Below, in pieces: positions 1 through 64,000 of a DNA stretch of 64,000 nt; position 1 is the first letter of the stretch, and each line of letters starts with the position of its first letter. A program made the position numbers and the translations under genes. Origin of the DNA: Neopusillimonas maritima (GTDB lineage Bacteria; Pseudomonadota; Gammaproteobacteria; Burkholderiales; Burkholderiaceae_B). Location of the stretch: positions 932,337 through 996,336 of the forward strand of contig NZ_NQOU01000001.1 of assembly GCF_003576595.1 (NCBI RefSeq), given 5' to 3'. The notes beneath the pieces are model-generated. The model saw nothing but the letters and a program-made list of their open reading frames with translations. It made no database searches and was not told the DNA's origin.

Positions 1-1026
1 ATTTATTTCAAGGCCGATTGCGCCCGTTGGCTGGAAGGCCGCAATCTGGGGGTCATCTACGTCAAAAATGACAAACTGCGTGGGTTCTTTCGCATGGTGC
101 GTAGTGGCGAAGCCGGCTTTTTGGTGGTGAATACAGTGGGCGACGTTAACCGGCCTCAGGCTCACAACATTGCCGACGCGATCACCCCTGAGCTGGCCGA
201 AGAACTGGTGCGCGAGGGCATCGGCGACGCCAATGTGAAAATTGTCATCGAAGATATTGCGCGTTGGCGCGCCGTTGCCGACGTCGCCGCCACATTTTCA
301 AACCGGCGCGTATTTCTTGCCGGTGATGCGGCCCATACCATGCCACCTACAGGGGGGTTCGGCGGCAACACCGGCGTGCAAGACATGCACAACCTGTGCT
401 GGAAACTGGCACTGGTGTTGAAGGGTGTCGCCGCGCCTGCACTCCTCGACACCTACGACGCGGAACGCCGCCCGGTGGCGGCCTTAACCGTGGAACAAGC
501 CTACACCCGTTATGTGCTCAGGATCCACCCTGAACGCGACCGTGCAGGCATGCAACCGTTTGTTGACGACCTCAACATGGAAATCGGTTATTTGTACCGG
601 TCCTCGGCAATAGCGCCGATTAGGAACGACCATGCCCTTGTTTATGAGGACCCGCGCACTGCAGCAGGCAGGCCGGGAAGCCGAGCCCCCCATCTCTTGC
701 TCGAGCAGAACGGCAACACGGTTTCGGTACTTGACCTGGCATCAAAGCATCATGTCCTGCTGGTTGGCCCCGACGGCGCCAACTGGGCCAATGCAACACG
801 ACACGCCGCAAGTGCCATGCATATTCCCCTCGACACACACATCCTGAACCCGCAAAGCGTATCCCCTGAAACGATCGAACAGTTTACGCATCGGTACCAA
901 GTATCCCAAAGCGGAGCCGTCCTGATCCGACCCGACGGGTTTATTGCGTGGAAGGCAACATCGAATCAAAACGCGCAAGAGGATTTCATGAAAGATGTGT
1001 TGATCTGCGTCATGGGGAAAGGTTGA
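1..1026 (+). CDS. FAD-dependent aromatic-ring monooxygenase, C-terminal part (5' end outside window)
   Basis: The frame is open from base 1, so this is the last 341 residues of a gene that begins upstream. The GD motif of class A flavoprotein hydroxylases (VFLAGDAAHTMPP, near visible residues 104-116, followed by GGFGGNTGVQD) binds the FAD ribityl chain. Residues from about 225 to the end look like the thioredoxin-fold C-terminal domain of the phenol hydroxylase/TfdB/MhpA group, including a GRPGSRAPH stretch at its start. The family hydroxylates phenols or polyketides with NAD(P)H and oxygen in the cytoplasm. The N-terminal FAD GxGxxG motif and the substrate pocket are not visible, so the substrate cannot be named. 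The antiporter gene follows 74 bases later on the same strand. Confidence 0.85.
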   Translation: MYFKADCARWLEGRNLGVIYVKNDKLRGFFRMVRSGEAGFLVVNTVGDVNRPQAHNIADAITPELAEELVREGIGDANVKIVIEDIARWRAVADVAATFSNRRVFLAGDAAHTMPPTGGFGGNTGVQDMHNLCWKLALVLKGVAAPALLDTYDAERRPVAALTVEQAYTRYVLRIHPERDRAGMQPFVDDLNMEIGYLYRSSAIAPIRNDHALVYEDPRTAAGRPGSRAPHLLLEQNGNTVSVLDLASKHHVLLVGPDGANWANATRHAASAMHIPLDTHILNPQSVSPETIEQFTHRYQVSQSGAVLIRPDGFIAWKATSNQNAQEDFMKDVLICVMGKG

Positions 1027-1100
1027 TTCAGGGTTCAGATTCCGCGCAACATAGCCTAAACTGAGCATAAATTTCCCACACCCCCCGTTTACAAAAAACG

Positions 1101-2765
1101 ATGCCTGAAATTTATGCTGAATTCGCCCTCATACTGATTATTGCCGCGATTGCCGGCGCCCTTGGGCTTAAGCTTAAGCAACCGTTAATCATCACGTACA
1201 TTGTTGTCGGTATTCTTGTAGGGCCTGCGGCATTCGGCTTTGTTTCCGCGCACTCCCAAATTGAACTGCTGGCCCAAATTGGTATTACGGTACTGCTTTT
1301 TCTGGTCGGCTTGAAGCTCGATTTGAAGCAAGTCCGGCAACTTGGGCCGGTTGCTTTGGCAACCGGTCTGGGCCAATTGACTTTCACCATTATCATTGGC
1401 TTCGCACTGATCCTGCTACTGGGTAAGCCTGCCGTAGAAGCCCTTTACGTGGCGGTCGCTCTAACCTTCTCCAGCACGATTATTATCATCAAGCTTCTTT
1501 CAGACAAGCGTGAACTTGACTCACTGCACGGCCGTATCGCCGTGGGCTTCCTTATTGTTCAAGACCTTGCCGTTGTGATTGCCATGATGGTCATGAGTGC
1601 GCTTGGCATGGAACACAACACCACCAGTGACGCAATGCTGGTGGGCTTGTTGATGTTGAAAATACTCACAGCAGCGGTCTGCATGTATGCACTCATAAAA
1701 TGGGTACTGCCACAAGTCATCGGCGCCATGGCGCGTTCGCAAGAACTTTTACTTGTTTTTGCCATGGCACTGGGCACTGGCCTGGCCGCTGTGGGTGAAT
1801 GGGCGGGCTTTAGCAAAGAGGCTGGGGCGTTCCTGGCCGGATTTGCACTGGCATCCTCGGGCTATCGCGACGCTATTAACGCCCGGCTTTCAGGTATTAA
1901 AGACTTTCTGCTGCTATTCTTTTTTATTCACCTTGGGTCGCAGCTGGACTTCACAATTTTAGGCGACGAACTGTTTTCGTCGGCCATTTTGTCTGCCTTC
2001 GTTCTAATCGGCAACCCTCTTATTGTGCTGGCGATCATGGGCTACATGGGTTATCGAAAACGTACCGGCTTCATGGCCGGCTTAACCGTTGCCCAAATCA
2101 GCGAGTTCTCTATTATTTTTATCGCCATGGGAATTTCCATGGGCCATGTGGGTCAAAGCGCGCTCGGGCTCACCACCTTGGTTGGCCTGATTACGATTGC
2201 TTTATCGACCTACATGATTCTGTATTCCCAGAAACTTTACAGCGTACTCTCCCCTTTACTTTCACCGTTCGAGCGCCACAACCCATATCGTGAACTGGCG
2301 GTGGAGCAAGACAGCGACAACGAAATACGGCCCGACGTTATTGTGTTCGGCCTGGGTCGATACGGCACGCGTTTGGCGCATGGCTTAAAACATGCCGGCC
2401 TGAAAGTCGTAGGTGTCGATTTCGACCCGCAAACTGCACAAGCAAACCGGCGCCACGGCATTCCCGTGCACTACGGCGACGGGGCCGACGAAGAGTTTAT
2501 TGAAACACTGCCCTTGCATCCTGAAACCTGGGTCATCAGCACTTTGCCGGACCTGGAAGCAAACATGAATCTGCTACGCATTTTGCGCAAGCATTACCCC
2601 CAGGAGCAAGTTGCAATTGTGGCCCGCGACGAGCACTATCGTCATTTGCTAGAACAGCTCGGCGCGACCAAAGTATTCTTCCCCATTAACGATGCGGTTG
2701 ATTACACCATTGAATCCATGACCCAACTCATTCATGCAAAGGCTTGTGCCCCGCAAACTCAATGA
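1101..2765 (+). CDS. Kef-type (CPA2) cation:proton antiporter with RCK/TrkA-N domain
   Basis: This 554-residue protein has about 12 hydrophobic segments over residues 1-385, as in KefB/KefC/YbaL antiporters (family CPA2, inner membrane). A soluble TrkA-N (RCK) domain starts near residue 411 with the nucleotide-binding motif VFGLGRYG followed by an acidic residue (VGVDFDP), the pattern of an NAD(H)-binding Rossmann fold. The family exchanges K+ or Na+ for protons, and the RCK domain gates transport by nucleotide binding. ATG at 1101 begins directly with the first membrane segment. The stop codon overlaps the start of the GGDEF gene by 4 bases (ATGA), so the two are probably translationally coupled. 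Which cation is moved cannot be told. No KefF/KefG-type ancillary gene is adjacent. Confidence 0.9.
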   Translation: MPEIYAEFALILIIAAIAGALGLKLKQPLIITYIVVGILVGPAAFGFVSAHSQIELLAQIGITVLLFLVGLKLDLKQVRQLGPVALATGLGQLTFTIIIGFALILLLGKPAVEALYVAVALTFSSTIIIIKLLSDKRELDSLHGRIAVGFLIVQDLAVVIAMMVMSALGMEHNTTSDAMLVGLLMLKILTAAVCMYALIKWVLPQVIGAMARSQELLLVFAMALGTGLAAVGEWAGFSKEAGAFLAGFALASSGYRDAINARLSGIKDFLLLFFFIHLGSQLDFTILGDELFSSAILSAFVLIGNPLIVLAIMGYMGYRKRTGFMAGLTVAQISEFSIIFIAMGISMGHVGQSALGLTTLVGLITIALSTYMILYSQKLYSVLSPLLSPFERHNPYRELAVEQDSDNEIRPDVIVFGLGRYGTRLAHGLKHAGLKVVGVDFDPQTAQANRRHGIPVHYGDGADEEFIETLPLHPETWVISTLPDLEANMNLLRILRKHYPQEQVAIVARDEHYRHLLEQLGATKVFFPINDAVDYTIESMTQLIHAKACAPQTQ

Positions 2766-3790
2766 ATTTTATCGAACCGCGCACATTAGCCTTCATCATC
2801 AGCGTGCTCACGGCACTGAGCGCACTCATCCTTCTGGCAATGCGCCAAAGCTTTTCCGCAACCGTTCGGGGTGTCAACAGTTGGACAATCGGTATCTGGA
2901 TATTCCTGATTTGTAGCTTGCTCTTCAATTTCCGAGGACAACTGCATCCGTTGCTCAGTGTTGTGCTGGCCAACCTGCTTTTAATCATCAGCCTGCTGCT
3001 CATGATAAGCGGATTACTGCATTATCACGGCCGTCGGCTAAGACACCATGGACTCATCGGCATCGCCACAGTCGCCTTTACCGCCGTTATAGTCTGGTTC
3101 ACACTCGTTCAGCCCAATTTTCAATTTCGCCTTGTTTTTGTTGCCGGCATCCTGGCGTTCATTTTGGCCGGACTCGGCTACCTGGCCTTGCACGGCCGTC
3201 CCGTTACAACAGGTCGTTTTGTAACGGGTGCGGCATTTCTGTTGGGCGCCGTCACGTGCTTTTTGCGTGCCCTGAGTGTGACTTTAAATTTTGATCGACC
3301 CAATACCTTTTTTGATTTAAGCAGCCTTCAGGTGCTCTACCTGGGCGCCTTCAGCGTGACATTTTTTATCGGCACACTGGGGTTCATTCTGATGATTAAC
3401 GAACGCCTCAGAGAAATACTGCAATACAACGCAGAGCACGATGAATTGTCGGCAGCCCTGACACGACGCGCCTTCTTCGAAAAAACTAAAGCAGAACTAT
3501 CAAACAGCCGAAAATCCGGAAAACCAGTGTCCGTCCTCATTCTGGATCTTGATAACTTCAAACAAATCAATGACGCTTACGGCCACCATTTCGGCGATCA
3601 AGTCATTGTGGATTTTTGCGATACGGTACGCTCTGTGTTGCGCCCTAACGATGTATTAGGGCGATACGGCGGCGAAGAATTTGTCGTTTTGTTGCCCGAA
3701 ACCGATAGCCTGCTTATTCGCGCCGACAAAGCGCTGTACCGTGCAAAAGGCCAAGGCCGTGACCGCATTGAAGTGGCGCAAAGCAACTGA
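2762..3790 (+). CDS. Membrane GGDEF protein with an internally shortened catalytic domain
   Basis: I chose ATG 2762, which overlaps the antiporter stop as ATGA, over a TTG six codons earlier; this gives 342 residues. Residues 1-215 hold about seven hydrophobic segments (MASE-like sensor region). The GGDEF domain follows from about residue 222: HDELSAALTRRAF, the metal-binding LDLDNFKQIND, and an intact GGEEF at 303-307. After LLPETD the sequence goes straight to SLLIRADKALYRAKGQGRD, which normally lies about 57 residues after GGEEF; here the gap is 9. About 48 residues, including the strand with the usual SIGVA motif, are missing in frame. Known GGDEF domains make cyclic-di-GMP. Whether this one folds or works is doubtful. 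No EAL or HD-GYP domain is present. Confidence 0.85.
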   Translation: MNFIEPRTLAFIISVLTALSALILLAMRQSFSATVRGVNSWTIGIWIFLICSLLFNFRGQLHPLLSVVLANLLLIISLLLMISGLLHYHGRRLRHHGLIGIATVAFTAVIVWFTLVQPNFQFRLVFVAGILAFILAGLGYLALHGRPVTTGRFVTGAAFLLGAVTCFLRALSVTLNFDRPNTFFDLSSLQVLYLGAFSVTFFIGTLGFILMINERLREILQYNAEHDELSAALTRRAFFEKTKAELSNSRKSGKPVSVLILDLDNFKQINDAYGHHFGDQVIVDFCDTVRSVLRPNDVLGRYGGEEFVVLLPETDSLLIRADKALYRAKGQGRDRIEVAQSN

Positions 3791-3826
3791 ACGTGATTAA
3801 TTCTCTGTCATCAACAAGGTTTTGTT

Positions 3827-4855
3827 ATGCCCTTTAAGAACGCACGCAGTCATTCATCAACTAAAGAAAGCACCGACCATTCATTTGCGCTGAAAATCGC
3901 AATTGCACTTTTCGTCGGTGTATTTGGCCAGGCTGCTTTCGCAACACCTGCCGGGGCACCGCAACCCGCTCTGCGAGTTACCGAAATTTCACAAACAACC
4001 CACCCATTCGAAACCTTATATTGTGCCCGTCAACCAGCGCAATACCGGTTTCTGGGCGACGCCCTTGAGTTAGTCGTAAACAATGAAAGCCGCATTTTGA
4101 TGCCCGCCATGGCGGCGTCGGGCGCCCGTTATGTTGCCCCGGGCGACCCTACAACAGAGTTCTGGGGCAAAGGTGCATTGGCCAACGTTACCTGGTCAGA
4201 CCAAGCACTCCCTGTTTGCGCTCCGGCCGGCACCCTTATTCCGCCCTATAAAGCCTCTGGAAACGAGCCATTCTGGAGCCTGGCCTTTGATGGCTGGGAC
4301 GCCACCCTGACACAACCCGGCAAAGCGCCGCTTACGCAAAACGCCCAAATCAGCGACACCCGAACAAAGGGCCAAACCCTTGTAGCGGGCAGTGGCGCCA
4401 ATATGCTAAAGCTAACGGTGGAAGAAGCTTTATGCGTTGACACGATGAGCGGCATGTCCTACCCGCAACACGCCGAACTGCAATACCAATCAAACACATG
4501 GCAAGGTTGTGGCGGTGATCCGAACCGATTACTTCAAGGGGTAACCTGGCGGGTTGCGCAGTTAAACGGCCACGAAATAAACGCGCAGACAAGGCCGGAA
4601 ATCCATTTCATGCCCAATAACCGCATAGCCGGCAGCACCGGGTGCAACCGCTTCTTCGGCGAGTACGCACTCACCGGCGAAGGCATGCAAATAAAAGGCC
4701 TGGGCAGCACGCGCATGGCATGCAGCGAAAAGCTGATGACTCAGGAACACACCTTTCTTGGGCAGCTGAAAGACGTAAACGGGATATCTTTCGATACCGT
4801 CGATACCTTGATATTGAATACGCCCGAAGGTGAAATTCGGGCGACAGCGAATTAA
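3827..4855 (+). CDS. Secreted three-domain protein: MliC-like, COG3650-like and META/HslJ-like
   Basis: The protein has 342 residues. A hydrophobic segment at about 22-38 ending in AAFA looks like a signal peptide, so a periplasmic location is likely; there is no lipobox. Residues 58-131 match the MliC/PliC lysozyme-inhibitor pattern: YC at 65-66, the SGARY motif at 98-102, FWGKG at 112-116, and Cys131 as likely partner of Cys66. Residues about 143-230 carry the GNEPFWSL signature of COG3650 envelope proteins. Residues about 237-340 form a META (HslJ-type) domain: W..AQLNG, GSTGCNRFFGEY and TRMACSEKLMTQE. Known MliC proteins inhibit C-type lysozyme and HslJ is linked to novobiocin resistance. 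A combined envelope-protection role is inference. Confidence 0.75.
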   Translation: MPFKNARSHSSTKESTDHSFALKIAIALFVGVFGQAAFATPAGAPQPALRVTEISQTTHPFETLYCARQPAQYRFLGDALELVVNNESRILMPAMAASGARYVAPGDPTTEFWGKGALANVTWSDQALPVCAPAGTLIPPYKASGNEPFWSLAFDGWDATLTQPGKAPLTQNAQISDTRTKGQTLVAGSGANMLKLTVEEALCVDTMSGMSYPQHAELQYQSNTWQGCGGDPNRLLQGVTWRVAQLNGHEINAQTRPEIHFMPNNRIAGSTGCNRFFGEYALTGEGMQIKGLGSTRMACSEKLMTQEHTFLGQLKDVNGISFDTVDTLILNTPEGEIRATAN

Positions 4856-4888
4856 TTCAAGGATTGACGTTTATAACGACGGCAAAAA

Positions 4889-4965
<77 letters not shown>

Positions 4966-4986
4966 ACAAAAGAAAATCGCGCCCGT

Positions 4987-5952
4987 TCAGCGGTCGCGAT
5001 CAACAGCAAACGAGCAGAATTTTAGCAAAGATTCCTGCGCCGCAGAAGCAGGAAACAAACCAAGCTGCTCACGCGCCAGCTCGGCTTCTTCCACGGCCGT
5101 TTCACGTGTGTACTGCAAGGCATCGGTTTCCTGAATAGCATGCGCCACGGCCGTGAAATCGCCGTCGCCGGTGCGAATGGCTTCCTGAATAAACGCCCGC
5201 TGCTGCGCCGACCCCACCTCCATGGCACGAATCAAGGGCAACGTGGGCTTGCCTTCACGTAAATCGTCGCCCACATTTTTACCCAATGCGGCGGCGTCAC
5301 CTTCGTAATCAAGCGCATCGTCAATTAACTGGAAGGCCGTGCCGATATGCCTGCCATAAGCCGCCGCAGCCGCTTCCTGTTCGGGTGAGGCATGCGCCAC
5401 AATGGCACCCACCTGTGCTGCGGCTTCAAACAACTTCGCTGTTTTATAACGCACCACCTGCAAGTAACGCTCGAGCGACACGTCGGGGTCATGCACATTC
5501 AACAACTGCAGCACTTCGCCCTCGGCAATAATGGTGGTGGCTTTGGAAAAAACCTGCATCACCCGCATGGAGTCGGCCTCCACCATCATTTCAAAAGAGC
5601 GCGAATACAGGTAATCACCCACCAGTACGCTGGCCGCATTACCGAATACCGCATTGGCGGTGCTACGGCCGCGCCGCAAGTCGGATTCGTCGACAACATC
5701 GTCGTGCAGCAAAGTGGATGTATGAATGAACTCAACCACAGCAGCCAGCAAATGATGCATGGCCCCTTCGTATCCCAGCGCCCGCGCCACCATCAGGAGC
5801 ATGGCCGGCCGCATACGCTTGCCGCCGGCCTGAATAATGTAATCACCAACGGTACGAATCAGTACGACATCGGAGTTCAGGCGTTCCCGAATAACCGCAT
5901 CGACGGCTTTCATGTCTTCGTTAATGGGGCTGAGCAACTCGGAGATATTCAA
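4987..5952 (-). CDS. ispB: Octaprenyl diphosphate synthase
   Basis: This trans-prenyltransferase makes the C40 side chain of ubiquinone from farnesyl and isopentenyl diphosphates in the cytoplasm. It carries the first Asp-rich motif DDVVDESDLRRG, the second Asp-rich motif IDDALDYEGD, and GGKRMRP near the N-terminus. I chose the TTG start at 5952 (321 residues, beginning MNISELLSPINEDM) because it lines up with the known IspB N-terminus; a GAG lies six bases upstream. An upstream in-frame ATG at 6030 would add 26 residues that family members lack. The gene is divergent from the DUF815 ATPase gene. The window also has ubiB, ubiJ and ubiE, but they are 30 kb away. Confidence 0.93.
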   Translation of the reverse strand: MNISELLSPINEDMKAVDAVIRERLNSDVVLIRTVGDYIIQAGGKRMRPAMLLMVARALGYEGAMHHLLAAVVEFIHTSTLLHDDVVDESDLRRGRSTANAVFGNAASVLVGDYLYSRSFEMMVEADSMRVMQVFSKATTIIAEGEVLQLLNVHDPDVSLERYLQVVRYKTAKLFEAAAQVGAIVAHASPEQEAAAAAYGRHIGTAFQLIDDALDYEGDAAALGKNVGDDLREGKPTLPLIRAMEVGSAQQRAFIQEAIRTGDGDFTAVAHAIQETDALQYTRETAVEEAELAREQLGLFPASAAQESLLKFCSFAVDRDR

Positions 5953-6089
5953 GGCAAACTCAAAATATTTGGATAAAACGGCGGAAAAGCCAAGTCCCTG
6001 ATTATACGGTGTCATGCGACCCGTTCGCATGACAGGTCCAAAATTGGCGATAATGGGGGTTTGTCGAGATACTGATCAAGAAGCACACT

Positions 6090-6971
6090 ATGCCGGAAAA
6101 CACTGCAAACAATGTCGACCTGGCTTCGCTCATGCAGCGGGCCAACCGTGTTCTTGCGCAACTGGAGGCCTGGCTGCCACCGGCGCCCCCCGAGGTCGAT
6201 TGGTCGGCCCATGCCTATCGCTGGCGCAAACGCGGCAGCCGCGGCTGGCTTGATGCCGTGCATAATATCTCGAAAATAAAAACCAACGATCTCCAGCATA
6301 TTGAGCGTCAGAAAGGCGTTATCGACCGCAACACCCGCTTCTTTTTAGCCGGTAAACCCGCGAACAATGTGCTCATGACCGGCGCACGAGGCACTGGAAA
6401 AAGCTCTTTGGTCAAAGCCATGCTTGCCCTTTATGCCGACCAGGGACTCAGACTTATTGAGGTCGATAAATCCGACCTGTCCGACCTGAGCGACATTGTG
6501 GAACAGGTTCGTAAACGTCCGGAAAAATTCATAATTTTCTGCGACGATCTTTCTTTTGAAGAGGGCGAAGCCGGCTACAAGGCGCTGAAATCGGTGCTTG
6601 ATGGCTCAATTAACGATTCAGGCGACAACGTTTTAATTTACGCCACCTCAAACCGGCGCCACCTGATGCCTGAATACATGAGCGAAAACCTGGAAGCCAA
6701 GCACCAGCCGGATGGGGAAATTCATCCCGGCGAAACCGTTGAAGAGAAAATTTCCTTATCTGAGCGCTTCGGTATCTGGCTGTCGTTTTATCCATTCAAG
6801 CAAGATGATTACCTGGACATCGTGCATCATTGGTTGCACGAGCTCGGCTGCCCGGCGTCCGACATCGAGGCATGCCGCCTGGAGGCCCTGCAGTGGGCAC
6901 TGGAAAGGGGGTCGCGCTCGGGCCGTGTGGCCCATCAATTCGCCAAAGATTGGGCAGCCCGTCATGTCTAA
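6090..6971 (+). CDS. DUF815 family AAA-type ATPase
   Basis: The 293-residue protein has a Walker A motif GARGTGKS at residues 98-105 and a Walker B-like stretch IIFCDDLSFE with D152/D153. The later YATSNRRHLMPEYM segment is typical of DUF815 P-loop proteins. The cellular role of the family is not established. The last 8 bases overlap the start of the Nudix/ThiE-like gene, so translation is probably coupled. This DUF815-Nudix pairing is common near zapD and secA in betaproteobacteria (established knowledge). ATG 6090 follows the divergent ispB promoter region. Confidence 0.85.
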   Translation: MPENTANNVDLASLMQRANRVLAQLEAWLPPAPPEVDWSAHAYRWRKRGSRGWLDAVHNISKIKTNDLQHIERQKGVIDRNTRFFLAGKPANNVLMTGARGTGKSSLVKAMLALYADQGLRLIEVDKSDLSDLSDIVEQVRKRPEKFIIFCDDLSFEEGEAGYKALKSVLDGSINDSGDNVLIYATSNRRHLMPEYMSENLEAKHQPDGEIHPGETVEEKISLSERFGIWLSFYPFKQDDYLDIVHHWLHELGCPASDIEACRLEALQWALERGSRSGRVAHQFAKDWAARHV

Positions 6972-7929
6972 ACCTTTTATTGATGTCGCCGCCGGCCTGA
7001 TTTTGAAACCCGATGGCGCCTTATTGCTGGGCCAACGGCCCGCCGACAAACCGTGGCCGGGCTGGTGGGAACTCCCGGGCGGGAAAATCGAGGCCGGGGA
7101 AACCGTTCTGCAGGCCCTGGCGCGAGAGTTAAAGGAAGAACTGGACATTGAAGTAACCCACGCAACACCGTGGGTGACGTATGTCCATGAGTACCCAAAA
7201 AACATCGTGCGCCTGGCGTTTTGCAAGGTAACCGGTTGGAATGGAAACCCTACCGGCCTGGAAGGGCAAAACCTGGCCTGGGTCGATCCGCAGGCACCCA
7301 TAGCGGTTGGGCCGTTATTGCCGGCCACCGAACCCCCACTGCGTTGGCTGAAACTGCCTTCCCAGTACCTCGTCACAAGCATTCAACATCCTGAAAACCT
7401 TGAGCCTTATTTGGCAAAACTCAAAAAAGCTATTAATCGCGGCGTCCGCCTGGTTCAGTTTCGTGAACCCGAATGGGCGGCATCCGGGCACGCCGGCTCC
7501 CTGCATCAGGCTTTTGAGCACGTCCTGGCTGTTTGCCGGGCAACAGGGGCACAATGCTTGTTAAACAGTGTTCACCCTCAGGCATGGTGGGCACAAGCCG
7601 ACGGTGTTCATCTTCGGGCGCAAGACATGCTAAGTTTCAAACGGGATGTATTTCCCGAACAATATTTATGCGGAGTTTCCGTTCATAATCAGGCCGAACT
7701 GGAACAGGCAAAGCAGCTTGATGCCGACTTTGTTGTCTTGGGCCATGTATGCCCCACTCCCTCTCACCCCCTGGAAAGCGCCATGGGCTGGGCAGAATTT
7801 GCGGAACTGGCCGGCCAAGCTGGGCGCCCGGTTTTTGCCATTGGCGGGCAGTCTGCCCAAACCATGGCAATAGCGCAAGAACACGGAGCGCATGGCATTG
7901 CCGCTATTCGCGGACTTCTGCCGGAATAG
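6964..7929 (+). CDS. Nudix hydrolase (MutT-like) fused to a ThiE/TenI-like domain
   Basis: The start is ATG 6964 (MSKPFIDVAAG), inside the last codons of the DUF815 gene. Residues 1-128 are a MutT-type Nudix domain. The Nudix box fits G40-x5-E46-x7-R54E55-x-x-E58E59, and the usual glycine after EE is Asp61 here, a mild deviation. Residues from about 131 to 321 resemble ThiE/TenI: VRLVQFRE, ADGVHLRAQD, CGVSVHN, VLGHVCPTPSHP and FAIGG. MutT hydrolyses 8-oxo-dGTP in nucleotide-pool cleansing. The ThiE-like half has Arg where thiamine phosphate synthases usually have Gly after DGVHL, so it may not make thiamine phosphate. Nudix-ThiE fusions are known in proteobacteria; the joint function is unsettled. 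Confidence 0.88.
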   Translation: MSKPFIDVAAGLILKPDGALLLGQRPADKPWPGWWELPGGKIEAGETVLQALARELKEELDIEVTHATPWVTYVHEYPKNIVRLAFCKVTGWNGNPTGLEGQNLAWVDPQAPIAVGPLLPATEPPLRWLKLPSQYLVTSIQHPENLEPYLAKLKKAINRGVRLVQFREPEWAASGHAGSLHQAFEHVLAVCRATGAQCLLNSVHPQAWWAQADGVHLRAQDMLSFKRDVFPEQYLCGVSVHNQAELEQAKQLDADFVVLGHVCPTPSHPLESAMGWAEFAELAGQAGRPVFAIGGQSAQTMAIAQEHGAHGIAAIRGLLPE

Positions 7930-9307
7930 GCTGTTGCCATCCTCCACCCAGCGCGGCAATCAACTGCACCGCAGCAATAAGACGGTCTGCGCTTAAAGAT
8001 AATGAAGCGCGCTCAGCCGCCAGGGCGGTCGTTTCAACCTGCACGACACTCAGGTAATCAATCAGGCCTGCGTCGTACTGGTTCAGCGTTAAGCGCAATG
8101 ACGCTCTTGCCGCATCCAGCGCCCGCTGCTGGCTCTGCTGTTCGCGCGCCAAACTATTCAGATCAACCAGATAGTCCTCAACTTCCCGTAATGCAGTCAA
8201 CACCGTCTGCCTGTACACAGCAACCAGGGCCTCGTAACCCGCACGCGCTTGTTCTATTCGGGCTTCGCGCGCTCCGCCATCAAAAATTGTCATCGCCAAC
8301 GCAGGGCCGAGCGACCAGAAACTAAAAGGCGCACTCAACCACTGCGCCCATTGGCCCGCTCTATAACCACCCTCGGCCGTTAAGGTTAAGTTGGGGAACC
8401 AGGCCGACTGCGCCACGCCAATCTGCGCATTGGCCGCAGCCACTTGCCGCTCAGCCGACGCAATATCAGGTCGACGCTGCAAGAGCTCGGACGGCAAGCC
8501 CGCAGGAATGCTCGGAACGGCAACCGATACCGGCTCGGACGGCAACGAAAATTGTGAAGGTGGCTTGCCAAGTAAAACCGCCATTGCATTTTCCAGCTGC
8601 GCCCGCTGACGCCGCAGGGCTTGTTGCTGGGTTAATGCGTTATTCAATTGCACACGCGCCGATTCAACATCAAGTTGGGCTGCGACCCCAGCATTCAGCC
8701 GGTTCTCGGTTGTTTGCAGGGAACGACGATAAGCCTCAACCGTTTGCTCGTATAACCGCAACTCGGCATCGAACGAACGTAAACGGAAATAGGTTTGGGC
8801 CAAAGTGGACTGCACGCTTAACCGGGTACCCGCCAACTCTGCCTCACTGGCCTGCAATTGCGCAGACTCCGCCTCCACCGTACGTCGAATGCGCCCCCAT
8901 AAGTCCGGCTCCCAACTTACCGTACCCGCCACACGATACTGTTGCGACACCCCCTCCGCACCGGAACCCGATCGGGTAAAGCCTGCATTGGCATTCACCG
9001 AAGGAAAAAACTGGGCTTCACTTTCACGCAATAAGGCCTGCGCTTGTCGATACTGCGCTTCGAACTGGGCAATCGTTTGATTATTGACCAGTACCTCATC
9101 CATCAACCCGTTCAGTACGGGGTCATCGAAAAGCGTCCACCAATCGGCGCGGAGCGCCGCAGCATTGGGCTGTGCGCGCACCCAACCTTGCTGATTTTCA
9201 TACTGTTGACCCAGTTCAATGCCGGGTTCCGTGTAATCAGGGCCTACGGTGCATCCCGCCATTGTCAGCGACAATAAGGTCGCCAAAAACCATTTAACTC
9301 TTTCCAT
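7904..9307 (-). CDS. RND efflux outer-membrane lipoprotein (NodT/OprM family)
   Basis: The start is ATG 9307, giving 467 residues beginning MERVKWFLATLLSLTMAGC. The MAGC lipobox marks an acylated Cys near residue 19, so this is an outer-membrane lipoprotein channel. Two OEP repeats follow with long coiled-coil helices (for example LQASEAELAGTRLSVQ and QLNNALTQQQAL). It is the last gene of the efflux operon, with its ATG 2 bases after the stop of the second permease. Its 3' end overlaps the tail of the convergent Nudix gene by 26 bases. It supplies the exit duct for the two permeases and the adaptor. The exported drug cannot be inferred. Confidence 0.93.
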   Translation of the reverse strand: MERVKWFLATLLSLTMAGCTVGPDYTEPGIELGQQYENQQGWVRAQPNAAALRADWWTLFDDPVLNGLMDEVLVNNQTIAQFEAQYRQAQALLRESEAQFFPSVNANAGFTRSGSGAEGVSQQYRVAGTVSWEPDLWGRIRRTVEAESAQLQASEAELAGTRLSVQSTLAQTYFRLRSFDAELRLYEQTVEAYRRSLQTTENRLNAGVAAQLDVESARVQLNNALTQQQALRRQRAQLENAMAVLLGKPPSQFSLPSEPVSVAVPSIPAGLPSELLQRRPDIASAERQVAAANAQIGVAQSAWFPNLTLTAEGGYRAGQWAQWLSAPFSFWSLGPALAMTIFDGGAREARIEQARAGYEALVAVYRQTVLTALREVEDYLVDLNSLAREQQSQQRALDAARASLRLTLNQYDAGLIDYLSVVQVETTALAAERASLSLSADRLIAAVQLIAALGGGWQQPIPAEVRE

Positions 9308-9309
9308 CG

Positions 9310-12300
9310 TTATTCCTGTATTGCAGGTGCATGCTTGGCCTGTCTTGCCCTGAACCAAAGCCGTAATCGATCCAGATACAAATAAACCACCGGTGTCGTA
9401 TAAAGCGTTAAAACCTGGCTCAACACAAGACCGCCGACAATGGTAATACCCAGTGGTTGGCGCAGCTCCACGCCGGCCCCGGTGGCCAAAACCAGCGGCA
9501 AAGCGCCGAAAATAGCAGACAAGGTGGTCATCATAATGGGGCGAAAACGGATCAGGCATGCTTCATAAATGGCTTGTCGCGGCGTCAGTCCACGCTGACG
9601 TTCTGCATGTAAAGCAAAGTCCACCATCATGATGGCGTTCTTTTTCACGATACCAATCAATAAAAACACACCGATCAGCGCAATCAACGAAAACTCATAG
9701 TCCAGCAACATCAGTGCCAGCAAGGCCCCTATGCCCGCAGACGGCAGCGTCGACAAAATCGTCAGCGGATGAATATAGCTTTCGTAAAGCATGCCCAGCA
9801 CTATGTACATGGTCAGTAGCGCCGCCAAAATAAGCCACGGTTGCTGATCCAATGATTCCTGCAACGCTTGCGCCGAACCTTGAAACACGCCCTGAAGTTC
9901 ATTGGTGGGAAGCCCCGTCCGGGCCAACGCCTCTTCAATGGCCTGCGTCGCCTCGCCCAGCGACACCCCCGGCGCCAAGCTGAACGAAACCGACTCTTCG
10001 GCCAACAAACCCTGGTGGCGCACGCGTAACGGCGCGGTGCCGACCTCGAACCGCGTAAACGACGCCAGCGGCACGCGATTGCCGTCTTGCGTGACGACCT
10101 GAACCAGCTTTAATGATTCCGCATCCTGGGCATACTCGGGCAACACCGACATCACCACCCGATACTGGTTCAAAGGGCCATAAATAACGGATACCTGTCG
10201 CTGGCTAAACGAATTGTTTAAGGTCGAAGCAATCAGCGCCATATCCACCCCCAGCCTTGTAGCAACTTCGCGGTCAATAATCAATTCAACGCGCCGACCT
10301 TTGTCTTCAATGTCACTTTCGACATCAACCAACTCAGGTAAACCCGCCATGGCCTGCTGCACGCGTGGCAACCATGTTTTCAAAAGATCCAGGTCAGAGG
10401 CCAATAAAGAGTACTCAAATGACGCCAGCCCCTGACGCCCTCCGACATGAACGTCTTGTTGCGGCACCAGAAAAAGGCGGGCGCCTGGTTCGTTGTTGAA
10501 TCTGCTACGCAAACGGTTGACTACGTCTGTGGCACTCACATCACGCTCATCAAATGGCTTTAGCTGTATCAACAAAAAACTAGAGTGGCTGCCCCCTCGT
10601 CCACCCGCAAAGCCAGTCACTGTGTCTACGGCCGGATCTTTTAACAACGCATTCCGGAATTTCTCGAGCTTGGGCAACATGGCCTGAAACGACGTACCCT
10701 GATCGACGCGGAAGAACCCCAACAACTGCCCGGTATCTTGCTGAGGGAAAAAACCTTTCGGCACGACCGAATACAAATAGACATTCAATCCTATTGTGCC
10801 CAACAGAATCAACAACGTGATCCGGCTATGGACCAAAGCCCAGTCGAGCGAACGTTGATAACCGCGCAAACACCAACGACCAACCGACAACAGGGCACGC
10901 TCCGCCCATGACTCACGCCGCCGTGCGCTGCGTTCACTTGCATGCGTCCTGTCTTGCGCACGCAGCCAGCGCGCACACATCATGGGCGTCAGAATCAATG
11001 ACAAAACCAGGGAAACGAGAATGGCGGCGGAAAGCGTCAGCGCGAACTCGCGAAACAACCGACCCGGAATCCCTCCCATTAACAAAATTGGAATAAATAC
11101 CGCCACCAACGACACACTCATGGCAACCACGGTAAACCCCACTTCACGCACACCACGAACGGCGGCGCGCACCGGGTTATAGCCTTTTTCGATATAGCGC
11201 ATGATGTTTTCAAGCACCACGATGGCATCGTCAACCACAAAGCCGGCAGCCACGATCATGGCCATCAACGACATGGTATTCAACGTAAACCCCATCCACA
11301 ACATCAGGCTAAACGTAGTGATAAGCGAGGCGGGTACAACAATACTGGGGATCACCGCCGCCCGTACCTGACGCAAGAATACGAGTACCACCAGCACCAC
11401 TAAAACGACTGCAACAAACAACGTGAATTGCGCTTCGGCAAGAGACTCACGAATACTGGGCGTTCGATCAACCGCAACCGACAAATTCACCTGTGCCGGA
11501 ACAAGACTTTGAAACGCAGGCATCTGGGCATGAATGGCGTCAACGGTTTCAATAATGTTGGCGGCGGGTTGGCGACGAATCACCAGCAACACGGCCTGCC
11601 GATCATTAAAAAAACCGGTATTGAATGCATCTTCAACGCCATCCTCTACCTTGGCCACGTCGTCTAACCGAATCGGCGCACCATCGCGCCAGGCCACAAT
11701 AAGCGGCCGGTATTGTTCGGCGCGGGTCATCTGGCTGCCGGAATTGATTTGCCAATGGTACTGATGATTCTCAATCACCCCCACAGGCCCCAAGGTGTTG
11801 GCCTGACTCAGCGCCTGGCGAACCTCGTCCAGCGCCACCCCGGCTGCAACCAGTGCCTGCGGATTCAAACTCACCCGCACAGCCGGCAGCGCGCTGCCAC
11901 CCACACTTACCTCGCCCACACCTGACACCTGCGCCAACTTCTGCGCAAGCACGGTCGACGCCAGATCATACAGTTCTCCCTGGGTGACGGTATCAGACGT
12001 CAACGCCAGCACCATAATGGGCGAAGAAGCCGGGTTCACTTTGTTATAGGTTGGGTTATCGCGCAAGCTTGACGGCAAAGAACCACGAGCTGCATTAATC
12101 GCCGCCTGAACATCGCGCGCCGCGCTGTTAATGTCACGGTTCAGGTCGAACACCAAAGAGATGCGGGTCGACCCTTCAGAGCTGCTTGAACTCATTTCCG
12201 TGACCCCGGCAATGGAGCCAAGCGACTGCTCGAGCGGCATCGCCACGCTCGAGGCCATCGTTTCCGGGCTGGCGCCGGCCATATTGGCTGTCACCGTAAT

Positions 12301-12432
12301 CATGGGGAAGTCGACCTGCGGCAGCGGCGCAACCGGTAACATGCGCGCCGCCAGCAAACCGGCCAGCACCATCGCCAGGCACAACAAAGTGGTGGCTACC
12401 GGACGCATGACAAACACGGTCAGCCAGCGCAC
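9310..12432 (-). CDS. mdtC: RND multidrug efflux permease, MdtC-like subunit
   Basis: This 1040-residue inner-membrane pump subunit belongs to the HAE-1 RND family. It starts at GTG 12432, with the G shared with the TAG stop of the preceding permease (TAGTG), so translation is coupled. The N-terminus MRWLTVFVMRPVATTLL is typical. The proton-relay Asp pair lies in [16 protein letters not shown] of TM4, and the conserved [10 protein letters not shown] segment and C-terminal [14 protein letters not shown] are present. MdtB and MdtC work as a B2C heterotrimer in E. coli (known). Two consecutive permease genes here indicate the same arrangement. The symbol is by similarity and position only. Confidence 0.9.
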   Translation of the reverse strand: MRWLTVFVMRPVATTLLCLAMVLAGLLAARMLPVAPLPQVDFPMITVTANMAGASPETMASSVAMPLEQSLGSIAGVTEMSSSSSEGSTRISLVFDLNRDINSAARDVQAAINAARGSLPSSLRDNPTYNKVNPASSPIMVLALTSDTVTQGELYDLASTVLAQKLAQVSGVGEVSVGGSALPAVRVSLNPQALVAAGVALDEVRQALSQANTLGPVGVIENHQYHWQINSGSQMTRAEQYRPLIVAWRDGAPIRLDDVAKVEDGVEDAFNTGFFNDRQAVLLVIRRQPAANIIETVDAIHAQMPAFQSLVPAQVNLSVAVDRTPSIRESLAEAQFTLFVAVVLVVLVVLVFLRQVRAAVIPSIVVPASLITTFSLMLWMGFTLNTMSLMAMIVAAGFVVDDAIVVLENIMRYIEKGYNPVRAAVRGVREVGFTVVAMSVSLVAVFIPILLMGGIPGRLFREFALTLSAAILVSLVLSLILTPMMCARWLRAQDRTHASERSARRRESWAERALLSVGRWCLRGYQRSLDWALVHSRITLLILLGTIGLNVYLYSVVPKGFFPQQDTGQLLGFFRVDQGTSFQAMLPKLEKFRNALLKDPAVDTVTGFAGGRGGSHSSFLLIQLKPFDERDVSATDVVNRLRSRFNNEPGARLFLVPQQDVHVGGRQGLASFEYSLLASDLDLLKTWLPRVQQAMAGLPELVDVESDIEDKGRRVELIIDREVATRLGVDMALIASTLNNSFSQRQVSVIYGPLNQYRVVMSVLPEYAQDAESLKLVQVVTQDGNRVPLASFTRFEVGTAPLRVRHQGLLAEESVSFSLAPGVSLGEATQAIEEALARTGLPTNELQGVFQGSAQALQESLDQQPWLILAALLTMYIVLGMLYESYIHPLTILSTLPSAGIGALLALMLLDYEFSLIALIGVFLLIGIVKKNAIMMVDFALHAERQRGLTPRQAIYEACLIRFRPIMMTTLSAIFGALPLVLATGAGVELRQPLGITIVGGLVLSQVLTLYTTPVVYLYLDRLRLWFRARQAKHAPAIQE

Positions 12433-15400
12433 TATGTCACCTCTGCCGAGAAGGCGCGACGCCGGCGCGCAAAGCGATCAAACATCAGATAAATAACCGG
12501 CGTTGTATAGAGCGTAAGCACCTGACTGCACAACAGGCCACCCACCATGGCCAGGCCCAGAGGCTGGCGCAACTCCGAACCCGCCCCGGTTGCCAACATC
12601 AACGGTACTGCTGCAAACAAGGCAGCCAATGTCGTCATAAGAATCGGGCGAAAACGGAGCAGCGCCGCCTCGTGAATCGCCGCTTGCGGCGCCAGGCCGC
12701 GTGTGCGTTCAGCTTCAAGGGCAAAGTCGATCATCATGATGGCATTTTTCTTGACGATCCCAATCAACAAAATAATGCCGATGACCCCAATCATGTCCAG
12801 GTCGCGCCCCGTAAGCAACAAGGCCGCCAACGCCCCGACCGTTGCCGAGGGTAAGGTAGACAGGATTGTGACCGGGTGAATGAAGCTTTCATACAGGATA
12901 CCCAGCACAATGTACATCACCATTACCGCCGCCAGCATCAACCATAAGGTACTGCTTAACGATGCTTCAAACGCCCTGGCCGCGCCCTGAAAACGCGTTT
13001 CAACCGACGCCGGCATGCTCAGCGTTTGCTGTGCTTGTTCAATTGCCGACACCGCATCTGAAAGTGCAACATCTTCGGGCAAATTAAATGAAACGGTGAC
13101 CGATGGAAATTGATCCTGACGTCCAATCGACAACAACGTATTCGACGGTTCAACACTCACCACGCTGGTAAGCGGCGTCGTACCGCCCGACTCAGTAGAC
13201 ACATGAATGCGCCCCAAATCCGACGGCGTCGAACGGTATTCCGGTGCCACTTCCAGCACCACGCGATACTGAGCCGATTGTGTGAAAATAGTGGATATCT
13301 GCCGTTGCCCGAACGCATCGTACAAAGCTTCGTCAATATCGGCCACGCTGACGCCCAAGCGAGCGGCTGCGTCCCTGTCGATCAGTAAACGCGTTTCCAG
13401 GCCGTCTAATTGCAAATCGTCGGTCACCTCGGCCAACTCAGGCAAACGCTGCAATTTCTCAACCAGGCGTGGTACCCATTCGCGCAATGTTTCCATGTCC
13501 GGGTCGGAAATCGTCATTTGGTATTGCGTTCGACTCACCCGGTCATCAATCGTTAAATCCTGTACCGGTTGCATGAAGACCTCAAGCCCCGACAAACCTT
13601 TCAGGTCTTCCTGCAAACGCTGAATCACTTCCTGGGCGTTCGCACTGCGCTGCGCCAGCGGCGTCAAAGCGATCTGCATGCGCCCGGTATTCAGTGTTGT
13701 GTTTGTGCCGTCTATGCCGGTAAAGGATGTGACGGCTGCCACGTCCGGATCACGCACAATGCGCGCCGCAGCCTGTTCCTGCAAACGGGAAATGGCCGAA
13801 AACGAAGCAGTTTGTGGGCCCTGCGTAACTGCCTGGATCAGGCCGGTGTCCTGTTGCGGGAAAAACCCTTTGGGCACCCACCAATACAACAATGCAGTCA
13901 GGGCCAATGTTCCCAAAGCCACCAGCAGTGTGAGCCGCTGCCGCTGCAATACCCACTGCAGGCTGCGATCATAGGCCTGAATAAGACGTTCGGTATGGTG
14001 ACCCAACCATTGCTGAAAGCGGCTCATGCGCTCTTCAGGCTCACGCCGCAAAAACTGCGCACACATCATTGGCGTTAAGGTCAGCGAAATAAGCAGCGAT
14101 AGAAAAATCGCTACCGCAAGCGTCAGAGCGAATTCGCTAAACAGGCGGCCGATCACATCGCTCATAAACAACAGGGGTATCAACACTGCAATTAACGAGA
14201 GCGTTAGTGAAATAAGCGTAAAACCGATTTGTTGCGCGCCTTTCAAGGCGGCATGCAAGGGTGAGTGCCCCTGCTCTAAATGGCGCGCAATATTCTCAAT
14301 CATGACAATGGCGTCATCAACCACAAACCCGGTTGCAATCGTGAGCGCCATCAACGTGAGATTGTTCACGCTAAAACCCAGTAAATACATGGCGGCAAAC
14401 GTCCCCACCAGTGATAACGGTACAACAACGCTGGGAATCAGCGTGGCCGTCCAGGTACGCAAAAACACAAATGTCACCAGAATAACCAGGGTGACCGCCA
14501 TGACCATCTCTATTTGAACGTGTCGGACTGATTCACGAATCGTCTGGGTACGGTCACTGGCAACCGCCATATCCACGCCGACAGGCAAAGCCTCGCGCAA
14601 TGAAGGAAGCAATTCCTTAACACGATCAACGACCTGGATCACGTTAGCGCCGGGTTGTCGCTGAATGTTCAACAAAATAGCGGGTGTCGTTCCGAACCAG
14701 GCCGATTGCCTCACATTCTCGGCTCCTTCACGAATCTGAGCCACATCCCCCAAGCGTAATGCACCATCATTCTCGTAAGCCAGAATAAGTGACTCGTAAT
14801 CCTGCACCGAGCGCAGTTGATCGTTTGCGTTAATCGTGGTGGATCGCTCGGGACCGTCGAGATTGCCTTTGGGCTGGTTGACGTTCGCCGATAGAATCGC
14901 GCTGCGTACCGATGAAAGCGTCAAGTCATGCGCAGCCAAGGCTTGCGGGTTGGCCTGAACCCTTACTGCAGGGCGCTGTCCCCCGGCAATGCTGACCAGG
15001 CCCACGCCCGATATCTGCGACAATTTCTGCGCAACACGCAAATCGATTAAGTCACGCACTTCATACAGCGGCAAAGTTGGTGACGTAATGGCCAGGCTAA
15101 TCACCGCGGTATCTGCTGGATTCACTTTGTTGTAAACAGGCGAAGACGGCAAATCGTTCGGCAGCAGATTCGAAGCGGCATTAATCGCCGCCTGTACTTC
15201 CTGCTCGGCGACATCGAGCGGGACATCAAGGCCAAACTGCAAGGTAATTTGAGACTGCCCACCGGAGCTGGTGGACGACATCTGCGTCAACCCCGACATT
15301 TGTCCCAACTGACGCTCCAGCGGCGATGTCACCAGCGCCACCATGACATCGGGACTGGCGCCGGGGTACTGCGTGGAAACCTGAATTGTCGGGTAATCCA

Positions 15401-15518
15401 CTTCCGGCAAAGCGGAAACAGGCAACATCCGATACGCCAGAACGCCGGCGATCAACAAGGCCAGCATCGCCAGCGTTGTGGCCACCGGGCGCAAAATGAA
15501 CTGCCGGGATAAGTTCAC
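12432..15518 (-). CDS. mdtB: RND multidrug efflux permease, MdtB-like subunit
   Basis: This 1028-residue RND permease starts [19 protein letters not shown]. It has the TM4 Asp pair in [19 protein letters not shown] and the [10 protein letters not shown] and [11 protein letters not shown] motifs. In E. coli MdtB carries proton translocation while MdtC binds drug (known). The gene lies 9 bases after the adaptor stop and ends by sharing one base with the next permease start. It is about as long as E. coli MdtB and shows no frame break. The missing companion is a BaeSR-type two-component system; no regulator is adjacent. Confidence 0.9.
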
Positions 15519-15527
15519 TTTGGCCCC

Positions 15528-16691
15528 TTATTCCTCAACAACTTCCACCTTGGCACCATCGCGCAAGCGGTCCACGCCTTCCGTTACAACCACCTGTCCA
15601 CGCTGCAACCCTTCCAGGACCGTGACGTCGCGCTCTTGCACCGCGCCCGTGACGATCGGCTGCACTTTAACCGTGTTGTCTTCCAGCACCCGATAAACAA
15701 AAGAACCTATAGACCCTTGCTGTACCGCCCTTGCGGGAATAACCAAGGCATTTTCCAGCGTGTTCACCACGAGTCTGACGTTCACAAATTGATTAGGAAA
15801 AAGCGCCTCATCTTCATTGGGAAATTGCGCTTTCATCCGCACAGTACCCGTTGCCACGTCAATTTGATTATCGATGGAAACGAGCACCCCGCGTGCCAGT
15901 TCGCGCGTGTTGGTGCTGTCGTACAAAATAACGGTAAGCGTATTACCGTCCCTTAGCTGCGCACGCACTTCGGGCAACTGCGCTTGCGGCAATGAAAACA
16001 ATACTGAAATCGGTTGGGTTTGGGTAATGACGACCAAGCCCTCTGTATCACCGGCACCGATTAAATTGCCTGGATCCACCTTACGCAGGCCCACGCGGCC
16101 GCTAATCGGTGCCTTGATCTGAGCGAACTCCAATTGGAGTCGCGCGTTATCCACCTCGGCCTGATCGCTCACCAGCGCACCCTGATACTGCTGCACCAGT
16201 GCGCGCTGCGTATCAAGCTGTTGTCGTGCAAGCGAGTTTTGTTTGAAAAGTTGCTCGTACCGACGCAAATCACGCTGGGCATTCTCCAACAATGCCTGGT
16301 TCTGCGCCTGTTGGCCTAATGCCTGGTCAAGCGCGACCTGGTAAGGACGCGGGTCAATACGTGCCAGCATATCGCCGGCCTGCACTTTCTGTCCTTCGGC
16401 GAAAAGCACGGCCTCAAGTTCACCCTCCACCCGGCTGGTGACGGTAACCGTGTTCAGGGCTGTTACCGTTCCAACCGCCGGCAACACCACCTGTACCGAC
16501 GATTCTGTTGCCGTGGCCGTTCTCACCGGCACCGCCATATCCATCATGCCACGCATGCCGGGTAACCCCGACTGATTTTCCGTATCCGACCGATTCAAAT
16601 AAAAATACATACCGGCCGCCAAGGCCAGTAACACAATCAGCCAGATCCACCCACGTCGCCGGGATACGCGCGCCTTTTCAGACTGCGACAT
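15528..16691 (-). CDS. mdtA: RND efflux periplasmic adaptor (MdtA-like membrane fusion protein)
   Basis: This 387-residue membrane fusion protein has one N-terminal membrane anchor (WIWLIVLLALAAGMYFYL, residues about 15-32). A barrel-sandwich lipoyl-like half (GEGQ/GDMLARIDPRPYQ), an alpha-hairpin rich in Gln and Leu (about 120-180), a second lipoyl half (IKAPISGRVGLRKVDPGNLI), and beta-barrel and membrane-proximal domains follow. It bridges the permeases to the outer-membrane channel. It is the first gene of the operon (adaptor, permease, permease, channel). GGGAGAA-type purines sit just upstream of the ATG. A 27-base inverted repeat 18 bases upstream is a candidate operator. Confidence 0.92.
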   Translation of the reverse strand: MSQSEKARVSRRRGWIWLIVLLALAAGMYFYLNRSDTENQSGLPGMRGMMDMAVPVRTATATESSVQVVLPAVGTVTALNTVTVTSRVEGELEAVLFAEGQKVQAGDMLARIDPRPYQVALDQALGQQAQNQALLENAQRDLRRYEQLFKQNSLARQQLDTQRALVQQYQGALVSDQAEVDNARLQLEFAQIKAPISGRVGLRKVDPGNLIGAGDTEGLVVITQTQPISVLFSLPQAQLPEVRAQLRDGNTLTVILYDSTNTRELARGVLVSIDNQIDVATGTVRMKAQFPNEDEALFPNQFVNVRLVVNTLENALVIPARAVQQGSIGSFVYRVLEDNTVKVQPIVTGAVQERDVTVLEGLQRGQVVVTEGVDRLRDGAKVEVVEE

Positions 16692-16709
16692 TTGTTCTCC
16701 CTGTTAACA

Positions 16710-16736
16710 AATATGAGCGTTATTCTCGCTTATATT
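16710..16736 (-). promoter_or_regulatory. Inverted repeat overlapping a candidate -10 box upstream of the RND operon
   Basis: The arms AATATGAGCG and CGCTTATATT match as inverted repeats at 9 of 10 positions around a 7-base spacer. On the minus strand the right arm contains TATAAG (bases 16729-16734), a good -10 hexamer, with a weak TTTCGT -35 seventeen bases upstream. An operator over a -10 box is the usual layout for TetR- or MarR-type repression. That reading is inference; no regulator gene is adjacent. Confidence 0.5.
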
Positions 16737-16798
16737 AGGAAGCAAGGCGAAACGAAACCTGCATTCTGAAATTGAACGCAACAATTATTGCCAGTAAA

Positions 16799-17551
16799 TT
16801 AGAAATTGCAGCGCGAAAGGCGAAAGGAGATGTCGCGGGTGACCGACAAAGGCTTAAGCTCGTTGTCTTGCATGGAAAAGCGAACCCAAATGACATATTT
16901 ATTAGCGCTCATTTCGGGAAACACACCCAAAGCCGGATCGACCCACACACGCAAAAGCTGGAAGGTTTTACCGGTAAGCATTTCCTGATAGGCGCCCTGT
17001 GTTGCTTCCAGCTCAATTGGGTCACCCGATTCGCGCAGCAACCTTAGAATGAGCGACAACCCGTTATAAAGCGGCAGGAAGGGCTCAATCCATTGTTGAA
17101 GATCCTTCATACGCACTTCCATGGGCTTGATTTGCCATGCGTAATAAGAGGGAATGTCGGCGGGTGACGATCCGCCTGGAACACTAAGACGACCCCGCAG
17201 ACTGGCCAGCCATTCGTTATCACGCAGCACTTGCCCCACACGACCCTGCGCCGCCAGATCGGAAGCCGTTTTTTCCAGATCGGCCACCATTTTGTCGAGG
17301 GTCGTTTCATCGACCCCCGGATGACGCCGCAGTGCGGTTAATGACGCGCGCTGTCGTTCCAGGTCTTGCAAAACCGAGCCCCGTAAATCGGTACGATCAC
17401 AAATTTCTAGCAGGTCGAAAAGGGTCGCAACCGCGATCTGGTGGTGATAAACCTCTTCTTCTTCTGCAAAAAAGAACAGGCGCCCGAATAGGTGCTCGAC
17501 CCGGAGCAATGTTCGAACCCGTTCATTACATGGATACTCGTAAAGAATCAC
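16799..17551 (-). CDS. zapD: Cell division protein ZapD (DUF1342)
   Basis: The 250-residue protein starts MILYEYPCNERVRTLLRVE and ends with a beta-rich part (LPLYNGLSLILRLLRESG, then FQLLRVWVDP), the ZapD/YacF pattern. ZapD cross-links FtsZ filaments at the division ring (known). It follows coaE by 60 bases on the same strand, as in E. coli (coaE-zapD-yacG). The yacG gene that normally comes next is absent; the RND operon begins 107 bases downstream instead. Length matches the family (about 247). Confidence 0.93.
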   Translation of the reverse strand: MILYEYPCNERVRTLLRVEHLFGRLFFFAEEEEVYHHQIAVATLFDLLEICDRTDLRGSVLQDLERQRASLTALRRHPGVDETTLDKMVADLEKTASDLAAQGRVGQVLRDNEWLASLRGRLSVPGGSSPADIPSYYAWQIKPMEVRMKDLQQWIEPFLPLYNGLSLILRLLRESGDPIELEATQGAYQEMLTGKTFQLLRVWVDPALGVFPEMSANKYVIWVRFSMQDNELKPLSVTRDISFRLSRCNF

Positions 17552-17610
17552 GCGACCAGTTACCTATATCTGTTTCGTAATAAGCAGAACCTGTTTACCA
17601 ATGCAGGATG

Positions 17611-18210
17611 TTATACCAGTGAACACCAGTATTCGTGCAATTCGCGTGCACGCGAGCGCAGTTGGCCTGGTGTGGTTGCGCCGTCGTTCAGAACAACGTC
17701 GTTTGCCTGTGCCAATCGTGCATCGCGTGTCGCTTGTGCTGACATGATACGCTTAATGGCGTCGATCGTCAGCCCACTGCGTGCCTGCACGCGTTTAATT
17801 TGCGTTTCGGGATCGCAATCAACGACACACACCCGGTCTACCTTTTTGAGCCAGCGACCCGTTTCCACCAACAATGGCACAACCAGCACAAGATAGCACC
17901 CCCGGGCCTGACGCGCCTGCTGTTCTGTAACTTCTGCTATCAAGGGGTGAACAATCGCTTCAAGCGCGCGCCGGCTTTCCGGATCACCAAACACCCGCTC
18001 ACGCATCGCGGCGCGGTCCATTGCCCCGTCGGCCGCAACCACTTGCTCACCAAATGTGTCTTGAATTGCCGGCATGGCCAAACCACCCGGTTGCGTGAGC
18101 TGATGCGCAATGACGTCAGTGTCGATGACACTGGCGCCCCATTCCTGAAAAAGGTCGGCGACCCGGGTTTTCCCAGAGCCAATGCCGCCTGTTAATCCGA
18201 TTTTCAACAT
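17611..18210 (-). CDS. coaE: Dephospho-CoA kinase
   Basis: The 199-residue protein carries out the last step of coenzyme A synthesis, phosphorylating the ribose 3'-OH of dephospho-CoA with ATP. The P-loop GGIGSGKT is at residues 8-15. The conserved DTDVIAHQLT and HPLI segments and the lid Arg-rich QIKRVQARSG follow. It lies 58 bases after the prepilin peptidase gene and 60 before zapD, all on the minus strand, likely one operon. The window also encodes panC, an early step of the same pathway. Confidence 0.96.
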   Translation of the reverse strand: MLKIGLTGGIGSGKTRVADLFQEWGASVIDTDVIAHQLTQPGGLAMPAIQDTFGEQVVAADGAMDRAAMRERVFGDPESRRALEAIVHPLIAEVTEQQARQARGCYLVLVVPLLVETGRWLKKVDRVCVVDCDPETQIKRVQARSGLTIDAIKRIMSAQATRDARLAQANDVVLNDGATTPGQLRSRARELHEYWCSLV

Positions 18211-18268
18211 AGTCCCTGCTTATTGGTTGCCTAAGACCGTATTTTATCCAGCTTAAAACTCCTCGGGC

Positions 18269-19057
18269 CTAAGAAACAAGAAGGGCCGACGCGCCCGACA
18301 ACACCAAGTAGGGACCAAAAGGCAGTGTTTGCGCTAATACTGAGCCGGCATCAACGCGATCAGTGCGCTGTCCGAATCGCAAGAAATGACGAACAAAAAC
18401 AACCATTAACCCCAAAAAACACGCCCACAGCAGCACCAGAGGCAAAAGCCCATACCCCAGCCAGGCCCCAAGAGCGGCGGTCAATTTGAAGTCACCGTGT
18501 CCCATGCCTTCCCTGCCCCTTATACAAAGAAACACCCATGAAAGCAGCCACAAAAATCCATAACCCGCCATGGCACCGCCTACAGACTGGTGCAACGACA
18601 CAGGCAAAATACCCGACCACGACAAACCCAAGCCCAGCCAAAGCAACGGCAAGGTCAGCAAATCCGGCAATAAACCGGTATGGGCGTCGATCATGGCCAG
18701 CATAACAAGCACACCTAACGCACCTAAAAGAGAAATGGCATAAACCGATACACCGTAGCGCGCGCCCACCCAGGCACCCAAAACACCGCCCAGCCCCGAA
18801 GCACCTGCCAAGCGTCGCAGGCTTCCCACCCCTGATCGTGTCGCCCCCGCTGTCAACATGCAAATATTTCTGACGCCGTTTGCGGCCAGCAGGCTACACA
18901 CGCCTACGACTATCGCGCCCGTCGTGGCCAAGACAACGATCGCACCGAGATGCGTTTGCCATGCCGGAAACGGCCACTCAAACAACTCAACCCAGTGACG
19001 CAACGAAACAGAGTTGCGTAGAATAAGCGCTATATTCAATTCTTGATGGAAAGCCAT
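18269..19057 (-). CDS. A24-type prepilin peptidase lacking the N-terminal methylase/zinc domain
   Basis: The 262-residue integral membrane protein has the two catalytic Asp motifs of family A24: AMIDAHTGLLPD (D124) and GMGHGDFK (D189), plus the LPFGPYL ending. Classic PilD proteins begin with a cytoplasmic methyltransferase region with two CxxC zinc motifs. Here the first 100 residues contain only isolated cysteines (C54 and C66) and no CxxC. It could still cleave prepilins but probably cannot N-methylate them as PilD does (inference). coaE follows, as expected for pilD, but no pilB or pilC is next to it. The start codon is 1 base from the divergent lipoprotein start; an internal start is possible. 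Confidence 0.8.
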   Translation of the reverse strand: MAFHQELNIALILRNSVSLRHWVELFEWPFPAWQTHLGAIVVLATTGAIVVGVCSLLAANGVRNICMLTAGATRSGVGSLRRLAGASGLGGVLGAWVGARYGVSVYAISLLGALGVLVMLAMIDAHTGLLPDLLTLPLLWLGLGLSWSGILPVSLHQSVGGAMAGYGFLWLLSWVFLCIRGREGMGHGDFKLTAALGAWLGYGLLPLVLLWACFLGLMVVFVRHFLRFGQRTDRVDAGSVLAQTLPFGPYLVLSGASALLVS

Positions 19058-19058
19058 T

Positions 19059-19748
19059 ATGCGAGCCCCTATTAATTTTCTAAGCGCAGTTGCCCGGCCC
19101 AGCTTTCACCCTGCAACCGTGGCGGCCATCAGCCTCATTACGCTGGCCGGATGCGCGCAGCAGCAACAACCGGGTTACTACGAACCCGCCAAAGAGTCCA
19201 CGCTGTCGGATGCGCGGTCTCAAGCTCAGGGGCGCCAGGACACTCGTGCACCGTCGCAGTTACAGCTGGGTTTCGGCAAAGACCAAACCGAACAACCGCC
19301 GGCGGAAACCCAAGATCAAGAAGCAACAGAATCGGGATCGGCCGACCAAACAAATGTCATCCGCCCCTTACGTGAACCTAAAACCTTTCTGGGCACTTTG
19401 CCATGCAACATGACCCTGCAGTCGTGCTCAGCCAGCCGTTTCACACTTACACTGGCGCCATCGGGCGAGTGGCGGGCCCGAGCCCAGCCTTTAGACGGCG
19501 CGGCAACCAACCAGCCGTTTTTGGAACAAGGTTGCTGGAAAGTGATCGGCACCGAACCCTGGCGCATTCGTTTGCAAACCCGTGACGACACGACACTGAG
19601 CGCCCTCACCTTTGAACACAACAATCTATTGCGCTTGAACAGCATGAACAATGTGGAAGCCGCGTTGCCATTCCATTTAACACGCCAGGCCGACATTGAC
19701 GGCATAAATGAACTTAAAGATCAGCCGGCAATGAACTGCCGTCCTTGA
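19059..19748 (+). CDS. Putative lipoprotein, C-terminal part weakly NlpE-like
   Basis: The 229-residue protein has a hydrophobic signal (VAAISLITLAG) ending in the lipobox LAGC, with Cys32 as acylation site. A Gln/Glu/Ser-rich linker spans about 33-108. The C-terminal half contains FLGTLPCNMT and GCWKVIGTEPWRI, which recalls the GTLPCADC start and beta-barrel of NlpE/COG3015 proteins. That resemblance is weak and I would not name it NlpE. It is divergent from the prepilin peptidase gene, with a single base between the two ATGs. Its 3' end overlaps the LuxR-type gene on the other strand by 35 bases. Confidence 0.7.
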   Translation: MRAPINFLSAVARPSFHPATVAAISLITLAGCAQQQQPGYYEPAKESTLSDARSQAQGRQDTRAPSQLQLGFGKDQTEQPPAETQDQEATESGSADQTNVIRPLREPKTFLGTLPCNMTLQSCSASRFTLTLAPSGEWRARAQPLDGAATNQPFLEQGCWKVIGTEPWRIRLQTRDDTTLSALTFEHNNLLRLNSMNNVEAALPFHLTRQADIDGINELKDQPAMNCRP

Positions 19749-20136
19749 ACCATTTATAGGGAAAGCCGTTGGATATAACGGCATCGTATGCGCACCGGTG
19801 ACTCGCACTGCATTGTGCTTTGTTGCACTCCCGCATACCCGACGGCCCTACGGCACCCTGTGTATCGCCGGCTTTACAAAACCGATATACGGGCCAACGC
19901 CCTTGGTAGTCGCTAATACCCAGACTTCGAAGCCACAGCCGGGTTAACTGAACAGCATTGCGCACATCGGTTTTATCGAAAATCCGGGCCCGGTGTGCCT
20001 CGACAGTGCGCTGAGACAACGCCATTTCCAGCGCGATGTATTTATTCGACATTCCCTCGACGATACCAAGCATGACCTCGCGTTCCCGGGGTGAAAGAAT
20101 GCAGAACGGCTTAACTTCGAATTGAGTCTGGTCCAT
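19714..20136 (-). CDS. Small LuxR-type DNA-binding protein with a cysteine-rich C-terminal tail
   Basis: ATG 20136 is supported by GGAG five bases upstream; the longer in-frame start at 20187 has no such site. The 140-residue protein has almost no N-terminal domain: the LuxR/FixJ helix-turn-helix begins at about residue 13 (LSPREREVM, then LSQRTVEAHRARI, to about 70). Receiver and autoinducer domains are both absent. Residues 71-140 match no family I know and contain four Cys (C87, C104, C109, C115) in FCKAGD, RECNKAQC and HRC. Metal binding or redox sensing is only a possibility. Target genes are unknown; neighbours are a lipoprotein (convergent) and panC. Confidence 0.8.
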   Translation of the reverse strand: MDQTQFEVKPFCILSPREREVMLGIVEGMSNKYIALEMALSQRTVEAHRARIFDKTDVRNAVQLTRLWLRSLGISDYQGRWPVYRFCKAGDTQGAVGPSGMRECNKAQCSASHRCAYDAVISNGFPYKWFKDGSSLPADL

Positions 20137-20216
20137 TTTGTCTCCAACGGTTATTTTCTGGAAACAATTTTGACACGAAAGAAACAATTCGTAACCTAAC
20201 AGAACTGTCAGGATAT

Positions 20217-21113
<897 letters not shown>

Positions 21114-21119
21114 TTAACC

Positions 21120-21998
21120 TTAATTTGCGGCTTGCGTTGTGTAGGTGAGCCGCACGTATATGGGCGCATAAGGCGCGGCCTGGGTTACCTCCAGCAAAGA
21201 CTCGCGCGCCAATTCGAGCATCGCCAGAAAATGCACCACAATCACCGGCACAGTATGCCCTTGGTCGACTGATTCACTGAAAAGCTCGGTAAACTCCATG
21301 AATCTCACATCGGCCAAGCGGCGCAAAATACGTGTCATATGCTCACGCACCGACAACTGTTCACGCGTAATTTTGTGATGCGCATTCAGTTTTGCCCGAC
21401 GCATTATATCGGCCCATGCCTGCCGCAAGTCATCTGCGCTGACGTCGGGCAACATTCTCTCAACGCGAATATCCATCAACGCGTGCGCGCGCTGAAAATC
21501 GCGCCCCAATTGCGGTAATTCATTCAATTTTTGAGCCGCCAGCTTCATGCGCTCGTACTCGAGTAGCCGACGCACCAATTCGGCCCGGGGGTCATCCGGC
21601 TCCTCTCCTGTGTCTGTTTTCTTAACCGGTAAAAGCATGCGCGACTTAATCTCGATAAGTAACGCAGCCATTAACAGATACTCCCCCGCCAGCTCAAGGT
21701 TGTGCTCACGTATTTGATCAACATACGACAAATACTGGCGCGTGACTTCCGCCATGGGAATGTCCAGAACGTTGAAATTCTGTTTGCGGATTAAATACAA
21801 GAGCAAATCGAGCGGCCCCTCGAAGGTTTCCAGAAAAACCTCAAGTGCATCAGGCGGGATATAAAGATCTTGCGGCAAGGCGAACAAAGGTTCACCATAC
21901 AATCGCGCAAAAGCGACCGAATCGACGACATTGGGCGTACTATCGATAGCCGGATCGACCAAAGCCCCGATATCGGGTGGTTGAGCCCGGTTAGGCAT
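21120..21998 (-). CDS. scpA: Segregation and condensation protein A
   Basis: The 292-residue kleisin shows the ScpA pattern: an N-terminal YIPPDALEVFLETFEGPLDL segment, YLLMAALLIEIKSRMLLP, and a C-terminal winged-helix part. ScpA bridges Smc heads together with ScpB to compact chromosomes (known). Residues 1-38 form a variable extension before the conserved core. The gene begins 5 bases after the DUF3460 stop, so they are cotranscribed. The scpB partner is not in the window. Confidence 0.94.
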   Translation of the reverse strand: MPNRAQPPDIGALVDPAIDSTPNVVDSVAFARLYGEPLFALPQDLYIPPDALEVFLETFEGPLDLLLYLIRKQNFNVLDIPMAEVTRQYLSYVDQIREHNLELAGEYLLMAALLIEIKSRMLLPVKKTDTGEEPDDPRAELVRRLLEYERMKLAAQKLNELPQLGRDFQRAHALMDIRVERMLPDVSADDLRQAWADIMRRAKLNAHHKITREQLSVREHMTRILRRLADVRFMEFTELFSESVDQGHTVPVIVVHFLAMLELARESLLEVTQAAPYAPIYVRLTYTTQAAN

Positions 21999-22003
21999 TC
22001 GAA

Positions 22004-22192
22004 TTACTTGGTTTGATAAACATAAGGCGCTTGAGGTACTTTGGCCGCGCGATAATTTTCCAGCAACTCGGAATCAAGTTGCCGTTCCCACAAGCGAGCC
22101 CGCCCCTCACGCTGGCGTTGCTCGGTGTCAGGGTGCTCGCGCTTATATTCTTTCAAAAACTGCGTAATTTCCGACTCGTAATTCTTGGCCAT
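22004..22192 (-). CDS. DUF3460 family small protein
   Basis: The 62-residue, highly charged protein starts MAKNYESEITQFLKEYK and ends YVYQTK. This pattern is DUF3460, a family I know only from betaproteobacteria and almost always placed in front of scpA, as here (5-base gap). Its function is unknown. There is no signal or membrane segment. The constant link to scpA suggests some role tied to chromosome segregation, which is inference. Confidence 0.88.
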   Translation of the reverse strand: MAKNYESEITQFLKEYKREHPDTEQRQREGRARLWERQLDSELLENYRAAKVPQAPYVYQTK

Positions 22193-22279
22193 AATCTCAA
22201 TTCAATAAAATAGGTTTGCCAACGCATTGGCTCGCATCATATTCCAGTTTACTTCAGCCGCAAAAAGTTAGAATCCGTT

Positions 22280-23725
22280 ATGTCCGAAACGCCATCATCA
22301 CCCTCCTCAGAAGAGGCCGGCCGGGAACGGAAAGCAGTGCGCATGATCCCCTTTATTGTGGGTTGTGCACTTTTCATGCAAATGCTGGATGCCACGGTCG
22401 TGGCCACGGCCATTCCAGCCATGGCGGCCTCTTTGGGCACAACAGCGGTACAAATGAATATATCCATTACCAGCTACTTGCTGGCACTGGCCGTGTTCGT
22501 GCCCATCAGCGGTTGGGCCGCCGAACGTTTCGGCGCACGCCGTCTATTCATTACAGCAATTGCGCTTTTTTCACTCAGCTCTATTGCATGCGCGGTTTCC
22601 CAAAACCTTATACAACTTGTATTAGCACGTATCGCGCAAGGCGCTGCCGGTGCCATGATGGTTCCCGTCGGGCGCATTATTATGCTGCGTAAAACGCCCA
22701 AAGAAGACTTGCTCAAAGCCATGGCCTTTCTGGCCATGCCTGCATTGCTAGGCCCGATTTTAGGGCCGCCGGTTGGGGGGTTTCTGGTGACGTACGCTTC
22801 TTGGCACTGGATCTTTCTTATTAACGTGCCGGTCGGTGTATTGGGGATTTATCTCGTCATGCGATTTATCCGGGAGGAACTGCCCACAACGTCACCGCGC
22901 ATGGATTGGCCTGGGTTCATTTTAAGCGCGGTCTGTCTTGCCGCGCTGGTTTCGGGGTTCGAAGCCATTGGCCACCAAGGCATTTCCACAACTCAAGTCT
23001 TGCTATTGCTGGCAACGGGCCTGATCTGCGGCGTACTGTACATACATCATGCGCGTCGTTGCGATCAGCCCATTCTGGATCTGAGCCTGTTACGCATCCC
23101 TTCGTTTGCCGTTTCAATTCTGGGCGGGAACCTATGTCGCTTTATGGTTGGCTCCATGCCGTTCCTTCTGGCCATTCTGCTGCAGGTTACATTCAATTTT
23201 TCTGCGTTTCTGGCCGGCCTGATCACGTTTACCGGCGCGGCAGGTGCGTTGATTATGAAAGTTGTCGCCACCCGAATTATTGAACGCTTCGGCTATAAAA
23301 CAGTCCTCACGTGGAATGCGTTGATATCGGGGTTGTTCGTTGTATTGTGCGCGTTATTCCAAAACAGTACCCCGTTATGGGTCATGGTCGCCATTCTGGC
23401 AACCGGCGGTATTTTCCGGTCGCTGCAATTCACTGCAGTCAATACCTTAACCTATGCCGAGCTCAATTCGAACCAAATGAGCAAAGCCAGCACCCTCGCG
23501 GCAATGGCCCAGCAGTTGGGCATCAGTTTGGGAGTGGGCTGCGCCGCGCTGGTACTTAACTTAAGCATGAGTTGGCGCGAAGCAACCTCACTCGAACGTG
23601 TGGATGTCATGTGGGGCTTCATTGTCATTGGCCTGATTACTGCAACGTCTTTTTTCTCTTTCCGGCGCCTGCCGGCAAATGCCACGGCAGCTTTGGAAAA
23701 TAAAACACGACGTCGGCAAGCCTGA
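22280..23725 (+). CDS. DHA2-type (14-TM) MFS drug exporter
   Basis: The 481-residue inner-membrane protein has the MFS pattern: MQMLDATVVATAIPAM in TM1 (the DHA2 motif D1), the loop motif GWAAERFGARR between TM2 and TM3, and GPILGPPVGGFLV in TM5 (motif C of antiporters). About 14 hydrophobic segments are visible, as in EmrB/QacA drug:H+ antiporters. No adaptor or outer-membrane gene is adjacent. It converges on the XRE/MmyB regulator gene with 35 bases between them, but control by that regulator is only a guess. The substrate is unknown. Confidence 0.9.
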   Translation: MSETPSSPSSEEAGRERKAVRMIPFIVGCALFMQMLDATVVATAIPAMAASLGTTAVQMNISITSYLLALAVFVPISGWAAERFGARRLFITAIALFSLSSIACAVSQNLIQLVLARIAQGAAGAMMVPVGRIIMLRKTPKEDLLKAMAFLAMPALLGPILGPPVGGFLVTYASWHWIFLINVPVGVLGIYLVMRFIREELPTTSPRMDWPGFILSAVCLAALVSGFEAIGHQGISTTQVLLLLATGLICGVLYIHHARRCDQPILDLSLLRIPSFAVSILGGNLCRFMVGSMPFLLAILLQVTFNFSAFLAGLITFTGAAGALIMKVVATRIIERFGYKTVLTWNALISGLFVVLCALFQNSTPLWVMVAILATGGIFRSLQFTAVNTLTYAELNSNQMSKASTLAAMAQQLGISLGVGCAALVLNLSMSWREATSLERVDVMWGFIVIGLITATSFFSFRRLPANATAALENKTRRRQA

Positions 23726-23760
23726 TCTAAAGCGACCATCCATGCACGCGCCTTAACCCT

Positions 23761-24558
23761 TTAATCGGCCTCATCCAGCAACATCACCAGCTTGCAATCG
23801 GGCCTTATCGCCAAATGAAATGTCATCTGACGATACGATACCCGGCCTTTGTCCGGGTGAATAAACGCACGACTTCCGCCTTCACGTTCCACCACCGTCT
23901 GGCGCGTCCACCAATGCGCAAATACAGGGCTGGTTTCCAGCAATGAGTCGATCAGAGCACTCACTTCCGGCTCTTCTGCAAACGATGCCGTCTCCGCCCG
24001 GAATTCAGCCACAACACGCTGCGCGCGCGCCTCCCAATCCTCAACCAGGGCTCTGGCCGCCTCGTCCTGAAACATAAAACGCAACAGATTGGGCTGGGAG
24101 TCGCGATCGGGCCAGCCCGAAAAAAGCTCCAGCATAAGACTATTGCGGCACAGAACATTCCAGCTACGATCAAGAATATAGGCCGGCACGGTTATGCTAT
24201 CCACGCATAACTGCAAGCCTTCCGGCAATTGCTCCAGCGTCTCACGCCCATGCTCGGGATCGGTAGCCTCGGCCAATTCAAACAAATAGTGTCGTTCTGC
24301 ACGACTCATTTGCAAGACGCCGGCCAGCCGCGACCAAACCGCCGCAGACACAGAGACATCACGCCCTTGCTCGATCCAGGTGTACCAGGTCACGCTAATG
24401 CCGGCCAATTGGGCCACTTCCTCGCGGCGCAAGCCGGGAGTTCGGCGTCTGGCGCCCGCCGGCAAACCAGCGGCCTGCGGCGACACACGCGCACGCACAC
24501 TACGCAAAAACTCTCCCAGTGCGCGACGGCGTGCCGAATCGGAACCTGGGCCTATCAT
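23761..24558 (-). CDS. XRE-family regulator with MmyB-like ligand-binding domain
   Basis: The 265-residue protein has a helix-turn-helix in residues about 30-90: RRTPGLRREEVAQLAGISV then WYTWIEQGRDVSVS, the signature of MmyB-like regulators. The domain after residue 100 (LQLCVDSITVPAYILD.SWNVLCRN) is the PAS-like MmyB fold that binds fatty acids in Streptomyces MmyB relatives (known). It is probably a cytoplasmic repressor or activator. It starts 9 bases before the metH stop on the same strand and ends facing the MFS exporter. Targets are not visible. Confidence 0.9.
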   Translation of the reverse strand: MIGPGSDSARRRALGEFLRSVRARVSPQAAGLPAGARRRTPGLRREEVAQLAGISVTWYTWIEQGRDVSVSAAVWSRLAGVLQMSRAERHYLFELAEATDPEHGRETLEQLPEGLQLCVDSITVPAYILDRSWNVLCRNSLMLELFSGWPDRDSQPNLLRFMFQDEAARALVEDWEARAQRVVAEFRAETASFAEEPEVSALIDSLLETSPVFAHWWTRQTVVEREGGSRAFIHPDKGRVSYRQMTFHLAIRPDCKLVMLLDEAD

Positions 24559-24566
24559 GACAGCGC

Positions 24567-27500
24567 TTAAGTGGTTGCCACGCTGGGTTTAAAACCCAGC
24601 ACACTGGCCAAAGTACGCCGCACGTCATCTTCATTCCGACCGCTGCGCTGTACATAATCGTTGAACTGGTCTTCGCCGATATTACCCACGTTAAAATATT
24701 GCGACTGCGGATGGCTTAAGTAAAAGCCCGACACACTGGAAGCCGGATACATCGCAAAACTATCCGTCAGTTCCATGCCAATACTCTGCGCTTGCAAAAC
24801 CTGGAACATATCCCGCTTTACAACGTGCTCAGGGCAGGCCGGGTAACCAGGCGCCGGCCGAATACCCTGATACTTCTCGGCAATCAGCGATGGGTTGTCA
24901 AGCGCTTCATCGGGCACATAGCCCCACAAATCGGTACGCACCCGTGCATGCAGGCATTCAGCAAAACCTTCGGCGAAACGATCGGCCAGGGCTTTGAGCA
25001 TAATGACTGAATAATCGTCGTTATCGTTCTGGAACATCTGCTCATACTTTTCAATGCCCAAGCCACCGGTAACTGCAAATAAACCAATATAGTCTTTCAC
25101 ACCAGATGATTTGGGCGCAATGTAATCGGCCAGACATTTATTATCGACGCCTTCCCGCTTTACCCCCTGCTGACGCAGGTTTCGCCAAGTGAACAGTACC
25201 TTGGAACGCGTGTCATCGGTATAGACCTCAATATCTTCGCCGTGTACCGTGTTGGCCGGGTAAAAAGCCACGACCCCATTGGCCGTGAGCCAGCGGCCGT
25301 CGATAATCTTTCGCAACATGGCCTGCCCCTCGTCCAAGAGCTTACGCGCCTGCTCACCAACGATTTTGTCATCCAGAATGGCGGGGTATTGCCCGAACAG
25401 GCTCCAGGTCTGAAAGAACGGCGTCCAGTCGATATAGCGCGCAATTTCCGCAAGATCATAATGTTTGAACTCACGGCGACCAATGAACTTGGGTTTGGGC
25501 GGCGTATACGTAGACCAGTCGATGTCCGGCCGATTGTTGCGCGCTTCCTTTAACGAAACCAGCGGCGTTTCCTTGCGCTTGGCATGGCGTTCCCGAACCT
25601 GCTCGTACTCTTTGGCCAAAGCATCAAGATAGGCTTGCGACTGATCGGACACCAGTTGTGTAGCGACACCCACGGAACGGCTGGCATCGGGCACGTAAAT
25701 TACCGGGCCTTCATAGTTTGGCGCAATTTTCACGGCGGTATGCACGCGGCTGGTGGTGGCGCCCCCTACCAGCAAGGGTGTTTTACGCTCTTTAAAATAA
25801 GGGTCACGCTGCATTTCCGAAGCCACATACGCCATTTCCTCCAGGCTGGGCGTAATTAAGCCCGATAGCCCGACAATGTCGGCGTTCTCTTCCTTGGCTT
25901 TGGCCAGAATTTCGGCGCAGGGAACCATCACCCCCATGTTCACCACTTCAAAGTTATTACATTGAAGTACGACGGTCACGATGTTCTTGCCGATGTCGTG
26001 AACATCACCCTTTACGGTCGCAATCACAATTTTGCCTTTGGCACGGACATCGCCGCCGGCAGCTTGAATCTGACGTTTTTCCTCTTCAATAAAGGGAATC
26101 AAGTGCGCAACGGCCTGTTTCATAACGCGCGCCGACTTGACCACCTGGGGCAAGAACATTTTGCCGGAACCGAACAGGTCGCCCACGACATTCATGCCAT
26201 CCATCAGCGGCCCTTCAATAACCTGAATCGGGCGTCCACCCTGATCGGCAATTTTCTGACGAACCTCTTCCGTATCCTCGACAATAAACGTGGTAATGCC
26301 ATGGACCAAAGCGTGAATCAGGCGCTCCTCAACCGATTGATCGCGCCAGGCCAGATCCTCTTCTCGTTTCGTACCAGAGCCCTTGACCGTTTCGGCAAAC
26401 ACCACCAAACGTTCCGTGGGCGTCAGTTCATCCGCTTCGTCGGAGCGCGCTACGGGAGGGTTGCGGTCCAGCACCACGTCTTCAATCAGGTCGAGCAATT
26501 TCTTATCGATATCCTGATATACGCCCAACTGACCGGCATTCACAATACCCATGGTCAAGCCTTCCTGAATGGCGTAGTACAGGAACACCGTATGAATCGC
26601 TTCGCGCACGGGCTCGTTCCCACGGAACGAAAAACTCACGTTCGAGATACCCCCCGATACACGCGCATGGGGTAAATTCTGGGTAATCCAGCGCGTACCT
26701 TCGATAAAGTCGACCGCATAATGATTGTGTTCATCAATGCCGGTGGCAATCGCAAATACGTTTGGATCAAAAATAATGTCTTCCGGTGGGAAGCCTACTT
26801 CTTCAACCAGCAACTTATAAGCTTTGCCACAAATATCAATACGGCGCTGCAGTGTATCGGCCTGACCTTTTTCATCGAAAGCCATCACCACCACGGCCGC
26901 ACCGTACTTGCGGCACAAACGCGCCTGCTCAAGAAACGGCTCAACCCCTTCCTTCATGGAGATGGAGTTCACCACCGCCTTGCCCTGCACACATTGCAAG
27001 CCCGCTTCGATCACGCTCCATTTGGAGCTGTCGATCATAATAGGCACGCGGGAAATATCCGGCTCCGACGCCACCATATTCAGGAATCGGCGCATGCAGG
27101 CAGCCGAATCCAGCATGGCTTCGTCCATATTAATGTCGATAATCTGGGCGCCGCTTTCCACCTGCTGACGCGCTACCGACAAGGCTTCCTCGTAGTTCTC
27201 TTCGCGAATCAGGCGCAAAAACTTTTTGCTGCCCGTTACGTTGGTGCGCTCGCCTACATTGATGAACAACGAGTCGCCATCGAAGTTCAACGGTTCCAGA
27301 CCCGACAGGCGCGTTTTAACGGGAATTTCCGGAACCTGCCGAACCGGCAGACTGGCTACTTTTTCCACAATGGCCTGAATATGCTCGGGCGTAGTGCCGC
27401 AACATCCGCCCACCATGTTCACCAAACCGGCAGTCGCAAACTCCTGCAGCAGCGAAGAAGTGTCTTCCGGGGTCTCGTCAAAGCCCGTTTCCGCCATCGG

Positions 27501-28364
27501 GTTCGGTAAGCCGGCGTTGGGGTAAACACACACATAGGTGTCGCAAATTTTAGCCAGCTCGGCCACATAGGGGCGCATTAACGCCGCACCCAGGGCACAG
27601 TTCAAACCAATGGTTACGGGGCGCGCATGGCGTACCGAGTTCCAGAATGCCTCGACGGTTTGCCCGGAAAGAATTCGCCCAGAAGCGTCGGTAACAGTAC
27701 CGGAGATCATGACGGGCAGGCGCACGCCACGTGCTTCAAACACCGACTCCACGGCAAAAATAGCCGCCTTGGCGTTCAACGTATCGAAGATGGTCTCTAT
27801 AAGTACGATGTCGATGCCGCCATCCAGCAACCCGTTCAACTGCTCGGTGTATGTCTCGCGCAACTCTTCGAATGTCACATTACGTGCTGCAGGGTCGTTG
27901 ACATCGGGCGAAATGGAGGCGGTTTTAGGCTGTGGCCCCAAAGCACCCGCAACGAAACGGGGGTGCTCGGGCGTGCTGAACTCATCGCATGCCTTGCGTG
28001 CCAGCTTGGCCGCCGCCACGTTCATCTCATAAGCCAGCTCGGGTAAACCGTAATCACCCTGCGCTACCGATGTTGCACCGAATGTATTGGTTTCGATGAC
28101 ATCGGCACCGGCTGCCAGATACTGACAATGAATTTCCGACACCAAATCGGGGCGAACCAAACACAAAAGCTCGTTATTTCCCTTCAGGTCTTTCCCATGC
28201 GCCACAAAACGCTCGCCCCGGAAATCCGCCTCCGATAACTTATAGCGCTGAATCATGGTGCCCACGGCGCCGTCAAGCACCAGAATGCGATCAGCCAGCG
28301 ATTCAACGAACCGACGACCATGGGTGTATGTATTCAAGGGATAGGGCAAATTGGGATATGACAC
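24567..28364 (-). CDS. metH: Cobalamin-dependent methionine synthase
   Basis: MetH moves a methyl group from methyltetrahydrofolate to homocysteine via methylcobalamin. The 1265 residues hold all four modules: homocysteine-binding (zinc ligands in IGLNCALGA and [10 protein letters not shown], about 15-335), pterin-binding (about 365-625), B12 cap and binding (GDVHDIGKN near residue 790, whose His is the lower cobalt ligand), and the AdoMet-dependent reactivation domain (about 925-1260). Length fits E. coli MetH (1227). It is divergent from btuB across an intergenic region with a cobalamin riboswitch. The riboswitch is oriented toward btuB, so it does not control metH. No metE is visible, so the cell may depend on B12 here (inference). 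Confidence 0.97.
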
Positions 28365-28464
28365 GCGAACAGGCCTGAAACAATAAGAACTTAGGGGATA
28401 AACCCTTTATTGTAGCCCGTATATATCTTTTACCCTTTGGCTGTGCTAAAGTTTTGGCCCTGTC

Positions 28465-28658
28465 AGAGGTGCTTTCGGTTATCGGCAAAAAACAGTGTTA
28501 TCAACATTGTCGCCATTTCTGCGAAAGTTAAACGGGAAACAGAAACACGCATGCCACACAGGGATATATCAATTCATCCCTGTGTGGCACGGCATAAACT
28601 GTGCTGCCCCCGCAACGGTACTCATGCAACGCATGCCAGCCCGACACCGGCCCCTGTC
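28465..28658 (+). ncRNA. Cobalamin riboswitch upstream of btuB
   Basis: The leader contains the conserved blocks in order: GGTGCT near 28468, AACGGGAAAC near 28531, CTGCCCCCGCAACGGTA near 28604-28620, and the B12 box GCCAGCCCGACACCGGCC near 28635-28652. Known cobalamin riboswitches bind adenosyl- or methylcobalamin and shut down uptake genes. A hairpin terminator follows 10 bases later, so the control is probably by transcription termination. The whole gap 28365-28733 between metH and btuB otherwise holds only the two divergent promoters, which I could not place with confidence. Confidence 0.93.
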
Positions 28659-28667
28659 GAACCGGCG

Positions 28668-28690
28668 CACGCCTTTTGGCGTGTTTTATT
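28668..28690 (+). terminator. Intrinsic terminator serving as riboswitch expression platform
   Basis: The stem CACGCC/GGCGTG around a TTTT loop is followed by TTTTATT. It lies 10 bases after the B12 box and 44 bases before the btuB ATG, the position expected for a ligand-controlled terminator. The competing anti-terminator pairing was not worked out. Confidence 0.8.
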
Positions 28691-28733
28691 GTTAATAACG
28701 TGCGGGGACGCGCGTTATCTCGCAGGTCTTATC

Positions 28734-30569
28734 ATGAATACCACCCGTTTGCAGCGCCGCCTTTTGGCTCCGGCGCTTTTCATTCCTTTTACCGCCCTCG
28801 CGCAAACTCCCTCCTCGCTTGATCCTATTGTTGTCACCGCCAGTCGTGTTGCGCAACTTGAGTCGGAAACATTGGGCGACGTTTCTGTCGTACCGAATGA
28901 AAAACTTCGTGAAGCCGGACAACAGAGCCTGGCGGAAATCCTCGCGCAGGAGCCCGGCATTGCGTTCTATAACAGTGGCGGGCCCCAAAACACCACCGGC
29001 TTGTTCCTAAGAGGCAACGACGCGAGCCATACGCTGGTTTTAATCGACGGCGTACGCATTAACAGTTCGAATTACGGTGGCGTTAACTGGAATGCTATCG
29101 ACCCCGCAACGATTGAGCGCGTTGAAATTCTACGCGGCGCGGCAAGTAGCTTGTACGGCTCGGATGCCATCGGTGGCGTGGTTAACATCATTACCCGAAA
29201 GCCGGCTGAAGACGAACCACTTAAGGCCTACGCCAACGCGGGTTACGGCAGCCACAATACATTTAAGTCGGGCGCGGGGTTCTCCGGCGCAGCAGACGGC
29301 TGGAACTACAACCTGTCTGCCGCGGTCGCGCGCAGTTCCGGGTTCGATGCAACCCAAGAATATGCCTCCGACGCCTACCCGGACAAAGACGGCTACCGGC
29401 AGCATAGCGTGGCGGGGGCGCTGGGGTACAGATGGCGGCAAGGTCAGCGTGTCGATTTCTCGTTGTACAACGGTTACATAAACGGTGACTTCGATGCCGG
29501 CCAATCACACCCGGCCATTAGCCAGACACGGCAGCAGGCATACACCCTTTCAAGCACGAACCAACTAACGGATTTCTGGGAAAGTGTGCTGCGCTTCGGT
29601 TACGCCAAGGAGGACGGCATCAGCTACAGCGGTAACTTCGCGCCCTACGAGTTCGGTTCTCTAACACGCACCTACACCTGGCAGAACAACCTGGCCCTGG
29701 ATCCTGATCAAAGTATCAGTGTGTTGCTCGAACGCATCGAGGAACGACCATCGGGCAGCATGACTTTTCTTTCAAACCGTCGCAACACACAGGCAACCGG
29801 CCTGGTGTATCGGGGCCGGTTCGGAAAGCATCGTATTCAGGCAAGCGTGCGCAATGACCACATTAGCGATTACGGCAGCCACGCCACCGGCGGGCTGGCA
29901 TACGAACTTGCCCTTACCAAGGCGTGGCAAGTGGGTCTGGCTGCCAACACCGGTTTTCAGGCACCCAGTTTCAACGACCTTTACGCCCCCGGCTGGGGCG
30001 GCTTCCCGCCGCAATCCAATCCGAACCTGAAACCGGAAAAATCACGCAACATTGAAGCGCACATTCAATATCGACAAAATGGCATCGAACTTGGCCTGGT
30101 TGCCTACCAGAACAAAGTAGACAACCTCATTGTGTCAACGCCGCGCCGGCTCGAGAATGTCGATTCCGCCACCTTGCGCGGCATGACCGCAACCGCAGCA
30201 TACCAATGGGATCACACCCGGATGAGTGCGGCCGCCGACTTTCTAAACCCCTACGATGACAGCACCGGGGAACGCCTCATCCGGCGTGCACGCCACACCT
30301 ACCGACTAAACGCGGAACACCGTATCGAGCAATGGACGCTTGGCGCCGAATTTCTTTACGTTGGGCAACGCTATGATGAAACCTTTTCCCAGGGCCGTGT
30401 TCACTTGGGCGGGTACAGCTTATGGAATCTGACCGCGAACGCAACGCTCACCAAAAACTTGTCGCTACAGGTGCGCTGGAACAACATTACCAATAAGGAC
30501 TATACCGATGTGTATGGCTACGCGAATCCGGGCTCGACTGTATTCGTTAATTTGGCCTGGAGAATGTAA
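28734..30569 (+). CDS. btuB: TonB-dependent vitamin B12 outer-membrane receptor
   Basis: The start is ATG 28734 (MNTTRLQRRLLAPALF), giving 611 residues with a signal peptide ending AQ near residue 25. A TonB box (DPIVVTAS) follows at once. The plug domain shows LLAQEPGIAFY-type and GVRINSSNYGGVNWNAIDP segments and RVEILRGAASSLYGSDAIGGVVNI, all BtuB hallmarks. The barrel ends VNLAWRM, with Met last where most barrels end in Phe or Trp. It imports cobalamin with TonB energy. Regulation by the upstream riboswitch fits. The gene for the periplasmic binding protein overlaps its 3' end. Confidence 0.94.
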   Translation: MNTTRLQRRLLAPALFIPFTALAQTPSSLDPIVVTASRVAQLESETLGDVSVVPNEKLREAGQQSLAEILAQEPGIAFYNSGGPQNTTGLFLRGNDASHTLVLIDGVRINSSNYGGVNWNAIDPATIERVEILRGAASSLYGSDAIGGVVNIITRKPAEDEPLKAYANAGYGSHNTFKSGAGFSGAADGWNYNLSAAVARSSGFDATQEYASDAYPDKDGYRQHSVAGALGYRWRQGQRVDFSLYNGYINGDFDAGQSHPAISQTRQQAYTLSSTNQLTDFWESVLRFGYAKEDGISYSGNFAPYEFGSLTRTYTWQNNLALDPDQSISVLLERIEERPSGSMTFLSNRRNTQATGLVYRGRFGKHRIQASVRNDHISDYGSHATGGLAYELALTKAWQVGLAANTGFQAPSFNDLYAPGWGGFPPQSNPNLKPEKSRNIEAHIQYRQNGIELGLVAYQNKVDNLIVSTPRRLENVDSATLRGMTATAAYQWDHTRMSAAADFLNPYDDSTGERLIRRARHTYRLNAEHRIEQWTLGAEFLYVGQRYDETFSQGRVHLGGYSLWNLTANATLTKNLSLQVRWNNITNKDYTDVYGYANPGSTVFVNLAWRM

Positions 30570-31413
30570 ACCGCGCGGCGCTCACCGGCGCCTGCTGTTA
30601 CTCACTCTGGGGCTACTGCCTGTCTGGGCCTGGGCGCAAGCCTCGGCCCCAGAATCGGCGCAGCGTATCGTTAGCCTGGCGCCCCATATCACCGAACTCG
30701 TGTTTGCAGCGGGCGCCGGGAATCGTTTGATAGGAACCGTTCAAAGTAGCGACTTCCCTAAGGACGTTGAAGCCTTGCCCAGCGTCGGCGACGGCTTGCA
30801 TATCGACCCGGAGACGCTGATTTCCCTGCAACCCGACCTGGTTTTGGGTTGGCAGGCCGGCGCAACACAAGGCGTCGCGCCAATCCTGAAAACACTGGGC
30901 ATCCCCCTTGTTCATATCAACCCAAAATCAGTTCAAGATATCCCCGACGCCATCGAAGAAATCGGCCGGCTAACGGACAACAACGTTTCCGCCCAGGCTG
31001 CGGCCGAATCTATCAGAGAGCGGCTGACACACCTCAAGCAACACGCGCCGACGCAATCCGTATCTATTGTGCTGGAAATCAACCCGGCCCCACTTTACGT
31101 CGTTGGAAACGACCCTCTGCTGAACAACGCATTGCAATATTGCAATGCAACCAATCAGTTCGCCGATGTTCCGCAGGCAGCGCCGCTGATTGGGCTGGAA
31201 AACCTGCTGGCCAATCAGCCCGACTTCATCGTGATTCGGAGCGAATCAAACCGACTAATGAAGGAACGCACTGAGTTTCTGGCCGCTAAGGGCGTACAGG
31301 CGGCGCGGCAGGGAAAAGTAATCGGAATCGACCCCGACCTGCTATTCCGGCCGGGCCCCCGCCTGGTCGATGCACTTGAACAACTCTGCACCCAACTGCA
31401 AGATCAACGATAA
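30508..31413 (+). CDS. btuF: Periplasmic cobalamin-binding protein (BtuF-like)
   Basis: The gene begins inside btuB, in another frame: ATG 30508 has AAGGA eight bases upstream, and no ATG, GTG or TTG occurs later before the mature part. The 301-residue protein has a long basic N-region, the hydrophobic signal LLLLTLGLLPVWAWAQA (about 30-45), then the class III binding-protein fold: RIVSLAPHITELVFAAGAG, SVGDGLHIDPETLISLQPDLVL and NPAPLYVVGNDPLLN. BtuF passes B12 to the BtuCD transporter (known). BtuC and BtuD genes are not here. Coupling to btuB puts it under the same riboswitch. Related siderophore-binding proteins are the main alternative. Confidence 0.87.
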   Translation: MCMATRIRARLYSLIWPGECKPRGAHRRLLLLTLGLLPVWAWAQASAPESAQRIVSLAPHITELVFAAGAGNRLIGTVQSSDFPKDVEALPSVGDGLHIDPETLISLQPDLVLGWQAGATQGVAPILKTLGIPLVHINPKSVQDIPDAIEEIGRLTDNNVSAQAAAESIRERLTHLKQHAPTQSVSIVLEINPAPLYVVGNDPLLNNALQYCNATNQFADVPQAAPLIGLENLLANQPDFIVIRSESNRLMKERTEFLAAKGVQAARQGKVIGIDPDLLFRPGPRLVDALEQLCTQLQDQR

Positions 31414-31474
31414 AAAGCGTTGAGCCTATACAATAAGCAGTATTCCTCATTGGTATTTCAAGAAGCTTTTATTC

Positions 31475-32281
31475 ATGACAGCAAAAGACGCATTCTCGCT
31501 TGCCGGTAAAACCTACGCTTCACGTTTACTCGTGGGTACCGGAAAATACAAAGATTTTCAGGAAACTCAACAAGCCATTGAAGCCAGTGGCGCGGAAATT
31601 GTTACGGTAGCGATTCGCCGCACCAATATCGGCCAAAATGCAAACGAACCCAATTTGCTTGATTTTCTTCCGCCTTCGCAATACACCATTTTGCCCAATA
31701 CGGCGGGTTGCTTTACCGCCGACGACGCCGTACGCACATTACGGCTGGCCCGTGAACTCCTTGACGGCCACAAACTCGTGAAACTCGAGGTACTGGGCAG
31801 TGCCGACAATCTGTTTCCCAATATGCCCGAAACACTGAAAGCGGCCAAGACACTGGTCGACGACGGATTCGACGTGATGGTGTATTGCACCGACGACCCA
31901 ATTCAGTGTCGCATGCTCGAAGACATGGGCTGCATCGCGGTCATGCCGCTGGCCTCGCTCATTGGGTCGGGCATGGGCATTCTGAACCCATGGAATCTGC
32001 GCCTGATTATCGATCAGGCCCAAGTGCCCGTTCTGGTCGATGCCGGTGTCGGCACCGCTTCCGACGCAGCAGTGGCAATGGAGCTGGGATGCGATGCCGT
32101 ACTGATGAACACCGCCATTGCGGGCTCGCGAAACCCAGTACTCATGGCCGGCGCCATGAAAAAAGCCGTACAGGCCGGCCGCGAAGCGTTCCTGGCCGGG
32201 CGCATGCCGCGCAAGCTATACAGCGCCGACCCCAGTTCACCCACCGAAGGCCTGATTCAGTCCCGGAAACCAAAATCATGA
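31475..32281 (+). CDS. thiG: Thiazole synthase
   Basis: ThiG makes the thiazole phosphate of thiamine from deoxyxylulose 5-phosphate, dehydroglycine and the ThiS thiocarboxylate. The 268-residue TIM barrel has [17 protein letters not shown] (catalytic Lys), PNTAGC and [14 protein letters not shown]. The usual upstream thiS is absent: the 61-base gap after btuF is too short. thiD starts in the last codon (ATGA overlap). thiS, thiO and thiE must lie elsewhere, unless the ThiE-like domain at 7 kb substitutes (inference). Confidence 0.96.
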
Positions 32282-33108
32282 TCCCCAATGCCTTATCCAT
32301 TGCCGGTGTCGACCCATCCGGAGGCGCCGGCATTCTGGCCGACATTAAAGCCATGAGCGCACTGGGCGCATACGGCACTGCTGTGGTTGCCGCACTGACG
32401 GCGCAAAATACGCGTGGCGTAACCGGCATTGCGCCCGTGCCTCCTGAGTTCGTAGCGCAACAAATCGACACGCTGTTTACCGACGTGCGTATCGATGCGG
32501 TGAAAATAGGCATGCTGGGTCAACAGGCCGTTACGCGTGTAGTTGCCGAACGTTTAATGCACTGGCGCCCCGCCCACATTGTGCTAGACCCGGTCATGAT
32601 TGCCAAAAGCGGAGATCAGCTCCTTGAAAAAGCGGCCATCAATGAGTTGCGTGAAAGTCTGATGCCCGTGGCAACGGTCATCACGCCCAACCTGCCGGAG
32701 GCAGGTGTCCTTCTGGAGATGTCCCCCGTTGATAACCTGAAAGAAATGCGCCGGGTCGCGGAAAAACTACGCCGTCTGTTAAATGATAATGGCGAGCGCT
32801 GGGTTTTCCTGAAAGGGGGGCACCTGCCGGGCAATGATCCGACTGATATCCTGCACAACGGCGACCAGCTTTTCGAACTGCCGGGCGAGCGCATTCATAC
32901 CCGCAATACCCACGGCACAGGATGCACGCTTTCCGCCGCCCTCGCCGCCTTGTTGCCACAATCGGCCAATTTGCCCGAAGCCGCGCGTAAAGCGAAAGCG
33001 TATTTGCAAGAGGCCATTCGCCACGCCGACGAATTACAGGTTGGCGAAGGTCATGGCCCCGTACACCACTTCCATGCCTGGTGGCAAGGCGATCGCCGGC
33101 CTGAATGA
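32278..33108 (+). CDS. thiD: Hydroxymethylpyrimidine/phosphomethylpyrimidine kinase
   Basis: ThiD phosphorylates HMP and HMP-P for thiamine synthesis. The start is ATG 32278, overlapping the thiG stop by 4 bases; the protein has 276 residues. Ribokinase-fold motifs are [33 protein letters not shown], and the anion-hole signature [13 protein letters not shown] with its catalytic Asp position replaced by the usual Cys of this family. An in-frame upstream extension is non-genic because it runs through thiG. The Pcm-like gene follows after 37 bases. Confidence 0.95.
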
Positions 33109-33145
33109 GTACAATATATTCAACTTCAAACTCGTTACTAACGTT

Positions 33146-33826
33146 ATGAACGCTACCGGACTTTCCGACACCGAACGTGCCCGCTTCAACATGGTGGAGC
33201 AGCAAATCCGACCATGGAACGTATTCGACCCACGCCTTTTGCAAGCATTGTTCGACGTTCGAAGAGAGCGTTATGTCCCGGCAGGCATGCAGGCATTGGC
33301 CTTCTCCGATGTCGAACTCCCCCTTATCATCAATGCCATTAACTCGCATGAAACCATGCTTACGCCCAAAGTTGAGGCGCGCTTAACCCAGGAGCTACTC
33401 CTTGAGCCGGGTGACTGTGTGTTGGAGATTGGCACAGGATCCGGCTATCAGGCAGCGCTATTGGGTCAATTGTCCCAGCAGGTAACCAGTGTGGAAATCG
33501 ATAGCCGCATCGCCGGTTTTGCCGTTGAAAACCTGCAACGCGAGCAGGTCGGCAATGTAAATGTGGAAGTCGGCGACGCGCACAGCGGCTGGGGAACGGC
33601 GGAATATGATGCCATTCTGCTTACCGGTTCGGTGCCTGTGGTTCCTGACGCCCTTAAATACCAACTCTGTATCGGGGGCCGCATGGTCGTGGTCGTAGGC
33701 ACAACACCCATCATGACGGTATACCGTATCACCCGCACCAGCGCCGCAAGCTTCGACACGGAAGCTCTTTTCGACACCGTCATCAAGCCATTAAAGGGTA
33801 CATCGGTGTCCCAGTTCAAGTTCTGA
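33146..33826 (+). CDS. Pcm-like protein-L-isoaspartate O-methyltransferase family protein
   Basis: The start ATG 33146 gives 226 residues (MNATGLSDTERARFNMVEQ). The SAM-binding motif I is VLEIGTGSGYQAALL and motif II follows with VTSVEID. True repair Pcm enzymes have a conserved substrate motif ending in SAPH/S just before motif I; here that stretch reads NSHETMLTPKVEARL, so it may not repair isoaspartate. The same variant occurs beside tolC in related betaproteobacteria (recalled, not checked). The tolC gene follows 5 bases after the stop, likely one operon. Confidence 0.8.
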   Translation: MNATGLSDTERARFNMVEQQIRPWNVFDPRLLQALFDVRRERYVPAGMQALAFSDVELPLIINAINSHETMLTPKVEARLTQELLLEPGDCVLEIGTGSGYQAALLGQLSQQVTSVEIDSRIAGFAVENLQREQVGNVNVEVGDAHSGWGTAEYDAILLTGSVPVVPDALKYQLCIGGRMVVVVGTTPIMTVYRITRTSAASFDTEALFDTVIKPLKGTSVSQFKF

Positions 33827-33831
33827 CACTC

Positions 33832-35163
33832 ATGGCAACGGGTCGGCTACGGTCTTTCGGGCTTTTTTTTGTACTGAACGCCCTGCTATTACCGTTTGCC
33901 GGCGCCCAAACTCAAGACCTGTTGCAGGTATGGACAAAAGCCCTTGAGCGCGACCCAATTCTTGCGGCAGCCGAAGCCAACCGGGCCGCGCAATCGGAAA
34001 AAACACCCCAGGCCCGTGCCCTACTTCTGCCTTATATTACGGCCAGTACGGGCGTTGAGACAGACGATATCCGCTCCACCTCGCTAGACCAGAGCAGCAC
34101 CGACAATCGAGCCGTTTGGGCGCTAACGCTTACGCAACCTATTATCGACGTGGGTTTATGGGACACCTACCGCGCTACGGAATACATCGCGCAATCAGCC
34201 ACATTGGCTGTACAGCAAGCATGGCAAGACCTTACATTACGCGTTACCCAAGCCTACTTTAATGTACTGGCGGCGCAAGACACGCTGAAAAGCCTGGATG
34301 CGCAAAAGCAAGCCATTATGAATCAACTGGATGCCGCCAAACGCGGGTTCGAGTTGGGCAGCGCCACCATCGCCGATACCTATGAAGCCCAGGCCCGGCT
34401 AGACCTCATCAACGCCGGCGAAATTCAAGCTTTTAACGCGCTGCAACTGGCGCAAGATGCCCTTGCAGGCATTATTAGCGAACGCCCCGCAGAGCTGGCC
34501 CGCCTTCAAAGCACAGTATCACTTCCCCCTCCCCAACCTGCCCGCCTGGACGACTGGACGACCCAGGCAGCCCAGGCAAGCCTCGAGGTAGCACAGGCTG
34601 AATTAAGTACGCGTCTGGCGGCAAAGCAGATTCATATTGCCCAGAGTGAACACTATCCCACTGTCGATTTCTACGCTCAGTCGGGCAGCAGCAGCGACAG
34701 AGGCACATTCGGCCCGCGAGCCGGTCCACGTTCAGTGGAAACGACGGTCGGCGTACAGCTTTCAATTCCGCTGTTTGCCGGGGGCGGGATCTCATCGAGA
34801 GTGCGTGAACAAACCTCTCTACTACAAAAAGCGCGCTACGAGCTGGAGTCAACGCGTCGCCAGGCCGTACAGGCAACCCAGGCTTTCTTTTCGGGTGTGG
34901 TATCGGGTCTTGCCCGTGTGTCTGCTCTGCAGGCAGCTGAGGCTTCCAGCCGGGCCTCTCTTGAGGCCAACCAAACGGGCTACGAAGTGGGGGTCCGCGT
35001 GAATATTGACGTTTTGAATGCGCAACAGCAATTGTATGAAACGCAACGCGCCCTGGCCGACGCCCGTTATGCCACATTGCTGAATGGCCTGCGCCTGAAA
35101 GCGGCCGGCGGCATTCTAACCGCCGACGACATTATTGCGATCAATAATCTGCTGGCACCGTAA
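33832..35163 (+). CDS. tolC: TolC-family outer-membrane channel protein
   Basis: The 443-residue protein has a signal peptide ending FAGAQ near residue 25. It then has two tandem OEP repeats with the TolC hallmarks LTLTQPIIDVGLWDTY, AYFNVLAAQDTL and VGVQLSIPLFAGGGI, and the closing GYEVGVRVNIDVLNAQQQLY. It carries no lipobox, unlike the efflux lipoprotein at 7.9 kb, so it is the general TolC exit duct for type I secretion and tripartite pumps. It is only 5 bases from the upstream Pcm-like gene. The convergent hldE-C gene begins to the right. Confidence 0.93.
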   Translation: MATGRLRSFGLFFVLNALLLPFAGAQTQDLLQVWTKALERDPILAAAEANRAAQSEKTPQARALLLPYITASTGVETDDIRSTSLDQSSTDNRAVWALTLTQPIIDVGLWDTYRATEYIAQSATLAVQQAWQDLTLRVTQAYFNVLAAQDTLKSLDAQKQAIMNQLDAAKRGFELGSATIADTYEAQARLDLINAGEIQAFNALQLAQDALAGIISERPAELARLQSTVSLPPPQPARLDDWTTQAAQASLEVAQAELSTRLAAKQIHIAQSEHYPTVDFYAQSGSSSDRGTFGPRAGPRSVETTVGVQLSIPLFAGGGISSRVREQTSLLQKARYELESTRRQAVQATQAFFSGVVSGLARVSALQAAEASSRASLEANQTGYEVGVRVNIDVLNAQQQLYETQRALADARYATLLNGLRLKAAGGILTADDIIAINNLLAP

Positions 35164-35177
35164 ACTGTATAAAAAGG

Positions 35178-35672
35178 TTATTGGCCCGAAGCGGCGCGTA
35201 TTTTTTTAACCAGCTTTGTGGTTGAGCGCTGAAACTCGAACGGAATGGCAACCGCCTTGCCACCCCAGCTTTCAACTAATTCCGTTTCCGGCAAGGTTGC
35301 CATGTTGTAGTCACCGCCTTTCACAATAACGTCGGGCCTCAACGCCTGAATCAATTGATATGGCGTGTCTTCATCAAAATACGTTACGTAAGACACCGAC
35401 TCCAGCGCCGCCAAAACAGCAGCACGGTCTTCCTGTGCATTCAACGGGCGGTCATCCCCTTTTCCCAAGCGCCTTACCGACTCATCCGTGTTCACCGCGA
35501 CGATCAGCGTTTTGCCCAAAGCAGCGGCAGCGTCGAGATAAGTGACGTGGCCGCGATGCAAAATATCGAATACGCCGTTAGTAAACACCAGCGGTCGCGT
35601 GAAGCGGCCGCTTGAGGCTGCTGCCTCGCAAGCGTCACGAGACAAAACTTTCTTTTCAAAGCCCGCGCACAT
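35178..35672 (-). CDS. rfaE2: Heptose 1-phosphate adenylyltransferase (HldE C-terminal type, RfaE2)
   Basis: This 164-residue cytidylyltransferase-fold enzyme converts heptose 1-phosphate to ADP-heptose for the LPS inner core. It has the nucleotide-binding motif NGVFDILHRGHVTYL with HxGH, then VNTDESVRRLGKG and KGGDYN. It is a stand-alone domain; in E. coli it is fused to the kinase HldE-N, which is not in the window. The diiron-protein gene lies 4 bases upstream and tolC converges from the other side. Confidence 0.94.
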   Translation of the reverse strand: MCAGFEKKVLSRDACEAAASSGRFTRPLVFTNGVFDILHRGHVTYLDAAAALGKTLIVAVNTDESVRRLGKGDDRPLNAQEDRAAVLAALESVSYVTYFDEDTPYQLIQALRPDVIVKGGDYNMATLPETELVESWGGKAVAIPFEFQRSTTKLVKKIRAASGQ

Positions 35673-35676
35673 GGGC

Positions 35677-36531
35677 TTAAGCCACCACTGCAGTGCCGCG
35701 AATGAGCTCTTTGCGATAACGATTGAGGTCTTGAACCGTTTTGAAAGATGAGTTCATTAATAAAGACAAGTTATGCAAAATGCGGGCGCTTACCTTGCCT
35801 TCCCAGTCTTTGTCGAACCGGATCTGGTTATCGAGCCATTGCTCCAGCCAACCGGGAGAAGGAAGTTTCGACTGCACCGTGTCTTCAGGATAAAGCGCTT
35901 TGTTAACGTGTAAATTGGTAGGATGCAAAGCTTGCGGAGTGCGGTGGGCAGAAGCCATCAGCACGCCGATTTTTGAAAACGCCATGCGCGCCTGGTCGCC
36001 CAACTCTTGCCCCTTCTGATTCAACGCCCTTTTCATATAGCGCAAATAGGCACCGGCATGGCGAGCTTCGTCGTGAGCGATGGTCTGATAAATGGCCTTG
36101 ATAACCGGTTCGGTATGCCAATCTGAAGCGCACCGATACCAATGATTCAGGCGAATTTCGCCGCAAAAATGCAACATAAGCGTTTCCATTGCCGGCGCAG
36201 GGTCAAACTCGAAGCGCACCTTGTGCAGCTCTTCTTCGGTGGGCATGAGGTCGGGACGGAACCGACGCAAATACTCGATCAGAACAAGCGAATGCTTTTG
36301 CTCTTCAAAAAACCAGATCGACATAAACGCCGAGAAATCGCTGTCGTCACGGTTGTCGCGCAAAAACATTTCCGTAGCGGGCAGTGCCGCCCACTCTGTA
36401 ATGGCGTTCATCTTGATTGTGTACGCCTGCTCGTCGGAGAGTTTGCTTCCGTCAAAATCATCCCACGGAATATCGGTGGCCATATTCCAGCGTACCGCCT
36501 CCATTGATTTGAATAGTTCAGGGTAAAGCAT
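35677..36531 (-). CDS. Diiron ferritin-like protein, acyl-ACP desaturase-like
   Basis: ATG 36531 (GAG six bases upstream) gives 284 residues; in-frame starts at 36537 and 36567 are alternatives. The helical protein contains all six candidate diiron ligands of type II acyl-ACP desaturases with similar spacing: E46, E77 and H80 (EEQKH), E125, and E155 and H158 (DEARH). Known members oxidise acyl chains or amines with O2. The substrate is unknown and an AurF-type oxygenase is possible. It lies 4 bases upstream of rfaE2, so the two are cotranscribed, which hints at envelope lipid work (inference). Confidence 0.7.
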   Translation of the reverse strand: MLYPELFKSMEAVRWNMATDIPWDDFDGSKLSDEQAYTIKMNAITEWAALPATEMFLRDNRDDSDFSAFMSIWFFEEQKHSLVLIEYLRRFRPDLMPTEEELHKVRFEFDPAPAMETLMLHFCGEIRLNHWYRCASDWHTEPVIKAIYQTIAHDEARHAGAYLRYMKRALNQKGQELGDQARMAFSKIGVLMASAHRTPQALHPTNLHVNKALYPEDTVQSKLPSPGWLEQWLDNQIRFDKDWEGKVSARILHNLSLLMNSSFKTVQDLNRYRKELIRGTAVVA

Positions 36532-36648
36532 AGACATCTCACTTAAGATAACAACACACAACGACAAAAGCCAATTATTTAATGATACAGCCTTGATATA
36601 TCAGCAATATTTCAACATTCGCCGAACTAGATAGAGTACACAGAAATA

Positions 36649-38205
36649 CTACTTTCCCGCAATGGCCCAAATGGCCACCCCAATGGCCACCGCCAATACC
36701 GCAACAAGGGCGGAAACCAACCGGTTATTCTGCTCTTGCGCTTTCCTGAGGCGCTGAATCTCTACCTGCAGGCCCGGCAGAGAGTCCGGCCGCGACAAGT
36801 TGCTATAGACCAGGCGAGGGATTTGCGGCAACATTTGCGACCATTGCCCGGCCTCCTGATCAAGACGCTGCTTAAAACCCTTATAGCCTACACGTTCGCG
36901 CATCCAGTTTTCCAGGTACGGCTTGGCGGTTTTCCACAGGTCCAGATCGGGGTCGAGTTCCCGGCCCATGCCCTCAACATTCAACAAGGTTTTCTGCAAT
37001 AAAACCAACTGAGGCTGAATCTCAACGTTGAAGCGGCGTGACGTTTGAAATAAACGAAGCAACACCTGCCCCAGGGAGATTTGCGATAAAGGACGGTCGA
37101 AATAGGGCTCACACACAGCTCTAACGGCACCTTCCAGCTCCTCTTCGCGCGTGTTTGACGGCACCCACCCAGACTCAATATGCAACTGGGCAACGCGGCG
37201 GTAATCGCGATGGAAGAAAGCCAGAAAATTTTGCGCCAGATAGTTTTTATCATGCTCCGACAACGAACCCACGATGCCGAAGTCGAGTGCAATATAACGC
37301 CCCAGCGTTTCCGGCGCATCAGAGACATAAATATTTCCCGGATGCATATCGGCATGAAAAAAACCATCGGAAAATACCTGGGTGAAAAATATTTCCACTC
37401 CCGTACGGGCCAAATCCTTGATATCGACACCAGCTTCGCGCAACCGCCCAATCTGGCTAACCGGAATGCCGCGCATTCGCTCCATCGTGAAGACGGTGGT
37501 TGTGGTGTACTCCCAGATCACTTCGGGAACAGTCAGCAAATTCTGCCGACCTGTTTCCGGGCCAAAATTACGACGCAACTGGCTGCAATTCGACGCTTCA
37601 CGCACCAAATCCAACTCATCATGCAAATATTTGTCGAACTCAGCCACCACTTCACGAGGTTTCAGGCGACGACTATCCGGCGCCATCTTCTGCACCAGGC
37701 CTGCCAATACCCGCATTAACGTTAAATCTTTTTCAATGATACGCAACATGCCCGGCCGCAAGACCTTCACCGCGACTTCTCGGCCGTCGTGCAACACTGC
37801 AAAATGCACCTGGGCAATGGATGCCGACGCCACCGGATCTTTATCGAACTGCCGGAACAATTCATTGGGCGACTGTCCCAGCGCCACGCGAACACATTCA
37901 GCGGCCTGGTCGGACGGAAATGGCGGGACACGATCTTGCAGCTTGGCTAATTCCTCGGCGATATCCAGCGGAATTAAATCGCGCCGGGTAGACAGAACCT
38001 GCCCGAACTTAACAAAAATCGGACCCAACGACTCAAGCGCCAGGCGCAAACGCACGCCTCGATCGGTTCGGGGGGGGCGCCCAAAGCGGACAATGCGAAG
38101 CATAAAAACCGCAACGGGATGCTTGATGCTGGATAAAACCAATTCATCAAGCCTGAATCGCAGGGATATTAAAATAATACGGACAAGACGGAAAAACGTC
38201 ATCAC
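36649..38205 (-). CDS. ubiB: Ubiquinone biosynthesis protein kinase-like UbiB
   Basis: The 518-residue atypical kinase of the ABC1/ADCK/UbiB family has the KxGQ motif ([11 protein letters not shown]), the Ala-rich [11 protein letters not shown] loop, invariant Lys in [10 protein letters not shown], and [11 protein letters not shown] as the DFG equivalent. Two closing hydrophobic segments ([22 protein letters not shown]) anchor it in the membrane. UbiB is an ATPase needed for quinone assembly (known). It overlaps the ubiJ stop by 4 bases and belongs to the ubiE-Tim44-ubiJ-ubiB run. Length matches E. coli UbiB (546) within normal range. Confidence 0.95.
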
Positions 38206-38861
38206 CTTCCGCCCCCATTTCGGTTGGAATGCACATGCGTTTCGAGTGCACCTACTTTTTCGTCCAAACGATCAAGTCGGACCTGCAAATCGCTTAACTG
38301 CACCGACCACGCTTCATGTGTATGCCGTCCGAGCAGAACCTGACGCTCCTCAATAAGGTATTCAGCCATATTTCCGGCAAAACGCCCACTGGATCGCTGC
38401 ACACCCGCCAGAATAGAACGGAAGCCGGCGCTTACACGTACCGCCGCAGCATCACCCACAAAACGCGCAAGATCTTCTTCAGGATCCCAACGCAGAGTGC
38501 GCGCCAGCTCGGCCACAATCGTCGCCAGGCCGGCATCCCCTTCCACATGCAAAAAATGAGCGACCTCGTCGGTGTTGCCCTGCCGCACGGCCTGCAAAAC
38601 CTGGCCCAATTGGTGAGGGGTGAGCGTTAAAGTAACTTGCGGTTGGGCCTCGCGCGAGGCAACCTCAACCAAACCACCCGCAACCACCGTTAAGCATACC
38701 GACTGCGCGCCAAGATAAAAACGAATCGTTTTCCCTTCATGCCGGGCCAAACGATCGGCAGCCCATTGCTCACGCCCCAACAAGCCATTGAGTACTTTGG
38801 CGAAAACCCTGGCCGGCGCCAGAAAATCAGGAATAGGCAGCATGATGGATATGCGCAGCAC
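38202..38861 (-). CDS. ubiJ: Ubiquinone biosynthesis accessory factor UbiJ (SCP2 domain)
   Basis: The 219-residue protein has an SCP2 lipid-binding domain in the first half ([37 protein letters not shown]) and a long helical tail with coiled-coil character ([22 protein letters not shown]). UbiJ binds quinone intermediates and holds the Ubi complex together with UbiK (known). It overlaps ubiB by 4 bases. It lies 137 bases downstream of the Tim44-domain gene, separated from it by an intrinsic terminator, so ubiJ probably has its own promoter. Confidence 0.9.
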
Positions 38862-38931
38862 CTACGCATAGAAAAATATCTTGGAACAGCCGTAAGTGTA
38901 CCGGTTTTAGGGACAACGCGACGCCGCCAAC

Positions 38932-38970
38932 AAAAAGCCGGGCACGGTTGTTAAACAACCGCCGCCCGGC
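38932..38970 (-). terminator. Rho-independent terminator after the Tim44-domain gene
   Basis: On the minus strand GCCGGGC pairs with GCCCGGC. The interior GGTTGTT/AACAACC extends the stem, and TTTTT follows at once. It sits 29 bases after the Tim44-domain stop and 71 bases before the ubiJ start, which splits the ubi run into two transcripts. Confidence 0.85.
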
Positions 38971-38998
38971 CGGAAGACGACATGCAACAAACTTGCTG

Positions 38999-39967
38999 TT
39001 AACCGTTATTCGAAGACAGTTGCTGAAGCCCCGCCAGCAACCAGCCCGAGCCGTCTGCTTTGTACAGGTTCCATACCTCCTCAATGCGAACCGCTTCCGC
39101 ACCGGGTTCTTCACGCAACATGCCCGAATACCGTACGCTGGCCAAGTGTCCATCGGAAATAGCTTCAATACCCAGCAACTCCGCATTCAGCAGCAGAACT
39201 TCGGTATGTTGTGACAGACCTTCACGCGCTTGCATCTGGGGACGGAATTCCGCGACCATGTCGTCGGTAAGATATTCAGACAACCCATCAATGTTACCTT
39301 CATCCCACAGGCGCTGGACCTCCAGGAACTGTTTCTTGGCATTTGCCAGAAAAGCGCCCGTATCAAAATCATCAGGAATGAACCAGCTGTCTTGATCGGC
39401 GGTTGACAACGTTCCCGGCACATCGGTTGCTGCAACAGGCGTCATAGAGGGCGCCTCTGGTTGCGCCGATGGCGTGCGCCAAACCTCGTGAGCCCCTTGC
39501 TGGTTGTTGCGCTGCATACCCGCACTTTGCGTCGCGGGTCCGGAAGCGGCGCCACGCAAACGGCGCACAATAAACATAATTGCAAAAGCCAGCAAACCAA
39601 TGAGAATCAGGCTGGACATGAACTCAAGAAATGCGCCCGACAAACCCATTTGCGAAAGCAGTGCCGCGATACCCAAGCCCGCCGCAATGCCCGCTATCGG
39701 CCCCAAGAAACGTGACATACCTGAACGCGCGGCAGCCCCACCCGCAGCGGCCGTAGACGCAGACGCGGTATTTTGCGAGGTGCTGCGCTGTGTTGTAGTG
39801 GACGGAGTAGCCGCCTGACGTTGCTGCGTAACATTGGTGGACTGACGGCCAAAACTTGCGCCACCACCAAATCGACGAGCTTCCGCATCGAACGAAATAG
39901 ACACCATGGCAAAGGTGCTGAAAGCCAGGAGCACACCCGCAAAGTAGCGAGACAAGCGACTAGACAT
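38999..39967 (-). CDS. Tim44-like domain membrane protein
   Basis: The 322-residue protein starts with a signal-type segment (RYFAGVLLAFSTFAMVSIS) and has a low-complexity Ser/Thr/Ala/Gln linker (about 40-95). Hydrophobic segments span about 85-140 (FLGPIAGIAAGLGIAALL and SLILIGLLAFAIMFIV). The last 140 residues are a Tim44-like domain (LSEYLTDDMVAEF, LGIEAISDGHLASVRYSG, EEVWNLYKADGSGWLLAG). Bacterial Tim44-like proteins (TimA type) sit in the inner membrane; their role is unclear. In betaproteobacteria it lies between ubiE and ubiJ (recalled), which fits here. Confidence 0.82.
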   Translation of the reverse strand: MSSRLSRYFAGVLLAFSTFAMVSISFDAEARRFGGGASFGRQSTNVTQQRQAATPSTTTQRSTSQNTASASTAAAGGAAARSGMSRFLGPIAGIAAGLGIAALLSQMGLSGAFLEFMSSLILIGLLAFAIMFIVRRLRGAASGPATQSAGMQRNNQQGAHEVWRTPSAQPEAPSMTPVAATDVPGTLSTADQDSWFIPDDFDTGAFLANAKKQFLEVQRLWDEGNIDGLSEYLTDDMVAEFRPQMQAREGLSQHTEVLLLNAELLGIEAISDGHLASVRYSGMLREEPGAEAVRIEEVWNLYKADGSGWLLAGLQQLSSNNG

Positions 39968-39989
39968 ATTTGTAAAGCTCCAGTGAACG

Positions 39990-40021
39990 ATCGATTGATC
40001 GATGGTTGTAAGACAACAACC
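39990..40021. repeat. Two adjacent inverted repeats upstream of the Tim44-domain gene
   Basis: ATCGAT-TG-ATCGAT (39990-40003) is followed directly by GGTTGT-AAGACA-ACAACC (40004-40021). They lie in the 122-base gap between the ubiE stop and the Tim44-domain start. Neither is followed by a T-tract, so neither is a clear terminator. They could be operators for the Tim44-domain gene, or chance palindromes. Confidence 0.6.
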
Positions 40022-40089
40022 TTAATCTTACTAGAACCTGAACGTAAGCTCAACACAAATACATCGGCTATCCAAAAACCAGTGCCGCG

Positions 40090-40854
40090 TCAGCCCAGAT
40101 TCACGCCTTCGTGCAGGGCAACCAAGCCGGCGGTTAAGTTGAAATAGCGCACGCGATCGAACCCGACATCGCGCATCATTTGCGCCAGGGTTTCCTGATC
40201 GGGATGCATGCGAATGGACTCGGCCAGATATCGATAGCTTTCTTCGTCTTTGGCTACATTTTTGCCGAGCCAGGGAAGGATATTAAATGAATACCAATCG
40301 TACGCCGGTGCCAAAGGCTTGGCGACACGCGAAAACTCAAGCACCAATAACTTACCGCCGGGCTTCAGCACGCGGCGCATTTCCGACAACGCAATTTCTT
40401 TGTGTGTCATGTTGCGCAAACCAAATGCTACCGTGATGCGATCAAAATAAGCGTCGGGAAACGGCAGCTTTTCAGCGTCGCACACGGTAACCGGTGTAAT
40501 CAGGCCTTTATCGACCAAACGATCACGACCCACGCGCAGCATGGAATCATTGATATCGGTTAACCAAACCTCGCCCGAGGCTCCCACCTTGCGTGCTAAG
40601 GCTTTGGCCAAATCCCCCGTTCCCCCTGCGATATCAAGCACTTTCATGCCGGGGCGGACATTGGCCCGGGCGATGGTGAAAGCTTTCCAGGCCCGATGCA
40701 AACCCGCTGACATAAGATCATTCATGACGTCGTAACGCTGCGCGACGGAATGAAAAACCTGAGCGACTTTGGCGGCTTTTTCAGCCTCATCGACTGTTTT
40801 ATAGCCAAAGTGGGTTTGACGCCCTGAGGGAGGAGAAGAAGGAGTACGATTCAT
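40090..40854 (-). CDS. ubiE: Ubiquinone/menaquinone biosynthesis methyltransferase
   Basis: UbiE C-methylates the quinone ring with SAM. The 254-residue Rossmann methyltransferase has [32 protein letters not shown], motif [16 protein letters not shown], and the C-terminal signature [12 protein letters not shown]. The start is uncertain: ATG 40854 ([11 protein letters not shown]) fits length but lacks a clear ribosome site; GTG 40878, 8 codons upstream, is the alternative. It is divergent from phoB by 155 bases, which hold the Pho box. The window also contains ubiB, ubiJ and ispB. Confidence 0.93.
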
Positions 40855-40932
40855 AGCGCGTATCGTACTCCAACTCACGATGTCCCGCCAGCCAACGCAC
40901 CGGTTTCAGCGGCTTACCACGAATTTGGACAA

Positions 40933-40961
40933 CCGTCACGAATTTTTCACAAACCTGTAAC
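40933..40961 (+). promoter_or_regulatory. Pho box (three direct repeats) of the phoBR promoter
   Basis: Three 7-base units with 4-base spacers, CCGTCAC-gaat-TTTTCAC-aaac-CTGTAAC, match the 11-base period of PhoB sites (E. coli unit CTGTCAT/C). A -10 hexamer CATAAT lies at 40970-40975, eight bases after the last unit, where PhoB-bound promoters lack a -35. phoB starts at 41010. This predicts autoactivation of phoBR under phosphate limitation. Confidence 0.82.
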
Positions 40962-41009
40962 AATCAAGCCATAATATGGCAGGGTCCTTACCCTTAACCC
41001 AAAAACGCC

Positions 41010-41714
41010 ATGAACACCACTATTCTCGTCGTTGAAGATGAACCCGCGATTCAGGAACTGATCGCTGTGAACCTGTCATTTGCCGGACACAAGGTACTGC
41101 GCGCATTCGATGCGGAACAAGCACAAACGCTCATCCGTGCCGAACTACCGGACTTGATCTTGCTCGACTGGATGCTGCCTGGCGCCTCAGGTATCACTCT
41201 GGCAAAACAGCTGAGATCCGACGAAAGAACGCGTCACGTTCCCGTTATTATGCTCACTGCAAAAGGGGCGGAGAACGACAAAATAGAAGGCCTGGAGGCC
41301 GGCGCAGACGACTACATCACCAAGCCCTTCTCACCTAAAGAGCTCATGGCTCGCATCAAAGCCGTGTTGCGTCGCCGCGCGCCCCAGCTCACCGATGACA
41401 TTATCCAAATCGGCACATTGGTTCTCGACCCCACCACCCACCGGGTCAGCGGAAACGGTACCGCTCTATCGATTGGCCCTACTGAGTTTCGCTTGCTACA
41501 CTTTTTCATGACGCACACGGAACGCGTTTTTTCCCGTTCACAATTGCTCGATCAGGTATGGGGTGATCATGTCTTTGTCGAAGAGCGCACCGTCGACGTT
41601 CATATTCGCCGGCTACGTAAAGCGCTCGAGCCCAGCGGACACGAAAACCATATTGAAACCGTACGCGGTGCGGGCTATCGATTTGCCGCCCGCTTACCCA
41701 GTGCAACGCCTTAA
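41010..41714 (+). CDS. phoB: Phosphate regulon response regulator
   Basis: The 234-residue OmpR-type response regulator has the acidic pocket EDE at 9-11, phospho-acceptor D53 (LLLDWMLPG), TAK and KPF motifs, then a winged-helix domain from about 140 (RVFSRSQLLDQVWG, VDVHIRRLRKAL). PhoB activates Pho genes when phosphorylated. The phoR kinase starts 44 bases later. A three-unit Pho box lies just upstream. No phoU or pst genes are adjacent, unlike in many relatives. Confidence 0.96.
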   Translation: MNTTILVVEDEPAIQELIAVNLSFAGHKVLRAFDAEQAQTLIRAELPDLILLDWMLPGASGITLAKQLRSDERTRHVPVIMLTAKGAENDKIEGLEAGADDYITKPFSPKELMARIKAVLRRRAPQLTDDIIQIGTLVLDPTTHRVSGNGTALSIGPTEFRLLHFFMTHTERVFSRSQLLDQVWGDHVFVEERTVDVHIRRLRKALEPSGHENHIETVRGAGYRFAARLPSATP

Positions 41715-41758
41715 CCGTACCTAATTGAACAACCTAAGCAGCATCAAGGCCTCTTATC

Positions 41759-43060
41759 ATGCAGAAAACCCTGATCTCACTTGGCGCCTGGATACTGCTT
41801 GGCTGGGCGGTGGGTGAGTGGATTAATCCAACAACAGGGTGGTTCGTCTTAACCGCAGGTCTGCTCGGCATGATTCTGGTGAGCGGGACGCAACTTTCTC
41901 AAATTCGCAAATGGGTTCGTCATATTCATACACCCCCACCCCCGTCGGTCGGCCCGTGGGACGAAATTCTGGCGCCCATCTACCGGCAACTGCGTAAAGA
42001 CCGTCTGGAAATCGAAGAACTAAACCGACACGTTGCGGGCATTATGCTTGCCGCCGAGGCGTTACCCGATGGCGCCATTACGTTAAACGAAGAGATGCTG
42101 GTAACGTGGTGCAATAAAACCGCTACCGAACACACCGGGCTGAACCTTGAAACCGACCGCGGCTTCAGTATTTTCAATATTTTGCGCGCGCCCGAGTTTC
42201 ATGAGTACGCCCAGCAATCGAAGTGGCCTGAACCCCTGTTGCTTCACCTGGTTCGCAACGACCAAAATCGCGCCATATTAGTTCAGCTCACGCCCTACGG
42301 TATTGGCCAGTATCTGATCGTGACGCGTGATGTCACCCAATTGGAAAAGCTCGAAACCACCCGCAAAGACTTTGTAGCAAATGTTTCACACGAACTGCGC
42401 ACCCCCCTAACGGTTTTGGTCGGTTTTCTGGAAACGCTGCAATCCATTCCCGCTGAACACATTGAACCGGAACAGCGCGAACACTACCTGAATTTAATGA
42501 TTGACCAGGCCCAGCGCATGCAAGCCATTGTGGCCGACTTGCTCACGCTGTCGACGTTGGAATCATCGCCTTCCGTGTCGGGAGAGCCCGTGAATATGGC
42601 CGAAATCATTCACACGGCTTTGAATCAGGCGCGAATCTTATCGAAAGACCAGCACGTATTTGTAGAGAACATCGCCGATGATTTATACATACAAGGCAAT
42701 GCATCGGAGCTTGCCTCGGCGGTAAGCAACTTGCTCACCAATGCAGTTCGCTATACCCCTAAAGACGGCACCATTACGGTAAGTTGGTATTTAACTGAAA
42801 GCGGACGTGCACATTATTCGGTACAAGACACGGGCATTGGCGTGGCCGCGCAAGATATTCCGCGGTTAACCGAAAGATTTTATCGTGTCGACCGCGGCCG
42901 CTCACGCGCCACCGGCGGCACCGGCCTTGGCCTGGCTATTACAAAGCATGTCGCGATGCGTCATAACGCAGAGTTAACGATTAACAGCCGCCTGGGCGCA
43001 GGCAGCCTGTTCACATTGGCGTTTCCACCTTCCCGGCTTGTCGTGCCCAGTAGCCAATAA
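41759..43060 (+). CDS. phoR: Phosphate regulon sensor histidine kinase
   Basis: The 433-residue kinase has two short N-terminal hydrophobic segments (about 5-45) and no large periplasmic loop, as in PhoR. It then has a PAS-like region (90-200), the His box FVANVSHELRTPLTVLVGF, the N box (LLTNAVRYTP), and G boxes (DTGIGVA, GTGLGLAI). It phosphorylates PhoB in low phosphate and reads Pst transport state via PhoU (known). It follows phoB by 44 bases; the tail converges on the FAD/Fe-S oxidase gene. Confidence 0.95.
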   Translation: MQKTLISLGAWILLGWAVGEWINPTTGWFVLTAGLLGMILVSGTQLSQIRKWVRHIHTPPPPSVGPWDEILAPIYRQLRKDRLEIEELNRHVAGIMLAAEALPDGAITLNEEMLVTWCNKTATEHTGLNLETDRGFSIFNILRAPEFHEYAQQSKWPEPLLLHLVRNDQNRAILVQLTPYGIGQYLIVTRDVTQLEKLETTRKDFVANVSHELRTPLTVLVGFLETLQSIPAEHIEPEQREHYLNLMIDQAQRMQAIVADLLTLSTLESSPSVSGEPVNMAEIIHTALNQARILSKDQHVFVENIADDLYIQGNASELASAVSNLLTNAVRYTPKDGTITVSWYLTESGRAHYSVQDTGIGVAAQDIPRLTERFYRVDRGRSRATGGTGLGLAITKHVAMRHNAELTINSRLGAGSLFTLAFPPSRLVVPSSQ

Positions 43061-43086
43061 CACGACAACCGATAACACGAAACGGC

Positions 43087-46000
43087 TTATACCAGCACGC
43101 GCTCAATGCCGCCGGCATTCGCGGCCTTCACATAGTCTTCAAGCCAGGATTGGCCCAACACGTGGCGTGCCATCTCGACCACGATGTAATCGGCTTCCAT
43201 ACCGGTGTCACCTTCATAGCGCGACAGCCCCTGCAGGCACGAAGGACAGGAAGTCAGCATTTTCACATTGCCATCGTAACCATCGGAACGAATCTGGCCT
43301 GTGTTTTTCAATAGCTCTTCCTGTTTGCGGAAACGCACTTGGGTTGATACGTCGGGCCGCGATACCGCCAACGTGCCCGACTCACCACAACAACGATCGG
43401 TTTTGATTGTGTCAGTCCCCACAAGCGACTTCACCGTCTTCATAGGGTCTTGCAGCTTCATGGGCGAGTGACAGGGATCGTGATACATATAACGCATACC
43501 CGTCACGCCTTCGAGTTTGATATCTTTTTCAAGCAAATACTCGTGAATATCAATTAAACGGCACCCAGGAAAAATCTTTTCAAATTCGTAGCCGGCCAGT
43601 TGGTCGTAACAAGTACCGCAACTGACAACGACCGTTTTAATGTCGAGGTAGTTCAATGTGTTGGCCATACGGTGGAACAACACACGGTTGTCGGTGATGA
43701 TTTTATCGGCCTTGTCGTACATGCCATTGCCGCGCTGCGGATAACCGCAACACAAATAACCCGGCGGCAAAACGGTTTGTACACCGGCATGCCACAACAT
43801 GGCCTGGGTAGCCAGGCCAACCTGAGAAAACAGGCGCTCGGACCCGCAGCCCGGGAAATAAAACACCGCCTCCGAATCAACATGCGTTGAGCTGGGGTTG
43901 CGAATAATGGGCACGTAGTTGGCGTCTTCAATATCGAGCAGCTTGCGTGCGGTTTGCTTGGGCAGCCCACCCGGCATTTTCTTGTTCACGAAATGCACAA
44001 CCTGCTCTTTAATGGGGGCTTTACCAATAGTGGCGGGCGGTTGTTGCGTTTGGCGGCGCGCCGGCACGCTGAACAGATCGGCGGCAAAACGCTGCGCCTT
44101 GTAACCGATATCGACCATGGCCGTACGCGTTGCCTTGATCACGCGCGGGTCTTTTGCATTCAGGAAGAACATGGCCGCCGTGGTACCCGGATTGAACGAC
44201 TTCTTGCCCATGCGACGCAACAAAGCGCGCATATCCATGGACACATTGCCGAAATCAATATCGACCGGGCACGGGTTATAGCACTTGTGACATACCGTGC
44301 AATGGTCACCCACATCTTCAAACTCAGACCAATGCTTCAGGCTAATACCCCGACGCGTTTGCTCTTCATAAAGGAAGGCCTCGATAAGCAACGAGGTGGC
44401 CAGAATTTTGTTACGCGGCGAATACAACAGGTTGGCGCGCGGTACGTGCGTTGCACAAACCGGCTTGCACTTACCGCAACGCAAACAGTCTTTAATAGCG
44501 GACGAAATGGCGCCAATTTCACTTTGCTGCATAATCAGCGACTCGTGACCCAGCAGGTTGAAACTGGGTGTCCAGGCATGGCGCAAATCGGCGCCCGGCA
44601 TGAGCTTGCCGGCATTAAACCGCCCCTGCGGGTCAATTTGCCGCTTGTAGTCCTGGAACGGCTGTAGCTCTTCAGGCGTAAGAAACTCGTATTTGGTCAG
44701 GCCAATGCCGTGCTCACCGGAAATAACGCCATCCAGGTCGCGGGCAATTTTCATAATGCGCGCCACCGTTTCATTAGCCTCGCGCATCATTTCGTAGTTG
44801 TCGGAGTTCACCGGGATATTGGTATGCACATTGCCGTCACCCGCGTGCATATGCAAAGCAACGAACACACGGCCTTTCAATACCTCATCGTGAATCGACT
44901 GAATTTTGGCCAACACCGCCGCACAAGCCGAACCTGCGAAGATGCGCTCCATATGGCTGCGCACTTCGGCTTTCCAGGAAACACGAATGGTGCGATCTTG
45001 CATCACGTCGAACACACGCGCCTCGGGCTGCGTATCCAGGCGTTCTCGAAGCGCGGGCACCAAACTTTCCAAACCCAATGCCGGAATTTGCGACAACGCT
45101 TGCGACAAAGGCATGTCGAGGTTTTCAAGCAACCATACCCAACGCCGACGGGTTTCGGTTAACACTTCCAGTGCGGCTTCGGTTCGCTCGCGCAACACCC
45201 CGGCGCGCATCATTTCAGCCTCTTCTGCATCCTCGGTTTTACCCACCGGCAGGGCTTCGCTACCAAAAAACTGTTCAAGCTGGTCGAGCAAACGCAACTT
45301 GTTGCGCGTGGAAAGCTCGATATTGATTCGCTCAATGGCATCGGTGTACTCACCCATGCGGTTCAATGGGATCACGACATCTTCGTTGATCTTGAATGCA
45401 TTTGTGTGGCGCGCAATGGCCGCGGTACGGGCACGATCGAGCCAGAACTTCTTGCGTGCTTCCGCGCTAACCGCAACAAACCCTTCCCCATGGCGCGAAT
45501 TGGCCAGCCGCACAACCTCACTGGCAGCAGCTGCGACGGCGTTGGGGTCATCACCCACAATATCGCCGATAAGTACCATTTTCGGGAAGCCGCCGCGCTT
45601 GCTTTTGGTGGCATAACCCACTGCACGCAAATAACGTTCATCCAGATGCTCTAACCCGGCCAGCAACGCACCTTGCTGCTTGCCTTCACCATCCAGGTAT
45701 TGCTTGATTTCCACAATTGACGGAATAGCATCACGCGCCTGGCCGAAAAACTCCATGCACACTGTGCGCGTTTCACCTGGCATACGGTGCAACACCCAGC
45801 GGGCCGACGTAATAAGGCCATCGCAACCTTCTTTTTGCACCCCCGGCAAACCGGCCAGGAATTTGTCGGTGACGTCTTTACCCAGGCCTTCCTTGCGAAA
45901 CTTGCGCCCTTCTATGCGCAACGTTTCCGACTTCAACAAACGCTCGCCCGGCGCACGGCTGCCGTCGAACCATTTGATGTCGAACTGAACCTCTTCGACA

Positions 46001-47028
46001 TCGTGAATCTTGCCCATATTGTGGTTTACACGTGTGACTTCAAGCCAATTCCCTTGCGGGTCGACCATGCGCCACCATGCCAGGTTATCAAGTGCCGTAC
46101 CCCAAAGCACGGCCTTTTTCCCGCCGGCATTCATGGCCACATTACCGCCAACACACGAGGCGTCGGCCGACGTGGGGTCAACAGCAAACACAAGCCCGGC
46201 CTCATCAGCGGCATCGGCTACCCGGCGGGTTACAACGCCGGCCCCGGCCAGCACGGTGGCAACAGGCTGCTCAAGACCCGGCAGTGTAATGTGCTCAACC
46301 GCTTCCAGCTTGTCGAGTTTTTCGGTATTAATAACCACCGAGCGCCAGGTGAGCGGAATGGCGCCGCCCGTATAACCCGTGCCACCCCCACGCGGAATAA
46401 TGGTGAGCTCCAGCTCGATACAGGCGCGCACCAACGGCGCCATCTCGGCCTCGGTATCGGGCGTTAAAACCACAAACGGGTACTCAACACGCCAGTCGGT
46501 CGCGTCGGTAACATGCGAAACGCGCGACAGCCCGTCGAACTTGATGTTGTCGCGCGCGGTTACTTTGGCCAGGCGCTTCATGACCTTTTTGCGCAATGCC
46601 CGTGTTTGCTCGAACTCAAGCTGAAAAGCGCTCACGGCGCCACGAGCCGCCTGCAGCAATAACACGACTTTGTTGTCGCGTTCGGGGTCACCCGCATCGC
46701 GACGCTTGTCAATTTCACCCAGCCGGTGCGTCATGGCTTCTACCAGCATCGCAAGGCGTTTGGGGTTATCGAGCAAGTCGTCCTGCAAATACGGGTTGCG
46801 CTTCACTACCCAGATGTCACCCAGCACTTCAAACAGCATTCTGGCCGAACGACCGGTTTTACGCTCTCCGCGCAGATCGGTTAACCAAGACCAGGCCTCT
46901 TCACCCAATAACCGAGAAACAATCTCGCGATCGGAAAAAGAGGTGTAGTTGTATGGAATTTCACGCAGACGCGGTGCGTCGTTTGACGGCAAATTCGCAA
47001 GCAATTGGCTGGCAATAGGGGCGTTCAT
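43087..47028 (-). CDS. Fused FAD-linked oxidase and Fe-S/CCG oxidoreductase with N-terminal DUF3683
   Basis: The 1313-residue protein joins three parts. An N-terminal DUF3683 region (to about 150) is followed by a FAD_binding_4/GlcD-like oxidase ([11 protein letters not shown] near 220, and [12 protein letters not shown] near 770). It ends in a GlcF-like iron-sulfur part: [11 protein letters not shown] (about 846), [12 protein letters not shown] (about 911), and CCG motifs PGCGSERL (1057), HDPCHSP (1186) and CCGESGT (1213). These fit oxidation of a 2-hydroxy acid such as D-lactate or glycolate with electrons passed to quinone. The true substrate is unknown. Relatives such as E. coli YdiJ lack DUF3683. 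Confidence 0.9.
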
Positions 47029-47097
47029 GGAGTCGCTGTCAAAAAAAAGATTCGGGTAATCTCCCAGTTTACTTCATCGGTCAAGCGCGCACGGCGG

Positions 47098-47589
47098 TTA
47101 AACCCCTGACGAAACCCATAAAAACGCCCAGGCCACCAACAAATACCGCAGAAACTTCCCTAACGCGATGAAAAACAAGCACGGCCAGAAAGGTAAACGC
47201 ATCCCGCCGGCCACGGCACAAAGTGGGTCGCCTATTACCGGCAACCAGGAAAAAAGCAACGCCAGCGGGCCAAAACGTCGAACATAGCCCTGCGCAACGC
47301 CACGCCAACGGCCGGTGCTTTCACCGAAGTAACGTACGGCCCAGACTACCCCCATACCCATGGCGTAACTCACCACCCCACCTAAAGTATTACCCAGCGT
47401 TGCCAACGCCAGCGCCGGCCAGACGTTGCCAGGCTGGAGCTGCAAATAGGCCATCAAAACAGGCTCAGAACCCAGCGGCAGCAGGGTTGACGCCAAAAAA
47501 CTTATAACGAACACCGCGCTTAAACCAACTTCGGGCATGGCCAGAAAAGCCAGCAGATCAGAAACCATCGCGCCCCATTGCCCTTGCAT
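47098..47589 (-). CDS. YqaA/DedA-type membrane protein
   Basis: The 163-residue inner-membrane protein has about five hydrophobic segments and the SNARE-associated/VTT signature (PLGSEPVLMAYLQL, then GNTLGGVVSYAMG and RRFGPLALLFSWLPVIGDPLCAVAGG). This is the YqaA subgroup of DedA proteins, some of which help lipid or osmotic homeostasis (known for the family). The start ATG 47589 has AAGGA eight bases upstream. It is divergent from ilvA across 88 bases. The function in this organism is unproven. Confidence 0.85.
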   Translation of the reverse strand: MQGQWGAMVSDLLAFLAMPEVGLSAVFVISFLASTLLPLGSEPVLMAYLQLQPGNVWPALALATLGNTLGGVVSYAMGMGVVWAVRYFGESTGRWRGVAQGYVRRFGPLALLFSWLPVIGDPLCAVAGGMRLPFWPCLFFIALGKFLRYLLVAWAFLWVSSGV

Positions 47590-47677
47590 ATTTCCTGTCC
47601 TTTGTCTGTGTAAGAAGCATGCGCTGTGGTAACCTAAATCCCTTTATCAAGCCCCTTTTCTAGCGCTCAATCGCATC

Positions 47678-49186
47678 ATGTCAACCGACTATCTCAAACG
47701 CATTCTCACATCCAAAGTCTACGATGTCGCCATTGAATCACCCCTGGAATATGCGCCCCAGATTTCCGCGCGCACCCAGAACAATTTCTTTCTAAAGCGC
47801 GAAGATGCACAAGAAGTTTTCAGCTTCAAGCTAAGGGGTGCTTATAACAAAATGGCGCACCTTAGCAAAGCCGAATTAAAGCGAGGCGTCATTGCCGCCT
47901 CGGCGGGCAACCATGCGCAAGGGGTGGCGCTGTCTGCACGAAAGCTGGGGTGCCGCGCGGTTATCGTCATGCCCACCACCACCCCTCAGGTGAAAGTCCG
48001 GGCGGTCGAGGCATTCGGCGGCGAAACGGTGTTGATTGGCAACAGTTATTCCGATGCTTTCCTCCACGCCAAAGAGCTCGAGAAGAAAGAACGTCTTACA
48101 TTTGTGCACCCGTTCGACGACCCCGACGTCATTGCCGGCCAAGGCACTGTAGGCATGGAAATTCTGCGTCAACACCCCGGCCGTATCGATGCCATTTTCT
48201 GCGCCATTGGCGGAGGTGGGCTTGTATCTGGGGTTGCGGCTTACGTAAAACAACTGCGCCCGGATATTAAAGTAATTGGTGTCCAAACCGAAGACTCCAA
48301 CGCCATGATTCGCAGCGTTAAAGCGGGTAGACGCATTGAATTGAACGACGTGGGCCTTTTTTCCGACGGCACGGCAGTCAAGAAAGTCGGTGCAGAAACC
48401 TTTCGCTTGACGCGCGAGTGGGTCGACGACTTCGTGACGGTTGATACCGATGCCATCTGCGCTGCCATTAAAGACGTTTTCCAGGACACGCGCAGTGTGC
48501 TCGAACCATCGGGCGCTTTGGCCATTGCCGGCGCCAAGCGCTACGCGTCTTTAAACAAGTGGAAAAATAAAACGCTGGTTGCCGTCGCCAGCGGCGCCAA
48601 CATGAACTTCGATCGCCTGCGTTTTGTGGCCGATCGGGCCGACGTTGGCGAGGCACGCGAAGCACTTCTGGCACTCACCATTCCCGAACAACGCGGCAGT
48701 TTCCTGAAGCTTTGCGAAGCGATCGGCGCGCGTAGCGTTACCGAATTCAATTACCGTATTTCCGACGCCAAAAACGCCCATGTTTTTGTCGGCCTCCAAA
48801 TCAGCTCACCCTCGGAAGGTGAAAAACTGGCCAACATGTTCAGTCGCAAAGGTTTTGAAGCCCTTGACCTGACCCACAACGAAATGGCCAAAACCCATTT
48901 GCGTTTTATGGTGGGGGGGCGCTCCGACCTGGCGGAACACGAGCTCCTTTACCGCTTCGAGTTTCCGGAACGACCAGGCGCCTTGATGCGATTTTTAAGC
49001 TCAATGAGCCCCGATTGGAACATCAGCCTGTTTCATTATCGAAACCAAGGCGATGACTACGGCCGTATTCTGGTAGGGCTGCAGGTTCCCCCAGCCGACA
49101 AAAAAGCGTTCAAAGCGTTTCTTGAAACCCTGGGTTACCCATATTGGAACGAAACCGACAACCCCGCCTACCAATTATTCCTGTAA
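47678..49186 (+). CDS. ilvA: Threonine ammonia-lyase, biosynthetic
   Basis: IlvA deaminates threonine to 2-oxobutanoate, the first step of isoleucine synthesis. The 502-residue enzyme has the PLP lysine in FSFKLRGAYNK (K51), the glycine-rich loop GGGGLVSG near 180, and two ACT-like regulatory domains from about 325 (RSVTEFNYR, then FEFPERPGALMRFL), the isoleucine-sensitive biosynthetic form. I see no attenuator leader. The tail converges on apt with 12 bases between stops. Confidence 0.96.
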   Translation: MSTDYLKRILTSKVYDVAIESPLEYAPQISARTQNNFFLKREDAQEVFSFKLRGAYNKMAHLSKAELKRGVIAASAGNHAQGVALSARKLGCRAVIVMPTTTPQVKVRAVEAFGGETVLIGNSYSDAFLHAKELEKKERLTFVHPFDDPDVIAGQGTVGMEILRQHPGRIDAIFCAIGGGGLVSGVAAYVKQLRPDIKVIGVQTEDSNAMIRSVKAGRRIELNDVGLFSDGTAVKKVGAETFRLTREWVDDFVTVDTDAICAAIKDVFQDTRSVLEPSGALAIAGAKRYASLNKWKNKTLVAVASGANMNFDRLRFVADRADVGEAREALLALTIPEQRGSFLKLCEAIGARSVTEFNYRISDAKNAHVFVGLQISSPSEGEKLANMFSRKGFEALDLTHNEMAKTHLRFMVGGRSDLAEHELLYRFEFPERPGALMRFLSSMSPDWNISLFHYRNQGDDYGRILVGLQVPPADKKAFKAFLETLGYPYWNETDNPAYQLFL

Positions 49187-49198
49187 AGCGGCGCCGGT

Positions 49199-49735
49199 TT
49201 AAAACGTACACACAGTGTAGAGCGGCAAGCCGGTGTCTTTCAGGTTTTTCGACCCGCCAAGATCGGGGAGATCGATAATGGCGGCGGCTTCAACCACATT
49301 GGCGCCCAAACGTTGCAATAACTTGGCGGCGGCCACCATAGTGCCGCCTGTTGCAATCAGGTCGTCGATCAGCAACACGCGTTGCCCGGGCTTCACCGCA
49401 TCAGTATGCATTTCAACGGTTGCATTGCCATACTCCAGGGTGTATTCCTCGGCCAGGGTTTGAAAAGGCAACTTGCCTTTTTTCCGCACCGGAACAAACC
49501 CCAGGTTCAATTCATATGCCAGCACCGCGCCCAGAATGAACCCCCTGGCATCGACACCCGCCACCAGATCGAGTCGTTGGCGCATATAACGATAAACAAA
49601 CAGGTCGACTAAAACCCGAAATGAGCGTGGGTCTTGTAATATAGGGGTAATGTCGCGAAATGTAACACCCGGGCTGGGCCAATCGGGCACGCTGCGGATG
49701 GCATTGCGGATGTACTCGGCAGGATCGGTATGCAT
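49199..49735 (-). CDS. apt: Adenine phosphoribosyltransferase
   Basis: Apt salvages adenine with PRPP to AMP. The 178 residues from ATG 49735 ([20 protein letters not shown]) carry the PRPP loop [14 protein letters not shown] and the base-binding DARGFILG. The open frame extends 32 codons further upstream, but that extension is not conserved and ATG 49735 gives the usual length (about 180). The ribosome site is weak. It is divergent from kdsD, 112 bases away. Confidence 0.95.
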
Positions 49736-49847
49736 TAAGGTCGCCACAACAAAATTGAACCAGGCACTAACTATAACCTTAATATTGCCTGAACTGTGCA
49801 GCCCACCCATTGAAACAAAAACAATTCGCAACGTTTAAAATCGAATA

Positions 49848-50837
49848 ATGACGCTTTCAGATTCCCTTTCCGCCACCAACGCACTGGCCTCCGCCCGCCG
49901 GACGCTCAGCACCGAAATCGCTGCGCTCGAAAGCCTCAGCAACCGCCTTGACAGCACTTTCCATCAAGCGGTCAAACTGGTTTTGGCATGCAGTGGCCGA
50001 GTGGTGGTGACCGGCATCGGAAAGTCCGGCCACATCGGCAGAAAAATGGCGGCAACGCTTGCTTCCACGGGTTCGCCTGCTTTTTTCATGCACGGCGTAG
50101 AAGCCATCCATGGTGATCTGGGCATGCTCACCCCCCAAGACGTCGTCATTGCCATTTCTTATTCGGGCACTGCCGAGGAACTGATTACCGTCCTGTCGGT
50201 CTGTAAGCGCATGGGCATTCCTATCATCGCCATCACAGGCAACCCCCAATCTGAACTGGCCGGTAGTGCGCAAGTGCATTTGAACGTTCACGTTGAACAA
50301 GAGGCCTGCCCGCTTAATCTGGCGCCCACAGCCAGCACCACCGCCACCATGGCACTGGGTGATGCGCTGGCGGTTGCCTGCCTCGAGGCGCGCGGTTTCG
50401 GCGCCGAGGATTTTGCCCGATCACATCCGGGCGGCGCCCTGGGGCGTCGCTTGCTAACTCACGTGCGCGATATCATGCGGCACGGTCAGGCTCTGCCCAT
50501 TGTTCAGGGCACAACCCCCATCCCGGAAGCGCTCGAGGAAATGTCGCGCAAAGGCATGGGTATGACCATTGTTGTGAACAACAAGGAAGAACCCATTGGG
50601 ATCTTCACCGACGGCGATTTGCGTCGTCTCATTTCAAAAGTAGGCGATATCCGTCACCTGAGCGTCTCCGACGGCATGTCACTCGGCCCACGCAGCGTGA
50701 GCGCCGATGCGCTCGCCGTCGAAGCGGCTTCGATAATGGAGTCCAACAAACTATCGCAAGTCGTTGTCGTTAACAAACAAGGCAAACTCATTGGCGCCCT
50801 GCATATGCACGACCTCATGGCTGCCAAGGTAATCTGA
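49848..50837 (+). CDS. kdsD: D-arabinose 5-phosphate isomerase
   Basis: KdsD interconverts ribulose and arabinose 5-phosphates for KDO, the sugar linking lipid A to the LPS core. The 329 residues hold a SIS domain (TGIGKSGHIGRKMAATLASTG; ISYSGTAEEL; SHPGGALGRRL) and two CBS domains from about 205. It opens the kdsD-kdsC-lptC-lptA-lptB run, with only 2 to 14 bases between genes. ATG 49848 matches the family N-terminus. Confidence 0.96.
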   Translation: MTLSDSLSATNALASARRTLSTEIAALESLSNRLDSTFHQAVKLVLACSGRVVVTGIGKSGHIGRKMAATLASTGSPAFFMHGVEAIHGDLGMLTPQDVVIAISYSGTAEELITVLSVCKRMGIPIIAITGNPQSELAGSAQVHLNVHVEQEACPLNLAPTASTTATMALGDALAVACLEARGFGAEDFARSHPGGALGRRLLTHVRDIMRHGQALPIVQGTTPIPEALEEMSRKGMGMTIVVNNKEEPIGIFTDGDLRRLISKVGDIRHLSVSDGMSLGPRSVSADALAVEAASIMESNKLSQVVVVNKQGKLIGALHMHDLMAAKVI

Positions 50838-50839
50838 AC

Positions 50840-51439
50840 ATGAAAACACCTGCTATTCCACACCCCGCAGAAGCGCTCATCCTGGCTCGCGTCCCTGAGC
50901 ACGTGGTCAACCGCGCTCGCGAAATCAAGCTCATGGCCTTCGATGTCGACGGCATCCTGACCGATGGTGCACTTTGGTACGGCGAAAACGGTGAAGTTGC
51001 CAAACGCTTCCATGCGCTCGACGGTTATGGGCTGCGCATGCTTAGGGAAAGCGGCATTGTGGTGGCTTTCATCACGGGCCGAAAAGGCCCTATTGTCGCC
51101 CGGCGAGGCGCCGAGCTTGGTATTGAAATTGTCTTGCAAGGGGTGCGCGACAAGCTTCAATCCCTTACCCAAATCGCTCAGGAGCATGGCCTGTCCTTCG
51201 ACCAAATAGGTTTTATGGGTGACGACATCATGGACTTGGCCGCGTTGCAACGTGTCGGGCTGGCCGCCACAGTGCCCGGCGCCCCCGCCTATATTGAACA
51301 AGCCGTACATTGGGTGTCAGGCAAGCCGGGCGGGGAAGGCGCCGCCAGAGAGTGTTGCGACCTGATTCTGGCCGCACAGAAACGCCTGGGCCCGTTCCTG
51401 TCGCAAAATAGTGTCGTACTGGGCGACGTCACGCAATAA
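50840..51439 (+). CDS. kdsC: 3-deoxy-D-manno-octulosonate 8-phosphate phosphatase
   Basis: KdsC removes phosphate from KDO 8-phosphate. This 199-residue C0-type HAD phosphatase has the nucleophile motif FDVDGILTDG (D35, D37), ITGRKG, and GDDIMDLAAL. It starts 2 bases after kdsD and the lptC gene follows 6 bases later. The order kdsD-kdsC-lptC-lptA-lptB is the widely conserved proteobacterial LPS operon. Confidence 0.96.
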   Translation: MKTPAIPHPAEALILARVPEHVVNRAREIKLMAFDVDGILTDGALWYGENGEVAKRFHALDGYGLRMLRESGIVVAFITGRKGPIVARRGAELGIEIVLQGVRDKLQSLTQIAQEHGLSFDQIGFMGDDIMDLAALQRVGLAATVPGAPAYIEQAVHWVSGKPGGEGAARECCDLILAAQKRLGPFLSQNSVVLGDVTQ

Positions 51440-51445
51440 CATATT

Positions 51446-52060
51446 ATGAAAGAACGGCTACCTGGATTCATCGCGATATTACTGCTCTGCTCTCTGGTTG
51501 TTTTAAGCTGGTGGGCGGCGGAATACACGCAGCGCGCGGTACAGTTGGAGCCACCCCGGCGCATTACCCATGAGCCTGACGCCTGGTCCGAGAATTTCGT
51601 CATGGTAAGAACCAACCCCCAGGGGGAGGCCATTAACCGGCTGGAGGGCGACTACCTGCAGCATTACCCCGACGACGATTCCTATGAGGTCGACAACGCA
51701 CGTGCCGTTGGCCAACGCGCAGGGTCACCCATTACGGTGGGTACCGGGAACAAAGCCGTAATGGATCAGGACGGCAGCCGCATCACTCTCACGGGCGACG
51801 CCCACCTGCATCGGGTTCCCTACGACGACCGGCCAGCGCTCGACGTGACCAGCGAAAAACTGATTCTGCTGCCCGACGAAGATGTCGCCTACACCGACCT
51901 GCCGGCGCTGGTACAAAACGGGAAGTCGCGGATTAACGGAAAAGGCATGCGCTACGACAACGAGTCTCGTACACTTGAGGTTTTCTCGGCCAGCGACGTA
52001 AAAATATCGGGCGAAGAATCACGCTCGCAACGCACTGAAAACGCCACATCGAACGACTAG
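51446..52060 (+). CDS. lptC: LPS export protein LptC
   Basis: The 204-residue bitopic protein has one N-terminal membrane segment (FIAILLLCSLVVLSWWA, about 8-25) and a periplasmic beta-jellyroll (LEGDYLQHYPDDDSYEV, GTGNKAVMDQDGSRITL, VTSEKLILLPDEDVAYT). LptC passes LPS from LptB2FG to LptA. It lies between kdsC and lptA in the conserved operon, 10 bases before lptA. Confidence 0.92.
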   Translation: MKERLPGFIAILLLCSLVVLSWWAAEYTQRAVQLEPPRRITHEPDAWSENFVMVRTNPQGEAINRLEGDYLQHYPDDDSYEVDNARAVGQRAGSPITVGTGNKAVMDQDGSRITLTGDAHLHRVPYDDRPALDVTSEKLILLPDEDVAYTDLPALVQNGKSRINGKGMRYDNESRTLEVFSASDVKISGEESRSQRTENATSND

Positions 52061-52070
52061 AAAAAATATT

Positions 52071-52670
52071 ATGAACCGCTTATCTATTCAACACCTTTGC
52101 CGCTGGGTATGTATTAGCGCACTGATGGCCTTATCGTCGTTGGCAAGCGCTCAGCCGACAAACGATAATCCTGCTGAAGAGCCCGACACGCTTATCTTGT
52201 CCGATACGCTAAATTACGACGACATCAAGCAAGAAAGCACTTTTACCGGTAACGTGGTCATGACGCGCGGCCAGATGACGCTGAACTCCGACACGCTCAT
52301 CATGCGCGAAGACGAAGAAGGCTTTCAATACGGTACGGCAACCGCCAACGACGGGAAACTCGTTTTCATCCGCCAGGAAAACCCCGAAAAATTCGAAGTT
52401 ATTGAAGCGCGCGGCCTACGGGCGGAATACAACGGCAAAACCGAGGAAATTGAAATGATCGGTCAAGCCATCGTCACCAAGTACGTATGTGGAAAACGCC
52501 TCGACAACATCCGCGGTGAACGGGTTATTTACAATCAGGCAACCAGTATTTACAAGGCATTTGGCGGGCCAAACTCATCTGCCGCAGGTGGGCGGGTCCG
52601 TTCAGTTGCCACGCCGGGTGCAAAGGCCGAAGCTGCAGCAGCGGAATGCCAGCAGAACCAGAATCGCTAA
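52071..52670 (+). CDS. lptA: LPS transport periplasmic protein LptA
   Basis: The 199-residue protein has a signal peptide ([16 protein letters not shown]) and the OstA/LptA beta-jellyroll ([20 protein letters not shown], then [31 protein letters not shown]). LptA oligomers bridge the periplasm for LPS. The C-terminal 35 residues are Ala/Gly-rich. lptB starts 14 bases later behind its own AGAGG site. Confidence 0.93.
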
Positions 52671-52684
52671 GCGAAGAGGCAAGT

Positions 52685-53476
52685 ATGGCAGTCACGTCTA
52701 CATCCCGCGCACCTGTTCGCGCCGCCAGCGACTCCAAAGGCAGTCTGATCGCCACCGGTTTGCGTAAAACCTACGGGAAGCGCACCGTTGTGCACGATGT
52801 TTCAATGTCGGTCGACAGTGGCGAAGTTGTGGGCCTGCTGGGCCCTAACGGGGCGGGCAAAACAACCAGCTTCTACATGATTGTCGGCATTGTCCCAACC
52901 GATGCCGGGCGCATCGAGATCGACGGCGTTCCCATTACGGCCATGCCCATGCACAAACGCGCCCGCATTGGGCTGTCGTATCTACCCCAAGACGCCTCGG
53001 TATTTCGTCGCCTCACAGTGGAGCAAAACATCCAGGCCGTGTTGGAGCTGCAAATCGATGAACGCGGCACACCTCTTACCAGCAATCAAATAAAGCAGCG
53101 TCTAGAAGAACTGCTCGACGAACTGCAAATTCAGCACATACGTGGCAATACTGCCATTTCCCTGTCGGGTGGCGAGCGCCGCCGCGTAGAAATTGCACGC
53201 GCATTGGCAACCAACCCACGATTCATCCTGCTGGATGAGCCGTTCGCGGGGGTCGACCCGATTGCGGTCATTGAAATTCAGCGTATTGTCCACTTCCTGA
53301 AAAGCCGGAATATCGGCGTATTGATTACCGACCACAACGTTCGGGAAACACTGGGCATTTGCGACCGTGCCTACATTATCAGTGAAGGTAAAGTGCTGAC
53401 CAATGGCCATCCAGACGAAATCATCGACAACGAGGCAGTACGCCAGGTATATCTTGGCAAAAACTTCCGCATGTGA
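52685..53476 (+). CDS. lptB: LPS export ABC transporter ATP-binding protein LptB
   Basis: LptB powers extraction of LPS from the inner membrane with LptFG. ATG 52685 (AGAGG seven bases upstream) gives 263 residues, with a 28-residue N-terminal extension before the ABC domain. Walker A is GPNGAGKTT, the signature LSGGERRR, Walker [14 protein letters not shown], and the H-loop ITDHNVRET. The rpoN gene that usually follows lptB is not here; 160 non-coding bases lead to hpf. Confidence 0.96.
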
Positions 53477-53522
53477 TTTTCACCCATACTTTGACTTCGA
53501 ACAAACCCTGTACTTGTGCTAC

Positions 53523-53550
53523 TTGATTTACCCGCCACAAACGATACACT
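53523..53550 (+). promoter_or_regulatory. Candidate sigma-70 promoter for hpf
   Basis: TTGATT (53523-53528) and TACACT (53545-53550) are 16 bases apart, in the 160-base gap between lptB and hpf. Transcription would start near 53557, leaving an 80-base leader. Hexamer match is moderate and no experiment supports it. Confidence 0.4.
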
Positions 53551-53570
53551 GAACACGTGACAACAAAAAA

Positions 53571-53578
53571 AGGAGGGG
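53571..53578 (+). promoter_or_regulatory. Orphan Shine-Dalgarno sequence (AGGAGGGG) in the hpf leader
   Basis: A near-perfect anti-SD complement AGGAGGGG has no ATG, GTG or TTG within the usual 5-10 bases downstream. It lies 59 bases before the hpf ATG, which has its own GGAG site. It could be a ribosome standby site or belong to an unrecognised leader peptide. Confidence 0.5.
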
Positions 53579-53636
53579 TAGTCGTTCTTTCATTCAGGCG
53601 CACCAAGCGCAATGTTGTTTTTTATAGGAGCACAAC

Positions 53637-53966
53637 ATGAACCTGAGTATCACCGGTCGTCACCTTGAAGTCACTCCCGCTATCAACGAATACGTTAAAA
53701 CGAAAATGGCTCGGGTTGCCCGGCATTTCGACAACGTTATCGACACCCAGGTCATGCTCTCGGTAGAGCGTCTCAAGCACACAGCTGAAGTCACCATGCG
53801 TTTGCCTGGCAAAGACCTTCACTGCGAAGCTTCCGACGAAAACCTATACGCTGCCATCGATTTGCTGGCAGACAAAATAGACCGGCAAGTGATCAAGTAC
53901 AAAGACAAAGTACAAAATCATGCTCACGAGCCGCTCAAACGGCAGGAAATTGCCGTCGATCAATAG
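53637..53966 (+). CDS. hpf: Ribosome hibernation-promoting factor, short form
   Basis: The 109-residue protein matches the HPF/YfiA fold: MNLSITGRHLEVTPAI, then VMLSVERLKHTAEVTM and DLYAAIDLLADKIDRQV-type helix (here NLYAAIDLLADKIDRQ). It lacks the C-terminal dimerisation domain of long HPF. Short HPF needs RMF to form 100S ribosomes in enterics (known). GGAG lies 8 bases upstream of ATG 53637. A hairpin terminator follows 90 bases after the stop. Confidence 0.95.
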   Translation: MNLSITGRHLEVTPAINEYVKTKMARVARHFDNVIDTQVMLSVERLKHTAEVTMRLPGKDLHCEASDENLYAAIDLLADKIDRQVIKYKDKVQNHAHEPLKRQEIAVDQ

Positions 53967-54056
53967 CGTTTTCGCGTCATTCAAGCCAAATTGGTCACAA
54001 TGCGAGCACTTCCGTGCTGAATAACGTCAAATGTGCTCTAATTGGCTTCATGAGTC

Positions 54057-54086
54057 AGCCCCAATCCCGCTACCGATTGGGGCTTT
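54057..54086 (+). terminator. Terminator-like hairpin after hpf
   Basis: AGCCCCAATC pairs with GATTGGGGCT around an 8-base loop, a perfect 10-base stem. The tail TTTCGCATTT is only moderately T-rich. It sits 90 bases after the hpf stop and just before a candidate ptsN promoter, so it likely ends the hpf transcript. Confidence 0.65.
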
Positions 54087-54102
54087 CGCATTTGTAATTT
54101 CC

Positions 54103-54131
54103 TTCTGAATTTTCATTTCCGCTCATATAAT
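54103..54131 (+). promoter_or_regulatory. Candidate sigma-70 promoter for ptsN
   Basis: A perfect -10 hexamer TATAAT (54126-54131) lies 17 bases after TTCTGA, a weak -35. Its position argues that ATG 54130 (which overlaps the -10) is not the ptsN start and that translation begins at ATG 54139 or 54148 on a short-leader transcript. Confidence 0.5.
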
Positions 54132-54138
54132 GGTCGTC

Positions 54139-54597
54139 ATGAACTTAATGTCGCGTATCCTGCCATTGCAGAATGTGGTGCTCGATGTCGAAGCAACCAG
54201 TAAAAAACGGGCCTTCGAACAGGCGGCGCTGCTATTCGAGAACCATCACGGCGTCGCCCGAACGGCGGTGTTTCAAAGTCTTATCGGGCGGGAGCGCCTC
54301 GGTTCAACCGCGCTGGGACACAACATGGCCGTTCCGCACGGGCGTATCAAAGGCCTGAAAGAACCTATCGCCGCCTTTTACCGGCTCGCCGAACCCGTAC
54401 GCTTTGATCCGGCCGACGGGCGCCAGGCCGGTTTACTGTTTTTCCTGCTGGTTCCCGAAGCGGCAACACAAATGCACCTCGATTTGCTGGCGGAAATTGC
54501 ACGCATGGCGTCCAACACAGAGCTGCGCGAGGCATTGTCAACGGAAACCGACCCGGAACGGGTTCACGAGTTGCTTACAACAGTTGAACATACCTAA
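54139..54597 (+). CDS. ptsN: PTS nitrogen regulatory protein EIIA-Ntr
   Basis: ATG 54139 (MNLMSRILPLQNVVLDV) gives 152 residues and aligns with known PtsN starts; ATG 54130 would overlap a perfect -10 box. The phospho-acceptor His is in NMAVPHGRIKG (H67). PtsN accepts phosphate from NPr and controls potassium and stress responses (known). With hprK, rapZ and rlpA it forms a four-gene run. NPr and EI-Ntr genes are not in the window. Confidence 0.94.
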   Translation: MNLMSRILPLQNVVLDVEATSKKRAFEQAALLFENHHGVARTAVFQSLIGRERLGSTALGHNMAVPHGRIKGLKEPIAAFYRLAEPVRFDPADGRQAGLLFFLLVPEAATQMHLDLLAEIARMASNTELREALSTETDPERVHELLTTVEHT

Positions 54598-54618
54598 CCC
54601 GTCAAACGGCCCATTATC

Positions 54619-55548
54619 ATGCTCACTGTTCAAGAACTGGTCAGCGACAACACCGACAAAATCGCTTTTAATTGGATTGCAGGCCTGGGCGCGGCACATC
54701 GCGTTATTCCCGATGTCGGTATGGCGGGTGCCGACCTGGTCGGTCACCTGAACCTGATTCACCCGTCGCGTATACAAGTCTTCGGCAAAGAAGAACTGCT
54801 GTACTACACGCGTTTTGAACCCAAACGTCGTATTCACCACCTGGAAGACCTTGTCGCAGGCGGTGTTCCGGCTATTCTAATGGCCGATAGTCTCGACGCC
54901 CCGGATGATCTGCGCGACTTTTGTAATGTCCAGCAAATCCCGCTCCTCTCGACGTCCGTCGAAGCGGCAAAACTTATCGACCTTCTGCGCATCTACCTTG
55001 GCAAACGGCTGGCTCCACGCACCACCGTCCATGGGGTGTTCCTCGACGTTCTGGGGCTGGGTGTTTTAATTATGGGCGATTCGGGCCTGGGCAAAAGCGA
55101 GTTGGCGCTGGAGCTGATTTCCCGCGGCCATGGGCTGGTTGCCGACGACGCCGTCGAGCTTTCGCGTACCGCCCCGGGAATCATAGAAGGCCATTGCCCG
55201 GCACTGTTACAAAACCTGCTTGAAGTGCGCGGTCTCGGCCTCCTGGACATCCGCACCATATTTGGTGAAACCTCAGTTCGACGCAAAATGCGCCTGAAAC
55301 TGATTGTCCAGCTCGTCCGGGCGAATGCTGAGAACTTTGAACGTCTTCCGGTTCAAGACTTGACCCAGGATATTCTCGACACCCCCATTCGCCGGGTCAT
55401 GCTTCAAGTGGCCGCCGGACGCAACCTGGCTGTCCTGGTGGAAGCAGCGGTCCGCAACACCATCCTGTCATTACGAGGTATCGACACCATGGGCGAGTTT
55501 ATTGAGCGCCAGGCTTTGGCAATTATGGAAAACAGTCGTCCCGACTAA
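54619..55548 (+). CDS. hprK: HPr kinase/phosphorylase
   Basis: The 309-residue enzyme has a degenerate N-terminal domain (about 1-130) and a kinase domain with Walker A GDSGLGKSELALEL, acidic GHGLVADDAVEL, and the HprK signature LEVRGLGLLDIRTIFGE. It phosphorylates HPr/NPr on serine, feeding the PTS-Ntr system. Its place between ptsN and rapZ is typical of betaproteobacteria. The gap to rapZ is 6 bases. Confidence 0.96.
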   Translation: MLTVQELVSDNTDKIAFNWIAGLGAAHRVIPDVGMAGADLVGHLNLIHPSRIQVFGKEELLYYTRFEPKRRIHHLEDLVAGGVPAILMADSLDAPDDLRDFCNVQQIPLLSTSVEAAKLIDLLRIYLGKRLAPRTTVHGVFLDVLGLGVLIMGDSGLGKSELALELISRGHGLVADDAVELSRTAPGIIEGHCPALLQNLLEVRGLGLLDIRTIFGETSVRRKMRLKLIVQLVRANAENFERLPVQDLTQDILDTPIRRVMLQVAAGRNLAVLVEAAVRNTILSLRGIDTMGEFIERQALAIMENSRPD

Positions 55549-55554
55549 ACCGCC

Positions 55555-56424
55555 ATGAAAATTGTTCTTATCACAGGCATATCGGGTTCAGGCAAATCAG
55601 TTGCTTTACGCCTACTCGAGGATTCCGGCTACACCTGCGTCGATAACCTGCCCGTCAAGTTTCTCAACGAATTCATTAATACCGTTCGCGAAGAACAATT
55701 AAAACAAATTGCAGTTGCCATCGATGTCCGATCTCCCGGCGATTTGGCTACCCTGCCCCACGTCCTGACCGGGCTCAGGTCTCAAGGTGTTGAGTTCAAA
55801 GCCATTTTCCTCGATGCCAGTGACCACGCACTGATGCAACGTTATTCCGAGTCGCGCCGCCGGCATCCGCTTACTGATCGCTTGCGCAAAGAAGGCAAAT
55901 CGGCTTCCTTGCTTGAATGCATTCACGCCGAGCGCGAGCTGCTTGCACCGATGCGCGATCAGGAACACGTTATCGACACCTCCGAGCTTACGCCGGGCCA
56001 ATTGCGCGCCTGGATGCGAGACCTGATTCAGGCAGGCAGAGCCGACGTCGTGCTGACCTTCCAATCGTTTGCATACAAACGCGGCGTGCCGGCCGACTCC
56101 GATCTCGTTTTTGACGTTCGCTGTTTACCAAACCCGCATTACGACCCCGAACTCAAGCCTCTTACAGGGCGAGACCAAGCCGTAGCCCAGTGGTTGATGC
56201 AATTCAACAACGTTAACCAGATGCTGGACGACATTACCGGTTTCATCCGCCGCTGGTTACCTTTATATTTGCAAGATACGCGCAATTATCTAACCGTGGC
56301 AATTGGATGCACCGGGGGGCAACACCGCTCGGTGTATGTTGTTGAAAAATTAGCCGAACGGTTTGCAGATCACTCACCTTTACTGATCAGGCATCGAAAC
56401 CTTCCGGCCATTGAACAGCCATGA
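55555..56424 (+). CDS. rapZ: RNase adapter protein RapZ
   Basis: The 289-residue protein has a P-loop GISGSGKS near residue 8-15, a conserved DVRSPGDL, DLVFDVRCLPNPHYDPELK, and the C-terminal GCTGGQHRSVYVVEKLAERF. RapZ binds glucosamine 6-phosphate and sRNAs to tune GlmS levels in enterics; a similar link to peptidoglycan precursors is likely here. Its stop overlaps the rlpA start by 4 bases (ATGA). Confidence 0.96.
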   Translation: MKIVLITGISGSGKSVALRLLEDSGYTCVDNLPVKFLNEFINTVREEQLKQIAVAIDVRSPGDLATLPHVLTGLRSQGVEFKAIFLDASDHALMQRYSESRRRHPLTDRLRKEGKSASLLECIHAERELLAPMRDQEHVIDTSELTPGQLRAWMRDLIQAGRADVVLTFQSFAYKRGVPADSDLVFDVRCLPNPHYDPELKPLTGRDQAVAQWLMQFNNVNQMLDDITGFIRRWLPLYLQDTRNYLTVAIGCTGGQHRSVYVVEKLAERFADHSPLLIRHRNLPAIEQP

Positions 56425-57473
56425 ATGACAAGCAACGCCCTGGGTATCTACTGCTCGCTTTTCTGCTCTGCCTGATTATTGCAGGGTGTTCTTCATCGGG
56501 CAGTAAACGCGGGGGCTACTACAAAGACGACGGCCCAGGCAGCGATCCCCCCGCCAATATCCAGGCTATACCCGATGCCGCCCCGCGTATTGAACCCCAT
56601 CACCGGGCCACCAAACGCCCCTATGTGGTTTTCGGTAAACGCTATATCCCCATGTCAAGCGACCAACCATTCCGGCAGGAAGGCATTGCTTCATGGTACG
56701 GGCGCAAATTTCACGGCAATAAAACCGCTAATGGCGAAACGTACGACATGTACGCCATGACAGCCGCACACCCCACACTCCCTATACCCAGTTATGCCCG
56801 CGTGACACGCGTGGCAAACGGCCGCTCGGTCATTGTGCGAATTAACGATCGCGGCCCCTTCCACAGCGGCAGAATTATTGATCTTTCTTACGTAGCGGCG
56901 TCCAAGCTCGGGCTGATCGGGCCGGGGAGCGGCCGGGTGATTGTCGAGGCGATTACGCATGACGATATCCGAGCGGGACGTTTCGGCGGCCCCACTACAT
57001 ATGCCCAGGCGCAGAACAGCGCCGGCTCCATGCCATCGGAACCCTCAACGCACTCTATTTCCTCGGCTGCAACACCGCAGCCGGTGATTCCCGCTGAACC
57101 GATCAGCGAACGCATCGTGCCGGACGCGCTGATTGCCATGCAACTGCAGGCGGAAATGGCTGACTCAAACGAAATCCAGCCGGATACGGAAGCCGACAGC
57201 GTTGATCCAGATCCAAGTAAGGTTCCACCCGTTACACCATCCGGGTTCTACCTTCAGTTCGGTGCTTTCAGCAACGCTGAAAATGCACAAGCCCTGGCCG
57301 AAAAGATCAATGCCGAACTTGCTTCCATCGACTATAAAAATGCCCAGGTGAGCCCTGGGAATACACTGTATCGGGTTCAGCTCGGGCCATACTCAAACCG
57401 CACGGAAGCGGTGAATGCCGCTTTACGTTTTGAGGAAATTTTAGGGGCACAACCCACAATTGCCCTGCGGTAG
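56421..57473 (+). CDS. rlpA: Septal ring lytic transglycosylase RlpA (lipoprotein with SPOR domain)
   Basis: The 350-residue lipoprotein has a lipobox LIIAGC with Cys23, a DPBB domain from about 88 to 180 (GIASWYGRKFHGNKTANGE, TAAHPTLPIPSYARV, VRINDRGPFHSGRIIDLSYV), a Pro/Ser linker, and a C-terminal SPOR domain (FYLQFGAFSNAENAQALAEK, VQLGPYSNRTEA). RlpA cuts denuded septal glycan (known in Pseudomonas). It overlaps rapZ by 4 bases; the tail faces rsmI. Confidence 0.93.
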   Translation: MNDKQRPGYLLLAFLLCLIIAGCSSSGSKRGGYYKDDGPGSDPPANIQAIPDAAPRIEPHHRATKRPYVVFGKRYIPMSSDQPFRQEGIASWYGRKFHGNKTANGETYDMYAMTAAHPTLPIPSYARVTRVANGRSVIVRINDRGPFHSGRIIDLSYVAASKLGLIGPGSGRVIVEAITHDDIRAGRFGGPTTYAQAQNSAGSMPSEPSTHSISSAATPQPVIPAEPISERIVPDALIAMQLQAEMADSNEIQPDTEADSVDPDPSKVPPVTPSGFYLQFGAFSNAENAQALAEKINAELASIDYKNAQVSPGNTLYRVQLGPYSNRTEAVNAALRFEEILGAQPTIALR

Positions 57474-57480
57474 TGTCGCC

Positions 57481-58413
57481 TTACAACTCATTCTTCCCGC
57501 GCTCCAAGGCCATGCGGTATAAATCCGCTTTGGGCAAATTCGTTGCCCGTGCCGCAATCCGCGCGGCATCTTTCACGCTTAGATCCTCCAACAGTGCATC
57601 CAGCAATATCGACACATAAGCCGGCGGCGCTTCATCAGCCGCATCCGGCGATGGATGCAAAACCAATACAAACTCGCCCTGACTATGATGTGGGTCCTGC
57701 TGCAGCCATGCCTGCACTTCATTAAGTGGCAACGTGACAACCTGTTCAAAACGTTTGGTAAGCTCGCGTGCAATCGTTACTAGGCGATCACCGGGCAGCA
57801 CATCGGCCAAATCGCCCATCGACGCGGCAAGACGATGGGGTGATTCAAAAAATACCACCGGCATATTGATTGCTGACCAGCGTCGAAACCACTTTTGACG
57901 CGCCGTTGTTTTGTGCGGCGTGAAACCGGCAAACGTATAAGCCGGGTTTTCATCTGTTGTAGCCCCGCTCACCATCAGTGCCGCCATCACTGCACTGGCA
58001 CCCGGAACGGGAATCGCGCGATAACCTTCGGCAACAATCGTTCGCACCACCCGCGCCCCCGGGTCACTCACGGCAGGCGTACCGGCATCGGAAATCAGAG
58101 CAACCCGCTCTCCTTTCTGCAGACGCCCAATAATGACCTGGGCAGCACTTGCCTCATTGTGCCGATGGGCGGCCATCATTGGCGTGCTCACCCCCCAGGC
58201 ATCCAGTAGTTGGCGGCTGGAACGGGTATCTTCAGCTGCGATCACGTCGCATCGCCGCAACGCCTCTACAGCCCGCAGGCTCAAGTCGGCCAAGTTGCCA
58301 ATAGGCGTCGCAATGACATACAACGCACCGGCAGGCCAATCCTGCTGGTCCACCCGTTCAGTGAGACGTTTCCACGACATTGGGGGTTCATCAAACCCAT
58401 TCTCTTCACGCAT
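57481..58413 (-). CDS. rsmI: 16S rRNA (cytidine1402-2'-O)-methyltransferase
   Basis: The 310-residue tetrapyrrole-methylase-fold enzyme methylates C1402 of 16S rRNA in the decoding site. Motifs are YVIATPIGNLADLSLRAVE, CDVIAAEDTRSSRQLL, ISDAGTPAVSDPGA, and ESPHRLAASMGDL. It carries a longer N-terminal lead (about 27 residues) than E. coli RsmI. It is divergent from yraN by 33 bases, as in the conserved rsmI-yraN pairing. Confidence 0.95.
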   Translation of the reverse strand: MREENGFDEPPMSWKRLTERVDQQDWPAGALYVIATPIGNLADLSLRAVEALRRCDVIAAEDTRSSRQLLDAWGVSTPMMAAHRHNEASAAQVIIGRLQKGERVALISDAGTPAVSDPGARVVRTIVAEGYRAIPVPGASAVMAALMVSGATTDENPAYTFAGFTPHKTTARQKWFRRWSAINMPVVFFESPHRLAASMGDLADVLPGDRLVTIARELTKRFEQVVTLPLNEVQAWLQQDPHHSQGEFVLVLHPSPDAADEAPPAYVSILLDALLEDLSVKDAARIAARATNLPKADLYRMALERGKNEL

Positions 58414-58446
58414 ACTAGGCAGCCTTAGTTACAGTTATTCAATTTC

Positions 58447-58938
58447 ATGAGCGACGCTTCTTTGCCAAATCCACTAAGCCCGGAGCAGGTAATCCGATCA
58501 GCACAGGAAAGGGCGATTCGTCGTCGCAGAAAAAATACGACGCCTAAAACTGCCATGCCCCTGCCCTTCACCCCCGTATCCGCAAGCCAGCAATTGGGGC
58601 ACGCAGCCGAAAGCCAGGCTTGTTATTATGTGACACAACACGGCTTATGCGTACTCGCACGCAACCTTAAGTGCCGTGCGGGGGAAATCGATATCGTTGC
58701 GCGCGACCAGAATATACTTGTATTTATCGAAGTACGCTGTCGACGCAATGCCAATTACGGCTCGGCGGCCGAAACAGTTGGGCGGCATAAACAAAAACGC
58801 GTTATTCGAGCAGCCCAATTCTGGCTGCCCCACCTTGTTCGCCGCCACTTCAAACAAACCCCGCCGTGCCGTTTCGATATCATTACATTCAATGGCAGCC
58901 GGCTTTGCTGGCTTCAGGATGCCTTTCGAACTGTATAA
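58447..58938 (+). CDS. YraN family (UPF0102) endonuclease-like protein
   Basis: The 163-residue protein has the restriction-endonuclease-like core of UPF0102: ARNLKCRAGEIDIVARDQNILVF-type (E in GEIDIVA), FIEVRCRRNANYGSAAETV with the E-x-R pattern, and PCRFDIITFN. The family is near universal and its substrate is unknown. A basic N-terminal extension (about 40 residues) precedes the core. It starts the yraN-diaA-dolP-like run, with lpoA missing. Confidence 0.87.
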   Translation: MSDASLPNPLSPEQVIRSAQERAIRRRRKNTTPKTAMPLPFTPVSASQQLGHAAESQACYYVTQHGLCVLARNLKCRAGEIDIVARDQNILVFIEVRCRRNANYGSAAETVGRHKQKRVIRAAQFWLPHLVRRHFKQTPPCRFDIITFNGSRLCWLQDAFRTV

Positions 58939-58992
58939 CTTTCGCGAAAAAACGTTACATCCGGCTTTTTCGACCATGAGATAATAGCGTTT

Positions 58993-59586
58993 ATGGATAT
59001 GACCTCCCGAATGTCGTCGCATTTCGACGACGCTATCGACACCTTCAAGGCGAGCTCCCAGGCGCTTGCGGAACCCCTTGCCACAGCGGTCGACATGGCG
59101 TTCGCCGCTTTGGTGAACAATAACAAAATACTGGCATGCGGTAACGGTGGCTCCGCCGCCGACGCACAGCACTTTGTTGCCGAGTTGGTAGGCCGTTTTG
59201 AACGAGATCGCCTTCCTCTGGCCGGCATAGCCCTGAATACCGACTCATCCATCATGACTGCAGTCGGTAACGACTACGGCTTCGATCACATTTTTGAACG
59301 CCAGGTCATGGCGCTTGGCCAACCGGGCGACATTCTCGTTGCCATTTCCACCAGTGGGAACTCACCCAACGTTTTGCGGTCCATTGAAGCAGCACACGAC
59401 CGCGACATGGCCGTTATCGCCCTAACTGGAAAAGGGGGCGGAAAAATCGGTGAACAGCTTTACGAAACCGATATCCATTTATGCGTACCTCACGACCGCA
59501 CGATGCGAATTCAGGAAGTACATATCATCCTGCTGCATGCCCTATGTGACGGAATCGACGCCCTCTTACTCGGAGACTCGCTCTAA
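58993..59586 (+). CDS. SIS-domain protein, DiaA-like (or GmhA phosphoheptose isomerase)
   Basis: The 197-residue SIS protein shows LACGNGGSAADAQHFVAELVGRF, ISTSGNSPNVLRSIEAA, and IQEVHIILLHALCDGID, shared by GmhA and DiaA. Neighbours decide: in the conserved rsmI-(lpoA)-yraN-diaA-dolP cluster this is DiaA, which binds DnaA and times replication start. GmhA would instead make heptose 7-phosphate for LPS. I favour DiaA by context. It overlaps the BON lipoprotein start by one base (TAATG). Confidence 0.85.
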   Translation: MDMTSRMSSHFDDAIDTFKASSQALAEPLATAVDMAFAALVNNNKILACGNGGSAADAQHFVAELVGRFERDRLPLAGIALNTDSSIMTAVGNDYGFDHIFERQVMALGQPGDILVAISTSGNSPNVLRSIEAAHDRDMAVIALTGKGGGKIGEQLYETDIHLCVPHDRTMRIQEVHIILLHALCDGIDALLLGDSL

Positions 59587-60301
59587 TGACTGCAACATTT
59601 ACCTCCTCTCGCGCGCTCTTACTGGCATTTTTACTGGGCGTAGCCACACTGATGTCGGCATGCGCACCACTGGTTGTGGGCGGAGCCGCCGCAACCACTG
59701 CTCTTTTGGCAACTGATCGCCGCACCGCCGGCGAACAGGTCGAAGACCAAGCCATTGAAATGAAGTTTTCAATCGAGGTCGGTCGGGCCTTCAACGACCG
59801 GTCCGATGTCCGCCTGACCAGCGTGTCGTATGCAGGCAAGGTTCTCATATACGGCGATGTACCCAACGAGGCCGATAAAGCCCGCGCCGAAACCATTGCC
59901 CGAGGTATCGAAAACGTCAAGGAAGTGATCAATCGCGTTCGCATCGGCAGCGTTACCCCGTTAAGTGTTCGAACCAACGACACGTGGATTACCACCAAGG
60001 TAAAAGCAAGCCTTATCGAAGCCAAAGAAGTACCGGCCGCCACCATTGTCGTGACAACTGAACGCGGTGTGGTCTATCTCATGGGTAAAGTCACTGACAC
60101 GGAAGGACGTATGGCGGCAAAAGTGGCAGCCAACGTGCAAGGCGTCAATGAAGTCGTCAAACTGTTTACCATCGTGTCACGTGAAAGTCTGGTCCAGCAG
60201 CAAGGCAGTCAGGCGGCACCGTCCGGTGGGCAGACAACCTCCTCCCAGCCTGCCGCGTCGAGCCCATCCAGCAACCCTGAAGTTCAAACGATGCCCGTCC
60301 A

Positions 60302-60305
<4 letters not shown>
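59586..60305 (+). CDS. BON-domain lipoprotein (DolP/YraP-like)
   Basis: The 239-residue lipoprotein has a lipobox MSAC with Cys26, then two BON domains (about 45-115 and 125-195: VLIYGDVPNEADKARAE, IENVKEVINRV; VVYLMGKVTDTEGRMA, VQGVNEVVKLF). A Ser/Gln/Pro-rich tail ends the protein. DolP guards outer-membrane integrity in E. coli. It starts on the last base of the diaA stop and overlaps the TlpA-like gene by 4 bases (ATGA), so three genes are tightly coupled. Confidence 0.88.
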
Positions 60306-61718
<1,413 letters not shown>

Positions 61719-61720
61719 TA

Positions 61721-62452
61721 ATGAAATCGCAGGGCTTGCGCATTCCACGGCATCGGCCCCGGCGTGCCTACGCACATAACGCGCCGGTATGGTTGTTCGA
61801 TCTCGACAACACACTGCACGACAGCTCGAAATCCATCTTTAAGGTGATCGACGGCAAGATGACTGAAGCGGTCGCGAAAAGTCTAAGCGTTAACGACGCT
61901 GAAGCGAACCGTTTGCGCGCCCTGTATTGGAAACGTTACGGCGCAACTGTTATCGGCCTGGTACGACACCATGGCATTCACGCCAAAACGTTCCTCGACT
62001 TAAGCCACGATTTCGACCCACGCCCACTGGTTCACTCAGAAACCGGTTTAATACGCAAATTCCAGCGTTTGCCCGGCACGAAAATATTGCTCACCAACGC
62101 GCCCGAAACCTACGCTCGAACCGTGCTCCACACATTAGGGATTCTGCCCTTCTTCGATATGATCTGGTCTATCGACCACATGCACCTTCAGGGGAAAATC
62201 CGCCCCAAGCCTTCGCATGCGCTCATGCAACAAATACGGGCTCGTTTAGGCACCACGCCCTCAAAGGTTATTTTGGTTGAAGACACCTTGAAGAACCTGA
62301 AGGCGGCACGGAAAACCGGCATGCGTACCGTGCATGTGTATCATCCGTCGACACCCTTTTCCGCATCGCACCGGGGCCGCAACCAATACGTGAACTTACG
62401 TGTTAACAGCCTGGGGCAATTATTAACCGGTAGACGACCGTTACGGGTTTAA
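61721..62452 (+). CDS. HAD-family pyrimidine 5'-nucleotidase-like protein
   Basis: The 243-residue HAD hydrolase of the SDT1/PHM8 type has the nucleophile motif WLFDLDNTLHD (D27, D29), motif II KILLTNAP, and motif III KPSHALMQ ... VILVEDTLKNLKAAR. Relatives remove phosphate from pyrimidine nucleotides. It follows argB by 2 bases. In related bacteria slmA comes next; here a convergent MoeB-like gene does. Confidence 0.88.
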   Translation: MKSQGLRIPRHRPRRAYAHNAPVWLFDLDNTLHDSSKSIFKVIDGKMTEAVAKSLSVNDAEANRLRALYWKRYGATVIGLVRHHGIHAKTFLDLSHDFDPRPLVHSETGLIRKFQRLPGTKILLTNAPETYARTVLHTLGILPFFDMIWSIDHMHLQGKIRPKPSHALMQQIRARLGTTPSKVILVEDTLKNLKAARKTGMRTVHVYHPSTPFSASHRGRNQYVNLRVNSLGQLLTGRRPLRV

Positions 62453-62467
62453 CACCACGAACGCTTG

Positions 62468-63220
62468 TTAGTGACCCGCGCCGCACACCAAACAAGCGGG
62501 GTCTTTACGAAACCGAATTTCGTTCCACTGCATCCGTAACGCATCCAGACACAAAAGACGCCCCACCAGCGGTTCCCCCATTTGCGCGATAACCTTGATG
62601 GCTTCAGCCGCCTGCATACTACCGATAATCCCGACCAACGGCCCCAGCACGCCGGTTGTAGCGCAACTGATCTCCTCTGCCTCATCGGCCTGTGGAAATA
62701 AACACTGATAGCAAGGGGCATCATGATGTCGCATGTCAAATACGCTAACCTGCCCTGAAAAACGAATTGCAGCACCCGAAACCAAAGGACGATGATGCAA
62801 AACACAGCTACGGTTAACATCGTGCCGCGTATCAAAATTGTCACAGCAATCAAGCACAATATCGGCTTGCGCAACAGCTTCGTCAAGCAAATGTCCGCTT
62901 AAGCGCCCTACATAAGCCTCAACTTCAACCTCGGGATTCAAACGCCCCAACGCCTTTAAACCTGACTCGGCCTTAGGTTGCCCCACTGACGTTGTAGCGT
63001 GCAGAATCTGACGTTGTAGATTACTGATCTCAACGTTGTCGTCATCGGCAAGCGTAATATGGCCCACCCCTGCCGCAGCCAGGTACAGCGCAGCCGGCGA
63101 GCCCAGCCCACCGGCACCCACAATTAAAACACGCGATTGAAGCAACCTTTCCTGCCCTTCGATACCCAGCTCATCAAGAAGAATATGACGCGCATATCGC
63201 AGGAGTTGCGCATCATCCAT
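62468..63220 (-). CDS. moeB: MoeB/ThiF-like E1 adenylyltransferase
   Basis: The 250-residue E1-like enzyme has the ATP motif VLIVGAGGLGSPAALYLA, DNVEISNLQRQI, the adenylation Arg/Asp in IVLDCCDNFDTR, the catalytic Cys in ISCATTGVLGP, and two zinc CxxC pairs (CYQC, CLVC). It activates MoaD for molybdopterin or ThiS for thiamine; the window has thiG but neither moaD nor thiS, so the partner is open. Its ATG shares one base with the TAA stop of the S41 protease gene (TAATG). Confidence 0.9.
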   Translation of the reverse strand: MDDAQLLRYARHILLDELGIEGQERLLQSRVLIVGAGGLGSPAALYLAAAGVGHITLADDDNVEISNLQRQILHATTSVGQPKAESGLKALGRLNPEVEVEAYVGRLSGHLLDEAVAQADIVLDCCDNFDTRHDVNRSCVLHHRPLVSGAAIRFSGQVSVFDMRHHDAPCYQCLFPQADEAEEISCATTGVLGPLVGIIGSMQAAEAIKVIAQMGEPLVGRLLCLDALRMQWNEIRFRKDPACLVCGAGH

Positions 63221-64000
63221 TATTCCACCTTGATCATGCCGTCGGGCGTAACGCGATAGCGCTCCACCGCCCCGGAAGGGGTGTCACTCAAGCGGTCAGG
63301 GGTGCTTTGTTCAGGCTCCGCCCGGCTTACATCATTTTTTTTTTCCGCATCCTTGGCGGGTTTAGCCTCTATCTCATTCTGACTTACTTTCCTGCCCTGA
63401 AGGAAATTAACGGCCTGCTTAAGCTGGAAATCGTCATCGCCGCCGATTTCAAACATTTTGATATCCGGATTGATCTCTTCCTCGTCATCGGTGGGCGTGA
63501 CGACTTCCGGTGCCGATGACCCATTGGACAAATGATGTTCCAAATCGGCCTCGCGAGGAATACGGAACAGATTGCCCTGGGCTGTGTCATCGATAGTAAT
63601 GTCCGGCTCTACCCCGGTTGCTTGAATAGACCGGCCATTGGGCGTGTAATACAGCGCTGTGGTTAGCTTGATGCCGGAGTCCTCCGACAGCGGCAACACG
63701 CTTTGAACGGAACCTTTCCCGAATGAACGGTTACCCAGCACTTTGGCCCGGTCATGATCCTGCAAAGCCCCCGCAACAATTTCAGACGCTGAAGCCGAGC
63801 CGACATTGATCAATACCACCAGAGGCACCGTTCTGGCCCACTCAGGAAACGCGTAGTCGTTGTTGATACCGCCGCCGAAACTACGCACATAATCAACCGG
63901 TTTGGCGAAATACTCGCGGTTGGCTGAAGGAATACGGCCTTTGGTGGACACAACAAGGACGTCGGGCGGCAAAAAGGCCGACGACACACCAATTGCTGCA
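63220..64000 (-). CDS. S41-family C-terminal processing protease, C-terminal part
   Basis: The gene runs off the right edge of the window; the frame is open through base 64000, so about 260 C-terminal residues are seen. The catalytic Ser lies in NVGSASASEIVAGAL and the Lys in RSFGKGSVQSVLPL, the Ser-Lys dyad of Ctp/Tsp proteases. The last 100 residues are charged and low in complexity (EEEINPDI, and AEKKNDVSRAEPEQS). The N-terminal PDZ domain and signal peptide are not visible. It overlaps moeB by one base. Confidence 0.9.
   Translation of the reverse strand, partial: AAIGVSSAFLPPDVLVVSTKGRIPSANREYFAKPVDYVRSFGGGINNDYAFPEWARTVPLVVLINVGSASASEIVAGALQDHDRAKVLGNRSFGKGSVQSVLPLSEDSGIKLTTALYYTPNGRSIQATGVEPDITIDDTAQGNLFRIPREADLEHHLSNGSSAPEVVTPTDDEEEINPDIKMFEIGGDDDFQLKQAVNFLQGRKVSQNEIEAKPAKDAEKKNDVSRAEPEQSTPDRLSDTPSGAVERYRVTPDGMIKVE

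Follow-up and report, generated by a model that had tools for sequence, protein, structure and literature searches.

Does a GGDEF domain that keeps its catalytic motifs despite a partly missing core remain a diguanylate cyclase, and how did the missing part go? This question is raised by a membrane protein gene near the start of the window, by which we mean the whole 64,000-nucleotide stretch of DNA analysed. The first-pass annotation had described an open reading frame in which both ends of the domain were present and the middle was absent, through an in-frame loss of about 48 residues that would leave the fold either broken or remodelled. The frame and coordinates it gave are correct: the gene runs on the forward strand from an ATG at 2762 to a stop codon ending at 3790 (342 codons plus stop), and we found no second disruption of its reading frame. 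The features of the locus are collected in Table 1.

Table 1. Coordinates of the features at the shortened GGDEF locus (window positions)
Feature	Position	Strand	Basis and remarks
CPA2-like cation:proton antiporter, Na_H_Exchanger and TrkA-N	1101..2765	+	Pfam, over cut-off
Membrane GGDEF protein, internally shortened	2762..3790	+	342 aa; ORF, frame, Pfam; 383-aa orthologue in G003
N-terminal membrane region, residues 1-214	2762..3403	+	Seven hydrophobic segments, simple Kyte-Doolittle hydropathy
First part of GGDEF domain, kept, residues 224-315	3431..3706	+	Pfam; DLDNFKQIND, RPND, GGEEF
Deletion junction, sole remaining copy of 9-bp repeat ACCGATAGC	3701..3709	+	G003 comparison
C-terminal helix and tail LLIRADKALYRAKGQGRDRIEVAQSN, kept, residues 317-342	3710..3787	+	Sequence, G003 comparison; weak 5euh alignment
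META and MliC domain gene	3827-4855		Pfam; begins 36 bp past the GGDEF gene stop

A GGDEF domain without its middle

The N-terminal region matches no Pfam family above cut-off (DUF2070 reaches 12.5 bits against a cut-off of 30). The GGDEF profile of Pfam matches the protein with 109.3 bits (cut-off 23.8), and TIGR00254 does so with 117 (cut-off 37.4). The matched residues, 224-315, hold the metal/GTP site DLDNFKQIND, the I-site RPND and the GGEEF loop, and correspond to profile positions 1-92 of 161 only. At the other end of the gap, residues 315-339 align with the end of solved GGDEF domains (chain residues 139-163 of 5euh), in a separate second alignment that is weak on its own (11.7 bits, i-Evalue 1.1). 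The absence of the middle is equally visible in the spacing between the GGDEF and ADxALY-type motifs, which is 13 residues here and 54 to 66 (most commonly 59) in 134 of 135 distinct domains; this count covers tail-bearing domains from our collection with recognisable head, GGDEF and tail motifs, 40 hits lacking a recognisable tail, not deduplicated, having been left out. The source genome has 22 GGDEF matches, 21 of which extend to profile position 157-161, the shortened one ending at 92. All 24 matches in the sister genome G003 extend to 157-161.

G003, the single-contig genome of another species of the genus, provides a syntenic full-length orthologue of 383 residues with the same ATG, 93% identical in protein and 92% in DNA (948 of 1029 bases outside the gap). 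The two genes differ in length by one block of 123 bp with clean flanks, so that exactly 41 residues are missing, in frame, from the catalytic domain, after the GGEEF loop and before the ADKALYRAK helix. As the first-pass annotation had proposed, this is an in-frame deletion, and a clean one, and not a frameshift. The proposed size fits the family spacing roughly (59 against 13, a difference of 46), but the orthologue sets it at 41. The missing segment comprises what we take, from established knowledge of the fold, to be helix alpha3 and the core strand T-x-S-x-G; the lost columns include one with T in 40 of 43 aligned relatives, one with S in 42 and one with G in all 43. Compared with PleD-type GGDEF domains (PF00990, TIGR00254), the protein therefore shares the first 92 Pfam positions, the metal/GTP site, GGEEF, the I-site and the C-terminal KxxxR helix, whereas the 41 residues with alpha3 and the core strand, both elements of a complete GGDEF domain, are gone.

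The deletion was seen in one assembly only. Our genus sample consisted of five genomes, each species being represented in the genome collections by a single one. The first-pass annotation had named full-length orthologues from other strains as evidence that would count against its reading; a close full-length orthologue does exist, but in another species. In the three other congeners, we found only generic GGDEF-level matches to the protein (best E 1.5e-21 to 2.8e-21). A scan of genome contigs, which may omit records of the source genome or very near ones, gave no close orthologue among the best 80 of at least 579 confirmed relatives, and among the matches listed the top one was from Tepidimonas ignava (30% identity over residues 19-336). 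In the plasmid collection 4901 records matched, every one below 60% identity.

The turn at residues 229-236 (window 3446-3469) reads LSAALTRR in place of the usual LTGLxNRR, with S at a position that is T in 42 of the 43 relatives, and T at one that is N in 41. Since the intact orthologue in G003 has LSAALTRR too, this divergence is older than the deletion.

The deletion junction

In the G003 gene, the 9-bp sequence ACCGATAGC occurs twice as a perfect direct repeat, with one copy at gene position 940 and the other at 1063, a spacing of 123 bp. The stretch missing from our gene starts with one copy and stops just before the second; the window keeps one copy, at the junction, and nothing of the intervening sequence. 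The G003 gene has three 9-bp repeats whose copies are separated by less than 400 bp, 9 bp being the longest length found, and the ACCGATAGC pair is one of two such pairs that give an in-frame deletion. When all possible deletions of 30-399 bp in this gene were enumerated, 30 of 346,966 breakpoints (8.7e-5) had at least 9 bp of homology. The intact relative thus has the flanking repeats and the window a single copy, which argues for a short-repeat (slippage-type) deletion as the cause. The change was presumably a loss rather than a gain, since the segment is generally present in members of the family. We rejected programmed or reversible switching: now that the 123 bp and one copy of the repeat are lost, the segment could hardly be restored locally.

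There is a precedent in genes of cyclic-di-GMP (c-di-GMP) signalling. The available part of a study of experimental evolution in Pseudomonas attributes in-frame deletions in awsX and mwsR to direct repeats of 6 and 8 bp (PMC6324874). These wrinkly-spreader deletions resemble ours in being in frame, in involving short direct repeats (9 bp here) and in hitting a c-di-GMP gene; ours differs in that it occurs in a natural genome, spans 123 bp and removes part of a GGDEF catalytic core, so that, as far as the accessible text of that study allows a comparison, it should abolish activity rather than release it. Repeat length is a poor predictor of deletion rate, according to the portion of PMC8370652 at hand. 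Natural isolates offer a second parallel: the accessible part of PMC10333796 describes c-di-GMP turnover proteins that are truncated or have lost catalysis, with lineage- or strain-specific shortening within a large gene set; in the ycgG truncations reported there, however, the protein stays enzymatically functional, whereas here part of the catalytic domain is removed. A phrase search of the literature for natural deletions within a GGDEF domain, combined with c-di-GMP, returned none, which is not proof of their absence in print. The gene would then be a clean natural example of how a large, redundant set of GGDEF genes probably loses one of its members via repeat-mediated deletion.

Catalytic residues, predicted structure and selection

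Is what remains compatible with enzymatic activity? The available part of PMC6629876 lists D327, K332, N335, D344, position 370, K442 and R446 as catalytic positions of PleD. We mapped these onto our alignment (the mapping is ours, not that of the cited work), and all seven residues are kept, as D262, K267, N270, D279, E305, K329 and R333. The RxxD residues of the I-site are kept as well. The missing part is scaffold, not listed catalytic residues. In the ferredoxin-like order of the domain, the lost strand normally packs beside the metal-site strand. To judge from the sequence, diguanylate cyclase activity has in all likelihood been lost. Annotation based on motifs, finding GGEEF and the catalytic residues present, would nevertheless label the protein an active cyclase despite its partly missing core. 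Degenerate GGDEF receptors of the PelD/PopA type combine an intact RxxD I-site on a folded domain with a degenerate active site; set against that description, our protein keeps the I-site residues but has an incomplete fold and an active site that is not degenerate.

AlphaFold2 modelled the shortened domain (residues 207-342) with a mean pLDDT of 91.3 and a pTM of 0.79; the last four C-terminal blocks had pLDDT values of 85, 74, 80 and 70. The same procedure gave 94.1 and 0.87 for a full-length control, the relative L021 from Tepidimonas ignava. Confidence in the shortened model is biased because its alignment is made up of full-length relatives (43, from the 64 domain stretches of L021-L100), which steer the model. 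Helix 114-129 and strand 138-144 of the control are absent from it, and no last strand is predicted. A Foldseek search with this model returned GGDEF domains among its matches. The best-ranked structural match was SiaD (7e6g), where all 136 model residues were superposed on the stretch 83-263 of the chain (Z 16.5, rmsd 1.1); several other matches had an rmsd of 4-6 Å, ranging up to 6.1, and the best Z for the control was 25.7. The model looks like a canonical domain with a hole, its remaining elements in place, rather than a new compact fold. Being steered by full-length relatives, it cannot demonstrate that the real shortened protein folds. Of the two outcomes that had been offered for the fold, 'broken' agrees with the G003 comparison, the models and the alignment of relatives, all of which place a core strand and a helix in the gap; 'remodelled' draws no support from a model whose remaining elements stay where they lie in canonical GGDEF domains.

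In a comparison of the window with G003, synonymous differences number 31 in the GGDEF part and 28 in the membrane part, against 4 and 18 nonsynonymous ones (omega 0.03 and 0.20, respectively). For the whole gene omega is 0.104, and for its neighbours it is 0.067 (antiporter), 0.209 (META gene) and 0.162 (the part of the hydroxylase gene in the window). Had selection on the domain been absent during a fraction f of the window branch, roughly 68f additional nonsynonymous changes would be expected (29f-68f depending on dS). Given 4 such differences on both branches together, f should lie below about 0.14 to 0.32. So few nonsynonymous differences suggest either a recent deletion or continuing constraint on the short form. 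The count is compatible with both; recency requires no new function.

Weighing the explanations

We consider it very probable that one GGDEF gene is present here as a young loss-of-function allele, produced by a short-repeat deletion after the split from the G003 lineage. Its ancestor would have encoded a membrane-anchored GGDEF protein which, to judge by the catalytic residues that survive, once worked as a diguanylate cyclase. The two 9-bp direct repeats would have misaligned, through replication slippage or single-strand annealing, with the loss of 123 bp, once the lineage had parted from its sister species, and the resulting protein, for all its listed catalytic residues, would most likely be unable to fold or to act as a cyclase. 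Such a loss may be tolerable, since the genome has 21 further GGDEF matches, all of full length. One of 22 GGDEF matches would most likely have been inactivated in an ordinary way, by an in-frame deletion between repeats that is probably recent. Against a dead allele stands the high confidence of the model (pLDDT 91.3, pTM 0.79), although its last four blocks are lower and it is steered by its alignment; against a long-dead domain stands the strong purifying selection on the GGDEF part.

The shortened domain might instead be a functional non-enzymatic module under selection, acting as a c-di-GMP receptor via RPND or as a partner that inactivates an intact cyclase in a heterodimer. The R and D of the I-site and the seven PleD catalytic residues are kept, nonsynonymous differences in the domain are few, and degenerate GGDEF receptors exist, as far as the accessible literature describes them. 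We nevertheless hold this to be unlikely: the strand and helix that were lost are core elements of the domain, and a recent deletion, with neutral evolution over no more than about 14-32% of the branch (according to the dS used), predicts the low nonsynonymous count equally well. Long-standing GGDEF receptors, moreover, usually have degenerate active-site residues, and those of our protein are not degenerate. The boldest form of the idea, in which a selected non-catalytic module serves as a dominant-negative partner or as a c-di-GMP sensor on a membrane region beside a Kef-like antiporter, strikes us as very improbable; if true, it would be a switch from enzyme to regulator made by a single deletion event. 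An artefact of assembly or sequencing, or a variant confined to the sequenced culture, would account for a deletion found in just one assembly, of a genome in 26 contigs. The junction, however, is separated by about 84 kb from the nearer end of its 1.02-Mb contig, the flanks are clean and the frame is preserved, and a 9-bp repeat is too short to mislead common assemblers into misjoining reads; we think an artefact rather unlikely, marginally more so than a functional module in general. Least credible of all is a remodelled domain in which the C-terminal helix and the last strand substitute for the lost elements in a smaller ferredoxin-like fold. Read from the sequence, VVLLPETD, LLIRADKALYRAK and DRIEVA could in principle form strand, helix and strand, but the superposition on SiaD 7e6g puts the helix in its usual place and the last strand is not predicted. 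The exclusion is not a strong one, given the 4-6 Å rmsd of other structural matches and a model steered by full-length relatives.

Neighbouring genes

The start of the shortened gene overlaps the stop of the antiporter gene upstream in an ATGA, which suggests that the two genes form one transcript. The antiporter resembles Kef/YbaL, yet falls below the cut-offs of the NCBIfam models for Kef/YbaL. It is syntenic in G003 (97% identity); searches of the three other congeners found nothing for it at E <= 0.001. A tblastn search with it (E <= 1e-5) over the collected loci (L021-L129 and L140) matched only the G003 loci, the flanks searched being at most 4 kb (L021-L100) or 1.5 kb (L101-L129) and shorter at contig ends. 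The antiporter and GGDEF genes as a pair (1101-3790) are thus syntenic in G003, and neither has a specific match in the three congeners; they may have been gained or lost jointly.

The order hydroxylase, antiporter, GGDEF gene, META gene is common to the window and G003. The hydroxylase gene at the left edge of the window first appeared damaged, cut at an ATG at 94 and matching only the end of its main Pfam profile; read past the edge, it is an ordinary, intact gene of 537 aa in both species. The alignment with G003 spans positions 1 to 4849 and ends after the META gene, the fetched G003 stretch running about 10.6 kb further. Orthologues of the right-hand genes at 4987-6030, 6090-6971 and 7904-9559 were not found in that stretch, and from about 4850 on the gene order therefore seems to differ. 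About 1.7 kb to the left of the window lies a second GGDEF gene (L195, G000:C11:930171-930632) with a full-length domain match, and it has a counterpart at the matching place in G003 (1213258-1213719).
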